A stretch of 64,000 nucleotides of DNA. Origin: an uncultured Clostridia bacterium. GTDB lineage: Bacteria; Bacillota; Clostridia; Christensenellales; Borkfalkiaceae. Location of the stretch: contig CANQKF010000001.1 in NCBI GenBank assembly GCA_947624445.1, positions 89,204 to 153,203 of the forward strand, given 5' to 3'. Below are positions 1-64,000 of this stretch, in pieces. Both the position numbers and the translations under genes were made by a program. Each line of letters opens with the position of its first letter. The first letter of the stretch is position 1. The notes beneath the pieces are model-generated. The model saw nothing but the letters and a program-made list of their open reading frames with translations, searched no databases and was not told the DNA's origin.

Positions 1-1
1 C

Positions 2-1984
2 GCACGGAGATACATTCGCTATCGCTACGACAGAGCCATGACGCGCAAACGGAACACAACGGATGCGAGGATCCTCTCTGTCGTGGACCTCAACAACGAG
101 GAAGTCAAAGAGGAAAATGCAAACAAAAATCCTGTCGTCATCCCGACGCAGCGGGACTACATCGCCGGAGAAGTGAGTAAGGACATCACAGAAAGATACC
201 TCCTTCCTCCCGACATTCTCGAAGCCCACAAGAGCGGAATTATCCACTTCCACGACGCGGACTATTTCGTGCAACACAGCCATAACTGCGACCTCGTCAA
301 CCTCGAGGATATGCTGCAAAACGGCACGGTCATCAACAAAACGATGATTGAGAAACCTCACTCGTTCGCCACGGCGTGCAACATCGCAACGCAGATTATG
401 GCGCAAGTCGCTTCGTGCCAGTACGGCGGGCAAACAATTTCCCTCACTCACCTCGCGCCCTTCGTGGAGGTCAGCAGACAACGGATACGCGAGGAGGTCA
501 AGAAGGAACTCGAAGAGTTCCCCTGCTTTTTTCTCCCCGTCAGGGACGGCGTCCTCGAAAGAGACCCTCAGCCCGAAATCGACGAGTATATCGAAAAGGT
601 CACGGAAAGCCGTCTCCGCGCGGAAATCAAGCGCGGTGTACAGACTATCCAGTACCAGATCAACACCATCATGACGACAAACGGGCAGACCCCCTTCGTC
701 TCAATCAATATGTACCTCAATGAGGCCCGGAATGAAAGAGAAAAGGCAGACCTCGCCCTCGTCATTGAAGAAGTTCTCAACCAGCGGATCGAGGGCGTCA
801 AGAACGAAGCGGGCGTGTGGATTACCCCTGCGTTTCCCAAGCTTCTCTACGTTCTTGAAGAGGACAACACAACCGAGGATGGAAAGTACTGGTATCTCAC
901 CGAGCTTGCCGCAAAATGTACGGCGAAGCGCCTCGTCCCCGACTACATCTCGGAGAAAATCATGCTTCAGAACAAAATCGACAAAGCAGGAAACGGGAAC
1001 GCATACCCTTGCATGGGCTGCCGTAGTTTCCTCACTCCATACCTCGACGAGAACGGCAAGCCGAAGTACTATGGCAGGTTCAACCAAGGCGTCGTCACCA
1101 TCAACCTCGTGGATGCCGCCTGTTCAAGCGGAGGGGACGAAAAGAAGTTCTGGGAAATCATGGATGAGCGTCTCGAACTGTGCCACCGCGCTCTGCGGAT
1201 AAGGCACGAGCGCCTTCTTGGCACGATTGCGGACGTCGCCCCTATCCTGTGGCAGCACGGAGCAATCGCCCGCTTGAAGAGCGGGGAAACAATCGACAAG
1301 CTCCTCTACGGCGGGTATTCCACTATCTCGCTCGGCTACGCGGGACTTTGGGAGTGCGTCTACAGAATGACCGGGAAGAAACTCACGGAACCCGAGGGCA
1401 AGGATTTCGGGATCGCTGTCATGAAGAAGCTCAACGAAGCGACGGCAAAGTGGAAAGCCGCGGAGAACATCGACTACAGCCTGTACGGCACCCCCATCGA
1501 GAGTACGACATACAAGTTCGCGAAGTGCCTTCAGCAACGCTTCGGCATCATCGAGGGCGTCACGGATAAGAGCTACATCACCAACAGCTACCATGTCAAG
1601 GTCACAGAACCAATCGACGCTTTCAGCAAGCTCAAACTCGAAAGCGAGTTCCAAGCGCTTTCCCCGGGTGGAGCTATCTCCTATGTCGAGGTCCCCAATA
1701 TGCAGCACAATATCCCCGCCGTGCTTGCCGTCATCCGTTACATCTACGACAACATCATGTACGCCGAACTCAATACAAAGAGCGACTACTGTCAGGTCTG
1801 CGGATATGACGGTGAGATCCAAATTGTCGAGGAGGACGGCAAACTCGTCTGGGAATGTCCCCATTGCCACAATCGCGACCAAAGCAAACTGAACGTCGCC
1901 CGCCGTACTTGCGGGTACATCGGCAGTAACTTTTGGAACCAAGGAAGAACGCAAGAAATCAAGGAGCGCGTACTTCATTTGTAA
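2..1984 (+). CDS. nrdD: anaerobic ribonucleoside-triphosphate reductase (NrdD), 5' truncated by window edge
   Basis: Frame is open upstream of the first ATG (..ARRYIRYRYDRA-MTRKRNTTDARIL); CMGCRSFLTPY; C-terminal CxxC..CxxC zinc site (YCQVCGYDGE..WECPHCHN) and glycyl-radical motif RTCGYIGSNFWNQGR. Confidence 0.95.
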   Translation, partial: ARRYIRYRYDRAMTRKRNTTDARILSVVDLNNEEVKEENANKNPVVIPTQRDYIAGEVSKDITERYLLPPDILEAHKSGIIHFHDADYFVQHSHNCDLVNLEDMLQNGTVINKTMIEKPHSFATACNIATQIMAQVASCQYGGQTISLTHLAPFVEVSRQRIREEVKKELEEFPCFFLPVRDGVLERDPQPEIDEYIEKVTESRLRAEIKRGVQTIQYQINTIMTTNGQTPFVSINMYLNEARNEREKADLALVIEEVLNQRIEGVKNEAGVWITPAFPKLLYVLEEDNTTEDGKYWYLTELAAKCTAKRLVPDYISEKIMLQNKIDKAGNGNAYPCMGCRSFLTPYLDENGKPKYYGRFNQGVVTINLVDAACSSGGDEKKFWEIMDERLELCHRALRIRHERLLGTIADVAPILWQHGAIARLKSGETIDKLLYGGYSTISLGYAGLWECVYRMTGKKLTEPEGKDFGIAVMKKLNEATAKWKAAENIDYSLYGTPIESTTYKFAKCLQQRFGIIEGVTDKSYITNSYHVKVTEPIDAFSKLKLESEFQALSPGGAISYVEVPNMQHNIPAVLAVIRYIYDNIMYAELNTKSDYCQVCGYDGEIQIVEEDGKLVWECPHCHNRDQSKLNVARRTCGYIGSNFWNQGRTQEIKERVLHL

Positions 1985-2115
1985 GCGCCCCATAAGGAAT
2001 AAGAAAAAAATAAGCTCCACGGCTTCGGCACTCTGCCGCGGGCGCCACAACGGCAATGCCGCTGAAACGCTACCACGGCTCTGTATCGAAGCCAAGGAGC
2101 CAAAATGAGGGAAAA

Positions 2116-2412
2116 ATGATTTACATAACAGACACCCTGCGCATCAGCCGCGTGGACGACAACTGCTTGCAGCTCGAAACGTATGTCCCCGTGACGTCAA
2201 AGAAAACAAAGGAGACGAGAACGCAATGGCGCTGGTGCGGGTACTACGGCGATGTGAGAGGCGCTCTTCTCGCTGCGCTAAGGAAGGAGCTATTCTCGGA
2301 AGTAAGCGTGGAAAGCTCAATCCAAAGGCTGCTTGACAGAATCGACAGCGCAGAGAAGAACATCATCAGGGCAATCGAAGGGATGAAACAGGATGAACGT
2401 CAGGAAGTGTGA
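2116..2412 (+). CDS. small phage-like protein of unknown function
   Basis: ORF MIYITDTLRISRVDDNCLQLETYV..WRWCGYYGDVRGALLAALRKEL; resembles small phage-encoded proteins; co-oriented with integrase. Confidence 0.55.
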   Translation: MIYITDTLRISRVDDNCLQLETYVPVTSKKTKETRTQWRWCGYYGDVRGALLAALRKELFSEVSVESSIQRLLDRIDSAEKNIIRAIEGMKQDERQEV

Positions 2413-2569
2413 GAAATGCGAGAGCTACGAGCGGCGCCGCTGGTCGTCCTACTATCAGCCGAACGGCTACCATGCAATCGGCATGACACACGCATACGGA
2501 TACTGCCGCAAATATAAAGCCCGCTGCCTGAATGTGCAAAAGTGTACGGAGAAAAGAAATGACGGCTAA
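2393..2569 (+). CDS. 58-aa Cys-rich small protein (absent from supplied ORF track)
   Basis: ATG at 2393, MNVRKCEKCESYERRRWSSYYQPNGYHAIGMTHAYGYCRKYKARCLNVQKCTEKRNDG, TAA 2567-2569; overlaps both neighbouring ORFs. Confidence 0.5.
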   Translation: MNVRKCEKCESYERRRWSSYYQPNGYHAIGMTHAYGYCRKYKARCLNVQKCTEKRNDG

Positions 2570-2792
2570 ACAGATTATGGATTTTGCCGAAGCAAATTCA
2601 CACGCGCCGGATATGTTCGGGGATTTGGAACAAGAGCTGATCAACGCAAAATTCGACGTCCTCGTGGAACTGGAAAAGGACTTCGGGAATAAAAAACTCA
2701 CAAGGAAATACAACGACATCTGCGAAAAGCTCCGCATGATATTCATTATGCGAGCGCAGAGACTCGAACTGTTCATGCAGGCGAAGATATAA
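2559..2792 (+). CDS. small hypothetical protein
   Basis: ATG 2559 overlaps the stop of the 58-aa ORF; MTAKQIMDFAEANSHAPDMFGDLEQELINAKF.. Confidence 0.5.
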   Translation: MTAKQIMDFAEANSHAPDMFGDLEQELINAKFDVLVELEKDFGNKKLTRKYNDICEKLRMIFIMRAQRLELFMQAKI

Positions 2793-2835
2793 TCTGCCAG
2801 CTACATCGACAATCTTCTTTTGAGGACATACATAC

Positions 2836-4053
2836 TTGAACTTCCAAGAGCTATCGACAATTTATCAGATTCTAAACGAGATACCGACAGAAGGTATGCG
2901 GGAACAGGCGTTGCAGATGATGCTACATAGTGCTACGCCGATTCCCACTATCGAAAAAATCTCTGGAACTGATACGCTGTTCTCTTTGAGGTTCACCAAA
3001 AAGGAGATGTCAATTATGCCACAAGAACTACAAGAACGGTTGAACGAAGCAAGGCGCGGACGCTGGATTAGGCAAAAGGCAAACGGAATTTATGAAATCC
3101 GAATGTCAATCAGCGGCGTCCAATTCTACGCCTCAGCAAAAGACCTCGCGGTCGCCAAACGCAAGTTCCTCGACGCTGTCAGGTGTGAAACAGGAGGAGA
3201 GACCATGCCGATAATGGCAAAAAAGCGCATTGCAAGCGGTGTGACATTTGGGGAGTTTGCCGATAGATGGCTCACCGTCACCAAGAAACCTCGCGTCAAG
3301 GAAATCACATACGAGGAAATTAGTTTGCAGTTGAAGAACCACCTGCTCCCCCGCTTCGGGGAAGTCCCTATCACAGACATCCACACAATGGAAATCGATG
3401 AGTTCATCAACTCGTATATAGAACGAGGTCAGGCGAGGACTGCTCTCAAACTGTACGTCACGCTGAAGGACATCTTCAACTGCGCCACTCTCGATGAAGT
3501 TATCAAGAGGAACCCCGCGGAGAAAATCCAGAAACCGACATACGAAGCAAAAAGCGGGGCTGCCCTATCGCGTGAGGAAGAGTTTGAACTCGTGAATAAG
3601 CTCTTCGAGAACAATGACCCTTGCCGCTACGCAATCGTCTTCATTCTCTATACGGGGATGAGGCGCTCCGAGCTGAAGTCGGCGTCAACGGACGGGGTAT
3701 GGATCACCGTTTCCTGCGCGAAGACGCGCAAAGGGAAGGAGCGGACGAGAAAGGTTCCGATCACCCCCATGCTCCGTCCCTACATCGAACACTTCACCAA
3801 GGAGAACCTTTGCTTCACGGACGACCGTCTCTCCCGCGTCGTGCCGAAATATCTCGAAGGCCACACGACGCATCACCTTCGCCACACGTTCATCACCCGC
3901 GCACAGGAGTGCGGAGTTTCGAAGGAAATCGTGAAGCTGTGGGTCGGACACTCCGCAAACAAGCGGGACATGACAGAGTCAGTTTACACCCATTTCTCCG
4001 AGGAATTTCAGCTGTCGGAAGCAACGAAAATTTCCTACGAACCACAGGTCTAA
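2836..4053 (+). CDS. tyrosine recombinase / integrase (TTG start)
   Basis: Catalytic residues visible: TGMRRSE (R), KTRKGKERTRKVPI (K), HHLRHTF (H..R), WVGHS (H), VYTHF (Y); convergent with a tRNA 3' end. Confidence 0.93.
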   Translation: MNFQELSTIYQILNEIPTEGMREQALQMMLHSATPIPTIEKISGTDTLFSLRFTKKEMSIMPQELQERLNEARRGRWIRQKANGIYEIRMSISGVQFYASAKDLAVAKRKFLDAVRCETGGETMPIMAKKRIASGVTFGEFADRWLTVTKKPRVKEITYEEISLQLKNHLLPRFGEVPITDIHTMEIDEFINSYIERGQARTALKLYVTLKDIFNCATLDEVIKRNPAEKIQKPTYEAKSGAALSREEEFELVNKLFENNDPCRYAIVFILYTGMRRSELKSASTDGVWITVSCAKTRKGKERTRKVPITPMLRPYIEHFTKENLCFTDDRLSRVVPKYLEGHTTHHLRHTFITRAQECGVSKEIVKLWVGHSANKRDMTESVYTHFSEEFQLSEATKISYEPQV

Positions 4054-4086
4054 GTCCCAAATTAGTCCCAAATTTGGTCCCAAAAT
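4053..4086 (+). repeat. three tandem 11-12 bp units directly after integrase stop (possible att-arm sites)
   Basis: AGTCCCAAATT / AGTCCCAAATTT / GGTCCCAAAAT. Confidence 0.7.
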
Positions 4087-4113
4087 AAGGGATTGGTTCT
4101 AAGGAAAATGAAG

Positions 4114-4149
4114 AAAAAATAGTGGCTGCCAGTAAGTGACAACCACTAT
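4114..4149 (-). terminator. intrinsic terminator downstream of tRNA-Leu
   Basis: Minus strand ATAGTGG..CCACTAT followed by a T run. Confidence 0.65.
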
Positions 4150-4155
4150 ATCTTG

Positions 4156-4238
4156 TGGTGCGGACGGTGGGACTCGAACCCACATGGTCTCCCACAGGAA
4201 CCTGAAACCTGCGCGTCTGCCAATTTCGCCACATCCGC
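4156..4238 (-). tRNA. tRNA-Leu (CAG), CCA encoded
   Basis: Minus strand GCGGATGTGGCGAAATTGGCAGACGCGCAGGTTTCAGGTTCCTG..GTGGGTTCGAGTCCCACCGTCCGCACCA; acceptor stem GCGGATG/CGTCCGC, T-loop GTTCGAGTC, loop TTCAGGT. Confidence 0.95.
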
Positions 4239-4289
4239 ATATTGTTTTGCCGCGGGCGATCCCGCGGCGGAAGACTGCCTCTGCGCGGC

Positions 4290-4973
4290 TCAAAACTCCG
4301 TTTTGACGACCTTCTCGCCCGAAGTGCCGTCGAGCTTCCACACTTTTCCGCCCGCCGAGACGCTGCGGACGGGTTCGCCGTCTGCGATCTCGAGGGCTGC
4401 GTTGTTCTCGACGCCCCAAGCGCAGTATCTATTATACAACAGGATACGATCGAAGTCAAGCATTCTTTCGTTGTAATGGGGAGAAATTTTTCCCTTTAAC
4501 CACCCGAGGCCGCGGTGCATATGGTATTCCCCCTCGACGACGGAATCGGTGTACATCTCCTCGAACCAGCAGATCGCCCCCGCGGAGAGACCCGCAAGCG
4601 GGACGCCGCGGCCGTAAGCCTCCCCGATATACGAAAGCAGGCCCGTCGCCTTCCACGATTCGAGCATAAAGACGGTATTCCCGCCGCCGACATAGATGAG
4701 ATCTGCCTCGCCGAACTTCTTCTTCATCTTCTCGGGGTCGATTTCCCGCCCCACCGTGAGGGCGACGTCGGTTTTGAGCCCAAAGACGCCCGTGTAGACC
4801 TTATGGAAGGTGTTGTAGTAAGGCATGCAGTCGTGGCTGGCCGTGGGGATGAAAAGCATGCAGGGCCGCCGCTCGCCCGCATGCGCCTTGGCGAGTCCGG
4901 CGATGTAGGCGTCGATCTTCAGCGTCTCCTGCGTTTTGAGTTCACCGCCCCCGATGAGGATCATGCGCGCCAT
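4290..4973 (-). CDS. pepE: peptidase E / S51 family dipeptidase
   Basis: MILIGGGELKTQ..IYVGGGNTVFML..GLSAGAICWFEEMYTDS. Confidence 0.85.
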   Translation of the reverse strand: MARMILIGGGELKTQETLKIDAYIAGLAKAHAGERRPCMLFIPTASHDCMPYYNTFHKVYTGVFGLKTDVALTVGREIDPEKMKKKFGEADLIYVGGGNTVFMLESWKATGLLSYIGEAYGRGVPLAGLSAGAICWFEEMYTDSVVEGEYHMHRGLGWLKGKISPHYNERMLDFDRILLYNRYCAWGVENNAALEIADGEPVRSVSAGGKVWKLDGTSGEKVVKTEF

Positions 4974-4974
4974 T

Positions 4975-5817
4975 TTATCGGTTCTCCCCCTCTTTCTTCG
5001 CGTTCTCTTCGAGGCTCGCCGCTTCGTCCGCGGAGATGCCCGCCGTGCGGTCGACGGGGACCGAAAAGATGACGCCGCCCGCCTCCGTCTTGGCGCCGAC
5101 GCGCTCGGAAAGCGCGTTCATGATCTGCATCGCCGCCTCTTTCTTGGTGAGGATCATCAGGATCTCCTGCTCGCGCATCAGGGAGATGCCGATGAACTGT
5201 TCCGCCTTTTCGTTGCTCATCGCGCGGGAACGGACGATCGTCCCCCCTGCCGCGCCCGCTTCGCGCGCCGCTTCCATGGCGCTGTCCACATAGTTTGCGG
5301 CGACCGCCGCGACGATGAGCGAATATTTTCTATCTTCCGATTTCATGATCGTGCCCCTATCCGTGGTTTTGTTGGTCGAAGCCGACGTGACGCCCTTTGC
5401 GACGATGCCCGAGACGCCCGAGAGCGGGACCGTGAAGGAAATGCCCCGCCCGACGAGGTAGAGCGCCATCTTGTTGCGCAGTTCGCGCAGGATGAGCGCT
5501 TCGTCGCTCTCGGGGATGAGGGAGATGAGCACGGACTTCTCGGTCTGCCCGATGCCGAAATAGTCGAGCATGGCGGACCGCGCCGTGCCCGTTCCCGCAA
5601 AGGTATAGGAGAGCGCGACGGAGCAGGCGTCGAGGGTCTCTTTCAGCCGCGCCTCGTCCTTGAGGTTGACGACGCTGATCAGCAACTTTGCGCGGAGGGG
5701 CATCTCGGGCTGTTTCCCGCCGTGCTGCGCCGCAAAGTGCACCCCTCTTCCGCCCGACGGCTTGTGCGGCGCGCTCTTGGATCTCTGTTTGCCTTCCTCG
5801 TGCTTTTCCGCCATCAC
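4975..5817 (-). CDS. tandem PII-like regulator (two PII-like halves)
   Basis: Two repeated alpha/beta halves (KLLISVVNLKDEARLKETLDACSVA.. and KYSLIVAAVAANYVDSAMEAAREAGAAGGTIVRSRAM..); GTG 5817 or ATG 5814 start overlaps the upstream stop. Confidence 0.65.
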   Translation of the reverse strand: MMAEKHEEGKQRSKSAPHKPSGGRGVHFAAQHGGKQPEMPLRAKLLISVVNLKDEARLKETLDACSVALSYTFAGTGTARSAMLDYFGIGQTEKSVLISLIPESDEALILRELRNKMALYLVGRGISFTVPLSGVSGIVAKGVTSASTNKTTDRGTIMKSEDRKYSLIVAAVAANYVDSAMEAAREAGAAGGTIVRSRAMSNEKAEQFIGISLMREQEILMILTKKEAAMQIMNALSERVGAKTEAGGVIFSVPVDRTAGISADEAASLEENAKKEGENR

Positions 5818-7367
5818 TCCACCTCGTATTCGAGTATTTTCTCCTCGACGGAGAGGAAATTCCGCTTGATCTTGCCTGTCTTGCGCTTATAGAGGATGCC
5901 GAGCACCTGGATGGAGATGAGCGGCGTGAGCGCAACGAAAGCGATACAGCCGAATGCCTGCGTCATGATGAGAGAGGTATCCCCTCCGCCGAGCGTGTAG
6001 CATGCGCCGATCGCGAGCGGGAGGACGAACGAAGAGACCATCGCGCCGCTCGCGACCCCGCCCGAGTCGAACGCGATGCCCGTAAACACGGGCGGCGTGA
6101 AGAAGGTGAGGATGAGCGCGATGGCGTATCCCGGGGCGAGGATCCACATGAGATTGATGCCCGTGAGGATGCGGAGCATCGCGAGCCCGAGCGAAATGCA
6201 CACGCCGATGCACAGCCCGCGCTTCATCGAGGCGGCGGAGATCGCGCCCGCGGACATGCGCTCGACCTGCTTGTTCAGAACGTGCACGGCGGGCTCGGCG
6301 GCAACGATGAAATAGCCGATGAGCATGCCGACGGGAATGAGCAGCGCCCCCTTCCAGAGCGCGGCAAGCCCCTCTCCGATCGCCCTGCCGACGGGCATAA
6401 AGCCGACGTTCGCGCCCGTGAGAAAGAGCACGAGCCCGAGAAAGGTATACAAGAAGCCCATGAATACCCTCACGACCAAGCGCTTATGGAAGGAGCGCGT
6501 GAAGAGCTGGAAGAACAGGAAAAACGCGACGATGGGCGAGATCGCGATCGCGACCTCTTTGGCGTAGTCCGCAAATCCGTGAAGATAGGCCGAGAGCACG
6601 CCCCGCGTATCCGTCACCTCCATGAGCGCCTCGTAGGGATAATCGGGATCCTGCACCTTGAACACGATGCCGAGCACGAGCACGGCGATGATCGGCCCCA
6701 CGCTCGAGAGCGCGACGAGACCGAAGGAGTCGTCCTGTCCCCCGCTGCCCGCGCGCAGCGACGCGACGCCGACGCCGAGCGAAATGATGAACGGCACCGT
6801 CATGGGGCCCGTCGTCACGCCGCCCGCGTCGAAGGAGACCGCCCAGAATGAGGGATCCACGAAGGCGCTCGCGACGAACGCCCCGACGTAGAACACGACG
6901 AGCAGGATGGAAAGGCGGATGTGCAGCACGATGCGGAGCATCGCGATCATGAGAAAGATCCCCACGCCGACCGCGACGGTGAGGATGAGAAGATAGTTCC
7001 CGAGCGGCGTTTTTCCCGCGATCGCGGGCACCTGCCGCGCGAGGATCTGAAGATCGGGCTCTGCGATCGTCACGATGATGCCGATGATGAAAGAGATCAG
7101 CGCGATGAGCCAGACTTTGCGCGATTTGGTGACCGCCGAGCCGATGCGCTCGCCGATGACGAGCATCGACATATCGGCGCCCTGCGTAAAGAGCCCCATC
7201 CCGAAGATCAGTAAAAAAACGCCCGTGAAAAACAATACGAACGTTCCCGCCTTGAGCGGCGTCACCGTGAGCGCGAGCGCGATCACGATCAGGGCGATCG
7301 GCAAGATCGAAGTGAGCGATTCCACGATCTTATCGCGAAGCGCCTTTGTCATGCGCAATTTCTCCAT
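5814..7367 (-). CDS. DUF1538 family membrane protein (putative transporter)
   Basis: Multi-TM protein with internal duplication; repeated motif SFDAGGVTTGPM / AFDSGGVASGAM. Confidence 0.8.
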   Translation of the reverse strand: MEKLRMTKALRDKIVESLTSILPIALIVIALALTVTPLKAGTFVLFFTGVFLLIFGMGLFTQGADMSMLVIGERIGSAVTKSRKVWLIALISFIIGIIVTIAEPDLQILARQVPAIAGKTPLGNYLLILTVAVGVGIFLMIAMLRIVLHIRLSILLVVFYVGAFVASAFVDPSFWAVSFDAGGVTTGPMTVPFIISLGVGVASLRAGSGGQDDSFGLVALSSVGPIIAVLVLGIVFKVQDPDYPYEALMEVTDTRGVLSAYLHGFADYAKEVAIAISPIVAFFLFFQLFTRSFHKRLVVRVFMGFLYTFLGLVLFLTGANVGFMPVGRAIGEGLAALWKGALLIPVGMLIGYFIVAAEPAVHVLNKQVERMSAGAISAASMKRGLCIGVCISLGLAMLRILTGINLMWILAPGYAIALILTFFTPPVFTGIAFDSGGVASGAMVSSFVLPLAIGACYTLGGGDTSLIMTQAFGCIAFVALTPLISIQVLGILYKRKTGKIKRNFLSVEEKILEYEVE

Positions 7368-7383
7368 GGATCCGTCTCAAACA

Positions 7384-7836
7384 TCAGCGGGAGTACTTTT
7401 CCTCGATCGCCGCGATCTTACCGATGCGGCGCATGTGCTTTTCTTCGCCCGAAAACGGCGTCTCAAGGAACACGCGCACGATCTCGAGCGCGAGATTGAC
7501 GCCGACGAACGCCCCGCCGAGCGCGAGCATGTTCGCGTCGTTGTGCAGGCGCGTCATCTTCGCGGAGAGCGGCTCCGAACACAGCGCGCAGCGGATACCG
7601 CGCACCTTGTTCGCGGCGATGGAGATGCCGATGCCCGTCGTGCAGACGACGATCCCCCGCTCGCATTCCCCGTTTGCGACGGCCTCCGCCGCCGCAAGCC
7701 CGAAATCGGGATAGTCGCAGGAATCCGCGCAGTGCGTCCCGTAGTCGATGACCTCGTACCCTGCTTCCGTGAGATATGCCGCGATCTGTTGCTTGAGCGC
7801 AAGCCCGCCGTGATCGCAGCCCATGGCGATTTTCAT
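7384..7836 (-). CDS. rpiB: ribose 5-phosphate isomerase B
   Basis: MKIAMGCDHGGLALKQQI..VCTTGIGISIAANKVRGIRCAL..HNDANMLALG. Confidence 0.95.
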   Translation of the reverse strand: MKIAMGCDHGGLALKQQIAAYLTEAGYEVIDYGTHCADSCDYPDFGLAAAEAVANGECERGIVVCTTGIGISIAANKVRGIRCALCSEPLSAKMTRLHNDANMLALGGAFVGVNLALEIVRVFLETPFSGEEKHMRRIGKIAAIEEKYSR

Positions 7837-7868
7837 GATGTCCCCTCCTTTTCTGTCTCTCTTGCTTT

Positions 7869-8339
7869 TTATGTCGTTATCGGTTTTGCGTCCTCCTCGA
7901 TGGGCGGACAGTGGATCCGTATGATGCGCGGCATGCACTCGCGGATGACGCGCAGCGTCGCGCGGTAGACGTCGATGCCCTGCCCGTAGGGATCGGGGAT
8001 CTCCGCGCCGCCCGCCGCCTTGAACGTCGTCACGTTGGGAAAGGCGGAGAGCTCGTCTGCGATCGCCTGCGTCATGCAGATGACGACTGAGGCCTCCGCG
8101 ATCATCTTCTCGGTGACGCGGCGGGAGGCGAACGTCTTGGAAAACGGGATCTTCGCCTCGGTGAGCGCCTGGCGGCTCTCCGCCGTCATCGGGCTGCCCT
8201 CATGCGCGCGGATGCCCGCGGAACGCACGTTGTACCACGAGATCTTCTGCTTTTTGAGCGCGTGTTTCAGGACCGCCTCCGCCATGGGAGAGCGGCAAGT
8301 GTTTCCCGTACATACAAATAAGATCTTCTTATGTTTCAT
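7869..8339 (-). CDS. ywlE: low-molecular-weight phosphatase, YwlE-like (probable protein-arginine phosphatase)
   Basis: P-loop FVCTGNTCRSPMAEAV with Thr after Asn; IPDPYGQ; neighbours rpiB and ywlC-type gene. Confidence 0.85.
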   Translation of the reverse strand: MKHKKILFVCTGNTCRSPMAEAVLKHALKKQKISWYNVRSAGIRAHEGSPMTAESRQALTEAKIPFSKTFASRRVTEKMIAEASVVICMTQAIADELSAFPNVTTFKAAGGAEIPDPYGQGIDVYRATLRVIRECMPRIIRIHCPPIEEDAKPITT

Positions 8340-9327
8340 GGTCCCCTCCGAAGGCGCGGAGCATTCTGTTCATGACGCCCGCCATCACGCCGCCGCGCAC
8401 GCGCGGTTCGATCCCGATGAGCAGCGTCGCCGCGGTCTCCGCTCTGCGGAGAAGCGCATAGAGCCGCTGCGCCATCTCTTCGCCCGTGCCGCCGAGATCG
8501 AGCGCCGCCCGCCCGCCGAGCGCCGCGATCGCGCCGCTCTCGCACAGGATGCAGGGCGCGCCGCCCCGCGCTTTTTCGCGGTCGTAGATCGCGTTCGCCT
8601 CCTCCGCGCTGCGGCAAAACGCCGTCTCGCAGCGCGGCGAATAGTGTTTATACGCCATGCCCGGGCTCTTGGGCCTTTCGCCCTCTTTGCGGCGATAAAT
8701 GCCGCAATCGCCCGCGACGGAGGCGATCATCTCCCGCGTGACGAGCCCTTCGCGCAAAATTTGCGGGATCTCCCCCGTGCAGTCCAAAACGGTGCTCTCA
8801 ATGCCGCCCGAGCAGGCGCCGCCATCCAAAATGAGCGGGATCCTGCCGTGGAAATCGTCGTAGACGTGTTGGGCGGTGACGGGCGAGACGTGCTTGGAAA
8901 GGTTCGCGCTCGGCGCGGCGACGGGAAGATCGGCCGCCCGCAAAAACGCCTGCGCGACGGGCGACGACGGCACGCGGATCGCGAGCGTGTTGAGCCCGCA
9001 GGAGACGTATTTTGAGACTTTGCCCGTCGAGGGATAGACCATCGTGAGCGGCCCCGGCAAAAACGCCGCGCGGAGCGCCGCCGCATAGGGCGGTTCGCCG
9101 TCGATGAGCGGCGCGATGTCGTAGTCCCCGTGCACGTGCACGATGAGCGGATTATCGGCGGGGCGCCCTTTCAGGGCGAACACTTTGAGGACGGCTTCGT
9201 CGTCGAAGGCGTTGGCGCCCAGGCCGTACACCGTCTCCGTGTGGAAGGCGACGACCTCCCCCGCTTTGAGGAACGCCGCGGCTTCGTCGAACCGGCCGCG
9301 CGTCCGCCCGAGGATCCTGGTTTCCAT
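8329..9327 (-). CDS. ywlC: L-threonylcarbamoyladenylate synthase (Sua5/YwlC)
   Basis: GEVVAFHTETVYGLGANAF..KGRPADNPLIVHV..PGPLTMV..APSANLS; Sua5 C-terminal KSPGMAYKHYSP. Confidence 0.93.
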   Translation of the reverse strand: METRILGRTRGRFDEAAAFLKAGEVVAFHTETVYGLGANAFDDEAVLKVFALKGRPADNPLIVHVHGDYDIAPLIDGEPPYAAALRAAFLPGPLTMVYPSTGKVSKYVSCGLNTLAIRVPSSPVAQAFLRAADLPVAAPSANLSKHVSPVTAQHVYDDFHGRIPLILDGGACSGGIESTVLDCTGEIPQILREGLVTREMIASVAGDCGIYRRKEGERPKSPGMAYKHYSPRCETAFCRSAEEANAIYDREKARGGAPCILCESGAIAALGGRAALDLGGTGEEMAQRLYALLRRAETAATLLIGIEPRVRGGVMAGVMNRMLRAFGGDHET

Positions 9328-9329
9328 CG

Positions 9330-10763
9330 TCAGTCTCCGAAGTCGTCCATCGGGGGAAGATCTTCGTCGGCGGGCGCGGAGAGCCCCTTGCGGGAGTAGT
9401 TCGGCTCTTCGTCGGGACGGCCTTGGTCCTCGACGTCGATGAACTTGGTCGTCTCGCCGATGAAACGGAGCGGAATGCGCCCCAGAGAGCCGTTTCTGTG
9501 CTTGGCGATGACAATCTCCGCGGCGCCCTTGACGATGTTCCCCTTCGCGAGCTCCTCTTGCGTCGCGGTGACGTCGGGGCGGTTGATGAACATGACGATA
9601 TCCGCGTCCTGCTCGATCGCGCCCGATTCGCGGAGGTCGGAGAGCTGGGGCTCCTTCGTCTGGATGCGGCGGAGCTGGGAGAGCGCGATCACGGGCACAT
9701 CGAGTTCCTTTGCCATGATCTTGAGCGAACGCGTGATCGCGGCGATCTCCTGCGTGCGGTTGAAGTCGTTGCCCGAGCTCTTGGTCTCCCCGCCCATGAG
9801 CTGGATATAGTCGATCATGACGAGATCGAGCCCGCCCTGCGCGGCGGAGAGCCGCCTGCACTTGGAGAGCATCTCCGCGGGCGTGATGCTCGAGGAGTCG
9901 TCGATGAAGATCTTGCTCTGCTTGATCTTATCGCTCGCGATCCAGAGATTCTTCCACTCCCGCTGCACGAGCTTGCCCGAGAGCGCCTTCTCCATGCTCG
10001 CGTCGGCATGTGCGCACAGGAGGCGCTGCACGATCTCCGTGCGCGGCATTTCGAGGGAGAATACCGCCGCCGTCTTGCCCTTCACGAGGCAGGCGTACTC
10101 GACGATGTTCATCGCGAGCGACGTCTTTCCCATGCCGGGGCGGGCGGCGATGATCACGAGGCTCCCCTTTTGCAGGCCGTGCGTGATCTGGTCGAGGCGC
10201 GTAAAGCCCGTCTCCAACCCGCGGTAGGCGTTGGGATCCGCCTGGATCCCCTCGAATTTTTCGAGGACTTTCTGCACGACGCCGCCGTCGGAGAGCCCCT
10301 CGAGGGTGTTGCCGTCCTCCGACTTGGAGATATCGTAGACGAGCTTTTCCGCAAAGGCGATCGCCTCGCGCTCCTCGTAGCCCTTCTGGCAGTTCTCGAC
10401 GATATCGCGGGAGGCGCGGATGAGCGCGCGGTTGACGCTGTCCCTGCGCACGATCGCAAGATATTGCTTGTAATTCGCCGCGGAAGGCGTGTTTTCGGCG
10501 AGCTCGGTGACGGCTTGCAGGCCGCCCGCCCGCTCCAGCGTGCCGTCGCGGTCGAGCTGGTCGGTGAGCGTGACGACGTCCACCGTCCTGTGCGCCGCGA
10601 AGATCTTCTTCATCGCGACGAGCATGAGGCGGTGCGCTTCCTGGTAGAAATCCTCCTCGCGGAGGCTCTCGAGAATGTCCGTCTGGACGCCCTCATCGAG
10701 GATGAGGCACCCCAAAAGTGCGGATTCGGCGTCGAGATTGTGCGGCATCTGATTGTTCGGCAT
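9330..10763 (-). CDS. dnaB: replicative DNA helicase DnaB
   Basis: MPHNLDAESALLGCLIL..IIAARPGMGKTSLAMNI..LVMIDYIQLM..LSQLRR. Confidence 0.97.
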   Translation of the reverse strand: MPNNQMPHNLDAESALLGCLILDEGVQTDILESLREEDFYQEAHRLMLVAMKKIFAAHRTVDVVTLTDQLDRDGTLERAGGLQAVTELAENTPSAANYKQYLAIVRRDSVNRALIRASRDIVENCQKGYEEREAIAFAEKLVYDISKSEDGNTLEGLSDGGVVQKVLEKFEGIQADPNAYRGLETGFTRLDQITHGLQKGSLVIIAARPGMGKTSLAMNIVEYACLVKGKTAAVFSLEMPRTEIVQRLLCAHADASMEKALSGKLVQREWKNLWIASDKIKQSKIFIDDSSSITPAEMLSKCRRLSAAQGGLDLVMIDYIQLMGGETKSSGNDFNRTQEIAAITRSLKIMAKELDVPVIALSQLRRIQTKEPQLSDLRESGAIEQDADIVMFINRPDVTATQEELAKGNIVKGAAEIVIAKHRNGSLGRIPLRFIGETTKFIDVEDQGRPDEEPNYSRKGLSAPADEDLPPMDDFGD

Positions 10764-10780
10764 AATATTTTTTCCTTGGC

Positions 10781-12553
10781 TTACTTGCCGAGCGCTTCGA
10801 ATGCATCGAGCGCGGCCTCGAATTCGTGCATTGCGGCCTCGAAGGGCGTCTTTTGGGTGAGATCGGCGCCCGCGAGTTTGAGCAGAGAGACGGGATCCGT
10901 GGAACTCCCGCCCTTTAAGAAGTTTTTATACTGTTCCACGGCGGGCGCGCCCTCCTTCATGATGCGGTCCACGATGCAGAGCGCCGCCGTGATGCCCGTC
11001 GCGTATTTGTAGACGTAGAACGAGGTATAGAAGTGCGGGATGCGCGCCCATTCGATGGCGATGTTGTCGTCGTGGACGATCGCGGGGCCGTAGTATGCCG
11101 CGTTGAGCTCCCTGTAAAGTTCGGAGAGATTGTCCTTGTTGAGCGGCTCTCCCGCCTCCGCCATCGCATGCGCCTTCTCCTCGAATTCCGCGAATTGGGT
11201 CTGGCGGAAGAGCGTCGTGCGGATCATGTCCATGAAGTAGTTGAGCAGATACTTTTTGAGCTTCTCGTCCGTCGTCGTTTTCAGCAGATATTTGAGCAGA
11301 AGCACCTCATTGACCGTGCTCGCGACCTCGGCGACGAAGATCTTATAGTCCGCCTTGGCGCGCGGCTGGTTGGCGTTGGAATAGTAGGTGTGCAGGGAAT
11401 GCCCCATCTCGTGCGCGATCGTGAATACGTCGTGCGTGGTCTTTTGGTAGTTCAGGAGCACGAACGGATGCATCCCGTAGATACCGCTCGAATAGGCGCC
11501 GCTGCGCTTACCCTCGTTCTCGCAGACGTCGATCCAGCCCTCGTCGCGCCCCTTCTTGAAGAGCCCGAGGTACTCTTCGCCGAGCGGCGCGAGCCCCTTG
11601 AGGCAGAGGTCGTAGGCCTCCTCGTAGGAGAGCTTGAGCTCGGCGTCCTCGACGAGCGAGGGATAGATATCGTACATATATTGGGTCTCGTAGCCCATGA
11701 CCTGTTTGCGGAGCGCGATATAGCGGTGCATGAGGGGCGCCGCCGCGTGCACGCAGTCCACGAGATTGCGGTAGACGGAGACGTCGACGTCCTCTTCGAA
11801 CAACGCCATTTGCAGGCAGGAATCGTAGCCGCGGGTCTTGCAATAGAAGATATCCTTCTGCACGTTGCCGAAGTAGGTCGTCGCGATGGTGCCGAGCAGT
11901 TTGCGGTATGCGCCGTAGTAGAGTTCGTATGCCTCCTTGCGCTTCTCTCTCTCTTTTCCGCTCATGATGACGGAATACAGCCCGTGCGAGAGCTTGACCT
12001 TTTCCCCCTGATATTCGATCTCGGGGAAGTCCGTTTCGGCGTTGTCAATCATCATAAAGACGAGACTTGCCGTCGTGAGCGGTTCGCTCGCCTGCGCCAG
12101 GATGACCTCCTCCCGCTCCGAGAGGGTATATTTCTTGCTCGCCTTGACGCGGGAAAGACGGTAGTCGTAGGCGCGGAAGCGGGGATCGGCGAGATAGCCG
12201 TCGAGCACTTCGTCGGGAAGGGCGGTGAGCTCGGGCGTGACGAACGCCGTCTCCGCGTCGATACGGGTGAAAAACGCGTATATTTTGGACATATACGAGC
12301 TATATTTCGTCACGCGGACGTCCTCATCCCGCTTCAGGTGCGCATAGAGATAGAGCCGCATCGCCTCCGCCGAGAGCGCTTCGTCCGCCGCAAAGAAGGC
12401 GAGCAGCCCCTCCGCCGTGCCCAGCGTGCCGCGGTATTGCGCGAACCCGAGCTTGCCTTCGAGGGCGGAGAACGCCGCCTCCCACGCCTCGTCCGACGGG
12501 AAAATATCCGTCACTTTCCATTTGTATTTTTCGGGAATTTCCGATCTTTGCAT
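10781..12553 (-). CDS. pepF: oligoendopeptidase F (M3)
   Basis: HEMGHSLHTYYS zinc motif; PepF-like architecture. Confidence 0.94.
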   Translation of the reverse strand: MQRSEIPEKYKWKVTDIFPSDEAWEAAFSALEGKLGFAQYRGTLGTAEGLLAFFAADEALSAEAMRLYLYAHLKRDEDVRVTKYSSYMSKIYAFFTRIDAETAFVTPELTALPDEVLDGYLADPRFRAYDYRLSRVKASKKYTLSEREEVILAQASEPLTTASLVFMMIDNAETDFPEIEYQGEKVKLSHGLYSVIMSGKEREKRKEAYELYYGAYRKLLGTIATTYFGNVQKDIFYCKTRGYDSCLQMALFEEDVDVSVYRNLVDCVHAAAPLMHRYIALRKQVMGYETQYMYDIYPSLVEDAELKLSYEEAYDLCLKGLAPLGEEYLGLFKKGRDEGWIDVCENEGKRSGAYSSGIYGMHPFVLLNYQKTTHDVFTIAHEMGHSLHTYYSNANQPRAKADYKIFVAEVASTVNEVLLLKYLLKTTTDEKLKKYLLNYFMDMIRTTLFRQTQFAEFEEKAHAMAEAGEPLNKDNLSELYRELNAAYYGPAIVHDDNIAIEWARIPHFYTSFYVYKYATGITAALCIVDRIMKEGAPAVEQYKNFLKGGSSTDPVSLLKLAGADLTQKTPFEAAMHEFEAALDAFEALGK

Positions 12554-12565
12554 CCTTTCTCCTCC

Positions 12566-13921
12566 TTAATTTTTGAAACTGTGGATGGGCGCAGGGATCA
12601 GCCCGCCCCTTCCGATGAACTTGCTTGCGTCGCCGCTATGTACGGGCAGGATAGGCGCCCGACCCAATAGCCCGCCGAATTCGACCGTCTCGCCGACCCC
12701 CTTCCCAGGCACGGGAATGACGCGCACCGCCGTCGTCTTGTTGTTGATCATGCCGATCGCGGCTTCGTCGGCGATCATGGCGGCGATCGTCGTCGCGGGG
12801 GTATCGCCCGGGATCGCGATCATATCCAATCCCACCGAGCAGACGGAAGTCATCGCCTCGAGCTTTTCGAGGGAGATCTTGCCGCTCTCGGCCGCCTCGA
12901 TCATGCCGATATCTTCCGAGACGGGGATGAACGCCCCCGAGAGCCCGCCGACGCGGGAGGACGCCATCACGCCCCCCTTCTTCACGGCGTCGTTGAGCAT
13001 GGCGAGGGCGGCCGTCGTGCCGTGGCAGCCGACGACGGAGAGCCCGAGCTCCTCGAGGATATGCGCCACGCTGTCGCCGCGGGCGGGCGTCGGCGCGAGC
13101 GAGAGATCGACGATGCCAAACCGCGCCCCCAGCCGCTCTGCCGCCTCACGGGCGATGAGCTGCCCCGCGCGGGTGATCTTGAACGCCGTGCGCTTGATGA
13201 CTTCGGCGGCGTCGGTGAGGTCGGCGTCGGGGCAGTAGGAGAGCGCGTGCTGCACGACGCCCGGGCCCGAAACGCCGACGTTGATGACCGTATCCGCCTC
13301 GCCGACGCCGTGGAACGCCCCCGCCATGAAGGGATTATCCTCCACCGCGTTGCAAAACACGACGAGCTTGGCGCAGCCGATTCCGCATGCGGCGCCCGTG
13401 CGCTCGGCCGTCTCTTTGATGAGCTCCCCCATCTTGCGGACGGCGTCGATATTGATGCCCGAGCGGGAAGAGCCGACATTGACGGAGGCGCAGAGCCGCT
13501 CCGTCCCCGCGAGGACCTCGGGGATCGTGGCGAGGAAGGCGGCTTCGTAGTCCGCCGTCCCCTTGTGCACGAGGGCGGAATAGCCGCCCAAAAAGTCGAT
13601 CCCGAGCGCGTGCGCCGCTCTGTCGAGCGCCTGCCCGACAAGCGCGCTCTCCTGCGGGAACGCCGCCGTCACGAGGGAGACGGGCGTCACCGAGACGCGC
13701 TTGTTGACGATGGGAATGCCGTATTCCCGCGAGAGCGCCAAGACGGTGGGCACGAGCCCCTCCGCCTGCCGCATGACGCGGTCGTAGACGGCACGCGCCG
13801 TCGCCTTCGCATCCGCGCGGATGCACGGAAGGAGCGAAACGCCCATCGTGACCGTGCGGATATCGAGATGTTCCTTTTCCACCATTTCGATGGTTTCCAG
13901 CACCTGGTTCTCGTTCAGCAT
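12566..13921 (-). CDS. PFL family protein (UPF0210/DUF711)
   Basis: [42 protein letters not shown]. Confidence 0.9.
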
Positions 13922-13929
13922 CGTCCGCC

Positions 13930-14199
13930 TCAAATGGTGTGCATGGCGTCGAAGATCGCCGCGTGTTGCAGGCGGATGTTCATGCCGATCTCCCGCCCGA
14001 GCGAAGCGATCTTCTCGCAGAGTTCGGAAAAGGTCTCCCCTCCCTCCGCGATGTTCACCATCATGATCATCGCGAATTGGTCCCCCAAAATCGTTTGGGA
14101 GACGTCCTCGATGTTGGCGCCGTGTTCGGCGAGAAAGCCGCTCACGGAGGCGATGACGCCCTTCCGATCTGTTCCCGTGACTGTTACGACCGCGCGCAT
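13930..14199 (-). CDS. ACT domain protein (UPF0237)
   Basis: [38 protein letters not shown]..; adjacent to PFL gene. Confidence 0.9.
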
Positions 14200-14208
14200 A
14201 CCGCCTCC

Positions 14209-14724
14209 TCAATCCGCAAGCAATTCATATTCGATGAGCAGGTTCCCCTGCGAAATGATGCGCACCCACTGCCCCTTTTCGAAGGGCGGGAAATCCTTTT
14301 CCCCGTCCACGAAGATGCGGCGCTTCAAAACGTCGTCCCGCTTGATGTTGGAGACGAAGAATACGGCGACGTTGACGTCCACGCCGTCCTGCGTCACCCA
14401 ATCGTCGACCTCCTCGAAGGGCATCTCCGCGCTCTCTTTGAGCCCGACGGAGATATATTTGAGCATCTTGCAATAGCAGTTGGAGCGCTTGAATTTGATG
14501 CCCATGAAGAGAAAGCAGAAGATCACATAGAGGGACGGGATCACGCAGGCGATCGCCGTGACCCACCACCTGTCTCCGCTCTTATAGGGCAATTCCACGT
14601 AGAATACGATCGTGGCGATCAGCGCGGCGAGCATGACCGCCGTCACCGCAAAGAACACGGCGAGCAGTTTGCGCCGCTGGAGATAGGCATCCCAATAGTC
14701 CTCGTCCCGATAGAGTTTGACCAT
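14209..14724 (-). CDS. hypothetical protein with two N-terminal TM helices
   Basis: [41 protein letters not shown].. Confidence 0.7.
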
Positions 14725-14735
14725 CTTTCCCCCGT

Positions 14736-15581
14736 TTACTCCGCGATGAAGAGCACGCCGAGCGTGTTCCTGCCGCAATGCCCCGTGATGACGGAGCCCG
14801 CGACCGTCTCGAGCACTTCGCGGAACGAGAACGTCGCGGCGACTTTCCGCTTGGCGAATTCCACGAGCTCGGGGTCCGCCGTGCTGTGCGTGATGAAGCA
14901 GCGGGCGCGGTCGTACTTCGGATATTTCTCCGCGAGCCCGTCGATGTACTTATCGATGCACTTCTGCATATTGCCGCGGTACTTTGTGGCGGCGATGAGC
15001 TGGCCGTCCTCCATCTCGATGAGCGGGTGGACTTTGAGGATGTTCGCGGCGTACATCGACATCCGCGAGCATCGCCCGCCCTTGTAGAGATAGTCGAGGC
15101 GGTCGGGAATGAAGGAAGTGTTGGTCTTATCCCGCAAAGCGTTCACGGTCTCGAAGATCTCCTCCGCGCTCTTGCCCTCTGCGGCAAGGTCCGAAGCCTT
15201 CATCACGAGCAATCCTTGCCCCGAGGAGAGCGCCTTGGTATCCACGACAAAGACTTTCCCGCCGAACTTCTTCGCCGCCTCGGCGGCATATTGGTAGGAG
15301 GACGAGGACTTTGCCGAGATATCGAAGTGGATGACCGTCTTGCCCTGCTCCACATAGCCGCGGAAGAATTCCTCGTATTCGCCGATGCTCGGCGCCGCCG
15401 TCTTGGGCAGCTCCCCCGTGCGCTCCACATAGGCAAAGATGTCCTTGGGCTCGATATCCACGCCGTCGCGGAAGGTGTCCTTCCCGAGTATCACGGAAAG
15501 CGGCATGATCCCCACGTTGCGCTGTACGCCGTATACGCCGAGATCGCAAGTGCTGTCTGCAGTAAGTTGAATGTAACTCAT
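14736..15581 (-). CDS. DegV family protein
   Basis: ITADSTCDLG..SIGEYEEFFRGYVEQG..VIHFDISAKSSSSYQYA..DTKALSSGQG. Confidence 0.93.
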   Translation of the reverse strand: MSYIQLTADSTCDLGVYGVQRNVGIMPLSVILGKDTFRDGVDIEPKDIFAYVERTGELPKTAAPSIGEYEEFFRGYVEQGKTVIHFDISAKSSSSYQYAAEAAKKFGGKVFVVDTKALSSGQGLLVMKASDLAAEGKSAEEIFETVNALRDKTNTSFIPDRLDYLYKGGRCSRMSMYAANILKVHPLIEMEDGQLIAATKYRGNMQKCIDKYIDGLAEKYPKYDRARCFITHSTADPELVEFAKRKVAATFSFREVLETVAGSVITGHCGRNTLGVLFIAE

Positions 15582-15608
15582 ATGATCCTCCGATCGGTTT
15601 TTCGAATT

Positions 15609-16313
15609 TTAAGCGAGATGGAACGCATAATACGCGTTGAGGCGGAAGCGTTCCCACGCGGAGATCAGGCGCTTGCATTTCAGCGCCCAGCCGGGCACGA
15701 CGCCGATAACGTCGTCGAGGTGCAGGCACTCCGTGCGCATGATGCGGGAATCGGCGCTGTTTGTGCGGTTATCGCCCATCACGAACATTTCGCCCTTGCC
15801 GAGCACATGCTCCTCGAAGTCCCCCGTGGAGGTCTCTTCGGGCAAATACGGCTCCTCGAGCGGAACGTAGCCGCTTCCGCGGTCCAGCCAGACGACGCCC
15901 TCTTCGCATTTGATGCGGTCGCCCTCCACGGCGATGATGCGCTTTATGATCGTCTCCCCTTTCCGTATGGAAGGGAAGCTCTCGTAGCCGTCGACGTTGA
16001 TGATGACGATGTCTCCCCGCCCCGCATCGGCGTAGCGGTCCGCATAGACGAAATCGCCGCCCGTGTAGTCGCCGCCCTCCTTCTCGCCGCCGTAGAGCGT
16101 ATCGTACATCGAGGGCCCCTTGATCTGCACGGCGAAATAGCGCGCGCTGAAATAGATCTGCCCCGCCGTGAACACCAGAATAAACGAGAGCAGAACGAGC
16201 AAAAAGCGCAAAAGACCTTCAAAAGTCCCCGATTCGGTCCCGAGAAAGTCCGGTCTGCGCCTGTGTGCCTTTCCCCGTTTCGGGGGAACGTTTGGATCAA
16301 AGCCAGAGTACAT
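15609..16313 (-). CDS. lepB: signal peptidase I
   Basis: KGPSMYDTL; IIKRIIAVEGD; FVMGDNRTNSADSR. Confidence 0.95.
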   Translation of the reverse strand: MYSGFDPNVPPKRGKAHRRRPDFLGTESGTFEGLLRFLLVLLSFILVFTAGQIYFSARYFAVQIKGPSMYDTLYGGEKEGGDYTGGDFVYADRYADAGRGDIVIINVDGYESFPSIRKGETIIKRIIAVEGDRIKCEEGVVWLDRGSGYVPLEEPYLPEETSTGDFEEHVLGKGEMFVMGDNRTNSADSRIMRTECLHLDDVIGVVPGWALKCKRLISAWERFRLNAYYAFHLA

Positions 16314-17982
16314 TGTTCACGAGCGCCTCTTCTTCGCTCTGAAAGACCACGGAGACGACGCCGCGGAAATCGCCGAGCGGCGCGCCCGTCTCCGATTTGA
16401 AATCGTTTGCCTCGAACAGGAAGCTCTTCCACTTCCCGCTCCCCTCCACTTCAACGTCGTCGAAGAACCCGCAGAGTTCCTCTTCGTCGCGGTAGAACAC
16501 GACGCGCAGGCGGGTCGTGCGCTTGGCGTAGGCGTCGAAGCGGAAACACGCCCCCTCCGTCGGCGCATAGCGGGGCTCGCCGACGCGGTAGGAGATGACG
16601 CCGTGGCAGACGTCGAACCCGCGGATCCCGCCGTAGCCCGCGGCGATGTTCACGCCCGAGGCGGCGCCCGACGAAAACACGTCCGCGACCGAATCTTTTT
16701 GGGTGCGGAGCAGGGAGATGCCGTAGAATCCGTCCGCCTCCTGAAAGACGACGCGGCTCCGCAGGCAGCTGTTCGCATATTGCTTTCCGACGCTGACTTC
16801 GCAGATCTTGGAAGTCACGGAAAAGTTGTTGGAATAGTTGGCAAAGACGTAGACGAGCGCCCGCGTACTGTTTTTGTAGAGCGAGAGCGGGATCGTCCCC
16901 ACGTTGTTGCTATCGAGCGCGTCGGCCTTGCCGAGGACGCGCGTCCAATCGCGGGATTTGAACCCCGAGACGTTTTCGGTGTAGAAGAACCCGTATTCCT
17001 TGACTTCCCCCGCGGGGTCGAACTTGCCGCGCACGACGAGGTTGCCCGCGCCGTCCTCCTCGACGGAGAGATCGATCGAATCGGACAAAAAGACGGAGCG
17101 GCCCTTGAGGAATTTCTCGAAAAACAGGTCGATATCGACGAGCGAATGCGTGCCGACGAGCCCGTTCCCGTGGGCGGAAAAGAGGATCGCCTTCTCCACG
17201 TCGCGGTTGATCTGGCGGAAGGTATCGAACACTCTGTCGTAGTTGTATTTTTTATCGTTGACGGCGGAGATGAGGAGCACCGGGCACTTCACATAGGGCG
17301 CATAGCTCTGCGAATCGAGCCCCGCGATGAAGCGGTGGCGCTCTTCGCTCAAGACGATCTTCTTGCCCTCGAACCTGCCGATGCCGCGGTATGCGAGCCA
17401 ACCCGCACCGCACACGGAGATCATGCAGGCGAGCGGCGCATAGGGCGCGATCTTGAAGAGCACTTCGCCCCCCGTGCGGAGCCCGATGGCGCCGATCTTG
17501 CGGACTTCCGCGCGCTTGGAGAGGTAGAGCGCCGCATAGCGCGCGACGCAAGCCCATTCGTACCAGCTCGTCTCCCGGGCGGTCTCGTCGCAGAATTCGG
17601 CGCGGCGGCCCGCCCGCACGAAGTTGGCATAGTCGATATCGGCGGGATAGCGCGTGAAGAGCGGAGAAGCGTCCGTTTCGCCGCAGTAATCCGCCATGAA
17701 CACGCCGTAGCCCGCCCGCACATAGCGGAGCGCGAGCGTCTCATCGAAGGGAAGCCCCGCTTCAAAGAGCAGAAGCACCACCGAAAAGCTCTCTTCGGTC
17801 TCGGGCATGAGGTAGCGGGCATAGATGCGCACGCGCCCCTCCTTCGTCTTGCGGCCGCCGAAGTAGAGATCCCGCGCAATGACGCCGTTCTCGCGCCGTT
17901 CTTCGACGATCTCCTCTTCGAAAGGAAGTTTCTCGTCGAAATCCTGCCATAGTGTGATCGGGGTCAATATCGAGTTTGCCAA
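16297..17982 (-). CDS. alpha/beta-hydrolase-fold protein with C-terminal beta-rich region; nucleophile apparently lost
   Basis: VVLLLFEAGLPFDE..AGYGVFMADYCG..GAIGLRTGGEVLFKIA..PVLLISAVNDKK..AHGNGLVGTHS. Confidence 0.75.
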   Translation of the reverse strand: MANSILTPITLWQDFDEKLPFEEEIVEERRENGVIARDLYFGGRKTKEGRVRIYARYLMPETEESFSVVLLLFEAGLPFDETLALRYVRAGYGVFMADYCGETDASPLFTRYPADIDYANFVRAGRRAEFCDETARETSWYEWACVARYAALYLSKRAEVRKIGAIGLRTGGEVLFKIAPYAPLACMISVCGAGWLAYRGIGRFEGKKIVLSEERHRFIAGLDSQSYAPYVKCPVLLISAVNDKKYNYDRVFDTFRQINRDVEKAILFSAHGNGLVGTHSLVDIDLFFEKFLKGRSVFLSDSIDLSVEEDGAGNLVVRGKFDPAGEVKEYGFFYTENVSGFKSRDWTRVLGKADALDSNNVGTIPLSLYKNSTRALVYVFANYSNNFSVTSKICEVSVGKQYANSCLRSRVVFQEADGFYGISLLRTQKDSVADVFSSGAASGVNIAAGYGGIRGFDVCHGVISYRVGEPRYAPTEGACFRFDAYAKRTTRLRVVFYRDEEELCGFFDDVEVEGSGKWKSFLFEANDFKSETGAPLGDFRGVVSVVFQSEEEALVNNVLWL

Positions 17983-17992
17983 ACCGTTTACC

Positions 17993-20569
17993 TCACTCCG
18001 AAATGATTTGCGAACCGTGCTTTTCGGTCGCTTTCTTCACGTAAAGTTTCCGTTCGATCCTGTGCTTCAATTCCTCGACATGGGAAATGATGCCGATCGT
18101 GAAATTGTTGCTCTTGAGCTTTTCGAGGCTGTCCATCACGGTATCGACGAGCCGTTCGTCGAGGGTACCGAAGCCTTCGTCGAGGAAGAAAAATTCGATG
18201 GGACGGAGCGACCTCGCGCAGATCTCCGCGCCGAGCTCGAGCGCGAGCGAGAGCGAAACGAGGAAGGTCTCGCCGCCCGAGAGCGTGTGCACCCCGCGCA
18301 GCCCCCCGCCGTTGAAGTTGTCCCCCACGAAAAAGCCGCCGTCGTAGCGGAGGAAATATCTGCCGTCCGTGAGGTGCAGGAGCCTGGTGCTCGCGTGGAC
18401 GGCGATCGCCTGAAGATGCTCTTCTGCGACGTATTCCATGAATTTATTGGCGGAAATGAGCTCTTTGAGCTTGGAGAGCCGCTCGCGGACGGCATTGCAC
18501 GCCGCGTATTCCGCCTTATAGGCGCGCTTCTTTTCGAGCGCCGCTTCGTAGCGGACGCGTTCGCGCTCGGAGACGGCGACCGCGTTCGACGCCTCGCCGC
18601 AGACGCGCTCCGCCTCTTTCAGCGCCGCATGCGCCGCCGCAAGCCGCTCCGCCGTGAGATCGGAGAAATCATCCCCCGAGAGCTCTTCGAGGCGGGTCTT
18701 TGCCGCGGCATAGGCCGCGCGGTACGTTTCGCAGCGGGTGCGCGCCGTCTGTTCCTCGCCGAAGCGTTCGATGAGCGCGGACGCCTCTTCCGCACGGGAA
18801 AATCCCCCCGCCGCGAGCGCGTTGCGGTATTTCTCTGCGCCCGCGTCGTACGCCTCCTGCGCCGCCGCGGCGCGCGCCTCGGCTTTCAGGAGTTCTGCCT
18901 GCGCGCGGTTGTGCGCTTCGGCGCTCCTGCGGCGCAGTTCGCTCTTTTCCCGCTTCTCCGCACGGAGCGCGGCGAGCGAAGTCTCCGCGCCCTCGGGCGC
19001 CGCGGGCAGCTTTTCGAGCGCCTGACGGTCCGCCGCGAGTTCCGCCTTGCGGCGGTCGAATTCGCTTGCGAGCTGGGAAAGCCTGCTTGTGTGCACATCG
19101 TAGCGGCTCTTCCGCCGCTCGAGGTCGACGCGCGCCCCCCGCGCCTTCTCCCGCGCCGCTTCCACGGCTTCGAAGTCGCGGCGGAGGGAGGCGAAATCCA
19201 CCTGTTCGCCCTGCGCGCGGGCGGTATATTTTTCGATGAGCGGCGCGCTGTCCGCCGCAATTTGCGGGTATTTCTCCGTCAATCCGCCGAGCTCTTTGGC
19301 GAACGCCGCGTATTCCGCGCGCTCCAAAAAGCCCGTGCCGTGCGCTTCGGCATACGCGAAGAAGTCCTCCGTACCGAGCGCCGCAAGCTGCGCTTCGATC
19401 CCGGCCTTTTCGGTCTCGTAGGAAAATTCCGCAAAGAGCGCGCCTTCCCGCCGCGTCTCCTCCGCAATGCGGGAGAGTTCGCGTTCGATGCGGCCGCACG
19501 ACTCCTCGAGGGTCCTGCGGGACCGCGCCTGCACGCACAGCGCGGCAAGGCGGTCGATCTCGGCGTCCGCCGCGGCTTCGTCCCATGCGGAGACGGCGAG
19601 AAATTCCGCGCTCCTCTGTTCGGCGGTCTGCCGCGCCGCGTCGCGCTTTGCCTTGGCGTCGCGGAGCGCCGCGCCGAGCAGTTCTCCCTCCCGCATCGCC
19701 GCAACGACCGCGGCCGCGCGTTCGAGACGGGAAAGTTCGCCCTCGAGCGCCGTCATCTCCCCGCGCTTTGCCTCGAGCGCATCGAATTTTTGCTTGGTTC
19801 TTTCATATTCCGCGCGGCGGGCGTCGCGGGCGGTGAGATCCCGCTCCTCTGCCTGAACGCGCGCGAGTTCGACGTTTGCCGCCGCGAGCGCGGCGCATTG
19901 GGCGCCGAGCGCCTGTTTGAGCGCCTCGCAGCCGGCTTCGGTGTATTCTTCGAAGGGCTCGAGCTTTGTCTTTGCCGCGATGTATGCGCGGTCGGCCTCC
20001 GTGTAGCGGACGTTGACCTTCTTGACGAGCTGTTCGCCGTATTGTTCCAGCCCGAAGAGACGGGCGATGAGTTTGAGCCGCTCCCCCTTCGCGGACTTGA
20101 TGAAGCGCGCGAATTCGCCCTGCGGGAGGGCGATGCAGCGCTCGAAGTCCCCCTGTTCGAGCCCGACGATGCGCACGATGAGCGCCTTGCACTCGCGGAC
20201 GCCGTCGGCAAGCACGGCGAGACGGCCGCCGACGCGCTCGTAGACGCGCACGCTCTGCTGGGCGTTCTTGCGCTTGAGTTCCCGCTCCACGCGGAAAATG
20301 CGCCGCCTGCCCTCGTAGACGATCTCGAATTCGAACTTCACATAGGCGCTGTCCTTCGCGTAGTGGATGATATCCGCAATGCTCCCGCTGCGGGCGCGGA
20401 GGACTTCGCCGTAGAGCGCGAAGCCGAGGCAATCCAAAATCGTGCTCTTGCCCGAGCCGGTATCCCCGAAGATGCCGAAGATGCCGTATTCGAGGAGCGC
20501 GGAAAAATCGATGGAAGCGGGCTCGGAGAAGGAGTTGATCCCGCAAAATTCAAGATAGCGCGGCTTCAT
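17993..20569 (-). CDS. sbcC: nuclease SbcCD subunit C
   Basis: N-terminal GDTGSGKSTILDCLGFALYGEV, long coiled coil, C-terminal LSGGETFLVSLSLAL..FFLDEGFGTLD; overlaps sbcD. Confidence 0.96.
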   Translation of the reverse strand: MKPRYLEFCGINSFSEPASIDFSALLEYGIFGIFGDTGSGKSTILDCLGFALYGEVLRARSGSIADIIHYAKDSAYVKFEFEIVYEGRRRIFRVERELKRKNAQQSVRVYERVGGRLAVLADGVRECKALIVRIVGLEQGDFERCIALPQGEFARFIKSAKGERLKLIARLFGLEQYGEQLVKKVNVRYTEADRAYIAAKTKLEPFEEYTEAGCEALKQALGAQCAALAAANVELARVQAEERDLTARDARRAEYERTKQKFDALEAKRGEMTALEGELSRLERAAAVVAAMREGELLGAALRDAKAKRDAARQTAEQRSAEFLAVSAWDEAAADAEIDRLAALCVQARSRRTLEESCGRIERELSRIAEETRREGALFAEFSYETEKAGIEAQLAALGTEDFFAYAEAHGTGFLERAEYAAFAKELGGLTEKYPQIAADSAPLIEKYTARAQGEQVDFASLRRDFEAVEAAREKARGARVDLERRKSRYDVHTSRLSQLASEFDRRKAELAADRQALEKLPAAPEGAETSLAALRAEKREKSELRRRSAEAHNRAQAELLKAEARAAAAQEAYDAGAEKYRNALAAGGFSRAEEASALIERFGEEQTARTRCETYRAAYAAAKTRLEELSGDDFSDLTAERLAAAHAALKEAERVCGEASNAVAVSERERVRYEAALEKKRAYKAEYAACNAVRERLSKLKELISANKFMEYVAEEHLQAIAVHASTRLLHLTDGRYFLRYDGGFFVGDNFNGGGLRGVHTLSGGETFLVSLSLALELGAEICARSLRPIEFFFLDEGFGTLDERLVDTVMDSLEKLKSNNFTIGIISHVEELKHRIERKLYVKKATEKHGSQIISE

Positions 20570-21711
20570 TCGTCCGCCCCCAGAAGTTCGAGGAACAGCG
20601 CTTTGAGCTCGGGCGCGGGATCCTCGGGATAGCGCGAACGGTAGTACTGCGTGAAGAGATCCCCCGCGTCGAGCTCGGAGCGCCGCACGAGCTCCGCCTG
20701 CGTCTCCGTGTTGAACACGATTTTGAGCGAGACGAGCCCCTCGTTCGCCGCGCGGAGCTGCTCGTTCTCGGCGGCCGTCAGGGGCGAAGCGAGGTGCAGG
20801 GTGAGTTCGACATAGCTCCCGAGATTCTTTCCGAGCACGAGAATGGCGTCCGCAAGCGAATTCGCCTCAAGGCGGACGAGCTTTTTCCCGCGCGTGAGCG
20901 GGATCTCCTCGGGCGGAGAGACCTCGGTTCCGTGCGTCTCGAAGAGGAGCACGCACTTCCGGGTGTTCGCTTCGTCGAAGGAATATTGCAGGGGCGAACC
21001 GCTGTAATGGATGTTGCCGCGGATGGTCTGCCTGCGGTGCAGGTGCCCGAGCGCGACATATCCCGTCGCGGGGAAGTTCTCCGCGGGCACCGCGCGGGCG
21101 CCGCCGAGATCGATCGCGCGCTCGCTCTCCGAGACGCGGCCGCCCGTCACAAAGAGATGGGAGAGCAGGATGTGGGCGGCAGTGCCGTCGTATGCGGCGT
21201 CGCCCGCGGCGATCCAACGCTTCGTCTTTTCGGCGTAGCTCTCCTCCGTCTTGTCCTCTTTGAGGCGCGCCTCGTTGGGGTAGGGCAAAATATTGAGATA
21301 GACCCGCTCGCCCGCTTTGTTTTCGAGGAGCAGGAAGTTTTCCCCCGACTGCACGACGCGCACGGGCCCATCCTCCCTCGGGTGCGGGATCCCCCGCCCG
21401 AAGATGTAGACCCCCTCTTCCGCCGCAATGGGCGCGGCGGCAGCAAGACGGACGCCGTCGTCGTGATTGCCGCTGATGACGACGACCGCCCGCCCCGCGG
21501 CGAGCCGCTTGACGGCGCGGAAAAAGACTTCCTCCGCCTCTGCGGGCGGAAGATAGGTATCGAACACGTCGCCCGCGACAAGGACGACTTCCACTTGCCG
21601 TTCCTCGCAGATCCCGACGATCTCATCGAGGATCTCGATCTGCTCGGGGAGGCGCTCCCGTTCGGAGAGCCGCTTCCCGAGATGCCAATCGGATGTATGC
21701 AGGATCTTCAT
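20566..21711 (-). CDS. sbcD: nuclease SbcCD subunit D
   Basis: MKILHTSDWHLGKRL..VLVAGDVFDTYLPP..ISGNHDDGVRL..YVALGHLHRRQ. Confidence 0.97.
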   Translation of the reverse strand: MKILHTSDWHLGKRLSERERLPEQIEILDEIVGICEERQVEVVLVAGDVFDTYLPPAEAEEVFFRAVKRLAAGRAVVVISGNHDDGVRLAAAAPIAAEEGVYIFGRGIPHPREDGPVRVVQSGENFLLLENKAGERVYLNILPYPNEARLKEDKTEESYAEKTKRWIAAGDAAYDGTAAHILLSHLFVTGGRVSESERAIDLGGARAVPAENFPATGYVALGHLHRRQTIRGNIHYSGSPLQYSFDEANTRKCVLLFETHGTEVSPPEEIPLTRGKKLVRLEANSLADAILVLGKNLGSYVELTLHLASPLTAAENEQLRAANEGLVSLKIVFNTETQAELVRRSELDAGDLFTQYYRSRYPEDPAPELKALFLELLGADE

Positions 21712-21863
21712 TCCACGCTCTTTGCCGAAAAATTTCCCGTCTGCCGCGAAATTACTTTGCTTTTTGCCGCGGCTGTGCTATACTATTATACACTTGCTTT
21801 ACGGAAAAAGCAAGTATTGACGGGATTTTTCGGAAAAAAGCAGAGGAAAAATCGGAGGAAATT

Positions 21864-23567
21864 ATGTCGTTCAGCTCCTTCTCGAAGGATTTCGCGGAAA
21901 ATGCGTTCACGAGCGTCGAAAACCGTTTTATCGAAAAATATCTGCCCGAAGCGGATGGCGACGCCGTTCGCGTCTATCTCTACGGGCTGTATCTTTGCGG
22001 GAGCGGAAAGGATCTCGACGGCGCGCAGGCGGCGCAACTGCTCGGCATCCCCTATCCGCGCCTCGCGGAGTACTTCGATTTCTGGGAGGAATGCGGGCTC
22101 GTGCAGGTCCTCTCGCATGCACCGCTCTATGTCGAATACCTGCCCGTCAGCGCCGCCGTGGGCAAGCCCAAGCCCGTGCGCCCCGAAAAATACGCCGAAT
22201 TTAACCGCGAGCTCTTCGCCCTCCTGCAGCGGGCAGGCAAGGACCTGAAGCCCTATGAACAGCAGCGGATCCTCGAATTCCTCGAAAACGGGCCCATGCA
22301 GCAGCAGGCGTTTTTGCTCGTCGTCGCCTACTACGCCAACCGCGAGGGGGCGAAACTCTCGGTCTCGCACATCCTCAACGCCGCGAACAAACTTGTCCGC
22401 GAGCACAAATATACATACGAACAGGTGGAGAGCGAATACGCCGACTTCCACATCCACGAGGCGGAACTTACCAAGCTCTTCTCCCTCCTCGGCATCTACC
22501 GCAAGCCGCAGGACGGCGACTATGCCCTCCTCGCCAAGTGGCAGGGCGCGGGCGTCGAGACGGGCGCCCTCTTTGCCTGCGCCGAGGCCCTCAAAAAGGG
22601 CACGATGGCGACCCTCGACCTGCTCGTCGGCGAACTCATCGCAAAGGACGCCAAGACGGAAGCCGCGGCGCGGGACTATCTCGCCCTCCGCACACGTCGC
22701 GCGGAGCTCGTGTTTGCGGTCGCGCGGAAGTTGGGCGTCAAGGTGCAAAACCCCCGCCCGTATGTCGAAGAATACGCCCAAAAATGGGAAAACCTCGGCT
22801 TTGCGGAGGAGAGCGTCCTCATGCTCGCCGCCCTCGGGCTGCACCTCGGATACGGGTTCCCCGAGCTCGACGCGTGCATCGCGGCGCTTGCGGCAAACGG
22901 GACGACGCAGAAGGCGCAGATCGCGGCGTACTGCGCCGAACGCGAGACCCTTCTCGGGCTCCTGCAACGCATTCAGGGGGCGTGCGGCGTCGTCAAGCGC
23001 TCCGAGGCGACCCTCAACACGATCGCCGCATGGAAGGCGTCGTTTTCCGAGGAGATGATCCTCGAAGCGGCAAAGCGCAGCGCGGGCGCAGCTTCTCCCC
23101 TCCCCTATATGAACAAACTGCTCGCGGAGTGGAAGCGCGAAGGCGTGGCTTCGCCCGCCGCGATCCCCGAGGAGACGCGCCCGCAGCGGCGGAGCGAATT
23201 CCGCAGCGAGGTCGCCGTCGCCGCCGACGCGCGGAGCGACCGCGAACGCTACTATGCGGGGCTCCGCGAGAGGGCGCAGCGCCGCGTGGACCGCGCGCTC
23301 GCGATCGCCGAAAAGGACGAAGCCTTCCGCGACGCCAACGCCACCCTCTCCAAGGGCGAACTCGAGCTCGCCAAAGCGGAGGTCTATCATCCCGAACTTC
23401 TGCCCGAGATTTCGTCCCGCATGGAAGCGGCGCGCAGGAAGCGGGCGGAGGCGCTCTCCCGCCTCAAACTTTCGGAGCGCGATTTTATCCCGAAATACGT
23501 CTGCGACAAGTGCTCGGATACGGGCTATCTGCCCGACGGCAGGATGTGCGATTGCTATCCCCGATGA
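21864..23567 (+). CDS. DnaD domain protein ending in a DnaC/DnaI-type zinc module, no AAA+ domain
   Basis: DnaD-like region (..SVSHILNAANKLVREHKYTYEQVES..) plus C-terminus FIPKYVCDKCSDTGYLPDGRMCDCYPR then stop; start GGAGGAAATTATG. Confidence 0.8.
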   Translation: MSFSSFSKDFAENAFTSVENRFIEKYLPEADGDAVRVYLYGLYLCGSGKDLDGAQAAQLLGIPYPRLAEYFDFWEECGLVQVLSHAPLYVEYLPVSAAVGKPKPVRPEKYAEFNRELFALLQRAGKDLKPYEQQRILEFLENGPMQQQAFLLVVAYYANREGAKLSVSHILNAANKLVREHKYTYEQVESEYADFHIHEAELTKLFSLLGIYRKPQDGDYALLAKWQGAGVETGALFACAEALKKGTMATLDLLVGELIAKDAKTEAAARDYLALRTRRAELVFAVARKLGVKVQNPRPYVEEYAQKWENLGFAEESVLMLAALGLHLGYGFPELDACIAALAANGTTQKAQIAAYCAERETLLGLLQRIQGACGVVKRSEATLNTIAAWKASFSEEMILEAAKRSAGAASPLPYMNKLLAEWKREGVASPAAIPEETRPQRRSEFRSEVAVAADARSDRERYYAGLRERAQRRVDRALAIAEKDEAFRDANATLSKGELELAKAEVYHPELLPEISSRMEAARRKRAEALSRLKLSERDFIPKYVCDKCSDTGYLPDGRMCDCYPR

Positions 23568-23603
23568 GCCGCGCACGGGCGCTCGGAAAGAAAAAATCCA
23601 ACG

Positions 23604-23630
23604 GACCACGGGGGACTGTGGTCTTTTTTT
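23604..23630 (+). terminator. intrinsic terminator after DnaD-like gene
   Basis: GACCAC-N8-GTGGTC followed by TTTTTTT. Confidence 0.85.
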
Positions 23631-23731
23631 CGCGTTTTTTGCGCCCGAAAAAAAGTTCTACTTTGATTCGATAGCCGCGCGCTTGCGAAAGCCCGCGCGC
23701 TGTGATATAATCCGAGGCGACAGGAGGCAAT

Positions 23732-24931
23732 ATGAACGACTACGGTTTCGGCAACTTCCTCTATGAACTCCGCACGGAGAAGGGCCTTTCGCAGAGCGAG
23801 CTCGGGAGGCTTTGCGGCGTCTCCAACAAGGCGGTGAGCAAATGGGAGATGGGCGCCGCCAAGCCCCGCCCCGAAAAGCTCGCAAAACTTTCGGAGATCT
23901 TCGGCGTCACAATCGAGGAACTGCTCCGCGGCAAACGCAAAGAAGAGACCGCGGAGAAGGCAAACGGAGACAGCGAAGAGATCGCCTTTGCGATCGACGT
24001 CCTGATCCGCGAATACAGGCGGGCAAAACTTTGGCTCGTCGCGGGCATCCTCCTGTTCTTCGGCGCTCCCCTCTGCATGCTGATCGTCCTCTTCGCCGCC
24101 TACGGCTCGGGCGCCCTCGAGAGCGTGTGGACGGCCGTCCTCATGGGCGTATTCATCCTCATCCACGCCTTCGGAGAGGCGGCGGTCATCGTCTCCGCCG
24201 TCCTCATGGTGAAGCGCAAACGCATGCTGTATGCGAGTTTTCCGCGGCGCAGAGAGGAAGTTTCGGCGCGTTCGCACACCGTTCCCCCCGCAAAAAAGCG
24301 GGGAAAATTGGGGCTCTTCGTGCTCCTTGGCCTTCTGCTCGTGTTGATCGCGCTCGCCGTCGCGCTGAGCGCTACGAAAGTCATCGAAAGCGGTGCGGCG
24401 GTGTATATCATCTGCGGCGGGGCGCTGGCATTCGGGCTGGGAAACATCCTCTTCACGCAGCTGTGGCTCAGGCGGGTGAACCGCAGGATCGGGGCAAGAC
24501 AATTCGAAGCGGCGGTGAAAGAGGGAAAATTTCTGCTCGAAACGTGGCTTCCCGACGCGCGCGCCCCCATCTGCGACGCGCTTCGCCTTTGCATCGCCGT
24601 CGCCTGCTTCGGGCTGTATGACGACGAGGCCTTTCGCGAGTATTTGGGCGAGATCACCGTGCGCGCCTTCCTGCCCGCGAAGAGCTATTGGACATGCGTC
24701 GCCGCCCTCGCCGCGGGCGACAAGGCGGGCTTTGCGCGCGAATATCACACGGTGTTTTTGCCGCTTGCCGAGGATCCGCGCATGCGGCGCACGGCCCCCG
24801 TCTACGCAGAGCGGCTCCGCTGCTTCGCGGAACTTTCGGAGCACCCCTCGCCCGAGGCGCGGGCAGAACTTGCCGCCATGCTCACCCACCCGCGGACCCG
24901 CGAGATCGCGGAGAAGCTCGGCACGGAGTGA
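23732..24931 (+). CDS. XRE-type HTH regulator fused to membrane domain
   Basis: FLYELRTEKGLSQSELGRLCGVSNKAVSKWEMGAAKPRPEKL, then TM segments. Confidence 0.85.
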   Translation: MNDYGFGNFLYELRTEKGLSQSELGRLCGVSNKAVSKWEMGAAKPRPEKLAKLSEIFGVTIEELLRGKRKEETAEKANGDSEEIAFAIDVLIREYRRAKLWLVAGILLFFGAPLCMLIVLFAAYGSGALESVWTAVLMGVFILIHAFGEAAVIVSAVLMVKRKRMLYASFPRRREEVSARSHTVPPAKKRGKLGLFVLLGLLLVLIALAVALSATKVIESGAAVYIICGGALAFGLGNILFTQLWLRRVNRRIGARQFEAAVKEGKFLLETWLPDARAPICDALRLCIAVACFGLYDDEAFREYLGEITVRAFLPAKSYWTCVAALAAGDKAGFAREYHTVFLPLAEDPRMRRTAPVYAERLRCFAELSEHPSPEARAELAAMLTHPRTREIAEKLGTE

Positions 24932-25010
24932 ACCGCGTTTGCCGTTCGATCTTACAAAATCGGCATGGAAAATAGTATTATGTTACGCATACTACTGTGC
25001 AAACGCAAAA

Positions 25011-25048
25011 AATATCGGTGCAAAAACCCCTCTGCACCGATATTTTTT
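25011..25048. terminator. bidirectional terminator between convergent genes
   Basis: AATATCGGTGCA-N10-TGCACCGATATT flanked by A and T runs. Confidence 0.85.
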
Positions 25049-25051
25049 TGC

Positions 25052-25378
25052 CTATTCGTATTCTCCGTAGTCGCGGCGGTCCCGCGCGAACGGCGGGGGT
25101 TCGGGAGGCGCGTCCTCCCACTTTCCGCGCTTTTTTTCGGGCTTCGGCGCCGCCTTGATCTCGACGAAGATGACGTCGACCCCGATCTTCTTCACGCAGC
25201 GCAGGTCGATGAAGAGGTCCGCCTTCCCCCAGCGGATGCCGTGGCCCCCGGGCACGACAATGCCGAGCAGCTTTCCCTCGGGCCAGGTAAATACGACGTC
25301 GCACACCTTGCCGAGGCGCTTGCCGTCGAGCAGGTTCACGGTCTCCTTTTTGCGCAGTTCCACATAACTCGTTTCCAC
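25052..25378 (-). CDS. YlmC/YmxH family sporulation protein (PRC-barrel)
   Basis: VELRKKETVNLLDGKRLGKVCDVVFTWPEGKLLGIVVPG; adjacent to sigG. Confidence 0.9.
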   Translation of the reverse strand: METSYVELRKKETVNLLDGKRLGKVCDVVFTWPEGKLLGIVVPGGHGIRWGKADLFIDLRCVKKIGVDVIFVEIKAAPKPEKKRGKWEDAPPEPPPFARDRRDYGEYE

Positions 25379-25418
25379 ACCTTCATCGTATGCGGAATTT
25401 GTCGAAAAGTTGCCTGCG

Positions 25419-26189
25419 CTACAAAATTTCCTTGCGGACGGCGGCGAGCGCGTTCTTCTCGAGGCGGCTCACCTGCGCCTGTGAGATCCCGACCTCCGCG
25501 GAGATCTCCGTCTGCGTCTTGCCCTCGTAGTAGCGGAGGCGCAGGATCTTCTTCTCGCGCTCGGTGAGCCGATCGATCGCCTCGCGCAGGGCGACGCGCT
25601 CCGTCCAGATCTCATCGGACTGCGTTTCGTCGTAGAGCTGGTCGACGAGCTGCAGCGTGTCTCCCGCCTTGTTGTAGACCGAATCATAGAGGGAGACGGG
25701 ATCTGAGATGGCGTCGAGACAGTAGACGACTTCGCGCTCCTTGACCTGCATCTCGGCGGCGATGCGCTCGATGGTCGCCTCTTCGTCGCGCGCTTCGAGC
25801 CCTTCGCGCACCTTCAGGATCCTGTATGCGGTATCGCGGATGGAGCGGGAGACGCGCAGGCTGTTGCCGTCGCGGAGATACCGCTTGATCTCGCCGAGGA
25901 TCATCGGGACGGCGTACGTCGAGAATTTTACCCCGAATTTGAGATCGAAGTGGTCGATCGCCTTGATGAGCCCGACGCAGCCCGCCTGGAATACGTCGTC
26001 CGCATTGGCGTTCTTCGCCCAAAACCGCTTGACGAGCGAGAGCACCAGCCGCATATTGCCGACGATGAAGCGGTCGCGCGCCGCCTTGTCGCCCGCCTTG
26101 AGACGGCGCATGAGCTCCTCGTTCTCCTGCGCCGTGAGCTTGGGAAGCCCGGAGGTATCCACACCGCAAATGACAACCTTGTTGAGCAT
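25419..26189 (-). CDS. sigG: RNA polymerase sporulation sigma factor SigG
   Basis: MLNKVVICGVDTSGLPKLTAQENEELMRRLKAGD..; sigma-70 regions 2 and 4; RBS AAGGAGG. Confidence 0.95.
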   Translation of the reverse strand: MLNKVVICGVDTSGLPKLTAQENEELMRRLKAGDKAARDRFIVGNMRLVLSLVKRFWAKNANADDVFQAGCVGLIKAIDHFDLKFGVKFSTYAVPMILGEIKRYLRDGNSLRVSRSIRDTAYRILKVREGLEARDEEATIERIAAEMQVKEREVVYCLDAISDPVSLYDSVYNKAGDTLQLVDQLYDETQSDEIWTERVALREAIDRLTEREKKILRLRYYEGKTQTEISAEVGISQAQVSRLEKNALAAVRKEIL

Positions 26190-26363
26190 ACTGTTCCTCC
26201 TTATGTAGCGCTGCCCGGGAAAAACAGTATCTGCAATCCGCGCTCGGTTATGCGCGAACGGCGTGCTCCCATTGTAGCGGGAGGCACGCCGCGAACGCTG
26301 CAAGTCCGTGCCGAACTACGTCGGAATGCGTCGAAAGAGCGCGGGACGGCCGCACGGGAGACC

Positions 26364-26408
26364 TTGCGCTGCGCGCCCGCCGATTCGATCGGCGGGCGCG
26401 CAGCGCAA
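26364..26408. repeat. 45-bp near-perfect inverted repeat (about 20-bp arms)
   Basis: TTGCGCTGCGCGCCCGCCGA-TTCGA-TCGGCGGGCGCGCAGCGCAA. Confidence 0.9.
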
Positions 26409-26423
26409 CATATTCAAAACAAC

Positions 26424-26615
26424 TTAAAGGCGGACAAAGAGCTTACAGCCCGCGGCGAGGGCTTCCTCGATCTTCTCGTTGAGGCGGGCGACCGTCACGC
26501 CGAGCTTTTTTGCAAGGCAGCAGGCGCACAGGGGCGCCTGCGCGTTCGCATTGAACTTTTTGTTCAGCCCGAGTTCGTTGTAGGAGAGCGCGGCGCCGCA
26601 TTGCCCGCAGGTCAT
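26424..26615 (-). CDS. 63-aa zinc-ribbon-like small protein
   Basis: MTCGQCGAALSYNELGLNKKFNANAQAPLCACCLAKKLGVTVARLNEKIEEALAAGCKLFVRL; ATG overlaps stop of GH27 gene. Confidence 0.8.
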   Translation of the reverse strand: MTCGQCGAALSYNELGLNKKFNANAQAPLCACCLAKKLGVTVARLNEKIEEALAAGCKLFVRL

Positions 26616-27739
26616 TTTTTCACCACGCGGAAGCGATAGACCGCGCAAGAATGCGCCGCGAGGTCGCACGTGAGCACGCCGTTCTTGGAGACGAGCTCCT
26701 CTCCTGTGTACGCCGCGCTGCCCGCAAGCCGCATTCCCGAGATCTCGGGCACGCCGAGGTCGTCCGCGGTCACCCAGAGGGAAGCGGGCGCGTCGCCGAG
26801 GTTGAAGAAGCCCACCGCGAGGTCGCCGCCGTCGAGGGCGCGGACGAAGATCGGAAGATCCTCGTTCTCCCACATCTTCATGAGGTAGGGGCGGGCGCCG
26901 CGGGGATCCTTCTGGATGCCGAGGAGGACGGGATCGGTGAGGATGCGCTTGGTCGCTTCGTCCATGGCGCGAAGGTCGCAGCCGATCATGAGCGGCGAGC
27001 CGAGCAGACACCATGCGGCGAAGTGCAGGCGGTATTCGTCCTCCGTGCAGCCCTTCAATCCGACGTGTCCCTTGCCGTGCATGCCCACGACGAGCATATC
27101 CATATCGTTGAAGCACCCGACGCCGCCGTAGGGCAAGATCTCATATTGCTTTTTGATGAGTTCCTTGATGGATTCCCATGTATCGACGATGTCCCCCGTC
27201 GAACGCCACATGTTGGCGCCCGTGGAGCCGATCCACGCGTGCGTTTCGTCGGCGCCCCAGCTGCACGCGCTGAAGAGGATGTCTCTTCCGCAGCCCGCGA
27301 GCGCAAGCCCCATGCGGCGGTAGAGGTTCGGGCCGTCTACGGAGCGCGGCTTGAAGCAGTAGTCGTATTTGAGGAAGTCCACCCCCCACTCCGCAAACGT
27401 TGCGGCGTCGACGAACTCGTGGTTGTAGCTCGAGGGATAGGCGGCGCAGGTCATGAGCCCCGCGCAGGAATACATGCCGAGTTTGAGTCCGCGGGCGTGG
27501 AGGTAGTCGGCGACGTACTTCATGCCGTGCGGGAATTTGGCGGGATCGGGCACGAGCTTGCCCTCTTTGGAGCGCTCTTTCAGCGCCCAGCAGTCGTCGA
27601 TGACGACGTATTCATAGCCCGCATCTTTGAGCCCCGACGCGACGAGCGTATCCGCCGAAGAGAGGATGAGCTCCTCGTTGATGTTCTCGGCGAAGGTGTT
27701 CCAGCTGTTCCATCCCATGGGCGGGACGTTCTTTATCAT
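26612..27739 (-). CDS. GH27 alpha-galactosidase
   Basis: MGWNSWNTF..YVVIDDCWALKER..LGMYSCAGLMTCAAYPSS..VDFLKYDYC. Confidence 0.92.
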   Translation of the reverse strand: MIKNVPPMGWNSWNTFAENINEELILSSADTLVASGLKDAGYEYVVIDDCWALKERSKEGKLVPDPAKFPHGMKYVADYLHARGLKLGMYSCAGLMTCAAYPSSYNHEFVDAATFAEWGVDFLKYDYCFKPRSVDGPNLYRRMGLALAGCGRDILFSACSWGADETHAWIGSTGANMWRSTGDIVDTWESIKELIKKQYEILPYGGVGCFNDMDMLVVGMHGKGHVGLKGCTEDEYRLHFAAWCLLGSPLMIGCDLRAMDEATKRILTDPVLLGIQKDPRGARPYLMKMWENEDLPIFVRALDGGDLAVGFFNLGDAPASLWVTADDLGVPEISGMRLAGSAAYTGEELVSKNGVLTCDLAAHSCAVYRFRVVKK

Positions 27740-27780
27740 AGGTCACTCCTCTTGCTCCGTGCGGAGCTTGTTCTACCGCT

Positions 27781-27810
27781 ATTATAGCCGAATGCGGCGG
27801 CGCTTGTCAA
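27781..27810 (-). promoter_or_regulatory. sigma-A-like promoter for the GH27 gene
   Basis: Minus strand TTGACA-N18-TATAAT between sigE stop and GH27 start. Confidence 0.75.
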
Positions 27811-27840
27811 TGCGTGCGCATAAATTCTTTGCCGCAAACC

Positions 27841-28551
27841 TCACACGAATTTGGAAATTTCCTTTTTGAGCCGCTCGATGATCTTCTTCTCGAGGCGGGA
27901 AATGTAGCTCTGGGAGATCCCGAGCGCGTCGGCGACGTCCTTTTGGGTCATCTCCTCTCTTCCGCCCAGCCCGAAGCGCATGCACATGATGCGCCGCTCC
28001 CGCTCTGGGAGTTTCTCGAGCGCCTCGCGCAGGAGCTCCTTTTCCACGTTGGATTCCACGCCGCCGTAGACCGATTCGCAGTCGGTGCCGAGGATATCCG
28101 AGAGCAGGAGTTCGTTGCCCTCGAAGTCGGTGTTGAGCGGTTCGTCGATGGAGATCTCGCTCTTGAGCTTCACGGTCCTGCGCAGATACATGAGGATCTC
28201 GTTCTCGATGCAGCGGGAGGCGTACGTCGCGAGCTTGATGTTCTTCTCCGCGCGGAAAGAGCCCACCGCCTTGATGAGCCCGATGGTCCCGATGGAGATG
28301 AGATCGTCGGGATCCACCCCCGTGTTTTCGAATTTGCGCGAGATATAGACGACGAGCCGCAGATTGTGCTCGATGAGCTTCGCCTTGATCGCCTCGGCGT
28401 CCTCCCCCTCCTCGAGCTTTTTGAGCATCTCCGCCTCCTCCTCGGGGGGAAGCGGGAGCGGGAGCGCCTCGCTTCCGCAGAGATAGTGGATGACGTTCTC
28501 GCTGCCCTTGAGCTCGGTGAGCCACGCCTTGAGCTGTTCGAAAAGTTTCAC
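27841..28551 (-). CDS. sigE: RNA polymerase sporulation sigma factor SigE
   Basis: [34 protein letters not shown]..; follows spoIIGA. Confidence 0.95.
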
Positions 28552-28552
28552 G

Positions 28553-29350
28553 CTATGCCTCCAATAACGCGGTGTGCAGAATGAGCTGGACCCCGCCCGC
28601 GACGTCGCCGACGGTGAGCAGCACGCCGTGCCGCTCGAGGGTCTCTCCCCCCGTACGGATCGCGAGCGTATCGCAGGAAAAGACGGGCGAAGTTTTTTGC
28701 CCGTTGACCGTCGCGATCGTCATGTGGCCCTCGGCGTGCGGATGCCGCCCGAAGAGCGCGAAGATCGCCTGCGCCGAGGTGACGCAAACGGGCTTGCCGC
28801 GGAATTCGAGCAGGTTCCCGCTATCGGCGTAGCCCCGCCATCGCACCTTCCGCCCCGCGGCGCAGAGCGCGCATTCGAGGATGTTCCGCGCCGTGTGCCT
28901 ATAACGGTAAAACCGCCGCGCGCCGCAGACGATCGCAATGAAAAAACTACATACGCCCCCCACCATAAGCCCCACGGGGACGCGTTCGACGAGAAAGCCT
29001 TCGCCGCCCTCCGTCTCGATCCCGAAGAAGGAATAGATCGCGGTCAAAAGCCCGCCGAGCGCGAACGTCATGAGGAAAAATGCGGCGATCGTGAGAAGAT
29101 ACGGCCTTGCGCGCCTTCCGCGGGCGGCGATGAGCCCGAGCGCCGCGCCGCCCGTAAACTTTGCAAGATACGCCGCCCACGCGGGAAGCGACAACAGCGG
29201 GAAAACGATCGCCTGCACTCCGCCGAGCGCGCTCGCGAGCCCCAGCCGCCACCATGAAACGCGCACGCGGGCGCATTGCAGGGCAAGGAACAACAGCACG
29301 CCGTCGATCAGAAAATTTTCGAGAAAGGCAACTTCGATATAGACTTTCAT
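28553..29350 (-). CDS. spoIIGA: sigma-E processing peptidase SpoIIGA
   Basis: [29 protein letters not shown]-terminus, immediately upstream of sigE. Confidence 0.9.
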
Positions 29351-29390
29351 AGCCGTCTGTTTCCGCCATTATAGCGCCCAAAACGGCATG

Positions 29391-29419
29391 AAAAAAGGCA
29401 TATCCCGTCGGAATATGCC
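29391..29419 (-). terminator. intrinsic terminator of the HTH gene
   Basis: Minus strand GGCATAT-N9-ATATGCC-TTTTTT. Confidence 0.7.
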
Positions 29420-29437
29420 GAAATATGCGATGTGACA

Positions 29438-29644
29438 TCAATCCTCGAGCCCCGCCAGATAGTCGATCGAGACATCGAAATATTTTGCGAGCGCGATGAG
29501 CTTGGAGAGCGTCGGCTCACATTGCTCCAATTCCCAGAGACTGATGATGGACTTACCGACGTCGATCTCCTTCGCGAGCCGCACCTGCCCGATGTTCTTT
29601 TCCTGACGGAGCGCCCTGAGGCGTTCCCCGAACCCCGTTTCCAT
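29438..29644 (-). CDS. XRE-family HTH regulator (68 aa)
   Basis: METGFGERLRALRQEKNIGQVRLAKEIDVGKSIISLWELEQCEPTLSKLIALAKYFDVSIDYLAGLED. Confidence 0.92.
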   Translation of the reverse strand: METGFGERLRALRQEKNIGQVRLAKEIDVGKSIISLWELEQCEPTLSKLIALAKYFDVSIDYLAGLED

Positions 29645-29651
29645 ATAAATA

Positions 29652-29673
29652 TTTTCCCACAATAGTGGGAAAA
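29652..29673. promoter_or_regulatory. operator-like palindrome 1
   Basis: TTTTCCCAC-AATA-GTGGGAAAA, 9-bp perfect arms. Confidence 0.75.
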
Positions 29674-29677
29674 ATAC

Positions 29678-29706
29678 TTGACTTCCCATTATAATGGGAA
29701 TATAAT
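29678..29706 (+). promoter_or_regulatory. sigma-A promoter with palindrome 2 filling the spacer
   Basis: TTGACT(29678-29683)-N17-TATAAT(29701-29706); TTCCCATTATAATGGGAA at 29683-29700 is an 18-bp perfect palindrome. Confidence 0.85.
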
Positions 29707-29734
29707 GGATGTACTTTCACCCAAGGAGGATGGT

Positions 29735-30058
29735 ATGTTCTGTAAAAATTGCGGAAAAGAGATCGACGACAAGGCTGTGATCTGCCCCAACTGCGGCGTT
29801 GCGGTGGAGCGCGAGGCGCCCGCCGCAACGCCCAAGACGAACACGCTCGCCATCGTCGGCTTTGTGCTCTCGTTCTTTGTGGCGATCGCGGGGCTCGTGT
29901 GCTCCATCATCGCGCGCAAACAGTGCAAAGAGCGCGGCGAAGGCGGCGCGGGGCTCGCCCTTGCGGGCATCATCATCAGCATCGCGGAGATGGTGATCGC
30001 GGTCATCTACTTCGTCATCATCATCGTTGCTCTGATCGCTGCTGCAGGCGCCATGTGA
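29735..30058 (+). CDS. zinc-ribbon / DUF4190-like small membrane protein
   Basis: MFCKNCGKEIDDKAVICPNCG + TM segments; RBS AAGGAGGA. Confidence 0.85.
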   Translation: MFCKNCGKEIDDKAVICPNCGVAVEREAPAATPKTNTLAIVGFVLSFFVAIAGLVCSIIARKQCKERGEGGAGLALAGIIISIAEMVIAVIYFVIIIVALIAAAGAM

Positions 30059-30062
30059 CCAA

Positions 30063-30096
30063 GAAAGGGAAAGAAGTTATTGCTTCTTTCCCTTTC
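30063..30096. terminator. terminator hairpin overlapping the 3' end of rarA
   Basis: GAAAGGGAAAGAAG-N6-CTTCTTTCCCTTTC. Confidence 0.7.
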
Positions 30097-31381
30097 TCTT
30101 TCTAATCTCCCGCACCGTCTGCTCGAAGCCCTTTTCCGAGGGCGTGTAGTAGACGCGGTCTTTCAGGCTGTCCGGAAGATATTGCTGTTCGACATACCCG
30201 CCGTAGCTGTGCGGGTATTTGTAGGCCGCGCTCGCCGCCTTCATGGCGCGGTCCCCGAAGGAGCTGTCGCGCAGGTAGGGCGGGATGGCGTCGTCGGGCG
30301 CGTTCTTCGCGTCGTCGCGGGCGGCGTCCATGGCAGAGACGACGGTGTTGCTCTTCTCCGCCTCGCAGACGTAGATGATCGCCTCGGAGAGCGGCAGAAG
30401 CCCCTCGGGATAGCCCATGTTCTTGAACGCCGTGAGCGCGGAGACCGCCATCACGAGCGCGTTCGGATCGGCCATGCCCACATCCTCCGCGGCGTGCGCG
30501 ATGAGACGGCGGATGACGAGCAGCGGATCGCATCCCCCCTCGATGAGCCGCATGGCGTAGTAGAGCGCGGCGTTCGCGTCGCTTCCGCGCAGCGACTTGC
30601 AGAATGCCGAGAGGATATCGTAGTAGAGATCCTGATTGTAGGAGAGCGCCTTGCGCTGGATGGACTGCTCGGCGTCGGCGAGGGTCACGTGGATCCTTCC
30701 CTCCTGCGGGGGCGTGGTGAGCACGGCGAGCTCGAGGGCGTTGTATGCCGTGCGCAGGTCTCCGCCCGCTGCCGCCGCAAGATGCGCGAGGGCGTCGTCG
30801 TCGACGTCCGCCGCATAGCTGCCGAGCCCGTGCCGCCGATCCGTGAGCGCACGTTCGAGGGCGCCGCGGATCTCCCCCGCCGTGAGCGGTTCGAAGTGAA
30901 AGACGCGGCACCGCGAGACGATCGCGGGCGTCATCGAGGCATAGGGATTCTCCGTCGTCGAGCCGATGAAGAGAATGGTCCCCTGTTCGATCGCGGGAAG
31001 CAGGGAATCCGACTGCGTTTTGTTGAAACGGTGGCATTCGTCGAGCATGAGATAGGTGCGCTTGCCGTACATTTTGAGGTTGTTGCGGGCGGTCTCCACC
31101 GCTTTTTTGACGTCCGCAACGCCCGCGTTGACGGCGTTGAGCTTGATGAAGGCGCCGTTGGTCTGCGCGGCGATGATGTTGGCGAGCGTCGTCTTGCCGC
31201 AGCCGGGAGGCCCCCAGAAGATGCAGCTGCCGAGGCGGTCGAGGGCGATGGCGCGGCGAAGCAGCGAGCCCTCCGCGACGAGGTGCGCCTGCCCCACGAA
31301 GTCTTTCATCGTCGAGGCGCGCATCCGCTCGGCAAGCGGTTTCGCGCGCTCCTCGTTTTCGTTAAAATCAAAGAGATCCAT
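30077..31381 (-). CDS. rarA: replication-associated recombination protein A (RarA/MgsA)
   Basis: PLAERMRASTMKDFVGQAHLV..FWGPPGCGKTTLANIIA..LMLDECHRFNKTQSDSLLPAIEQG. Confidence 0.96.
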   Translation of the reverse strand: MDLFDFNENEERAKPLAERMRASTMKDFVGQAHLVAEGSLLRRAIALDRLGSCIFWGPPGCGKTTLANIIAAQTNGAFIKLNAVNAGVADVKKAVETARNNLKMYGKRTYLMLDECHRFNKTQSDSLLPAIEQGTILFIGSTTENPYASMTPAIVSRCRVFHFEPLTAGEIRGALERALTDRRHGLGSYAADVDDDALAHLAAAAGGDLRTAYNALELAVLTTPPQEGRIHVTLADAEQSIQRKALSYNQDLYYDILSAFCKSLRGSDANAALYYAMRLIEGGCDPLLVIRRLIAHAAEDVGMADPNALVMAVSALTAFKNMGYPEGLLPLSEAIIYVCEAEKSNTVVSAMDAARDDAKNAPDDAIPPYLRDSSFGDRAMKAASAAYKYPHSYGGYVEQQYLPDSLKDRVYYTPSEKGFEQTVREIRKRKGKKQ

Positions 31382-32173
31382 TTATTCCACCAAGAGACTG
31401 CGGATCATCTCCGCGTTCGCCTTGCCGAGCGCATAGCCCTGCGCATAGGCGAAATCCATCCGCTTGACCTGATATTGGTCCATGTCGCCGAGATCGGGTT
31501 CCAGCCAGAGGTCGACGTATTTGCGCATGAGATGTTTGCGCTGCGTGGTGCGGGTATCCATGATGTCGATGCAGCGGAGCAGAGTGCTGACGAGGTTGGG
31601 TTTGAGCTCCTTCGCCTGCATGAGATTGCCGAGGACGTCCACGGCGACGATGGTCTCCGCCCCCATGTTGCGCAGAAGGCGGGTCGGGACGCGCTCGAGG
31701 ATGCCGCCATCGACCAGATAGCCGTGCTCCCCGATCTTCGCGGGCGTGAACACGCCAGGGATCGAGCTCGAGGCGAGCGCGCAGTCGACGACGTTGCCCT
31801 CTTCGAGCACGACGACGCGCCCCCGTTCGAGGTCGGTCGCCACGCAGGCGAAGGGGATCGAAAGCTCCGCGAACGTCTTTTCGCCCATGAGGTCGGCGAC
31901 GAGTTTGCGCGCCTTCGCCGTCCGCATGAGCCCGTTGCTGCGCACGGGATTGAGATTGAGCGCCGCAAGGTCGCGGAGCTTCAATCCGACGACGGCGTCC
32001 CGCATCGCGGCGGGGGAGACGCCCGCGCAGTAGCATGCGCCGACGATCGCGCCCATCGAGCAGCCCGTGACGAATTCGGGGCGGATCTCCGCCTCCTCAA
32101 GCGCCTGTAAGAAGCCGATATGCGCGACGCCGCGCGAACCGCCCGCGCCGAGCGCAAGCCCCAATTTTTTCAT
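31382..32173 (-). CDS. patatin-like phospholipase family protein
   Basis: LGLALGAGGSRGVAHIGFLQAL..GCSMGAIVGACYC..DGGILERVP. Confidence 0.93.
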   Translation of the reverse strand: MKKLGLALGAGGSRGVAHIGFLQALEEAEIRPEFVTGCSMGAIVGACYCAGVSPAAMRDAVVGLKLRDLAALNLNPVRSNGLMRTAKARKLVADLMGEKTFAELSIPFACVATDLERGRVVVLEEGNVVDCALASSSIPGVFTPAKIGEHGYLVDGGILERVPTRLLRNMGAETIVAVDVLGNLMQAKELKPNLVSTLLRCIDIMDTRTTQRKHLMRKYVDLWLEPDLGDMDQYQVKRMDFAYAQGYALGKANAEMIRSLLVE

Positions 32174-32205
32174 AACGTCCCCCCTCGTTTGCATAGATTT
32201 AAGCT

Positions 32206-33135
32206 ATGGATATTTCGTTGGATCGGATCAAAAACGCACTGATTTCGGCGGCGGTCGTCGGGGCGATCGCGCTCCTGCTCATCGCGCCCGCGCACTATGC
32301 CGAAAGTGTCTCGAAGGGGATCTCCCTGTGGGCGGTCGGCGTGCTCCCCGCAACGCTTCCCTTCCTCTTTCTCACGGCGATCTTCGCCGATCTCAAACTC
32401 TTCGGGCGGCTCTCCCGCGCCGTCTCCCCCCTCTCGCGGCGCGTGTTCCGCGTCTCGGGGACGGGCGCCTGCGTCGCGCTGCTCTCCGTCGTCTCGGGCT
32501 ATCCCGTCGGCGCGCGGACGATCGGCGATCTCGCGCAGGACGGAAGGCTCAAAAAGGAGGAATGCTTCCGCGTCGCGTGCCTCGCGACGACCTCCGGGCC
32601 CGCCTTCCTCGTGGGCGCCGTGGGCTGCGGCATGTATGCGCGCCCGTGGATCGGCTGGATCCTCTGGCTCGCCCACCTCTTCGGGGTCTTTTCGGTCTCC
32701 GCGCTCCTCTTCCGCCGCGCGAAACCGCCCAAAGCCGACGCCCTTCTTGCCAAGCCCGCGGATACTTCCTCCGCGCTCTCGGGCGCCGTGCTCTCGGTGC
32801 TGTTCGTCGGCGGGGCGATCGCGATCTTCTATGCTTTCGGACAGATGGTGAGCGACCTCACCGCCCCGCTCGCGCTTCCGCCGATCGCAGACGGAACGCT
32901 GCGCGGGCTCATCGAGATGACGGCGGGCTGCGGCGCGATGGCGCAGATCGGCTCCCCGCTCGCCGTCGGGCTCACCGCCTTTTTCGTGACCTTCGGGGGA
33001 AGCTGCGTGCTCATGCAACAGCTCGTCTTTCTGCGGCGGGCGAACGTAAAAACGCTCCCCTTTCTCGGCGTAAAGCTCTTGCAGGGGATCGTGGCGGGCG
33101 CCGCCGCCCTGCTCTTGGCCAAGTTTCTGCTCTAA
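32206..33135 (+). CDS. YlbJ-like sporulation membrane protein (nucleoside-recognition-type)
   Basis: GISLWAVGVLPATLPFLFLTAIF..VVSGYPVGARTIGDL..GPAFLVGAVG. Confidence 0.8.
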   Translation: MDISLDRIKNALISAAVVGAIALLLIAPAHYAESVSKGISLWAVGVLPATLPFLFLTAIFADLKLFGRLSRAVSPLSRRVFRVSGTGACVALLSVVSGYPVGARTIGDLAQDGRLKKEECFRVACLATTSGPAFLVGAVGCGMYARPWIGWILWLAHLFGVFSVSALLFRRAKPPKADALLAKPADTSSALSGAVLSVLFVGGAIAIFYAFGQMVSDLTAPLALPPIADGTLRGLIEMTAGCGAMAQIGSPLAVGLTAFFVTFGGSCVLMQQLVFLRRANVKTLPFLGVKLLQGIVAGAAALLLAKFLL

Positions 33136-34010
33136 CTATAGGCGCCGAGCAGCTTGAACTGCGTGCAATACGCCTCCGCCTCGCGGATCGCGCGGCGCAC
33201 CCACTCGCTCGCAAGGTCGCCCGCGAACTCGATGAAGAAGCGGTAGGTCCCGAAACGGTCCTTGACGGGGCGGGACTCGATGCGGGTGAGGTTGAGCCGC
33301 TGGCGCTGGAAGATCTTCAATAGCCCCAAAAGCGCCCCGGGGCGGTCCTCGCAGACGGCGCAGAAAAAGACCATGGCGCCGTGCTCGTACCCGAGCGGCT
33401 GTTTGCGGCGCTCGAGCAGGAGAAACCGCGTAAAGTTCCCTCGGTTATCCGCAATATTTTCGGGGGAAAGCACAACTCCGTCCCGCGCGACGTGCGCGCC
33501 CACGATGCCCGCGGAATGCGCGTCGAGATGGTCGAGGCTCTCCACCGTCGAGGATGTGTAGACGCACTTTGCGTTGGGAAAGCGGCGGAAGATGTACTCC
33601 GAGCACTGCCGGATCGCCTGCTCGTGCGAATAGATGCATTCGATCTCCGCTTCGCGGACGCCCGCAAGCATCGCGAGCCTGTGATCGACGGTGAGCGGAA
33701 GCTCTTCGATCGCGAACACATCCTCCTCCGCGAGCAGATCGAGGCACTCGTTGACCCCGCCGTTCAGCGAATTCTCCACAGGAAGGACAGCGTAATCGAC
33801 TTCCCCGCCGAGGAGCCGTTGCACCGCCTCCGTGAAGCTGTGGCAGAGCACGATCTCGTAGTCCTCGCACAGCATGTGCGCGGCGAGCTGGGAATAGCTG
33901 CCCGCGGGCCCCAAACAGCTCACGCGCATCTTTGCCGCCGCAGCTTCCTCCTCCGCCCGCTTACGGTCGCGGAGAAGGTCCTCTTCTCTTGCATACAGCC
34001 GATCCATCAT
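33132..34010 (-). CDS. pheA: prephenate dehydratase with C-terminal ACT
   Basis: VSCLGPAGSYSQLAAH..VLPVENSLNGGVNE..NFTRFLLL..RPGALLGLLKIF..RIESRPVKD. Confidence 0.94.
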   Translation of the reverse strand: MMDRLYAREEDLLRDRKRAEEEAAAAKMRVSCLGPAGSYSQLAAHMLCEDYEIVLCHSFTEAVQRLLGGEVDYAVLPVENSLNGGVNECLDLLAEEDVFAIEELPLTVDHRLAMLAGVREAEIECIYSHEQAIRQCSEYIFRRFPNAKCVYTSSTVESLDHLDAHSAGIVGAHVARDGVVLSPENIADNRGNFTRFLLLERRKQPLGYEHGAMVFFCAVCEDRPGALLGLLKIFQRQRLNLTRIESRPVKDRFGTYRFFIEFAGDLASEWVRRAIREAEAYCTQFKLLGAYS

Positions 34011-35032
34011 GCCCTCTCCGCGATATCGAGGATCAGGCGCTCGGTATCTTCCCAACCGAGGCAGGGATCCGTGATGGACTTGCCGAACTCGATATCGTGC
34101 TCCTGGCAGCCCTCCGCGAGAAAGCTCTCGATCATGAATCCCTTGACGATCCTTTTGAAGTCCCCGTCCTGGCGGCGGTTTTGCAGCACTTCCTTCACGA
34201 TGCGGATCTGCTGCTTGAAGTGTTTGCCCGAATTGGAATGGTTGGCGTCGATGACGACGGCGGGGTTTTTGAGCCCGCCCGCCTGCGCATAGCTGTCCAT
34301 GACCTGCATGACCGTTTCGTAGTGGTAGTTGGGGATATCGTTGCCGTAGTTATCCACCCGACCGCGCAGAACGGCATGGGCATAGGGATTGCCCTCCGTT
34401 TTTACCTGCCAATTATGATACTTGAACACCTGCGGGCTCTGCGCCGCATAGATGGAATTGATGAGCACGGGAATGCTGCCGCTCATCGGATTCTTGAAGC
34501 CGACGGGCAGCTCGACGCCGCTCGAGACCAGCCTGTGCATCTGGTTTTCGCTCGACCGCGCGCCGATCGCGACATAGGTGACGAGATCCTCGACATAGGC
34601 GTAGTTCTCGGGATAGAGCATTTCATCGGCGGCCGAGAGCCCCGATTCCTCGATGGCGGAGAGAAGCAGGCTACGGATGGTGCGGATCCCGCGCAGCGTA
34701 TCCTCCTTGTGCTCGGGATCGGGCTGGGAGAACATCCCCTTGTAGCCGATGCCGCGCGTTCTCGGCTTTGCCGTGTAGATGCGCGGAATGAGCACGAGGC
34801 GGTCCTGCACCTTCTCGCTGAGCGTCGCCAAGCGGCGCACGTATTCGAGGACGGGCGCGGGTTCGTGCGCGGAGCAGGGCCCGACGATCACGAGCAGTTT
34901 GTCGCTCTTGCCCGTGATGACGTCGATCGCCAGCCTGTCGCGGGCGCGCTTGATCTCGGCGATCGCCTTGGGGACGGGGCACTCCGCGATGATCTCCTCC
35001 GCAGACGGGATCTCGATTTGCTTCTCAAACAT
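34007..35032 (-). CDS. class I 3-deoxy-7-phosphoheptulonate (DAHP) synthase
   Basis: LLVIVGPCSAHEPAPVLEYVRRL..PRTRGIGYKGM..GSIPVLINSIYAA..VVIDANHSNSGK. Confidence 0.96.
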   Translation of the reverse strand: MFEKQIEIPSAEEIIAECPVPKAIAEIKRARDRLAIDVITGKSDKLLVIVGPCSAHEPAPVLEYVRRLATLSEKVQDRLVLIPRIYTAKPRTRGIGYKGMFSQPDPEHKEDTLRGIRTIRSLLLSAIEESGLSAADEMLYPENYAYVEDLVTYVAIGARSSENQMHRLVSSGVELPVGFKNPMSGSIPVLINSIYAAQSPQVFKYHNWQVKTEGNPYAHAVLRGRVDNYGNDIPNYHYETVMQVMDSYAQAGGLKNPAVVIDANHSNSGKHFKQQIRIVKEVLQNRRQDGDFKRIVKGFMIESFLAEGCQEHDIEFGKSITDPCLGWEDTERLILDIAERA

Positions 35033-35508
35033 TATTTTCCTCTCTTGCCGATGTATTCGTAGACCGCTTTGGGAACGTATTCTTCATAGGGTTTGCCGAA
35101 ACGGATGCAGTTCCGCACGATCGTGGAACTCACGTGCAGCAGCTCCTGCCCCGTGGGGAGATAGATCGGGATCATGCCCGGATCGAGCTTGCGGCTCGCG
35201 TAGTAATCCGCCGTCTCGTATTCGAAATCCACGGTGTTGCGCACGCCGCGCACATAGAAGGGCGTCTGTTCGGCGATCAGAAGATCCGCGACGACACCGT
35301 CCCAGCAGACGACCCGCACCCGCGGCTCCCCTTCGTAGACGGCGCGGATCATCTCCGCCCGCTCCTCCGCCGTGAACAGATAGCGCTTTTCGGGATTTTG
35401 GGCGACGGCGACGACCACTTCGTCGAAGAGCGCGAGGGACCGCGCGACGGTCTCGGCGTGCCCGACGGTGAACGGATCGAAACTGCCCGCAAAAACGCAT
35501 TTTTTCAT
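35032..35508 (-). CDS. coaD: phosphopantetheine adenylyltransferase
   Basis: FAGSFDPFTVGHAETVARSLALFDEVVVAVAQNPEK; HVSSTIVR. Confidence 0.96.
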   Translation of the reverse strand: MKKCVFAGSFDPFTVGHAETVARSLALFDEVVVAVAQNPEKRYLFTAEERAEMIRAVYEGEPRVRVVCWDGVVADLLIAEQTPFYVRGVRNTVDFEYETADYYASRKLDPGMIPIYLPTGQELLHVSSTIVRNCIRFGKPYEEYVPKAVYEYIGKRGK

Positions 35509-36038
35509 GGGTCGCTCCTTTCGAAGATCGCGATCTTCGTCCTTCCGTAGCTGCGGAGGTCGGCGCGCACCCAACCCTCGGGCGCAACCTCCTCCCGCTC
35601 GCTCTCGGCGACGACGCAGCCGCCTTCCTCGAGCAGGTCCCGCTCCCGCACAAGGCGCAGGATCTCCTCGGTGTAGCGCTCCCGGTAGGGCGGATCCGAG
35701 AAGATGATCCCGAACTTTCCCGCCGCCCCGAGAAGGCAGGCGCGGTAATCGCGCACCGAAATTTCCGCCGCGATCCCGATCGCATTGAGATTCTTTTTGC
35801 ACAGCGCGACGCTCTCGCGCGCGATGTCGTTGAACACAGCTTCCCGTGCGCCGCGGGAGAGCGCCTCGATGCCGAGGGCGCCGCTTCCGCAGAAGAGATC
35901 GAGCACGCGCGCCCCCGCAAGCCGCGGCGTGAGGACCGCAAAGAGCGATTCCTTGACGCGGTCGGAGGTCGGGCGGATGGCGTCGCCGCGGAACCCCGCG
36001 AGCACCCGCCCGCGGTACTTTCCCGCGATCACCCTCAT
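35505..36038 (-). CDS. rsmD: 16S rRNA (guanine(966)-N2)-methyltransferase
   Basis: MRVIAGKYRGRVL..RPTSDRVKESLFA..VLDLFCGSGALGIEALSRGA..IIFSDPPYRE. Confidence 0.95.
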   Translation of the reverse strand: MRVIAGKYRGRVLAGFRGDAIRPTSDRVKESLFAVLTPRLAGARVLDLFCGSGALGIEALSRGAREAVFNDIARESVALCKKNLNAIGIAAEISVRDYRACLLGAAGKFGIIFSDPPYRERYTEEILRLVRERDLLEEGGCVVAESEREEVAPEGWVRADLRSYGRTKIAIFERSDP

Positions 36039-36757
36039 TTCTTCGCCTTCTTTTTCTTCCCGCCCCGCTCGATTTCGGTCTTTTCCGCGTTTTTGAGGCG
36101 GTCGTCGCGCTCCCGCGCGGCGCCGACGAGGTAGGCGATCCCGCTCACGAGGATGGGAAGAATGCACATGAGAATGGAAAAATACGGGCTCACGCGCAGC
36201 CCGAGCGGGGCGCCGTCCGCCCCCTTTTTCGTGCCGAACCACGAAATGGGGATGATCGCCCAGCCCGCGAACATCACGAGCGCGTAGTAGGCGACGCCGC
36301 CGCCCGTCATGACGTACTTCTCGGGGATGGCGCCCGCGACGATCCCGAGCAAAATGGCGGGAAGCGCGACGTAGAGTCCGATCAGAAAGCCCTTCCAGGG
36401 ACGGTATTCGCGCTCGGGGCGGTGGTCGCCGCCCGAGGCGATCCCCTCGGCGACGCTCTTTCTGTGCAGCTCGCCCGCGACGTATGCGCCGTAGTGCATC
36501 TTCCCGTAGTTGTAGCACAGGTTTGCGTTGTAGAACGCGCCGCCCGCGATGCAGAGAATGCCGAGCGCCACCCTTGCCGCAAGACTTCCGATGAGCTGGC
36601 AGACGAGGCAGAGCAGGCTCATGAACAAATACATGAGATAGGGCGTCACGGCGCGGCGGAAACACTCCCACTGCGTGCGGCGGAAGAGCCGCAAAGCCGA
36701 GGGATCGGAATCGTCCGCCTCCCGTTTTTTCCTCTTTTTCGGTGCTTCGTTTAACAT
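36035..36757 (-). CDS. hypothetical membrane protein
   Basis: MLNEAPKKRKKREADDSDPSALRLFRRTQWECFRRAVTPYLMYLFMSLLCLVCQLIGS..; 4-nt overlap with rsmD. Confidence 0.75.
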   Translation of the reverse strand: MLNEAPKKRKKREADDSDPSALRLFRRTQWECFRRAVTPYLMYLFMSLLCLVCQLIGSLAARVALGILCIAGGAFYNANLCYNYGKMHYGAYVAGELHRKSVAEGIASGGDHRPEREYRPWKGFLIGLYVALPAILLGIVAGAIPEKYVMTGGGVAYYALVMFAGWAIIPISWFGTKKGADGAPLGLRVSPYFSILMCILPILVSGIAYLVGAARERDDRLKNAEKTEIERGGKKKKAKK

Positions 36758-36925
36758 ACTTCCTCCGAAGTTGCTTCTCAAGCCATTATACCACGGCGGC
36801 GGGGCGGATGTCAACCCGAATTCCCCCGCCGCGCGAAGAAAGGGCGCAATTTTCGCAAGATCGGCGCCGCCGCCCTTCCGTACATGAAAAAACGGAGCCC
36901 TTCCGCTCCGCCGCGTGCGCTTGTT

Positions 36926-37915
36926 TCAAGCGCCGATATACGTTTTCTCCGCACACTTTCCGAGGCGCACGAGCACCTCGTAGGGCGTCGTCCCGTGGGC
37001 AAGCGCATAGGAAGCGACGTCGCCGAGGACGGGCACTTCCCGCCCGACGGGGACGGGGGCGGCGCCCGCACAGATGCAGGCGTCCATGCAGAGTTTCCCC
37101 TCCGCGAAGGGCGCTCCGCTGCGGAAAAACCCGTCGCCGTAGCCCAGCCGCAGGGTGTGCATTTCGGTCAGCGACTGCTTTGCCCTGCCGTAGCCCGCGC
37201 CGCTGCCCAGCCGTGTCCTGCGGTCGGCGACGACGGCATAGAACTTCATCGCGGGCGAGACGGCATAGTCCGCCCCCGCGGGAAGATAGCCGTAGAGCGC
37301 AAGCCCCGCGCGGACGAGCTCGCCTTCGGGGACGAAGAGCCCGCCCGAAGCCGAAAGATGCGAACGGATCTCCCCGACCTCCGCACGGGCGAGCACCACG
37401 GCGCGGCGGAAACGGGCGGTCTGTTCGGCGACTGCCGCATGGTCTGCGGGGTCGTAGAGATGCGAATATATGCCCGTGACCCCGACGCCCGCCGCCCGCA
37501 AAAGCCTGCAGAGCCGCGGCACGCGTTCGGGACGCACGCCGTAGCGGTTCATGCCCGTGTTGACGGCGATCTGCGCGGCCGTTCCGCGGCGCAGGAGCGC
37601 AGCCGTGCGCGCCGACCCGACCGAGGCCGTGAGGCGGTAGGCGCGGATCCCCTCGGCGTCATCCGCGCCGAGCGGAGGCGTGAGCACGAGGATCTCGCCG
37701 CCAATGCCCGCGATCCTGAGCGCCGCACCCTCGCGGACGGTGGCAACGGCAAATCCCGCGACCGACTTGGCGAGCGCATGGGCGACCTGCTCCGCCCCGT
37801 GCCCGTAGGCGTCGTCCTTGACGACGGCGATGAGCGGACGGCCCGCGGCGCGGGCGATGTGCGCGGCGTTTTCGACGATCGTTCCGAGATCGACAACGGC
37901 ATGAACGGCTTGCAT
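36926..37915 (-). CDS. alr: alanine racemase
   Basis: VVDLGTIVENAAHIARAAGRPLIAVVKDDAYGHGAEQVAHAL..NTGMNRYGVRP. Confidence 0.94.
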   Translation of the reverse strand: MQAVHAVVDLGTIVENAAHIARAAGRPLIAVVKDDAYGHGAEQVAHALAKSVAGFAVATVREGAALRIAGIGGEILVLTPPLGADDAEGIRAYRLTASVGSARTAALLRRGTAAQIAVNTGMNRYGVRPERVPRLCRLLRAAGVGVTGIYSHLYDPADHAAVAEQTARFRRAVVLARAEVGEIRSHLSASGGLFVPEGELVRAGLALYGYLPAGADYAVSPAMKFYAVVADRRTRLGSGAGYGRAKQSLTEMHTLRLGYGDGFFRSGAPFAEGKLCMDACICAGAAPVPVGREVPVLGDVASYALAHGTTPYEVLVRLGKCAEKTYIGA

Positions 37916-37949
37916 ACTCCCATCGTATGCAGAACCTCCCCGCGCGCGG

Positions 37950-38651
37950 TTACGGTTTATAGACGAAGCGGCGGCAATTTTCGCATTCGACGACCCCGCC
38001 GCCCGCGAGCGAACCCTGCTGGGCGAGCGGGAAATCCCGTCCGCAAATGCAGAAATCGCCGTTCAGCGGCACGATGATCGGGAAGATCCGCTCTTTGCGC
38101 TTCTGCATGTAGCGCTCCATGATGCGCGGATCGATCTTCTTGCCGATCTCCGCGAGGCGGGCGTTGATGGCCTTCACCTCCTCGCCGTGCGCATCGCGGA
38201 TGTTCTCGAACTTCTCCTTGTATTCGCGGTACTGTTTCTGCATCGCGATGGTCTGCTTCTTGAATTTCTGGTATTCCTCCGTCGCGGCGCCGACCTCAGA
38301 GATGAGCCGCGAAAGTTCGCTCTTGACGGCGCGGAGCTTTTCGAGGAGCGCCTGCGCGTTCTTTTTGTAGAAGGCGATGTCGCCGCCCCCCTCCTCGAGC
38401 ATCTCGTCGAGATCGGCGTATTCCTCGATCGCCTTGGTCGTCTCGTCGACGCGGCGGACGAGGTCGTCGCGCAGCGCGCGGAGCTCGGCCGCATGTTTTT
38501 CCTGCGTCTCGAGCTTCTCGCGGGCCGCCTCGATGAACTTACGCGCCTGCATGTATTTTTTGCGCTCTTCGCTCGCGGCGATCTCCTGCTCGATCTTGCG
38601 CAGTTCGCCGTCTACCTTCTGATACTCCAACAATTCGTTTGAAACAGGCAT
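37950..38651 (-). CDS. coiled-coil C4 zinc-ribbon protein (DUF164/CT398-like)
   Basis: Coiled coil + FCICGRDFP..VECENCRRFVYKP. Confidence 0.85.
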   Translation of the reverse strand: MPVSNELLEYQKVDGELRKIEQEIAASEERKKYMQARKFIEAAREKLETQEKHAAELRALRDDLVRRVDETTKAIEEYADLDEMLEEGGGDIAFYKKNAQALLEKLRAVKSELSRLISEVGAATEEYQKFKKQTIAMQKQYREYKEKFENIRDAHGEEVKAINARLAEIGKKIDPRIMERYMQKRKERIFPIIVPLNGDFCICGRDFPLAQQGSLAGGGVVECENCRRFVYKP

Positions 38652-38674
38652 ATGTATTCTCCTAATATGTTTTT

Positions 38675-39448
38675 TTACATGAGCCGCGGATCCGTGAAAA
38701 CGGTTGCGGGAACGCGGAGCCCCGCCGCGGCGCGCGCCGCAAAGCGGAGGAATCCGTAGTTCTCGGCGGCATAGTGCGTGAGCAGGAGGACGTTCAGCCC
38801 CCGCTCCACCGCCTCCGCGACAAGGTGATGCTTCTGGTCGGAGGAGACGAGCGTATCCGCGCCTTGGCGCAGGGCGAAGAGGATCGCGTCCGTTCCGAAG
38901 CCCGCGCCGCAAAAACTTGCGACCCTGCGCACGGGACGGTCGCCGTAGACCACCGTCCGCGCGGTGCCGAAGGTCTCCCTTGCGCGCGCCGCGAACTCCC
39001 CGAGGGACGCGGGCGGGACGTCGTATACCCTCCCGTAGGCGCCGCCCTGAAGCTGCTCCATACAGGCGAGCGGCGTCTTTCCGCCGAGCCCGCGCATCAT
39101 CCATTCGTCGATGCCGCCCTCCGCGGCGTCGAGATTGAGATGCGCCGAGATGACCGAGATCCCCTCCCGCAAGCAGCGTTGCAGGGCGGGCGTATCCTCG
39201 GGCGTGATCCGCCGCGGGGCGTCCCAGATGGCGGGATGGTGGGTGACGATACAGTTCGCCCCTGCCCGCTTCGCCTCCGCGACCGCGGCAAGCGAGAGAT
39301 CGAGCGAAAAGAGCACGCCCGCGATCTCTTCCCCGAGATCGACGATGATCCCGCTGTTGTCGCGTGCGCCGAACCGCGCCACGTATTCTGCGGACAGGGC
39401 AAAGGGCGCGAGCCCGTCGATCAGTTCATAGAGTTCTTTGGATCTCAT
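38675..39448 (-). CDS. Nif3-like dinuclear metal center protein
   Basis: NCIVTHHPAIWDAPRRI..ISAHLNLDAAEGG..VSSDQKHHLVAEAVERGLNVLLLTHYAAE. Confidence 0.9.
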   Translation of the reverse strand: MRSKELYELIDGLAPFALSAEYVARFGARDNSGIIVDLGEEIAGVLFSLDLSLAAVAEAKRAGANCIVTHHPAIWDAPRRITPEDTPALQRCLREGISVISAHLNLDAAEGGIDEWMMRGLGGKTPLACMEQLQGGAYGRVYDVPPASLGEFAARARETFGTARTVVYGDRPVRRVASFCGAGFGTDAILFALRQGADTLVSSDQKHHLVAEAVERGLNVLLLTHYAAENYGFLRFAARAAAGLRVPATVFTDPRLM

Positions 39449-40103
39449 CGATGATCTCCTCTCTTTCGCGAAATTGTTCGGTGAGTGCGGCGCGGCTCTT
39501 CGCATTCATGCCGTCCGCCGCGAGACGGTTCCGAAGTTTATCCCGCTCCTCTTGCATCTTGTTCAGAAACGGGAGCGGCGAATTGCCGTTGAGGTTGTCC
39601 CGCCCATAGCGGAACTCCCGCTCGGTATAGGCGTCTCCCCCCGCCGCGCTGCCCAATATGAGATCGTAATATCTCCGCTGTCTGCGCTCCTCTGAAAAGG
39701 TCACGTCGCACTCTAAACGCGCGCCGCGGGCGACGAGGAACCTTCGGACTTTCTCGCTGTTCTTCATCGGCTGCAAGACAAACCGCTGCGGAAGCGGAAA
39801 TTTTTCGAGAATGGAGACGATCTCCTCCCCGCCCATGCCCGCGATCAGCACGAGATCGAAGGGCTCGGGAAGGCCTTCGAGCCCGTCGCCGACGACGGGG
39901 AAACACCTGCCCGCCGCGATCTCGTTCGCGAGAAGCCGCTCGGCCTTTCGCAGGCTCGCCGCGCTGATATCCGATATGTATGCGCGTTCGCACAGTTGAT
40001 TTTCCAACATATATTTCGTCATATAGCCGTGGTCGCAGCCGATGTCCGCAAAGACACGGCAGCGCGGCAAAAACGAACAAATATACGCAACCCGCTCCTT
40101 CAT
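39426..40103 (-). CDS. trmK: tRNA (adenine(22)-N1)-methyltransferase
   Basis: VFADIGCDHGYMTKYML..LVLIAGMGGEEIVSIL..LQPMKNSEKVRRFL; next to rpoD. Confidence 0.92.
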   Translation of the reverse strand: MKERVAYICSFLPRCRVFADIGCDHGYMTKYMLENQLCERAYISDISAASLRKAERLLANEIAAGRCFPVVGDGLEGLPEPFDLVLIAGMGGEEIVSILEKFPLPQRFVLQPMKNSEKVRRFLVARGARLECDVTFSEERRQRRYYDLILGSAAGGDAYTEREFRYGRDNLNGNSPLPFLNKMQEERDKLRNRLAADGMNAKSRAALTEQFREREEIIDEIQRTL

Positions 40104-41158
40104 CAGTTGAGGAAGTCGCGCAGTTTCTTGCTCCGCGAGGGATGGCGGAGCTTGCGGAGCGCCTTCGCCTCGATCTGGCGGATGCGCTCGCGGGTGACGT
40201 TGAACTCCTTGCCGACCTCCTCGAGCGTGCGGGGCTTGCCGTCGTCGATGCCGTAGCGGAGGCGGAGCACTTTCTCTTCGCGGGGAGTCAGGGTGTCGAG
40301 CACGCTCAAAAGCTGCTCTTTCAGCATGATGAAAGTGACCGAATCCCCGGGGGTCTGCGTCTTGTCGTCCTCGATGAAGTCGCCGAGATGGGAATCTTCC
40401 TCTTCGCCGATGGGCGTTTCGAGCGAGACGGGATCCTGCGCGATCTTCTGGATCTCGATGACCTTCTGCACCTCGATGCCCATCGCCTCGGCGATCTCCT
40501 CGGGCGTGGGATCCCTGCCGTTCTCCTGCAAAAGCATGCGCGAGACGCGCGTGAGCTTGTTGATCGTCTCCACCATGTGGACGGGGATGCGGATGGTGCG
40601 CGCCTGGTCGGCGATTGCGCGGGTGATGGATTGGCGGATCCACCACGTCGCATACGTCGAGAACTTGAACCCCTTCTGGTAATCGAACTTCTCCACCGCC
40701 TTCATGAGCCCGAGGTTGCCCTCCTGGATGAGGTCCAGAAAGAGCATCCCTCTGCCGACGTACCGCTTCGCGATGGAGACGACGAGGCGGAGATTGGCCT
40801 CGGAGAGGCGGCGCTTGGCCGCTTCGTCCCCCTCCTGCATCCTGCGGGCGAGCTCGATCTCCTCGTCGCCCGAAAGCAGCGGGACTCTGCCGATATCCTT
40901 GAGATACATCTTGACGGGATCGTCGAGCCCGATATCCGAGAGCGCCTGTTCGAAGAGCTCGCGGTCGCGCTCGTCCTCGTCGAAGATGACGATCCCCATC
41001 TCGGGCAGGACCTTATAGATCTGCTCGATCTGCTGGGGGGTGAGTTCGTATTTTTCGAGCAGGTCGCAGAGCGCGTTGGTCGAAATACTCCCCTTCATCT
41101 TATAGGTCGCGGCGATGTTTTCGATGAGCTCGTTGAGTTTCTGGTCGTTGACGTTCAT
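40103..41158 (-). CDS. rpoD: primary sigma factor RpoD/SigA
   Basis: [79 protein letters not shown]. Confidence 0.98.
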
Positions 41159-41169
41159 ATTTCCTCCGG

Positions 41170-42945
41170 TTACTTCTTCAACTTGTTTTTCAGTTCCGTA
41201 AGTTCGCGGATCCGCTGCAAGATGCTCTGCCGCTCCTCCGCCGTCTCCGCTTTCTCGTAGCGGGCGCGCTCGGCGGCGATGCCGCGGGAATAGGCACGGC
41301 GGTCGAGCAGGGCGAGACAATCCCTGAAATACTGCGCCGCACGTTCGCCGTCGAGGTTGTCCCCGTAGTCGAGATTGAGCACTTCGGAGAGCTCGCCGTC
41401 GGGATCGAGCAGGTCGAAAAGCCCGCTCGGGCGTACGCTCCCCGCCGCGCGCCCCTCGGCGATGTAGGCGGCGATCGCTCTGTGGTCCTTGTCCTCGAAG
41501 ATGCGGTTTTTGAGGTCGCAATCCAGGCTGTACGGCTTGGAAAAGAGGCAGGCGGCGAGCACGAACCGCGCCGCTTTCTTCTCGCCGTCCGCGCTGTCCT
41601 CGCGGACGACCTGCTGTGCGGGCGGGGGCGGCGCCGCGGCGCCCCGTTCGAGGTCGCGCTGCAACGCCGAACGGCTGATCCCCGAGAGCCCGGAGATCTT
41701 GCCGAGCAGCTCTTCCCGCTCTGCGGCGCTCTCGGCTTCCCGCGCGATCGCGACCGCTTCGGCGACGAATTCCCGCCGCTCGTAGGGGTCGCCCGTGTCG
41801 TGCTTGCGCAGTGCCGCGAGGATGCGGAAATCAATGAGCGGCATCGCGGCGTCGATACACTTCCTGTACCCCTCTGCGCCCTGCCCGCGCACAACGTCGT
41901 CGGGATCCATGCCCTCGGGCATCGGAATGACGCGCACCTTGAGCCCCTCGTTTTTGAGGATCTCGAGCCCGCGCAGGTTGGCCTTCTGCCCCGCGAAGTC
42001 GCCGTCGTAACCGATGAGCACCTGATCGCAGTACCGCTTGGCGAGCCGCGCCTGCTCCTTGGTGAGCGAGGTCCCCATGCTCGCGACGACGTTCCTGAAC
42101 CCCGCCTGATAGACGGAGATGACGTCCATATAGCCCTCGAGGATGATGAGCTCGGGCATCGGGCCCGCCCGCTTCTCCTTCTTGACGAGGTTGATGTTGT
42201 AGAGCGCCTTGCTCTTGTTGAAGAGCGGCGTCTCGCGGGTGTTCTTGTATTTGGCGTGGTCGGTGGGGCGCATGAGCCGCCCGCCGAAGGCGATCACTTC
42301 GTCGAGCTGGTCGATGATCGGGATGATGAAGCGCCCGCCGAGCGAATCGATGAGCTTGCCCTCCTCCGTCCGCGCGCAGGCGCCGCTCTCGACGCACTCC
42401 TCGGGCGTATAGCCGTTGGCGAGCAAAAAGGACGGCAGCCCGTTGTAGTCGAGCGAGGCGCCCAGCCCGAATTTCTTCATGACCGAGGGCGTGAGCCCGC
42501 GCGAGGCCGCGTAATCGAGGTGTTCCTGCGCCTTGCCCGAATAGAGATTCCCGAGATAGAAGCGCGCCGAAGCCCGCATGAGCGCCGAGAGCCTGTCCCG
42601 CTTTTTCTTCTTGAGCGCGGCTTCCTCGGCGGCCCTGTCGTCGTAGGCGGGCACCTCGAGCCCCGCGCGCGCGGCGAGCAACTGCACCGCCTGCATGAAA
42701 TCGACGTTCTCGTATTCCTTGACAAACGTGATGACGTCCCCCGATTTCCCGCAGCCGAAACAGTGGTAGTACTTGTCCGCGGCGTTGACGGCAAAGGAGG
42801 GCGTCTTTTCGTGATGGAAGGGGCAGCATGCCCAATATTGATAGCCGCGGCGCTCGAGGGGAACGTAGGAGCCGATGAGCTCGACGATCTCGACGCGCTC
42901 TTTGAGTTCGCGGATAAATTCGCCGAATTCGCCGCCCAAGCTCAT
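41170..42945 (-). CDS. dnaG: DNA primase
   Basis: [56 protein letters not shown]. Confidence 0.97.
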
Positions 42946-43140
42946 GATTCTCCCTCCTTTTTCCTTTGTTTTTTGCTATTCACCCGTTATATTCGCCGTG
43001 AAACACAAAAAATCCTCTTTTTTTAGAGAAAATTTTTCCCATTTTTTACAATTATGCGTGACATAGTACTTCGCAAAATGAAAAAATCGCCCGTTTCCAG
43101 GCGAAACGATCGCAGCGCGCGCCCCTCACGGGCGCGCGGT

Positions 43141-43836
43141 TCAGATGTGGAATCCGCCGTTGACGGGCAGGATCTGCCCCGTCGTGTAGCGGCTCTGCAA
43201 AAGGAACAGGATGGCATCGGCGATCTCCCCGGGCTGCGCATACCGCCCGAGCGGGATCTCCCCGATCAGGCTCGCCCGCTCCTCCGCCGAAAGGTGGGCG
43301 TTCATCGCCGTATCGACGACGCCCGGGCTCACGCAGTTGACCGTGATCTGCGCGGGGGCGAGCTCCTTTGCGAGCGCCTTCACGAAGGACTGCACCGCCC
43401 CTTTCGCGGCGGAATAGACGCTCTCGCAGCTTCCCCCCGTCTCCCCCCAGACCGAGGAGACGGCGACGATCGCGCCGCCCCGCCCGAGCATCTTGGGCAC
43501 GGCGTATTTTGCGCCGAGAAAGACGCCGCCGAAGTTGGTATCCATCGTGCGGCGGTAGTCGCCAAAGGTCGTATCCTGCACCTGCCCGAAGAGCGCGACG
43601 CCCGCATTGAGCACGAGCGCGTCGAGGGAGGGAATCTCCGCAAAGACGGCGCGCATCTCCTCCTCGCACGCGACGTCCGCGCGGAAGAACCGTGCCGCGG
43701 GGAAGCGCCTGCGGGCCGCCTCCGCCGCCCCTTCGTCGTGGCCGTAGAGCGCGGTGACCGCATAGCCCGCCGCGAGGAGCCGCTCCACCGTGGCGAGCCC
43801 GATGCCCTTCGTGCCGCCCGTGACGAGCGCTCTCAT
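43141..43836 (-). CDS. SDR family oxidoreductase
   Basis: ALVTGGTKGIGLATVERL..LVLNAGVALFG..VYSAAKGAV. Confidence 0.92.
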   Translation of the reverse strand: MRALVTGGTKGIGLATVERLLAAGYAVTALYGHDEGAAEAARRRFPAARFFRADVACEEEMRAVFAEIPSLDALVLNAGVALFGQVQDTTFGDYRRTMDTNFGGVFLGAKYAVPKMLGRGGAIVAVSSVWGETGGSCESVYSAAKGAVQSFVKALAKELAPAQITVNCVSPGVVDTAMNAHLSAEERASLIGEIPLGRYAQPGEIADAILFLLQSRYTTGQILPVNGGFHI

Positions 43837-44342
43837 GCCGTCTCCCCCACGCGCCCGACGATCTCCCGCGCGATCTCGTCGACCGACTTGCCGTCGGTAT
43901 CCACGATCATGTCCGCCACGAATTCATAGACGGGCGTGCGGCGGTCGAGGAGCTCTTTGAGGCGCTCCGCCGTCTTGCCCGTATCTTTGAGCAGGGGGCG
44001 GGTCTCATCGGCGCGGACGCGCTTAAGAAGCGTCTCGAAGTTCGCCCGCATAAAGACGATCTTGCCGTTCTGTTTGAGCAGTTCGCTGTTCTCGGGCTTC
44101 AGGACGAGCCCGCCGCCCGTCGAGATCACGAGGCCGTCGAGCGCGGAGAGCTCCTTGACGACTTCCGTCTCGAGGGAGCGGAAGTGCGCCTCGCCGTAGT
44201 ATTCGAAGATATCCGAGATCTTTCCGTGGCGGTCGGAGATGACGATGTCCGTATCGAACCATCTGCGCCGCGTGAGCTCTGCGATGCGGATGCCCACGCT
44301 CGTCTTGCCCACCCCCATCATGCCGCAAAGTATGATATTCAT
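43833..44342 (-). CDS. aroK: shikimate kinase
   Basis: IILCGMMGVGKTSVGIRIAELTRRRWFDTDIVI..ISTGGGLVL..DETRPLL. Confidence 0.95.
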   Translation of the reverse strand: MNIILCGMMGVGKTSVGIRIAELTRRRWFDTDIVISDRHGKISDIFEYYGEAHFRSLETEVVKELSALDGLVISTGGGLVLKPENSELLKQNGKIVFMRANFETLLKRVRADETRPLLKDTGKTAERLKELLDRRTPVYEFVADMIVDTDGKSVDEIAREIVGRVGETA

Positions 44343-44761
44343 AGCCAAAAACTCTCCAATGCGAGAAAATAACTGTATTTGCCGAAGCCGAGGATCTCCC
44401 CCTTGCAGACGGGAGTGAGAACAGAGTTGCGGCGGAATTCTTCCCGCGCGTGCACGTTGCTCATGTGCACCTCGACGACGGGCACCGAAACGGCGGCGAT
44501 CGCGTCGCGGATGGCGTAGGAATAGTGCGTGTAGGCGCCCGCGTTGAGGACGATCCCGTCGTACTTGCCCTCGGCCTCCTGAATGTACGCGCAGAGATCG
44601 CCCTCCCAGTTGCTTTGGAAAAATTCCACGCTGTGCCCGTGTTCCTCCGCGAAGGCCGCAAGCTCCTTCTCGATCTCTTGGAGGGTCTCCCCGCCGTAGA
44701 TCTCCTTCTCGCGTCTGCCCGTCAGATTGAGGTTGACGCCGTTGAGTACCAAAAATTTCAT
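44339..44761 (-). CDS. aroQ: 3-dehydroquinate dehydratase, type II
   Basis: VLNGVNLNLTGRREKEIYG..FFQSNWEGDL..IVLNAGAYTHYSYAIRDAI..EVHMSN. Confidence 0.96.
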   Translation of the reverse strand: MKFLVLNGVNLNLTGRREKEIYGGETLQEIEKELAAFAEEHGHSVEFFQSNWEGDLCAYIQEAEGKYDGIVLNAGAYTHYSYAIRDAIAAVSVPVVEVHMSNVHAREEFRRNSVLTPVCKGEILGFGKYSYFLALESFWL

Positions 44762-45591
44762 GGATTCTCCTCCCTGTATGCGTTCCAGAGCGCCTTTGCC
44801 GCCGCAGGATCGGGCTTGCGGCCCAAGATGATGCAGTCGGCGCAGTAGGCCTGATAGAAGAGCATCGCCCCGCCCGAGAGCGTGGGCTTGCCGCATTCCC
44901 TTGCGACGCGCAAAAACTCGGATTCCTCGGGCACATAGATGAGATCGACCGCCACGCCGCACTGCGCGAGGAGCTCGGCGCCGACGGACTTGGCGCGCCC
45001 GTCCGCATAGAGCACCGTCGGGGTCTTGCCCACCGTGTCGTGCATGCCCACGCCCGTGCAGTTCACGATGATATCGTAGGGCACGCAAGGGATCACGGCG
45101 AGCGGATTGAAGCCGCCGAGCTCGCGGTAGACCATCGAGAGGCGCTCTTCGTTGCGCTCATAGACGTACACCTCCGCGCCGCCCGCGCCGAGCACCTTGA
45201 TGCAGCTCCTGCCCGCGCCGCCCGCGCCGAGCACGAGGACGCGCTTTCCCGCGACGGAGAGCCCCGCGTTTTCGAGCATCATCGAGAAGCCGAAGCCGTC
45301 GGTGTTGTAGCCGACGCGCGCGCGGGTGAGCACGGTGTTCACCGCCCCGAAGAGGTGGGCGTCCCCCTTGAGCTCTTTGAGATAGGGAATGATCTCCCCC
45401 TTGAACGGAATGGTGACGTTGAAGGCGTCGTATTTGCGGAAGAGCTCCTCCGCCCGCGCCGAAAATTCGGCGGGCGCCACGGAGACAGGTTCGTATGTAC
45501 ACCGCTTCCCCATGCCGCGCAGGATGAACGTGTGCATCTGCGGGCTGGCGGAGGCGGAGACGTCCTTTCCGACGACGGCAAGTTTCAGCAT
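44758..45591 (-). CDS. aroE: shikimate dehydrogenase
   Basis: YDAFNVTIPFKGEIIPYL..GAVNTVL..GYNTDGFGFSMML..VLVLGAGGAGRSCI. Confidence 0.95.
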   Translation of the reverse strand: MLKLAVVGKDVSASASPQMHTFILRGMGKRCTYEPVSVAPAEFSARAEELFRKYDAFNVTIPFKGEIIPYLKELKGDAHLFGAVNTVLTRARVGYNTDGFGFSMMLENAGLSVAGKRVLVLGAGGAGRSCIKVLGAGGAEVYVYERNEERLSMVYRELGGFNPLAVIPCVPYDIIVNCTGVGMHDTVGKTPTVLYADGRAKSVGAELLAQCGVAVDLIYVPEESEFLRVARECGKPTLSGGAMLFYQAYCADCIILGRKPDPAAAKALWNAYREENP

Positions 45592-46637
45592 AATTCCTCC
45601 CCGAGCGCTTTGAGCTCCGCCGCGTACTGCGGGTAGGGAAGCTCCAAAATTTCGTATTTTTCCGCCGCAACGGGCACGGTGAGCGTCACGCGGTCCGCCG
45701 CGGTATTCTTCTTATCGAGCAGGGCGCGCGCCGCTTCGAGCGGGGGCGGGGCGGCCTCTCCGAGCACCCTGCGGCAGAGCTGCGCGAGCGCGCCGAGAAA
45801 GGCGGGATCCGCCGCGCAGTGACGGGCGGCAAGCCCGCTCTCGAGGATGAGCCCCCAGAGGACGCATTCGCCGTGGGACAGCCCCGAGGCGAGTTCGATC
45901 GCGTGCGCCGTCGTGTGGCCGAGGTTGAGGCACCGCCGCAGATCCCCTTCGAAGGGGTCCTTTTGCACGATCCCCGCCTTGAAGGCGATGTTTTCGGGCA
46001 CGATCTCCGCGAGAAAGCCGAGATCGAAGAGATCTTCCGCGGCGGAAAGCCGCGCGAAGATGGGCGCGTGCAGGGCGCCGTGTTTGACGATCTCGCCCAA
46101 GCCGCATTTCAGCGCAACATGCGGAAGGGTGCCCAAAAAGACGGGATCGACGTAGACCTCCCGCGGCGGATAGAAGGCGCCGACGAGGTTCTTCACCCCG
46201 CAAAAGTCGATGGCGGTCTTGCCGCCCACGGCGCTGTCGACCTGTGAAAGCAGGGTCGTCGGGACCTGGATGCAGGCGATCCCGCGCATGTAGAGGCTCG
46301 CGGCGAGCCCGCCGACGTCCCCCACCACGCCGCCGCCGAGGGCGATCAGCGTCGCGTTCCGGCGGAGCCCCGCCTTCGCCATCGCCCCGAGCAGGGAAAA
46401 GAGCGTCTCTTCGTTCTTGTGCTCCTCTCCCGCGGGCATGACGAACATCGGAAGCCCGCCGAGCCACCGCGCGACCGCATTGCCGTAGCGCGCGGCGACG
46501 TTGGAATCGGTGAAGATCATGCCGCCCGCCGTCCACAGTTCGGGATGCGCGGCGGCGAGCGCCTTTAAGGCGTGCTTTCTGCAAAATACGGCGCTCTCCC
46601 GCACGCCGCAGCGCACGTTCAGGCGGATGGTTTTCAT
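45585..46637 (-). CDS. aroB: 3-dehydroquinate synthase
   Basis: LIALGGGVVGDVGGLAASLYMRGIACIQVPTTLLSQVDSAVGGKTAID..LNLGHTTAHAIE. Confidence 0.97.
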   Translation of the reverse strand: MKTIRLNVRCGVRESAVFCRKHALKALAAAHPELWTAGGMIFTDSNVAARYGNAVARWLGGLPMFVMPAGEEHKNEETLFSLLGAMAKAGLRRNATLIALGGGVVGDVGGLAASLYMRGIACIQVPTTLLSQVDSAVGGKTAIDFCGVKNLVGAFYPPREVYVDPVFLGTLPHVALKCGLGEIVKHGALHAPIFARLSAAEDLFDLGFLAEIVPENIAFKAGIVQKDPFEGDLRRCLNLGHTTAHAIELASGLSHGECVLWGLILESGLAARHCAADPAFLGALAQLCRRVLGEAAPPPLEAARALLDKKNTAADRVTLTVPVAAEKYEILELPYPQYAAELKALGEELC

Positions 46638-47761
46638 GCCGACCTCCCGTAGCGCTCCTTGACCGCGGCGAGGGTATCGCCGCCGAGCTGCTCGAGCACG
46701 ACCGCGCAGAGTTCGCCGCAGAGCGCCGCCTCGAGGACGGTCTCGCAGGCGAGAATGGCGCAGACGTCGCTGCGCTCGGGCGCGGCGGAGGCGGAAAGCC
46801 CCGTTGCGGCGTCCACCGTCTGCAACCCCCGCATGAGCGTGGGAATGGGCTTCATCGCGGCGCGGAGGACGATCTCCTCCCCGTTGGAAATGCCGCCCTC
46901 GATCCCCCCCGCGCGGTTGGTCTTGCGGTAGACGCCGCCCGTGCCGTCGGGGAAGATCTCGTCGTGGACAAGGCTGCCGCGCAGCGCCGCGGCGGAAAAG
47001 CCGAGCCCCACTTCGACGCCCTTGATCGCCTGCACGCTCATGAGCGCGCCGCACAGGCGGGCGTCGAGCTTCTTATCGTAGGTCATGCAGCTGCCGAAGC
47101 CCGCTTTGAGCCCCCAAACGTGCAGTTCGAGCACGCCGCCGAGAGTATCGCCCGCCCCTTTGCAGGCGTCGATCTCCGCCATCGCCTGCGCCTCGAGCGC
47201 GGGATCGAGCATGCCGAGCACATCGCTGCGCGCGGCGAGCTCGGAAAAGACGTATTCCCTCCGGTCGCAGACGGGGCCCACGGCGCGGACGAATCCGAGC
47301 ACATAGATCCCGAGCTCCTCCAAGAGCCCGCGGCAGATCTCCCCCGCGGCGACGCGGACGGCGGTCTCCCGCGCCGAGGCGCGTTCGAGCACGTTGCGCG
47401 CGTCCGTCTGCCCGAATTTCTTCATGCCCGCAAGATCGGCATGCCCGGGGCGGACGCAGGTGAGGCGGCGCGACGACGTATCGCAGCCCTCGGGCGCCAT
47501 GAACTCTCTCCAATTCTCGTAGTCGCGGTTTTTGACGGCGACGGCGATGGGACTTCCGAGGGTGACGAGATCGCGGACCCCCGAGAGCAGTTCGACTTCA
47601 TCCTGTTCGATCCGCATGCGCGCGCCCCTGCCGTAGCCGCCCGCGCGGCGGGCAAGCGCGGCGCCGATCGCCGCGGGATCGACCGTGAGGCCTGCGGGCA
47701 TGCCCTCGATGATGGCGTAGAGCCCCTTGCCGTGCGATTCTCCCGCTGTCGTGATCCTCAT
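46634..47761 (-). CDS. aroC: chorismate synthase
   Basis: TTAGESHGKGLYAIIEGMPAGL..RPGHADLAGMKKFGQTDARNVLERASARET. Confidence 0.97.
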   Translation of the reverse strand: MRITTAGESHGKGLYAIIEGMPAGLTVDPAAIGAALARRAGGYGRGARMRIEQDEVELLSGVRDLVTLGSPIAVAVKNRDYENWREFMAPEGCDTSSRRLTCVRPGHADLAGMKKFGQTDARNVLERASARETAVRVAAGEICRGLLEELGIYVLGFVRAVGPVCDRREYVFSELAARSDVLGMLDPALEAQAMAEIDACKGAGDTLGGVLELHVWGLKAGFGSCMTYDKKLDARLCGALMSVQAIKGVEVGLGFSAAALRGSLVHDEIFPDGTGGVYRKTNRAGGIEGGISNGEEIVLRAAMKPIPTLMRGLQTVDAATGLSASAAPERSDVCAILACETVLEAALCGELCAVVLEQLGGDTLAAVKERYGRSA

Positions 47762-48729
47762 GATAGTTCCTCCGTTTTGCAGACCGTAAACTCCCCCGCC
47801 CGCGCCGTGACGGTGATCCCGCCGAGCTCATCGAGACGGTAAACGTCCTGCACGTATTCGGTGAGCCGCGCGAGCGTTTCCCCCGCGGGGTGCCCGTAGG
47901 GATTGCCCTGTCCGCAGGAGATGACGCCCGCCTCCGCGCCGAGCAGGGAAAACAGCTCCGCCGTGGAGGAGGTGCCCGAGCCGTGGTGGGCGACTTTGAC
48001 GACCTGCGTTTCATCGAGCCGCACGGGGAGCGCCCCGCTATCGAAGATCGTGCGGTCGATCCCGTACTCCGCCGCGAGCTGCCGTTCGCGCGCCGCGGAC
48101 GTATCCGCGAGCAATAAAAAATTCACGCCGCCCGCGCGGACAAAGAGCACCGCGGACGACTCGTTTTCCTCCGTCTCATCCGCCTTGTGGGGCGAAAGAC
48201 ACACAGCGTACTCCCCCGTTTCGCGGGAAATGCTGTCGTACCGGGTGAGGGTCTGCGTGGGCACGTTGCGCGCCGCGGCGAGGTCGAGCATCTCGCGGTA
48301 GAAGCTGTTTTGCGAGCCGATCACGGGCAAGTACAGCTTCTCCACGCGGAAATTGCGCAGGAGATCTGCGACGCCGCCGCAGTGGTCGACGTCCGCATGC
48401 GTCGCGACGACGTAGAGCTCTTTGGGCTTCAACCCCTTCAGATAGCGGGTCACGGCGGTATCGGAGAGGAAGCCGCCGTCGCCCGCGTCGACGACCAGAC
48501 AGGCGCCGTCCGAGAATTCGACGATCGTGCAGTCCCCCTGCCCGACGTCGAGAAAATGCACGCGTGCCTCCCCTTCTTGCCGCGCGGGAAAGGACTGCGC
48601 GGGGAGCATGCGCTCGAGGGGCGCGAGCGCCTCGACGAGCGCTAAAAGAAGCACGGCGGCCACCGCGACCGCGACGGTAACGGCGAGCCGTATCCGCGCT
48701 TTTACATCGGGATCCTTACTTCTTTGCAC
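47758..48729 (-). CDS. ComEC C-terminal-like metallo-beta-lactamase fold protein (GTG start)
   Basis: VHFLDVGQGDCTIVEF..VVATHADVDHCGGVADLL..VVKVAHHGS. Confidence 0.88.
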   Translation of the reverse strand: MQRSKDPDVKARIRLAVTVAVAVAAVLLLALVEALAPLERMLPAQSFPARQEGEARVHFLDVGQGDCTIVEFSDGACLVVDAGDGGFLSDTAVTRYLKGLKPKELYVVATHADVDHCGGVADLLRNFRVEKLYLPVIGSQNSFYREMLDLAAARNVPTQTLTRYDSISRETGEYAVCLSPHKADETEENESSAVLFVRAGGVNFLLLADTSAARERQLAAEYGIDRTIFDSGALPVRLDETQVVKVAHHGSGTSSTAELFSLLGAEAGVISCGQGNPYGHPAGETLARLTEYVQDVYRLDELGGITVTARAGEFTVCKTEELS

Positions 48730-49570
48730 GGCGCTTCTTCCCCGCGGCTTGGATCGCCGCCTTGATCTCCGCCATGTGCGCCCGCGCCTCGTTGTAGCCG
48801 ATCTCAAACATGGCGTCCATGGCGGCGTGGCTCACGTCGGTCGCGGCGTAGTTTTTGAGGTTGGGGCGGAGCATGATATCCGCGGCGGCATAGCCGCGCG
48901 TGCGGGCGTCCTCGGTGTAGCGGACCTGCGAGAGCGCGCCGAGCGCCCCGATCGCGCCCCCGATGAGGCGGGAGATCGCCCCTTTCTCCTCTTCGGGTTT
49001 GAGAAAGGCGGCGAGGTCGACGCCGATCACGAGATCGGCCCCCATGCCGCGGCAGACGTCCGCGGGGACGGCGTTGGAAAAGGCGCCGTCGTAGAGCTTT
49101 CTGCCCTCCCACTCCACGCCGCGGAAGAAGGGCGGGATCGCGGCGGACGCCGTGAGCGCACGGGCGATCTTGCCGCGATCGAGGAGCACGCCGCTGTTGG
49201 TCTCCCCGTCCGTCGCCCATGCCGCAAAGGGAATGGGCAGATCTTCGATGTTCCCCTCGAGATATTGCCCGAGGAAACTCTCCAAAAAGGAGAGATCGGC
49301 AAAGGGACGCAGGTTCCGCGCGAATTCCTTGCGGTTGAGGTTTTCGACGATGCCCGTCATATCGGCGGAAGTGAATCCCTTGGCGAGCAGCGCGCCGACG
49401 ATCGAGCCGATCGAAGCGCCCGCAACGACGCCGAAGGCGATCCCCTCCTCCTCAAACGCTTTGAGGACGCCGAGGTGCGCCATGCCCTTCGCGCCGCCGC
49501 TGCCGAGGGCGAGCCCCAAGCGGGGCGGCTTCCTGCGGAATAAGTTTTGGATGCGGGCAAAAAATCCCAT
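48716..49570 (-). CDS. patatin-like phospholipase family protein
   Basis: LGLALGSGGAKGMAHLGVLKAFEEEGI..GASIGSIVGALLA..DGAFSNAVP. Confidence 0.93.
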   Translation of the reverse strand: MGFFARIQNLFRRKPPRLGLALGSGGAKGMAHLGVLKAFEEEGIAFGVVAGASIGSIVGALLAKGFTSADMTGIVENLNRKEFARNLRPFADLSFLESFLGQYLEGNIEDLPIPFAAWATDGETNSGVLLDRGKIARALTASAAIPPFFRGVEWEGRKLYDGAFSNAVPADVCRGMGADLVIGVDLAAFLKPEEEKGAISRLIGGAIGALGALSQVRYTEDARTRGYAAADIMLRPNLKNYAATDVSHAAMDAMFEIGYNEARAHMAEIKAAIQAAGKKRRAKK

Positions 49571-49816
49571 TCGGTGCTCCCTCCGCCGCGTTGCGGACAA
49601 GTTTCTTTTCCTCTTTTATTTTACTCTTTTTTTCAAAAAATGCAAGGAGCTTTCCCCCATTCTTTGCATTTTTTCCGCGCTTTTCTCGGTTTCGGGCGCG
49701 CCCTCTGCGCTTTTTTCTCGGAATCAGCTCCAACAAGGGGAAAAATGGAAGCGGAACGGCCTCATAGACCGCCGCCCGCCGCGCTTTGAAAGCGCGGCGG
49801 GCGGCCTTTCCATCCG

Positions 49817-50647
49817 TTAAATTTCGAGCTCCATGCCGTCGTAGGCGGCGATCACGCCGTACGTCTCCTCCGCGCGCCGCAGCTCCTCCGCCGTCGGCGC
49901 GGAATTGTGCGAAAAGTGCGTGATGACGCGCTTCGTGTGCCCGTCCGCAAGTCCCATCGCTTCGAAGCGGGCGAGGGTGCGGGCGTTCTCGTCGAGCCCC
50001 ATGTGGCGGGCGCCCGCCGCCGTTTCCCCGAACAAAAAGGTGCAGTCGAGGGTAATGAGATCGAGGGGCGCGCCGCGGGCCTCCGCGAGCATGGCGTATG
50101 CCCGTTCGGGCAGTGCGCCCGTATCCGTGAGATGCAGGATGCGCCGCCCGCCGCGCTCGAGGAGAAACACGAGCGGTTCGCGGGAGGAATGGCAGGCGGG
50201 GAGCGCCGTGAGCTGCCACGGCCCGAAGGAATACGTTCCGCCCGCCGCGATGGGATGGAGCGCGATGCCGCGCCGCACCTCGGGCCGCATCTCCCGCCGC
50301 GTGCCCTCTTCGAAGATCTCGAGCGCCTCGGCGTTCGCGAAGATCTCGAGCATGGGCGAAGTAAGATCCCGCGCGTATTTGTAGCCGCGCAGCACGAAAT
50401 CCTGCACATAGAAGTGATCCATGTGGGCGTGGGTGACGGCGAGATAGCGGAGCGCGGAGAGATCCACCCCGAACTTCACCGCGTGATAATAGGCGTCGGG
50501 CGGGAAATCCACGCAGAGATCGCCGTAGAGCGTCTGCGCCCGCGAACGCACCTCCCCGCGCGCCCGTGCCCCGCGGCAGAAGGCGCAGTTGCAAAAGCAT
50601 GCGGGAATGCCCTCCGCGGCGCCCGTACCAAGGTAGAGGACCTTCAT
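49817..50647 (-). CDS. MBL-fold metallo-hydrolase
   Basis: LGTGAAEGIPACFCNCAFCRGARARG..YLAVTHAHMDHFYVQD..ITHFSHNS. Confidence 0.88.
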   Translation of the reverse strand: MKVLYLGTGAAEGIPACFCNCAFCRGARARGEVRSRAQTLYGDLCVDFPPDAYYHAVKFGVDLSALRYLAVTHAHMDHFYVQDFVLRGYKYARDLTSPMLEIFANAEALEIFEEGTRREMRPEVRRGIALHPIAAGGTYSFGPWQLTALPACHSSREPLVFLLERGGRRILHLTDTGALPERAYAMLAEARGAPLDLITLDCTFLFGETAAGARHMGLDENARTLARFEAMGLADGHTKRVITHFSHNSAPTAEELRRAEETYGVIAAYDGMELEI

Positions 50648-50648
50648 G

Positions 50649-51083
50649 TTATACCTCGAAGAGGATGGTGACGGGCCCGTCGTTCACCTGCTCGATGCGC
50701 ATATCCGCGCCGAAGATCCCCTTTTTCACGGGGACGCGGGCGGAGAGCAGAACGGCGGTGTAGTCGTAGAGCTGCGCGGCGCGCTCGGGGCGCTCGGCCG
50801 CGGTGAAGCTCGGGCGGTTCCCGTGCGAACAGTCGCCGAGAAGGGTGAACTGCGAGACGAAGAGGATCTCGCCGCCCACATCAAGCACGGAGCGGTTCAT
50901 CTTGCCCGCTTCATCCGGAAAGACGCGCAGGTTCACGAGCTTTTCCGCGCATTTTTTTGCCTGTTCCTCCGCGTCGCCGGCCTGCACGCCGAAATAAACG
51001 ACAAGCCCGCATCCGATCTCGGAGACGGGCACATCGCCTACGGAAAGCGCCGCACGCAGCACGCGCTGTGCGACAAATTTCAT
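50649..51083 (-). CDS. dtd: D-aminoacyl-tRNA deacylase
   Basis: MKFVAQRVLRAALSV..GLVVYFGVQAGD..ILFVSQFTLLGDCSHGNRPSFTAA. Confidence 0.93.
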   Translation of the reverse strand: MKFVAQRVLRAALSVGDVPVSEIGCGLVVYFGVQAGDAEEQAKKCAEKLVNLRVFPDEAGKMNRSVLDVGGEILFVSQFTLLGDCSHGNRPSFTAAERPERAAQLYDYTAVLLSARVPVKKGIFGADMRIEQVNDGPVTILFEV

Positions 51084-51085
51084 GG

Positions 51086-51649
51086 TTAAACTCTCGACAT
51101 GTACTCGCCCGTGCGGGTATCGATGCGGATGGTATCGCCCTCGTTGACGAACATGGGCACCTGGAAGGTCGCCCCCGTCTCCACCTTCGCCGCCTTGGTG
51201 ACGTTGGTCGCGGTGTTGCCCTTCACGCCGGGCTCCGCCTCGATGACTTTGAGCTCGACGAAGTTCTCGGGCTCGACGGAAAACGCCTTGTCGTAGAGGA
51301 AGCGTACGGTGACGATATCGTTCTCGCGGATATAGCGGAGGGCGTCCTCCACCTGGTCGCGGTTGAGGGGCGTCATGTTGTATTCGTCGTCCATGAAGTA
51401 GTAGAACTCGCCGTCGTTGTAGGAATAGGTCATCTTCTTGGTCTCGACCTGCGCCGTCTCGAGCTTGGTCGAGGGGTTGAAGGTCTCGTCGGAGAGGACC
51501 TGCCCCGTGACGACGTTCTTGAGCGTCGTACGGACGAACGCCGCGCCCTTGCCGGGCTTGACGTGCTGGAATTCGGTGACGGTGTAGACGCCGCTCTTGT
51601 ATTCGAACGTCGTGCCCTTGCGGATGTCGCCTGCCATGATCTGTGCCAT
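51086..51649 (-). CDS. efp: elongation factor P
   Basis: [47 protein letters not shown]. Confidence 0.97.
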
Positions 51650-51668
51650 ATTTTTATCTCCTTTCTGA

Positions 51669-52718
51669 TTACAAAACGATCAAATTTTTCTCGGATCTCA
51701 TAAAGGACGCGGCCTTGCCGTCCTTTAAAGTCACGGTGTCCTCGATGCGGACGCCGAGCTCGCCCGCGAGATAGACGCCGGGCTCATCGGAAAAGACCAT
51801 GCCGTTTTCGAGCACGGTCTCCCCGCGGGGAGAGAGCGTGGGCGCTTCGTGGATCTGCAATCCCACCCCGTGCCCGAGGGAATGGGTGAAATACGCCGCG
51901 AGCCCGTGCTTGCGGAGGACGGCGCGGGCGATCTCGTCGGCCTCTTTGCCCGTCATGCCCGCGCGGAGTTCTTCGAGCACGCGCATGTGCGCTTCGAGCA
52001 CATGGCCGTAGATCTCTTTGAATGTTTGGTGCTTGCCGTCGTCGCCGAAGAGGAAGGTGCGGGTGCAGTCCGAGCAATAGCCTTCGTATTTGCAGCCGAA
52101 GTCGATGAGCACGGGATCGCCGAATTTCAGCCTTCTCTCCCCCGTCTCGTGATGGGGCACGCTGGCGTTCTCCCCGAACGCGACGATGGTCTCGAAGGAC
52201 GTCCCGCTCGCGCCGAGGCTGCGCATCCTGTATTCGAGCAGGGCGGCGACTTCCCGCTCCTGCATCCCCTCGCCGATCTCGGGAAGGATGGACGCGAGCG
52301 CGTCCTCCGCGATCGTGCAAGCCGTCTGGATGTGGGAGAGCTCTTCCTCCGTCTTTTGGATCATCGCATGCTGCAACGCGGGCATGCAATCTTTGAGTTC
52401 ATGCCCCGCCGCCGTGAGTTTGCCCGCCGCGGCAAGGTCGACAAACGGATAGGGCACGCCGATCGTGCGGTAGGGCGCGAGATAGCCATACGCCTCCTTC
52501 GCGGCGCCTGCGGCCACGCGGACCGCGCTCCCCGCGAGCGCCTTTTCCGCCGCCTCGAAGTAGCGGGGATCGGCAAAGAACACGCATTCGCGGTCGGTCA
52601 GGACGACGTAGCCGTCCGTCGAATAGAAATCCGTGAGATAGCGGCGCAAAAAATCGCACTCGAGAAAGAGCGCCTCCGCCCCCGCCTCGGCATAGATCGC
52701 TTGAAATTTGCCGTTCAT
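51669..52718 (-). CDS. Xaa-Pro aminopeptidase (M24)
   Basis: [55 protein letters not shown]. Confidence 0.94.
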
Positions 52719-52805
52719 CATATTCCCATTATACCAAGTGTGCGCGTTGAAGTCAACGATTTTCGCGGAAAAGACACATTTTCGCAAGAAAAAAGGCGGA
52801 AAGCG

Positions 52806-53021
52806 CTATTCCCGCCCGACGAGATCATCTAACGTTACGTCGAAAATATCCGCAAGCATGATGAGTTGCTGGATCGAAGGCTCGCTGTAACCCGTCTCCC
52901 AATGCGACACGGTTTTGAGCGTCGTATCGAGCGCCGCGGCGAGTTCCCGCTGCCCCATCCCCTTTGCGGCGCGGAGCAGTTTCAGGTTATGCCGAAATTC
53001 CACGTTTACAGTTCTCTGCAT
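52806..53021 (-). CDS. XRE-family HTH regulator (71 aa)
   Basis: MQRTVNVEFRHNLKLLRAAKGMGQRELAAALDTTLKTVSHWETGYSEPSIQQLIMLADIFDVTLDDLVGRE. Confidence 0.9.
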   Translation of the reverse strand: MQRTVNVEFRHNLKLLRAAKGMGQRELAAALDTTLKTVSHWETGYSEPSIQQLIMLADIFDVTLDDLVGRE

Positions 53022-53055
53022 TACTGAAAAATTTATCAAAATTTGAGAATTTTGC

Positions 53056-53084
53056 TTGACATTCTCATATTTTGAGAGTATTCT
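53056..53084 (+). promoter_or_regulatory. sigma-A-like promoter with palindrome in spacer
   Basis: TTGACA(53056-53061)-N17-TATTCT(53079-53084); TCTCA-TATTT-TGAGA in spacer. Confidence 0.7.
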
Positions 53085-53119
53085 ATCTATATTATGACCT
53101 ACCCTGCGATGAGGAGGAT

Positions 53120-53776
53120 ATGTTAGAATACAGGACCGTGCGCGTAGAACCGGATCAAGTGGATCGATGCACGCTGAAATTGCAAAAATTCGGATGGAAA
53201 TTGGAGCAATTCCAGATCGTTTACAACCAAACCCCGCGCGCCGAAGGGCAAAGCGCCCGCCCCGCGGGGGAGCAGACCGTCCTCGACGGATACGACGGCG
53301 AACGCTGGGAACCCCGTCCGCGGAGCAAGGCGGATCCCCCGCACTATGCCGTTCTGCGCTTCTCGCGCAACGCGGGCATGCGGAATTATGCCGAGATCCG
53401 CGATTTGGAGACCGAATATTGCGGCGTCGAGCGGGAACTCCTGCAAGCGCGGCACGAGCAGCGGCATGCGTTCGATCTCGGCGTCCTCTTGTGGTGCCTG
53501 ATCGCCGTCACGGTCGTCTCGGGTCTGGCGGCCGGCATCCTGCTGCTCCTCGTCCCCGGGACGCCCGCGGCGGTCTGGTGCGGGTGCGCGTTCGGCGTTC
53601 TTCTGATCGCCGCGATCGGGCTCGGCATGGGCCGCGGCAGGAAGAACCGCGCAAAGTATGATCTTTCCCGCGAAAAAGAGACCGAATTGAAGGGCAAGCT
53701 GGAAAAGATCCTGCAACGGGCCGCAGCCCTGATCCCCGAGCGCCCTGCGTCCCCTCCCCGCGCCGACGGGACTTGA
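53120..53776 (+). CDS. hypothetical membrane protein
   Basis: RBS GAGGAGG upstream of ATG 53120; MLEYRTVRVEPDQVDRCTLKLQ..; two TM segments. Confidence 0.75.
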   Translation: MLEYRTVRVEPDQVDRCTLKLQKFGWKLEQFQIVYNQTPRAEGQSARPAGEQTVLDGYDGERWEPRPRSKADPPHYAVLRFSRNAGMRNYAEIRDLETEYCGVERELLQARHEQRHAFDLGVLLWCLIAVTVVSGLAAGILLLLVPGTPAAVWCGCAFGVLLIAAIGLGMGRGRKNRAKYDLSREKETELKGKLEKILQRAAALIPERPASPPRADGT

Positions 53777-53824
53777 TCCCGCGCGCCGCAGAGCGATTTA
53801 TCGATATACGTCCCCCCACGAATT

Positions 53825-53912
53825 TGGGATCGGCGAGGCGCCGACCCCATCGCAGGAACCCCCCTGGCCTGCGAGAAAAAATGCGCCGACTGAAACCAGT
53901 CGGCGCATTTTT
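53825..53912. other. three consecutive hairpins ending in a bidirectional-type terminator
   Basis: TGGGATCGGCG-AGG-CGCCGACCCCA; TCGCAGG-N11-CCTGCGA; TGCGCCGACTG-AAAC-CAGTCGGCGCA with A and T runs. Confidence 0.7.
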
Positions 53913-53947
53913 CTTTGCCAAATTTACGCGGCGAGGCCGCGGAGCGC

Positions 53948-54814
53948 TTATCGGTGGGAGCCGCGGTAGAAAACCGCGAGCGTGCCCGCTCCCGAATGGG
54001 CGCCGATGACGCTTCCGATCATGTTGACGAAGATCGGGCGGTCGCCGTAATCGCGGCGCAGGAGCTTGATGAGGTACTCGACGTCCTCCTCGCAGTCGCC
54101 GTGGCTGATGTAGATGGGGTCGTCGGGGCCGAGGGTCTGCGTCGCGTTCATCCGCTCGACGAGCGCGGAGACCGACTTCTTGCGCCCCATCACCTTCCCG
54201 ATGGGAATGAGGTGCCCTTCGTCGTCCACATGCAGGATGGGCTTGATGTTGAGCACGGTGCCGACGAACGCCGTGGCGCCCGTCACTCTTCCGCCCCGCT
54301 TGAGGTGGTAGAGATCTTCGACGGTGAAGATATGGCAGATGTGGCGCTTCAAGTCCTCCGCATAGGCGACGGTCTCCGCAAGATCCGCGCCCGCATCCGC
54401 CTTTTTGACGATGTAATCGACCAAGAGCCCCTGCCCGTAGGAGGCGCAGAGCGAATCGACGACGGCGATCTGCACGGGATAGCGCGCCATGAGTTCCCGC
54501 GCCGCGACGAGATAGCTCAAATAGGTGCCCGAGAGCCCCGAAGAGAAGGCGACGACGAGCACGTCCCGCCCCGCCGCGGCATAGGGCTCGATGTGCTTCT
54601 CCGCCTGCTCTGGCGTGACCTGAAAGGTCTTGGGCATGGCGCCGCCCCGCAGCGCGCCGTAGAACTCCTTGGTATCGGGCAGCGGGGTCTCCGTGCCGTC
54701 GTACGTCACGCCGTCCATCGTGAAGCCGAGCCAGATCTTTCCGACCTCGTGCTCGGCGTAGTAAGCTTCGGGGAGATCGCTCCCCGTGTCCGTAAGGATC
54801 GCAAATTTTCGCAT
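53948..54814 (-). CDS. DegV family protein (second copy)
   Basis: MRKFAILTDTGSDLPEAYY..VVAFSSGLSGTYLSYLVA..DSLCASYGQGLLV. Confidence 0.93.
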   Translation of the reverse strand: MRKFAILTDTGSDLPEAYYAEHEVGKIWLGFTMDGVTYDGTETPLPDTKEFYGALRGGAMPKTFQVTPEQAEKHIEPYAAAGRDVLVVAFSSGLSGTYLSYLVAARELMARYPVQIAVVDSLCASYGQGLLVDYIVKKADAGADLAETVAYAEDLKRHICHIFTVEDLYHLKRGGRVTGATAFVGTVLNIKPILHVDDEGHLIPIGKVMGRKKSVSALVERMNATQTLGPDDPIYISHGDCEEDVEYLIKLLRRDYGDRPIFVNMIGSVIGAHSGAGTLAVFYRGSHR

Positions 54815-54892
54815 AATTTTTTCCATTCTGTCCACCCTTTCCCGATATTATATCACCGAGCGGCGGGAATGTCAATCGCGAAAAACATGATT

Positions 54893-55117
54893 TTACGGCA
54901 ATACCGTGAAATTTTTTACGCGAACGATGCGGCAGGTAAAGACGAGTTCGCGCGTCTCTTTGTCCTCCCGCATCGTGAGCAGATAGCCGCCGTCCGTCTC
55001 GAAATATTCGTTTGCGACCCGCTTGAAATCCTCGAGGGCGGCGCGGCGGGAGGCCTCGTTGATCTCCGCCTTGTCCCGCTCGAGAAGTTTCATGAGCCGC
55101 GCCCTGTCGTGCTTCAT
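54893..55117 (-). CDS. MinE-like cell division topological factor (74 aa, divergent)
   Basis: MKHDRARLMKLLERDKAEINEASRRAALEDFKRVANEYFETDGGYLLTMREDKETRELVFTCRIVRVKNFTVLP; ATGA overlap with minD. Confidence 0.6.
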   Translation of the reverse strand: MKHDRARLMKLLERDKAEINEASRRAALEDFKRVANEYFETDGGYLLTMREDKETRELVFTCRIVRVKNFTVLP

Positions 55118-55848
55118 TGTCTCCACCTCCGCAGAATGCCCGAGACCCCGCGTTTTTCCTCGCGCGGGAGAAAGGTCTCGGCGAGGGCGCGGAAGGCGCG
55201 GGAGCGCTCGGTCACGTTGTCTAAAAAGAGTTTGTCCTCCTCGGGGATCACGGCGACGACGGGCAGCCGCAGCGTGTGGGCGATCTCCTCGCGGCTCAAA
55301 ATCTCCCCCTTGCGCAAGAGATCCCGCTTCACGAGATTGACGACGAGCCCCGTCGAAGTGAGTTTGTAGCTCTGCAAAATGCCCGCAACGCGGTCGGCGT
55401 CGCGCATGGCGGAGATGTGCGGCGTCGTGACGATGAGCGCCTCCTCGGCGCAGGACGCCGCGCGGTGGAAGCCCTCCTCGATGCCCGCGGGGGAATCGAT
55501 CAGGATGTAATCGAACTGCGGCGCAAAGGAATCGATGACGAGCCGCACCGCCTGCGGGGAGATGTAGCGCTCGGAGACGCGGTTGGAGGCGAGCGTGTAG
55601 AGCGTGGGATAGCGCGGGTGCTTGACGAGCGTCTGCCGCGCGCGGCAGCGCCCCTCCACGGCGTCGAGCACATCGTAGGTCGCGAGCGACTCCACGCCGA
55701 GCACGACGTCTACGTTGTTGAGCCCGAAATCGAGATCGCACACCGCCGTGCGGAACCCCCGCCGCGCGAGCTGCACGGCAAGGTTGCAGCACACCGTCGT
55801 CTTGCCGACGCCGCCCTTGCCCGACGTGATCACGATCTTCCTTGCCAT
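55114..55848 (-). CDS. minD: septum site-determining protein MinD
   Basis: KIVITSGKGGVGKTTVCCNLAVQLARRG..VCDLDFGLNNVDVVLG..IDSPAGIEEGF. Confidence 0.95.
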   Translation of the reverse strand: MARKIVITSGKGGVGKTTVCCNLAVQLARRGFRTAVCDLDFGLNNVDVVLGVESLATYDVLDAVEGRCRARQTLVKHPRYPTLYTLASNRVSERYISPQAVRLVIDSFAPQFDYILIDSPAGIEEGFHRAASCAEEALIVTTPHISAMRDADRVAGILQSYKLTSTGLVVNLVKRDLLRKGEILSREEIAHTLRLPVVAVIPEEDKLFLDNVTERSRAFRALAETFLPREEKRGVSGILRRWRQ

Positions 55849-55968
55849 GCCATCCTCCGCGCGCGCATTTTGCAGAAATCATACGCCTTATTCCAAACAG
55901 ATGCGGGGGAACGTATGTCGAAATTCCGCGAATTTCGGGGAATCTGTTTCGCCCCCTTATTTTTGCGC

Positions 55969-56008
55969 AAAAAAGAGAGGACCGATCAAGTTCGGTCCTC
56001 TCTTTTTT
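55969..56008 (-). terminator. intrinsic terminator after ABC transporter operon
   Basis: AAAAAAGAGAGGACCGA-TCAAGT-TCGGTCCTCTCTTTTTT. Confidence 0.85.
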
Positions 56009-56078
56009 CCTTTTTCAGCAGGGCGCGGAGATAGGCTTCGTACTCCGCGTCGGTCAGCTTTCTGATCTTCTTTTTCAT
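55986..56078 (-). CDS. possible 30-aa ORF whose 3' end lies in the terminator stem
   Basis: MKKKIRKLTDAEYEAYLRALLKKEKREDRT; ATG 56078, TGA 55986-55988. Confidence 0.4.
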   Translation of the reverse strand: MKKKIRKLTDAEYEAYLRALLKKEKREDRT

Positions 56079-56126
56079 GCCGCACCCCTCTGCGTTTTCT
56101 TACAGTATGGGCGAAGCGCGGAAAAG

Positions 56127-58958
56127 TTATTCGGTGCGGAGCGCGATCACGGGATCTTTCCGTGCCGCCGCCTGCGCGGGGATGAGCCCCGAGATGAGGG
56201 TGAGCGCGACGCTCACGCACACCATGATAAAGGCGGTGAGCGGCGGGAGCGACGCGATGCCCGCGATCCCCGAGAGCGAGAAGATGATCGCGCTGATGAT
56301 CCCAGAGATGAGATAGGTGACGACGATGCCGATGAGCCCAGCCGCAAGCCCGATGATGAAGGTCTCCGCGTTGAAGAGGTTGCGGATATCCATCTTTCGG
56401 GCGCCGAGACTTCGGAGCACGCCGATCTCCTTGACGCGTTCGACGACCGAGACATAGGTGATGATGCCGATCATGACCGAACTGACGACGAGCGAGATCG
56501 CCGTGAACGCCACGAGCACGTAGGTGATGACGTCGAGCATCGTCTGCACCATGCCCATGAGCAGCCCCACGCGGTCGGTGTAGGTGATCTGCTCGCTCTC
56601 GGGGTGGGTCTCGTTCCAATCGTCGAGGTATTCCATGACGTTGTCTTTCGTATCGAAGTTCGTCGGATAGATGGAGATGGCGCTCACGCTGTCGTCCGCC
56701 CCGATCGCGCGGATCGCGGGCTCCACCGAGGCCGCGATATGGCAGGAGACCGTCGACATCGTGATGGTTTGATATTTGTCGTCGAGGGGCTCTGCGGGCG
56801 AGAAATAGAGCTGAGTATCCGCGCCGAGCAGGCCCGCCATCGCGCCGCTCGCCATGGTTTTCATGAGCGACAGGATGCTTTCGGGCACGGCGGAGCCATC
56901 GCGCATCCACTTCACGATCTCGGCTTCTTTGTTGATCTCGATATACTTTTCCACGGTCGCTTCGGGAAGATTGAGCCCCTCTTCGAGGCAGCCGTAGGAG
57001 AGCCCGTCTTTGAGGCGGAGAATGCCCGTGATGTTGAAGCTGATGCCCTTTTCGCCGTTTTCGCCGACGCCGAGGTCGTCGCGCAGCTCCGTGTAGTTGA
57101 AGGGATACCCGCCGCGCATGGAGGAATTCGTCATCCAATTATCGTCGTTGTTGTAGTCGGGATTGGCCTTGTAGAGCTCGTTGGCGTGATAGAGCACATA
57201 GGGCTGCGCCATGATCTTTTCGTAGGAGATGCGGGTCACCTCCTCCTCATCGACTTCCTCCTCCGTGAGTGCGATCTCCGTGCGCATGGAGGCGATCTGC
57301 GCCGCAGCCTCTTCCTCATCCTCGGGGAGCCCGATGTTGAAGAGCGTCAAAAACTGCTCCTCGGTCAAAAAGCCGAGCTGGACGAGCGTGAGGTCGATGA
57401 TGTCGTTGTTCTCGCCGACGACAAGCACGGCGCCGTGCTCATCCTTGGGAAATTCGCCCGCGATGATATCGTACTGCGAGCGCACATATTTGCCGTAGTC
57501 CGCCGAGGAGAAATCCGAGGTGCCCGGCATCTTGTTGAACACGTTGGTGAACAGGTCGACAAAGCCCAGGAGCGCGCGGTAGGGCTCCCCGCCGGGCGCC
57601 TTCATCAGCTCCTCGATGAGGAACTCTTTGATGGACCGCACCGAAGAGATGCGCTCCCGTACGTCGGATTGGTCGGGGGAATACTTGCCCCCCACCGTCA
57701 TGCGGGTGTAGAGCGCGTCGATCATCTCGAACCCGTAGTTGTATTGCAGGGCGGAGAACCATTCGGGGTGCTCTTTTACGCCCTGTTCGAGATATTCGAT
57801 GTATTCGGGCGTGATCGTGTTGATGATGGCGACGCCCTGCGCGAGGTTGGTCAAAAAGGAGTTGATGTAGAGCTTGTTGCCCGCCTCGAGCTCCTTGAGA
57901 TCGGGCATTTCGGAAGGCGAAGTGAGCCCCTCCATTGCGGCGGTGTAGTCGAGCGCGGTCTCCGTGACGGAGACGGGATAGGCCGAGAGCATATCCTCCT
58001 CGGTGCGCCGCATGTAGGCGCCGAAGCCGCTCGAGAGCGCGAGCACGAGGCAGACGCTGATGATGCCGATGCTCCCCGCGACGGAGGTGATGATCGTCCG
58101 CCCCTTCTTGGTGAGGAGATTCTTCGCGGAGAGCAGGAGCGACGTGAGAAAGCTCATCTTCGCGCGGGGCTTCTTCTGCCTTGCCCTGCCCGCGCTCTTT
58201 GCGGGCGCGGGAGCCTCCGCTTCCGCAGCTTTGGCCTCGGCTTTGGCTTCCGCGGGCCCCTGCGCCGCTTCCTCTGAAGCCGAATAGGGATCGGAGTCGT
58301 CCTCGACCTGCCCGTCTTTGAGGCGGACGATGCGGGAGGCATACTGCATGGCGAGCTCGGGATTGTGGGTCACCATGATGACGAGGCGCTCCCCCGCGAT
58401 CTCGCGGATGAGATCCATGATCTGCACGCTCGTCTTGCTGTCGAGCGCGCCCGTGGGCTCATCGGCGAGCAGGATATCGGGGTTGTTGACGAGGGCGCGG
58501 GCGATCGCGACGCGCTGCATCTGCCCGCCCGAGAGCTGGTTGGGCCTTTTGTTGAGCTCCTCGCCCAGCCCCACGCGCTCGAGCGCCTTCTGCGCGCGCT
58601 CCCTGCGCTCCGCCTTGCCGACGCCCGCGATCGTGAGCGCGAGCTCGACGTTGGCGAGCACCGTCTGGTGCGGGATGAGGTTGTAGGTCTGGAAGATGAA
58701 CCCGATGCGGTGGTTGCGGTAGACGTCCCAATCGCGGTCCTTGAAGTCCTTGGTGGACTTGCCCTGGATCACGAGGTCGCCCGAGGTGTAGTGGTCGAGC
58801 CCGCCGATGATGTTGAGAAGCGTCGTCTTGCCGCAGCCGCTCTGCCCGAGGATGCACACGAATTCGTTCTTGCGGAATTCGAGCGAAATGCCGCGCAGCG
58901 CGTGCACGACCCCCGAGGCGATCTTATAGTCCTTCGTGATGTTTGTCAGTTTCAGCAT
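56127..58958 (-). CDS. MacB-like ABC transporter, ATPase fused to FtsX-type permease
   Basis: [52 protein letters not shown]-terminal FtsX-type TMs. Confidence 0.94.
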
Positions 58959-59457
58959 GGTCTTTTGCTCCTTTCTTTTCCGTTTTCCTCTTCGTGCCGA
59001 CGTTCGTTTGCGCGCGCGCCTGTTCGTGCGCCGCGGCGAGCGCTTCGGAGAATTCATCGTAGGTCTGGATGAGCAGCTTCATCTTCTCCTCGCCGAGTTT
59101 TCCGACGACGCGATCCATGATCTCGTTCGCCTGCCTGCACTGCGCCTGGAAGATCCTGCGGCTGCGCTTGGAGAGCCGCACATAGGCGATCTTGCGGTCG
59201 TCGGGCGCGCCGACGCGCTGCACGATCCCCTCCTTTTCGAGTTTGGTCACGATCTGGGAGACCGCCGAGCGGGTGACGCCCAGCCGCCGCGCGAGCTCCG
59301 AGGAGATGATGTCTTTGCCGCGTTCCCCCTCGATGACGATCTCGCGGATGAGGCGGAATTCCGTGCGGGAGAGCTTGGATGCTTCGGGGAACAGGTCGAT
59401 GTTCTCCATGTCTTTGATCGTGCGGAACAATTTGATCAAATATTCATTGATTTCCAT
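58924..59457 (-). CDS. MarR family transcriptional regulator
   Basis: Winged helix: SSELARRLGVTRSAVSQIVTKLEKEGIVQRVGAPDDRKIAYVRLSKRS. Confidence 0.93.
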   Translation of the reverse strand: MEINEYLIKLFRTIKDMENIDLFPEASKLSRTEFRLIREIVIEGERGKDIISSELARRLGVTRSAVSQIVTKLEKEGIVQRVGAPDDRKIAYVRLSKRSRRIFQAQCRQANEIMDRVVGKLGEEKMKLLIQTYDEFSEALAAAHEQARAQTNVGTKRKTEKKGAKDHAETDKHHEGL

Positions 59458-59639
59458 GCGTATCCTCTCCGTTGAATTTCGTTCACAGCGTTTGGTTTAT
59501 AAACAAAGTGAAATTATATACTACGCGCGTGGCATTGTCAAGGGATTAACGGTCCATTTCGGAGAAAATTCATGCTTCATTCACAATATTTTATTCGGGC
59601 AGGGAAAAACCCGCCGCAGCGGCGGGCTTCCTGTGTATC

Positions 59640-60755
59640 TTACGGCTTCTCCCCGAAAAAGGTGTATAATCCGCATTTGATGTTGGCGTTAAAGAGGATC
59701 CTGCGGCGCGAGGCCCGCCCGAAGGCGCGCTCGAAGGCGGGATAGGCGGTGATCACATAGGCGCTCCATGCGGGCAGCGCATGGAAAGCGCGGGAGAACT
59801 TTTTGTAGAGCGGAAAGAGCTCCTCCTTCTCCCCGAGCCGCGCGCCGTAGGGCGGATTGGCGGCGAGGACGCCGAACTTCTCCGCGGAGGTGAAGTCGCC
59901 CGCGTCGGCAACCGAGAAGCGGATGTCCCCCGCGACGCCCGCCCGCGCGGCATGCTCCTTTGCGACGGAGATCGCGCGGGGCGAGATGTCCCTTGCGAAG
60001 ATGGGCGCAAGTTCCCCGCGGCAGACCTCCTCCCGCGCCGCCTCCCTCTCCCGCGCGAGGACGGGCGGAACGCACTTCCACGCCGCAAAATCGAAGTTCC
60101 GCATGGCGCACGGAGCGATGTTCCGCGCGTACAGCGCCGCCTCGATCGCGAGCGTGCCGCTGCCGCAGAAGGGATCGCAAAAGACGCGGTCTTTGCCGTA
60201 GAAGGAATCCTCGACGATCGCCGCGGCCGTGGTCTCCCGCAGGGGCGCGTCGTAGGTGAGGACGCGATAGCCCCGCTTGTGGAGGCCGTCGCCGCTCGTA
60301 TCGAGCGTGACCGTCGCGACGTCCTCGAAGATGGAGACGCCGACGATCGCGCGCTCCCCCTTTTCGTCGAACAGCGGCGCGCCGTGCGCTTTGAGGCGGG
60401 TGAGGATGGCCTTCTTCACGACGCCGCCCGCCGCCTTGACCGCGGCGAGACGGCTCTTGAAGCTCTTGCCGTCGATGAGGACGCGGGCATGCGGGGTGAG
60501 GAATTCCTCCCACGGGAGAGAAGAAACGCCCGCGAAGAGGTCGTCGAAGGTCGGCGCGGGGAACTCCCCCATGCCGATGAGGACGCGCTCGCCCGCCCGC
60601 AGACGGAGATTGAGCCGCGCGACGTCCTCCCAGCCGCCCTCGAGGGCGATCCTCCCGCGGACGGCGGGGCACTCCCCATAGCCGAGGCGGACAAGTTCGC
60701 GCTTGACGGACGCCTCGACGCCCGTCGCGACGGGAATATAGAGCCGCACGGTCAC
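59640..60755 (-). CDS. THUMP-domain class I SAM-dependent RNA methyltransferase
   Basis: PVATGVEASVKRELVRLGY..FCDPFCGSGTLAIEAALYARNIAP..LAANPPYGARLG. Confidence 0.93.
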   Translation of the reverse strand: MTVRLYIPVATGVEASVKRELVRLGYGECPAVRGRIALEGGWEDVARLNLRLRAGERVLIGMGEFPAPTFDDLFAGVSSLPWEEFLTPHARVLIDGKSFKSRLAAVKAAGGVVKKAILTRLKAHGAPLFDEKGERAIVGVSIFEDVATVTLDTSGDGLHKRGYRVLTYDAPLRETTAAAIVEDSFYGKDRVFCDPFCGSGTLAIEAALYARNIAPCAMRNFDFAAWKCVPPVLAREREAAREEVCRGELAPIFARDISPRAISVAKEHAARAGVAGDIRFSVADAGDFTSAEKFGVLAANPPYGARLGEKEELFPLYKKFSRAFHALPAWSAYVITAYPAFERAFGRASRRRILFNANIKCGLYTFFGEKP

Positions 60756-61813
60756 TCCTCCGTTTCGTCCACCGTCTCGGGTTCGACGGGCTCGGGGATA
60801 AAGGGCTGCAGGGGCGACGTGACGGGCGTGAGATCGTATTTATCGTCGACGTCGCCGAGGAGCTCCTCGATCATGTCCTCGCGGGTGATGAGCCCGAGCG
60901 CGTTGCCCTCCGAGCCCACGATCACCATGTGCTCGCGCATGGACTGCATGCGCTTCATGAGGTCGGAAACTTTTTCGTCGGTCTGGGTAAACGAGACGGG
61001 ACGTAGTAGATTTTCGAAGTCTCGCCGCCCCGCGAGCAGGTTCTCGTAGAAGTCGGCGCGGTAGAGGATCCCGATGATATTTTGCTTGGTCCCCTTGTAG
61101 ATGGGAAGGCGGGAAAAGTTGGTCTCGCGGAAGATCTTATAGACGGTATGCGAGCCGTCGCGCACCTCGGCGAGGACCACGCGGTCGAGCGGGATCATGC
61201 AGGAGCCGACGTGCAGTTCGTCGTAGCGGAGGGTCTTGGTGATGAGATCGTGCTCGGTCTCGTTGAGCACGCCCTCCTCCTTGACGTCGGAGACGAGCAT
61301 CTTGAATTCCGCCTCCGTGATCGTTTTCTTCTTTTTGTTGAGCCCGAAGATGAGGAAGATGAGCTTCTTCCACCACCCGAAGAGGATGTTGAGGGGCAGA
61401 AAGAGCAGGTAAAACGCGTAGAGCGGATACGCCATGAAGCAGGCGAAGCGCTCGGGCGCCTCCTTTGCGAGCGTCTTGGGGGTGATCTCCCCGAAGATGA
61501 GAACGGCGACCGTGAGCGCGATCGTCGAGACGGTCGGGCCGAGATCCTGCCCGATGAGCCGCGTGAAAAGCACCGTTGCGATCGTCGCCGCCGCGATATT
61601 GACGATGTTGTTGCCGATGAGGAGCGTCGTGAGGACTTTGTTATAGTCCTCGCTCATCTTCAGCGCAAGCCGCGCCGTCGGCTTTTTGATCGCGTAGCGG
61701 CGCATGCGCACCGTGGAAAAGCTCGTGTACGCCGTCTCCGTGGCCGAAAAGCAGCCCGAGAGAACGACGAGCACAATGAGGGAGACGAGTAGCCATATGT
61801 CGCTGCCGTCCAT
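60752..61813 (-). CDS. CNNM/hemolysin C family protein (DUF21-CBS)
   Basis: LSGCFSATETAYTSFSTVRMRR..VLIFGEITPKTLAKE.. and CBS domains. Confidence 0.92.
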   Translation of the reverse strand: MDGSDIWLLVSLIVLVVLSGCFSATETAYTSFSTVRMRRYAIKKPTARLALKMSEDYNKVLTTLLIGNNIVNIAAATIATVLFTRLIGQDLGPTVSTIALTVAVLIFGEITPKTLAKEAPERFACFMAYPLYAFYLLFLPLNILFGWWKKLIFLIFGLNKKKKTITEAEFKMLVSDVKEEGVLNETEHDLITKTLRYDELHVGSCMIPLDRVVLAEVRDGSHTVYKIFRETNFSRLPIYKGTKQNIIGILYRADFYENLLAGRRDFENLLRPVSFTQTDEKVSDLMKRMQSMREHMVIVGSEGNALGLITREDMIEELLGDVDDKYDLTPVTSPLQPFIPEPVEPETVDETEE

Positions 61814-61853
61814 ATCTGTTTGCAAACCTCCGAGCGGCAAGTTGCCGCGATTT

Positions 61854-62678
61854 TTATTTTCCGCCGTCCTTCGGGACGCCGTAGACCAGCTTCAAAAACG
61901 CTTCCGCGCCGTAGTTCCAGACCTCGAAGTTATGCTTCTTGCCGGGGAGACTCTCGGTCACGAAGCCGTCGAGCGCTTCCCCCGCGCTCTCTTTGAGCCC
62001 CTGCCCGAGGGCGAGATAGTAGGGATAGGAGAGATCGTCCGCTTCGCCGCAGACCGCATAGAGCAGCCGTGTGCGGTAGGCGCCCGCCGCGAGCCGCAAC
62101 CCGAGGATGGTGCCGCACTCCGTCGTCGGGCCGCAGGAGAAGCTCCCGATCGCCGAGAAGAGGTCGAGGCACAAGGTGCCGAGATTGAGCGCCTGCATCG
62201 CGCCCATGGAGAGCCCTGCGATCGCCCGCCCAGAACGGCTCGCGCGGAGCGAAAACGCGCGTTCCGCCGCGGGAATGAGGTCGGCGCGGAGCTCGCGGTC
62301 GAAGGTGTAGAACCCGCGCACGTTGTCCGTCATGATGACGGTGCCGTTTTGGATATCGTAGGAGCGGTCGGCAAATTGCGGGCAATTCCGCCCGTTGGGG
62401 AAGATGACGACGACCGCTTCGATCTCGCCCGAAGCGATGAGCCGATCGAGAATATCGATACACGCCCCCCGTCCATTTTCCCTTCGGTCCACCCATTCGC
62501 CCTCGTCGCCGCCGATGCCATGCAGAAGATAGAGCGCGGGATAGCGCTTCTTCTCCGTGTAGCCCGCGGGGAGATAGACAAAGGCATGTTTTTGCGGCGC
62601 GCCCGCGATGGACGACGCGGTGTATGCGAGATCCACCACCCTGCCGCATGCAGGTCGCGCGCTTAAGATCTTCTCCAC
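61854..62678 (-). CDS. putative esterase, alpha/beta hydrolase (GTG start)
   Basis: AFVYLPAGYTEKKRYPALYLLHGIGGDEGEW..AIAGLSMGAMQALNLG; RBS GGAGGGAGCTGTG. Confidence 0.9.
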   Translation of the reverse strand: MEKILSARPACGRVVDLAYTASSIAGAPQKHAFVYLPAGYTEKKRYPALYLLHGIGGDEGEWVDRRENGRGACIDILDRLIASGEIEAVVVIFPNGRNCPQFADRSYDIQNGTVIMTDNVRGFYTFDRELRADLIPAAERAFSLRASRSGRAIAGLSMGAMQALNLGTLCLDLFSAIGSFSCGPTTECGTILGLRLAAGAYRTRLLYAVCGEADDLSYPYYLALGQGLKESAGEALDGFVTESLPGKKHNFEVWNYGAEAFLKLVYGVPKDGGK

Positions 62679-62688
62679 AGCTCCCTCC

Positions 62689-63540
62689 TCACACGGGGTG
62701 CGCGCGCAGAAAATCCCGCGCGCTGTGCGCCGCGACGCAACCCTCGCCCGCCGCCTTCGCATATTGATAGGGACGGCCCGTCACGTCGCCCGCCGCGAAC
62801 AGCCCCGCGAGGTTGGTCGCCATCGAACGGTCGACGAGCACGCGGTCGCCCTCCGTCGCGAGTCCGCCGCAGAGCGCCTTGGGAGGCGTGCCGTCGCGGC
62901 AGAAAAAGACGCCGTCTACCGCGATCTCCCCCGCGGCAGTGCGGATCCCCTCAACGCGCCCCTCCCCCACGACCGCCGTGGGCGCAGCGGAAAGCGGCGC
63001 GATGTTCGCCTCCGGAAATTCGAGCGCTTCGGGGCAATAGCAGTAGACTTTTTCCGCAAAGCGCGCAAGATAGGCGGCTTCCTCGGCGTATTTTGCACCC
63101 GAGAGCACGGCGGCGACCCGCTTGCCGCGGTAGAGCGCCCCGTCGCACACGGCGCAGTAGCTCACGCCCCGCCCGAGGAGCTCGCGCTCCCCCTTGATGG
63201 CGCCCGCCGTCTCCACCCCCGTCGCGAGGATGACCGTGCGCGCTTCAAAGACGCGCTCCCCCGCCGTGAGCGTGTAGAACCCGCCCGCGGAAAAGACGCC
63301 GTCGATCCGCGCCTCGGTAAAAAGAATGCCCTCGGCGTCTTGCTGACGCGCGAGCGCGCGGACAAACTCCTCCCCGCTCCCCGTCTGCGACGGGAAATTT
63401 TTCACTTTGACGGCGTAGGGAAGTTTTCCGAAGGGCGCAATGCCCAGCCAAAGGACGTCGAGCAGAAGATTTTTTGCCGTGAGTGCGGCGGTGTAGCCTG
63501 CAATCCCCCCACCCACGACGGCGATATCATAGCGTTTCAT
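62689..63540 (-). CDS. thioredoxin reductase-like NAD(P)/FAD-dependent oxidoreductase
   Basis: YDIAVVGGGIAGYTAAL..VSYCAVCDGALYRGK..NLAGLFAAGDVTGRPYQYAKAAGEG. Confidence 0.92.
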   Translation of the reverse strand: MKRYDIAVVGGGIAGYTAALTAKNLLLDVLWLGIAPFGKLPYAVKVKNFPSQTGSGEEFVRALARQQDAEGILFTEARIDGVFSAGGFYTLTAGERVFEARTVILATGVETAGAIKGERELLGRGVSYCAVCDGALYRGKRVAAVLSGAKYAEEAAYLARFAEKVYCYCPEALEFPEANIAPLSAAPTAVVGEGRVEGIRTAAGEIAVDGVFFCRDGTPPKALCGGLATEGDRVLVDRSMATNLAGLFAAGDVTGRPYQYAKAAGEGCVAAHSARDFLRAHPV

Positions 63541-63719
63541 GGAAGTATTTTGCGCAGCCTGCGGATTTTCTGCCGCTGCTCTATTCTATTATAGTCGGTT
63601 TTTGCGTATTCGTCAATAAAATCCGCGGGGATTTGCGCGAATTCTCCCCCGCGCCGCCCCTCTTCTGCGCGCCAACGCGGGAAGTTTTGAAAAATCTCGG
63701 CGAATCCCCGCAAAATCGG

Positions 63720-63748
63720 TTGCATTTTTTGCGGGTATCGTGTACAAT
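63720..63748 (+). promoter_or_regulatory. promoter of tRNA-Ser
   Basis: TTGCAT-N17-TACAAT. Confidence 0.7.
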
Positions 63749-63758
63749 AGAGAGGCTT

Positions 63759-63849
63759 GCAGAGATGTCTGAGTGGCTTAAGGAGCACGATTGGAAATCG
63801 TGTGACGGCGGTGAACCGTCCGGAGGTTCGAATCCTCTTCTCTGCGCCA
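63759..63849 (+). tRNA. tRNA-Ser (GGA), CCA encoded
   Basis: GCAGAGATGTCTGAGTGGCTTAAGGAGCACGATTGGAAATCGTGTGACGGCGGTGAACCGTCCGGAGGTTCGAATCCTCTTCTCTGCGCCA; long variable arm. Confidence 0.97.
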
Positions 63850-63938
63850 ATATTTAGTGGTTAGGTGGGAGTATTACCACAATATATCCCACCTAACGGC
63901 TGAATTTTTGTAACAAACATTCAAAACGATTTCTTGAG

Positions 63939-63960
63939 TGTACCAAATTTGTACCAAACC
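63939..63960 (+). repeat. two tandem 11-bp units, similar to those after the integrase
   Basis: TGTACCAAATT / TGTACCAAACC. Confidence 0.65.
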
Positions 63961-63972
63961 CATTGCGCAGAG

Positions 63973-64000
63973 CCGCTTCACTTCAGTGGGGCGGTTTTTT
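63973..64000 (+). terminator. intrinsic terminator at right window edge
   Basis: CCGCTTCAC-TTCA-GTGGGGCGG followed by TTTTTT. Confidence 0.8.

Follow-up and report, generated by a model that had tools for sequence, protein, structure and literature searches.

A DUF1538 membrane protein and a tandem PII-like protein form a widespread transporter–PII module

The window, the whole 64,000-nucleotide stretch of Clostridia DNA analysed here, carries three open reading frames on the minus strand, encoding a DUF1538 membrane protein, a PII-like protein and an S51-family hydrolase (Table 1). The DUF1538 frame is annotated at 5814–7367 (−) with 517 amino acids. Met6, at 7352, is the likelier start from sequence comparison, because most relatives begin there and it has the better Shine–Dalgarno sequence (GGAGAAA). 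The stop codon of DUF1538 overlaps the start of the PII-like gene, as the preliminary description of this DNA had it, and the shared TGATG likely couples translation of the two proteins. Upstream, rpiB ends 16 nt from the annotated DUF1538 start. It adjoins DUF1538 only in close relatives and is treated as a lineage-specific passenger, outside the DUF1538–PII module. Elsewhere in the window, the gene for an XerD-like tyrosine recombinase (2836–4053, +) stops about 100 nt short of the 3′ end of tRNA-Leu(CAG) (4156–4238, −), a layout that would fit an integrative element on the left whose att site is in the tRNA, and the anaerobic ribonucleoside-triphosphate reductase NrdD is encoded at 38–1984.

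Table 1. Features of the locus, in window coordinates
Feature	Position	Strand	Evidence
S51-family hydrolase	4290..4973	-	PF03575, 1e-35; below PepE and cyanophycinase cut-offs
Tandem PII-like protein (ATG at 5814, in-frame GTG at 5817)	4975..5814	-	Pfam P-II on C half; independent profile on both halves; fold
PII-like domain C (residues 159-262, counted from GTG)	5032..5343	-	Profile of free-standing PIIs, 68.6 bits; Pfam P-II, 5e-6
PII-like domain N (residues 44-140, counted from GTG)	5398..5688	-	Profile of free-standing PIIs, 36.9 bits
TGATG (DUF1538 stop/PII-like start overlap)	5812..5816	-	Sequence
DUF1538 double-repeat membrane protein, putative cation/H+ antiporter	5814..7352	-	PF07556 x2; UmpA/UmpB models, below cut-off; AlphaFold; start of relatives
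DUF1538 repeat 2 (residues 261-497; E358, 6294-6296; D434, 6066-6068)	5877..6587	-	Profile match; conserved columns
DUF1538 repeat 1 (residues 4-239; E103, 7059-7061; D180, 6828-6830)	6651..7358	-	Profile match; conserved columns
RpiB, upstream neighbour	7384..7836	-	NCBIfam rpiB, 9e-53; neighbourhoods

The membrane protein is composed of two PF07556 repeats (E 3e-128; 425.8 bits against a gathering score of 22.6), which share 28% identity (65 of 230 aligned residues). The internal duplication proposed for it earlier is thereby borne out, and both motifs quoted in its support are present. The equivalog models for UmpA and UmpB (NF041627 and NF041628) match at 1.8e-43 and 5.7e-32. Since the scores of 148.5 and 111.1 bits are far below the cut-offs of 490 and 500, we file the protein in the UmpAB family and not as a UmpAB equivalog. 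Each repeat contains a glutamate in an AEP motif and an aspartate in an FDxGG motif. Of 78 first and 78 second repeats, 86% and 100%, respectively, keep both residues, as do all five DUF1538 proteins with one repeat; this conservation suggests that they are probably cation or proton sites. AlphaFold predicts the protein with fair confidence (pLDDT 81.8, pTM 0.82). Compared with the PDB by fold, the model has no significant match (TM-score below 0.2), and a sequence search for solved relatives likewise returned none (best E 0.014). A phage origin was considered and rejected, as a scan of viral contigs gave no relative.

The middle protein had been described as two PII-like halves in one chain. 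Pfam P-II (PF00543) detects the C half only (27.2 bits against a gathering score of 25) and misses the N half. A PII profile made solely from free-standing relatives in other genomes, with the window protein left out, matches both. The AlphaFold model, of moderate confidence (mean pLDDT 69.5), has two ferredoxin-like β-α-β-β-α-β units, and GlnK and SbtB are among its PDB matches with a probability of 1.00; some other double ferredoxin-like folds outrank them by E-value, with poor TM-scores. Both halves are predicted to have the PII fold, and the structure prediction on which the preliminary description had let its proposal stand or fall came out PII-like.

Compared with solved PII proteins, the DUF1538-linked group has retained the paired glycines at the base of the T-loop and in the B-loop, and its T-loop is shorter. 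The B-loop reads GxGIAF, with a hydrophobic residue in place of the canonical Lys/Arg. The hallmarks of canonical GlnB/GlnK, namely a GDG[KR]IF B-loop, a full-length T-loop and an AmtB partner, are lacking. The C-terminal CGPxGC motif, a feature of some SbtB proteins but not all, is also absent from the sequence, and the partner is DUF1538. A ligand cleft is plausible from the residues of this group; nucleotide binding is not assured, because the B-loop Lys/Arg is lost.

We surveyed loci from 27 close relatives, 60 of the phylum and 7 on plasmids, plus a set pulled as a guard against cherry-picking. At about 107 of about 109 loci with a readable downstream side, the gene directly downstream of DUF1538 encodes a PII. 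The conserved neighbourhood, whose absence had also been named as fatal to the proposal, is therefore present. The two exceptions are L136 and L142. At L136, DUF1538 is decayed, with several stops, and no PII is present; L142 is irregular, with PII upstream of DUF1538 and no second DUF1538 after it. Co-occurrence across genomes, another check proposed beforehand, gives the same picture: among 200 genomes, all from the window's phylum, 67 have DUF1538, 67 have the PII type (counted where E is under 1e-15) and the two occur together in 66. Only one of the 133 genomes without DUF1538 has a PII of this type. The misfits are G056, with a decayed DUF1538 gene, and G049. The sole DUF1538 genome of this sample without the PII type is the one with the decayed locus L136.

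As the genome sample covers one phylum, plasmid records were used to reach Proteobacteria. Among 72,556 of them, a DUF1538 search and a separate PII search give the same 9 records, which include the alphaproteobacteria Methylocystis and Chelativorans, and NCBI-annotated P-II genes adjoin DUF1538 in plasmid records. Beyond this pair little is shared. Any further neighbour family is common to at most 7 of 67 loci, and few neighbours are co-directional within 150 nt (upstream 16 of 71, downstream 14 of 70). A larger operon with a shared pathway was rejected, the outer neighbours not being conserved. The conserved module consists of DUF1538 and PII only, and it is a real and widespread transporter–PII module.

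The third gene probably does not belong to it. As described earlier, it begins 1 nt after the PII-like gene (TAA A ATG), whereas the name pepE is too specific: the product reaches 38.2 bits against a cut-off of 156 for the PepE model NF003642, falls short of the cyanophycinase cut-off as well, and is an S51 protein by Pfam (PF03575, 123.5 bits against 23.9), with S130 and H166 conserved. The gene is limited to the window's lineage (about 22 close loci). It was not found at L020, L021, L024 and L026, nor at 67 other loci (L061–L127). It is in the same transcription unit yet probably outside the module, and is treated as a lineage-specific passenger. The fuller idea of the preliminary description, a module of three parts whose peptidase provides or uses up the substrate being transported, would account for the tight spacing of the three genes here and at about 21 close loci. 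Given the absence of S51 from so many loci and its scores below both specific models, we regard that idea as very improbable, and a dipeptidase as a module member is not supported.

The number and arrangement of the units vary among loci in a graded series. One-repeat DUF1538 proteins occur with one PII (L128, L129, L130, L138 and L139). Split pairs of DUF1538 genes are accompanied by one PII (18 loci), by two separate PIIs (3 loci, plus L082) or by a tandem PII (10 loci). Methylocystis rosea has the split type. Fused transporters have two separate PIIs at 1 locus and a tandem PII, the window's type, at 64; a fused transporter with a single PII was found at none of the loci counted by architecture. 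Two complete modules stand in tandem at L064 (fused type) and at L095 and L096 (split type). Raw counts are inflated by relatedness, and the transporter tree is the fairer measure; it has one change for the fusion, two for one versus two PIIs and four for tandem versus separate PIIs. On this tree the neighbours of the fused clade are split loci in which two PIIs are already present, so that doubling of the regulator appears to have preceded fusion of the transporter. Of the two separate PIIs at L061, one groups with the N half and the other with the C half in the domain tree. That the two PII units have fused and split repeatedly suggests that both act in one complex. The pairing of a duplicated regulator with a duplicated transporter, noted earlier for the window, is confirmed on both sides, with a strongly conserved neighbourhood, and the doubled regulator is not peculiar to the window genome.

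We consider it very probable that the PII acts on DUF1538. Alternatively, the PII-like protein might never touch the transporter and be a co-expressed reporter of the same ion or energy state whose target, an enzyme or a transcription factor, is elsewhere. PII proteins have many targets, and a few orphan copies of this type are away from DUF1538. The near-absolute one-to-one linkage in order and strand, the lack of any other neighbour common to the loci and the stepwise match of PII copy number to the transporter all argue against a separate sensor, which we judge improbable.

The few PIIs of this type without DUF1538 nearby are at L155–L158. At L158 (262–2103), a single PII lies about 10 nt beyond the gene of a CPA Na+/H+ exchanger that has a TrkA_C domain, possibly a second class of PII-linked antiporter. 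At L157 (908–4047), a single PII follows pntB, which encodes a subunit of the proton-translocating transhydrogenase, with a gap of about 260 nt. These are single cases each, and they hint at a wider tie of the PII type to ion and proton transport.

UmpAB of Halomonas zhaodongensis, a DUF1538 system, is a Na+(Li+,K+)/H+ antiporter in everted vesicles; it consists of two paired seven-transmembrane proteins, both needed, which rescue the salt-sensitive Escherichia coli KNabc (nhaA nhaB chaA; PMC5484666). The preliminary description could not infer a substrate. Because DUF1538 is the UmpAB family, a class can now be proposed, Na+, K+ or Li+ in exchange for H+, although for the window member the ion is only inferred from this kinship. 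We lean towards cation/H+ antiport by the window protein, and DUF1538 also appears in the set of pH-adaptation genes from a machine-learning study (PMC13255231). The combined reading, which we moderately favour, is a DUF1538 (UmpAB)-family cation/proton antiporter under a PII-type regulator dedicated to it. Support for the antiport part comes from a single study, and its subject was a distant relative. Counting against the combined reading are the two CPA Na+/H+ exchangers that the window genome encodes already, the orphan PIIs of the DUF1538 type, the hydrophobic B-loop residue, and the split pairs with a single PII, for which the count of transporter and PII is not strictly one-to-one. The PII beside the CPA exchanger at L158 counts in its favour.

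A competing possibility is that the PII does gate DUF1538, while the main substrate is an organic solute, such as an amino acid, organic acid or peptide, with cation/H+ exchange as the coupling or a side activity. This has some appeal, in that the sole functional study of DUF1538 concerns that distant relative, the S51 neighbour in the window acts on peptides by family, and a PII-like C-terminal domain is known from a membrane protein of the YitT family (PMC6516651). The antiport measured for UmpAB in everted vesicles (PMC5484666), the conserved Glu and Asp of each DUF1538 repeat and the lack of any metabolic neighbour conserved across the loci speak against it, and we hold an organic solute to be rather unlikely.

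The genome context bears on the ligand. The window genome has no other PF00543 protein and no AmtB, and PstA (PF06153) is unmatched both in the genome and by the tandem PII-like protein. Control of ammonium uptake is therefore unlikely, and this candidate was rejected. The genome encodes one diadenylate cyclase, so c-di-AMP is kept as a candidate ligand despite the absence of PstA. For the antiporter reading, we infer docking, gating, ligand, oligomer and ion as follows. The membrane protein would have two homologous units in a single chain, equivalent to UmpA plus UmpB, with cations or protons probably bound at the Glu (AEP) and Asp (FDxGG) of each. The PII-like protein would probably form a threefold-symmetric assembly and hold a small intracellular ligand between its subunits, most likely an adenine nucleotide and possibly c-di-AMP. 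It would dock on the cytoplasmic face of the transporter and open or block transport. By analogy, a plug as in SbtA–SbtB is favoured, with the PII domains serving the DUF1538 units. More tentatively, the tandem PII may be a two-input sensor, its diverged domains each serving one antiporter half, perhaps with different ligands and asymmetric gating; if true, pH and ion homeostasis would be under the control of a PII without a link to nitrogen.

PII proteins are known mainly for sensing nitrogen and carbon. With an almost strict link between a PII and an antiporter family, their control would reach into ion and pH homeostasis, and the pair is spread through about a third of the 200-genome phylum sample and is also present in Alphaproteobacteria. 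It suggests a little-studied switch for turning bacterial ion transport on and off. The DUF1538 family, without a solved structural relative, gains a regulator and a simple test system, and the natural variants (one unit plus one PII, pair plus one, pair plus two, fused plus tandem) offer a route to the rules of PII–transporter matching and plugging. In the literature covered, mostly without subscription journals and without preprints, we found nothing joining DUF1538 with PII and nothing on a tandem PII of this kind.

In AmtB–GlnK, the PII is encoded with, and plugs, an ammonium transporter. The window likewise encodes a PII alongside a transporter, but DUF1538 is unrelated to AmtB, which the genome lacks, and the PII group differs from GlnK in its shorter T-loop and changed B-loop. 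In SbtA–SbtB, the trimeric PII-like protein docks on the cytoplasmic side of the trimeric transporter, and its T-loops enter a cleft (PMC8352866). That bicarbonate system shares the gene order, transporter and then dedicated PII-like gene, whereas its transporter family is unrelated to DUF1538 and the window protein has two PII domains per chain and no CGPxGC C-terminal motif. In the c-di-AMP receptor PstA and the membrane-fused PII-like DUF2179 proteins (PMC4316997; PMC6516651), PII-fold domains signal outside nitrogen control. No PF06153 match is present in the window genome, whose PII, in contrast to the fused proteins, is separate. UmpAB is similar in Pfam family, in its two homologous units and in the conserved Glu/Asp and glycines. 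It differs from the window protein, which has both units in one chain and scores far below the UmpA/UmpB cut-offs, and its paper mentions no PII (PMC5484666). The pairing of a transporter with a dedicated PII, first likened to AmtB–GlnK and SbtA–SbtB from the layout, is supported. By analogy, the best reading is that the DUF1538–PII module works like GlnK–AmtB or SbtB–SbtA and belongs to neither.
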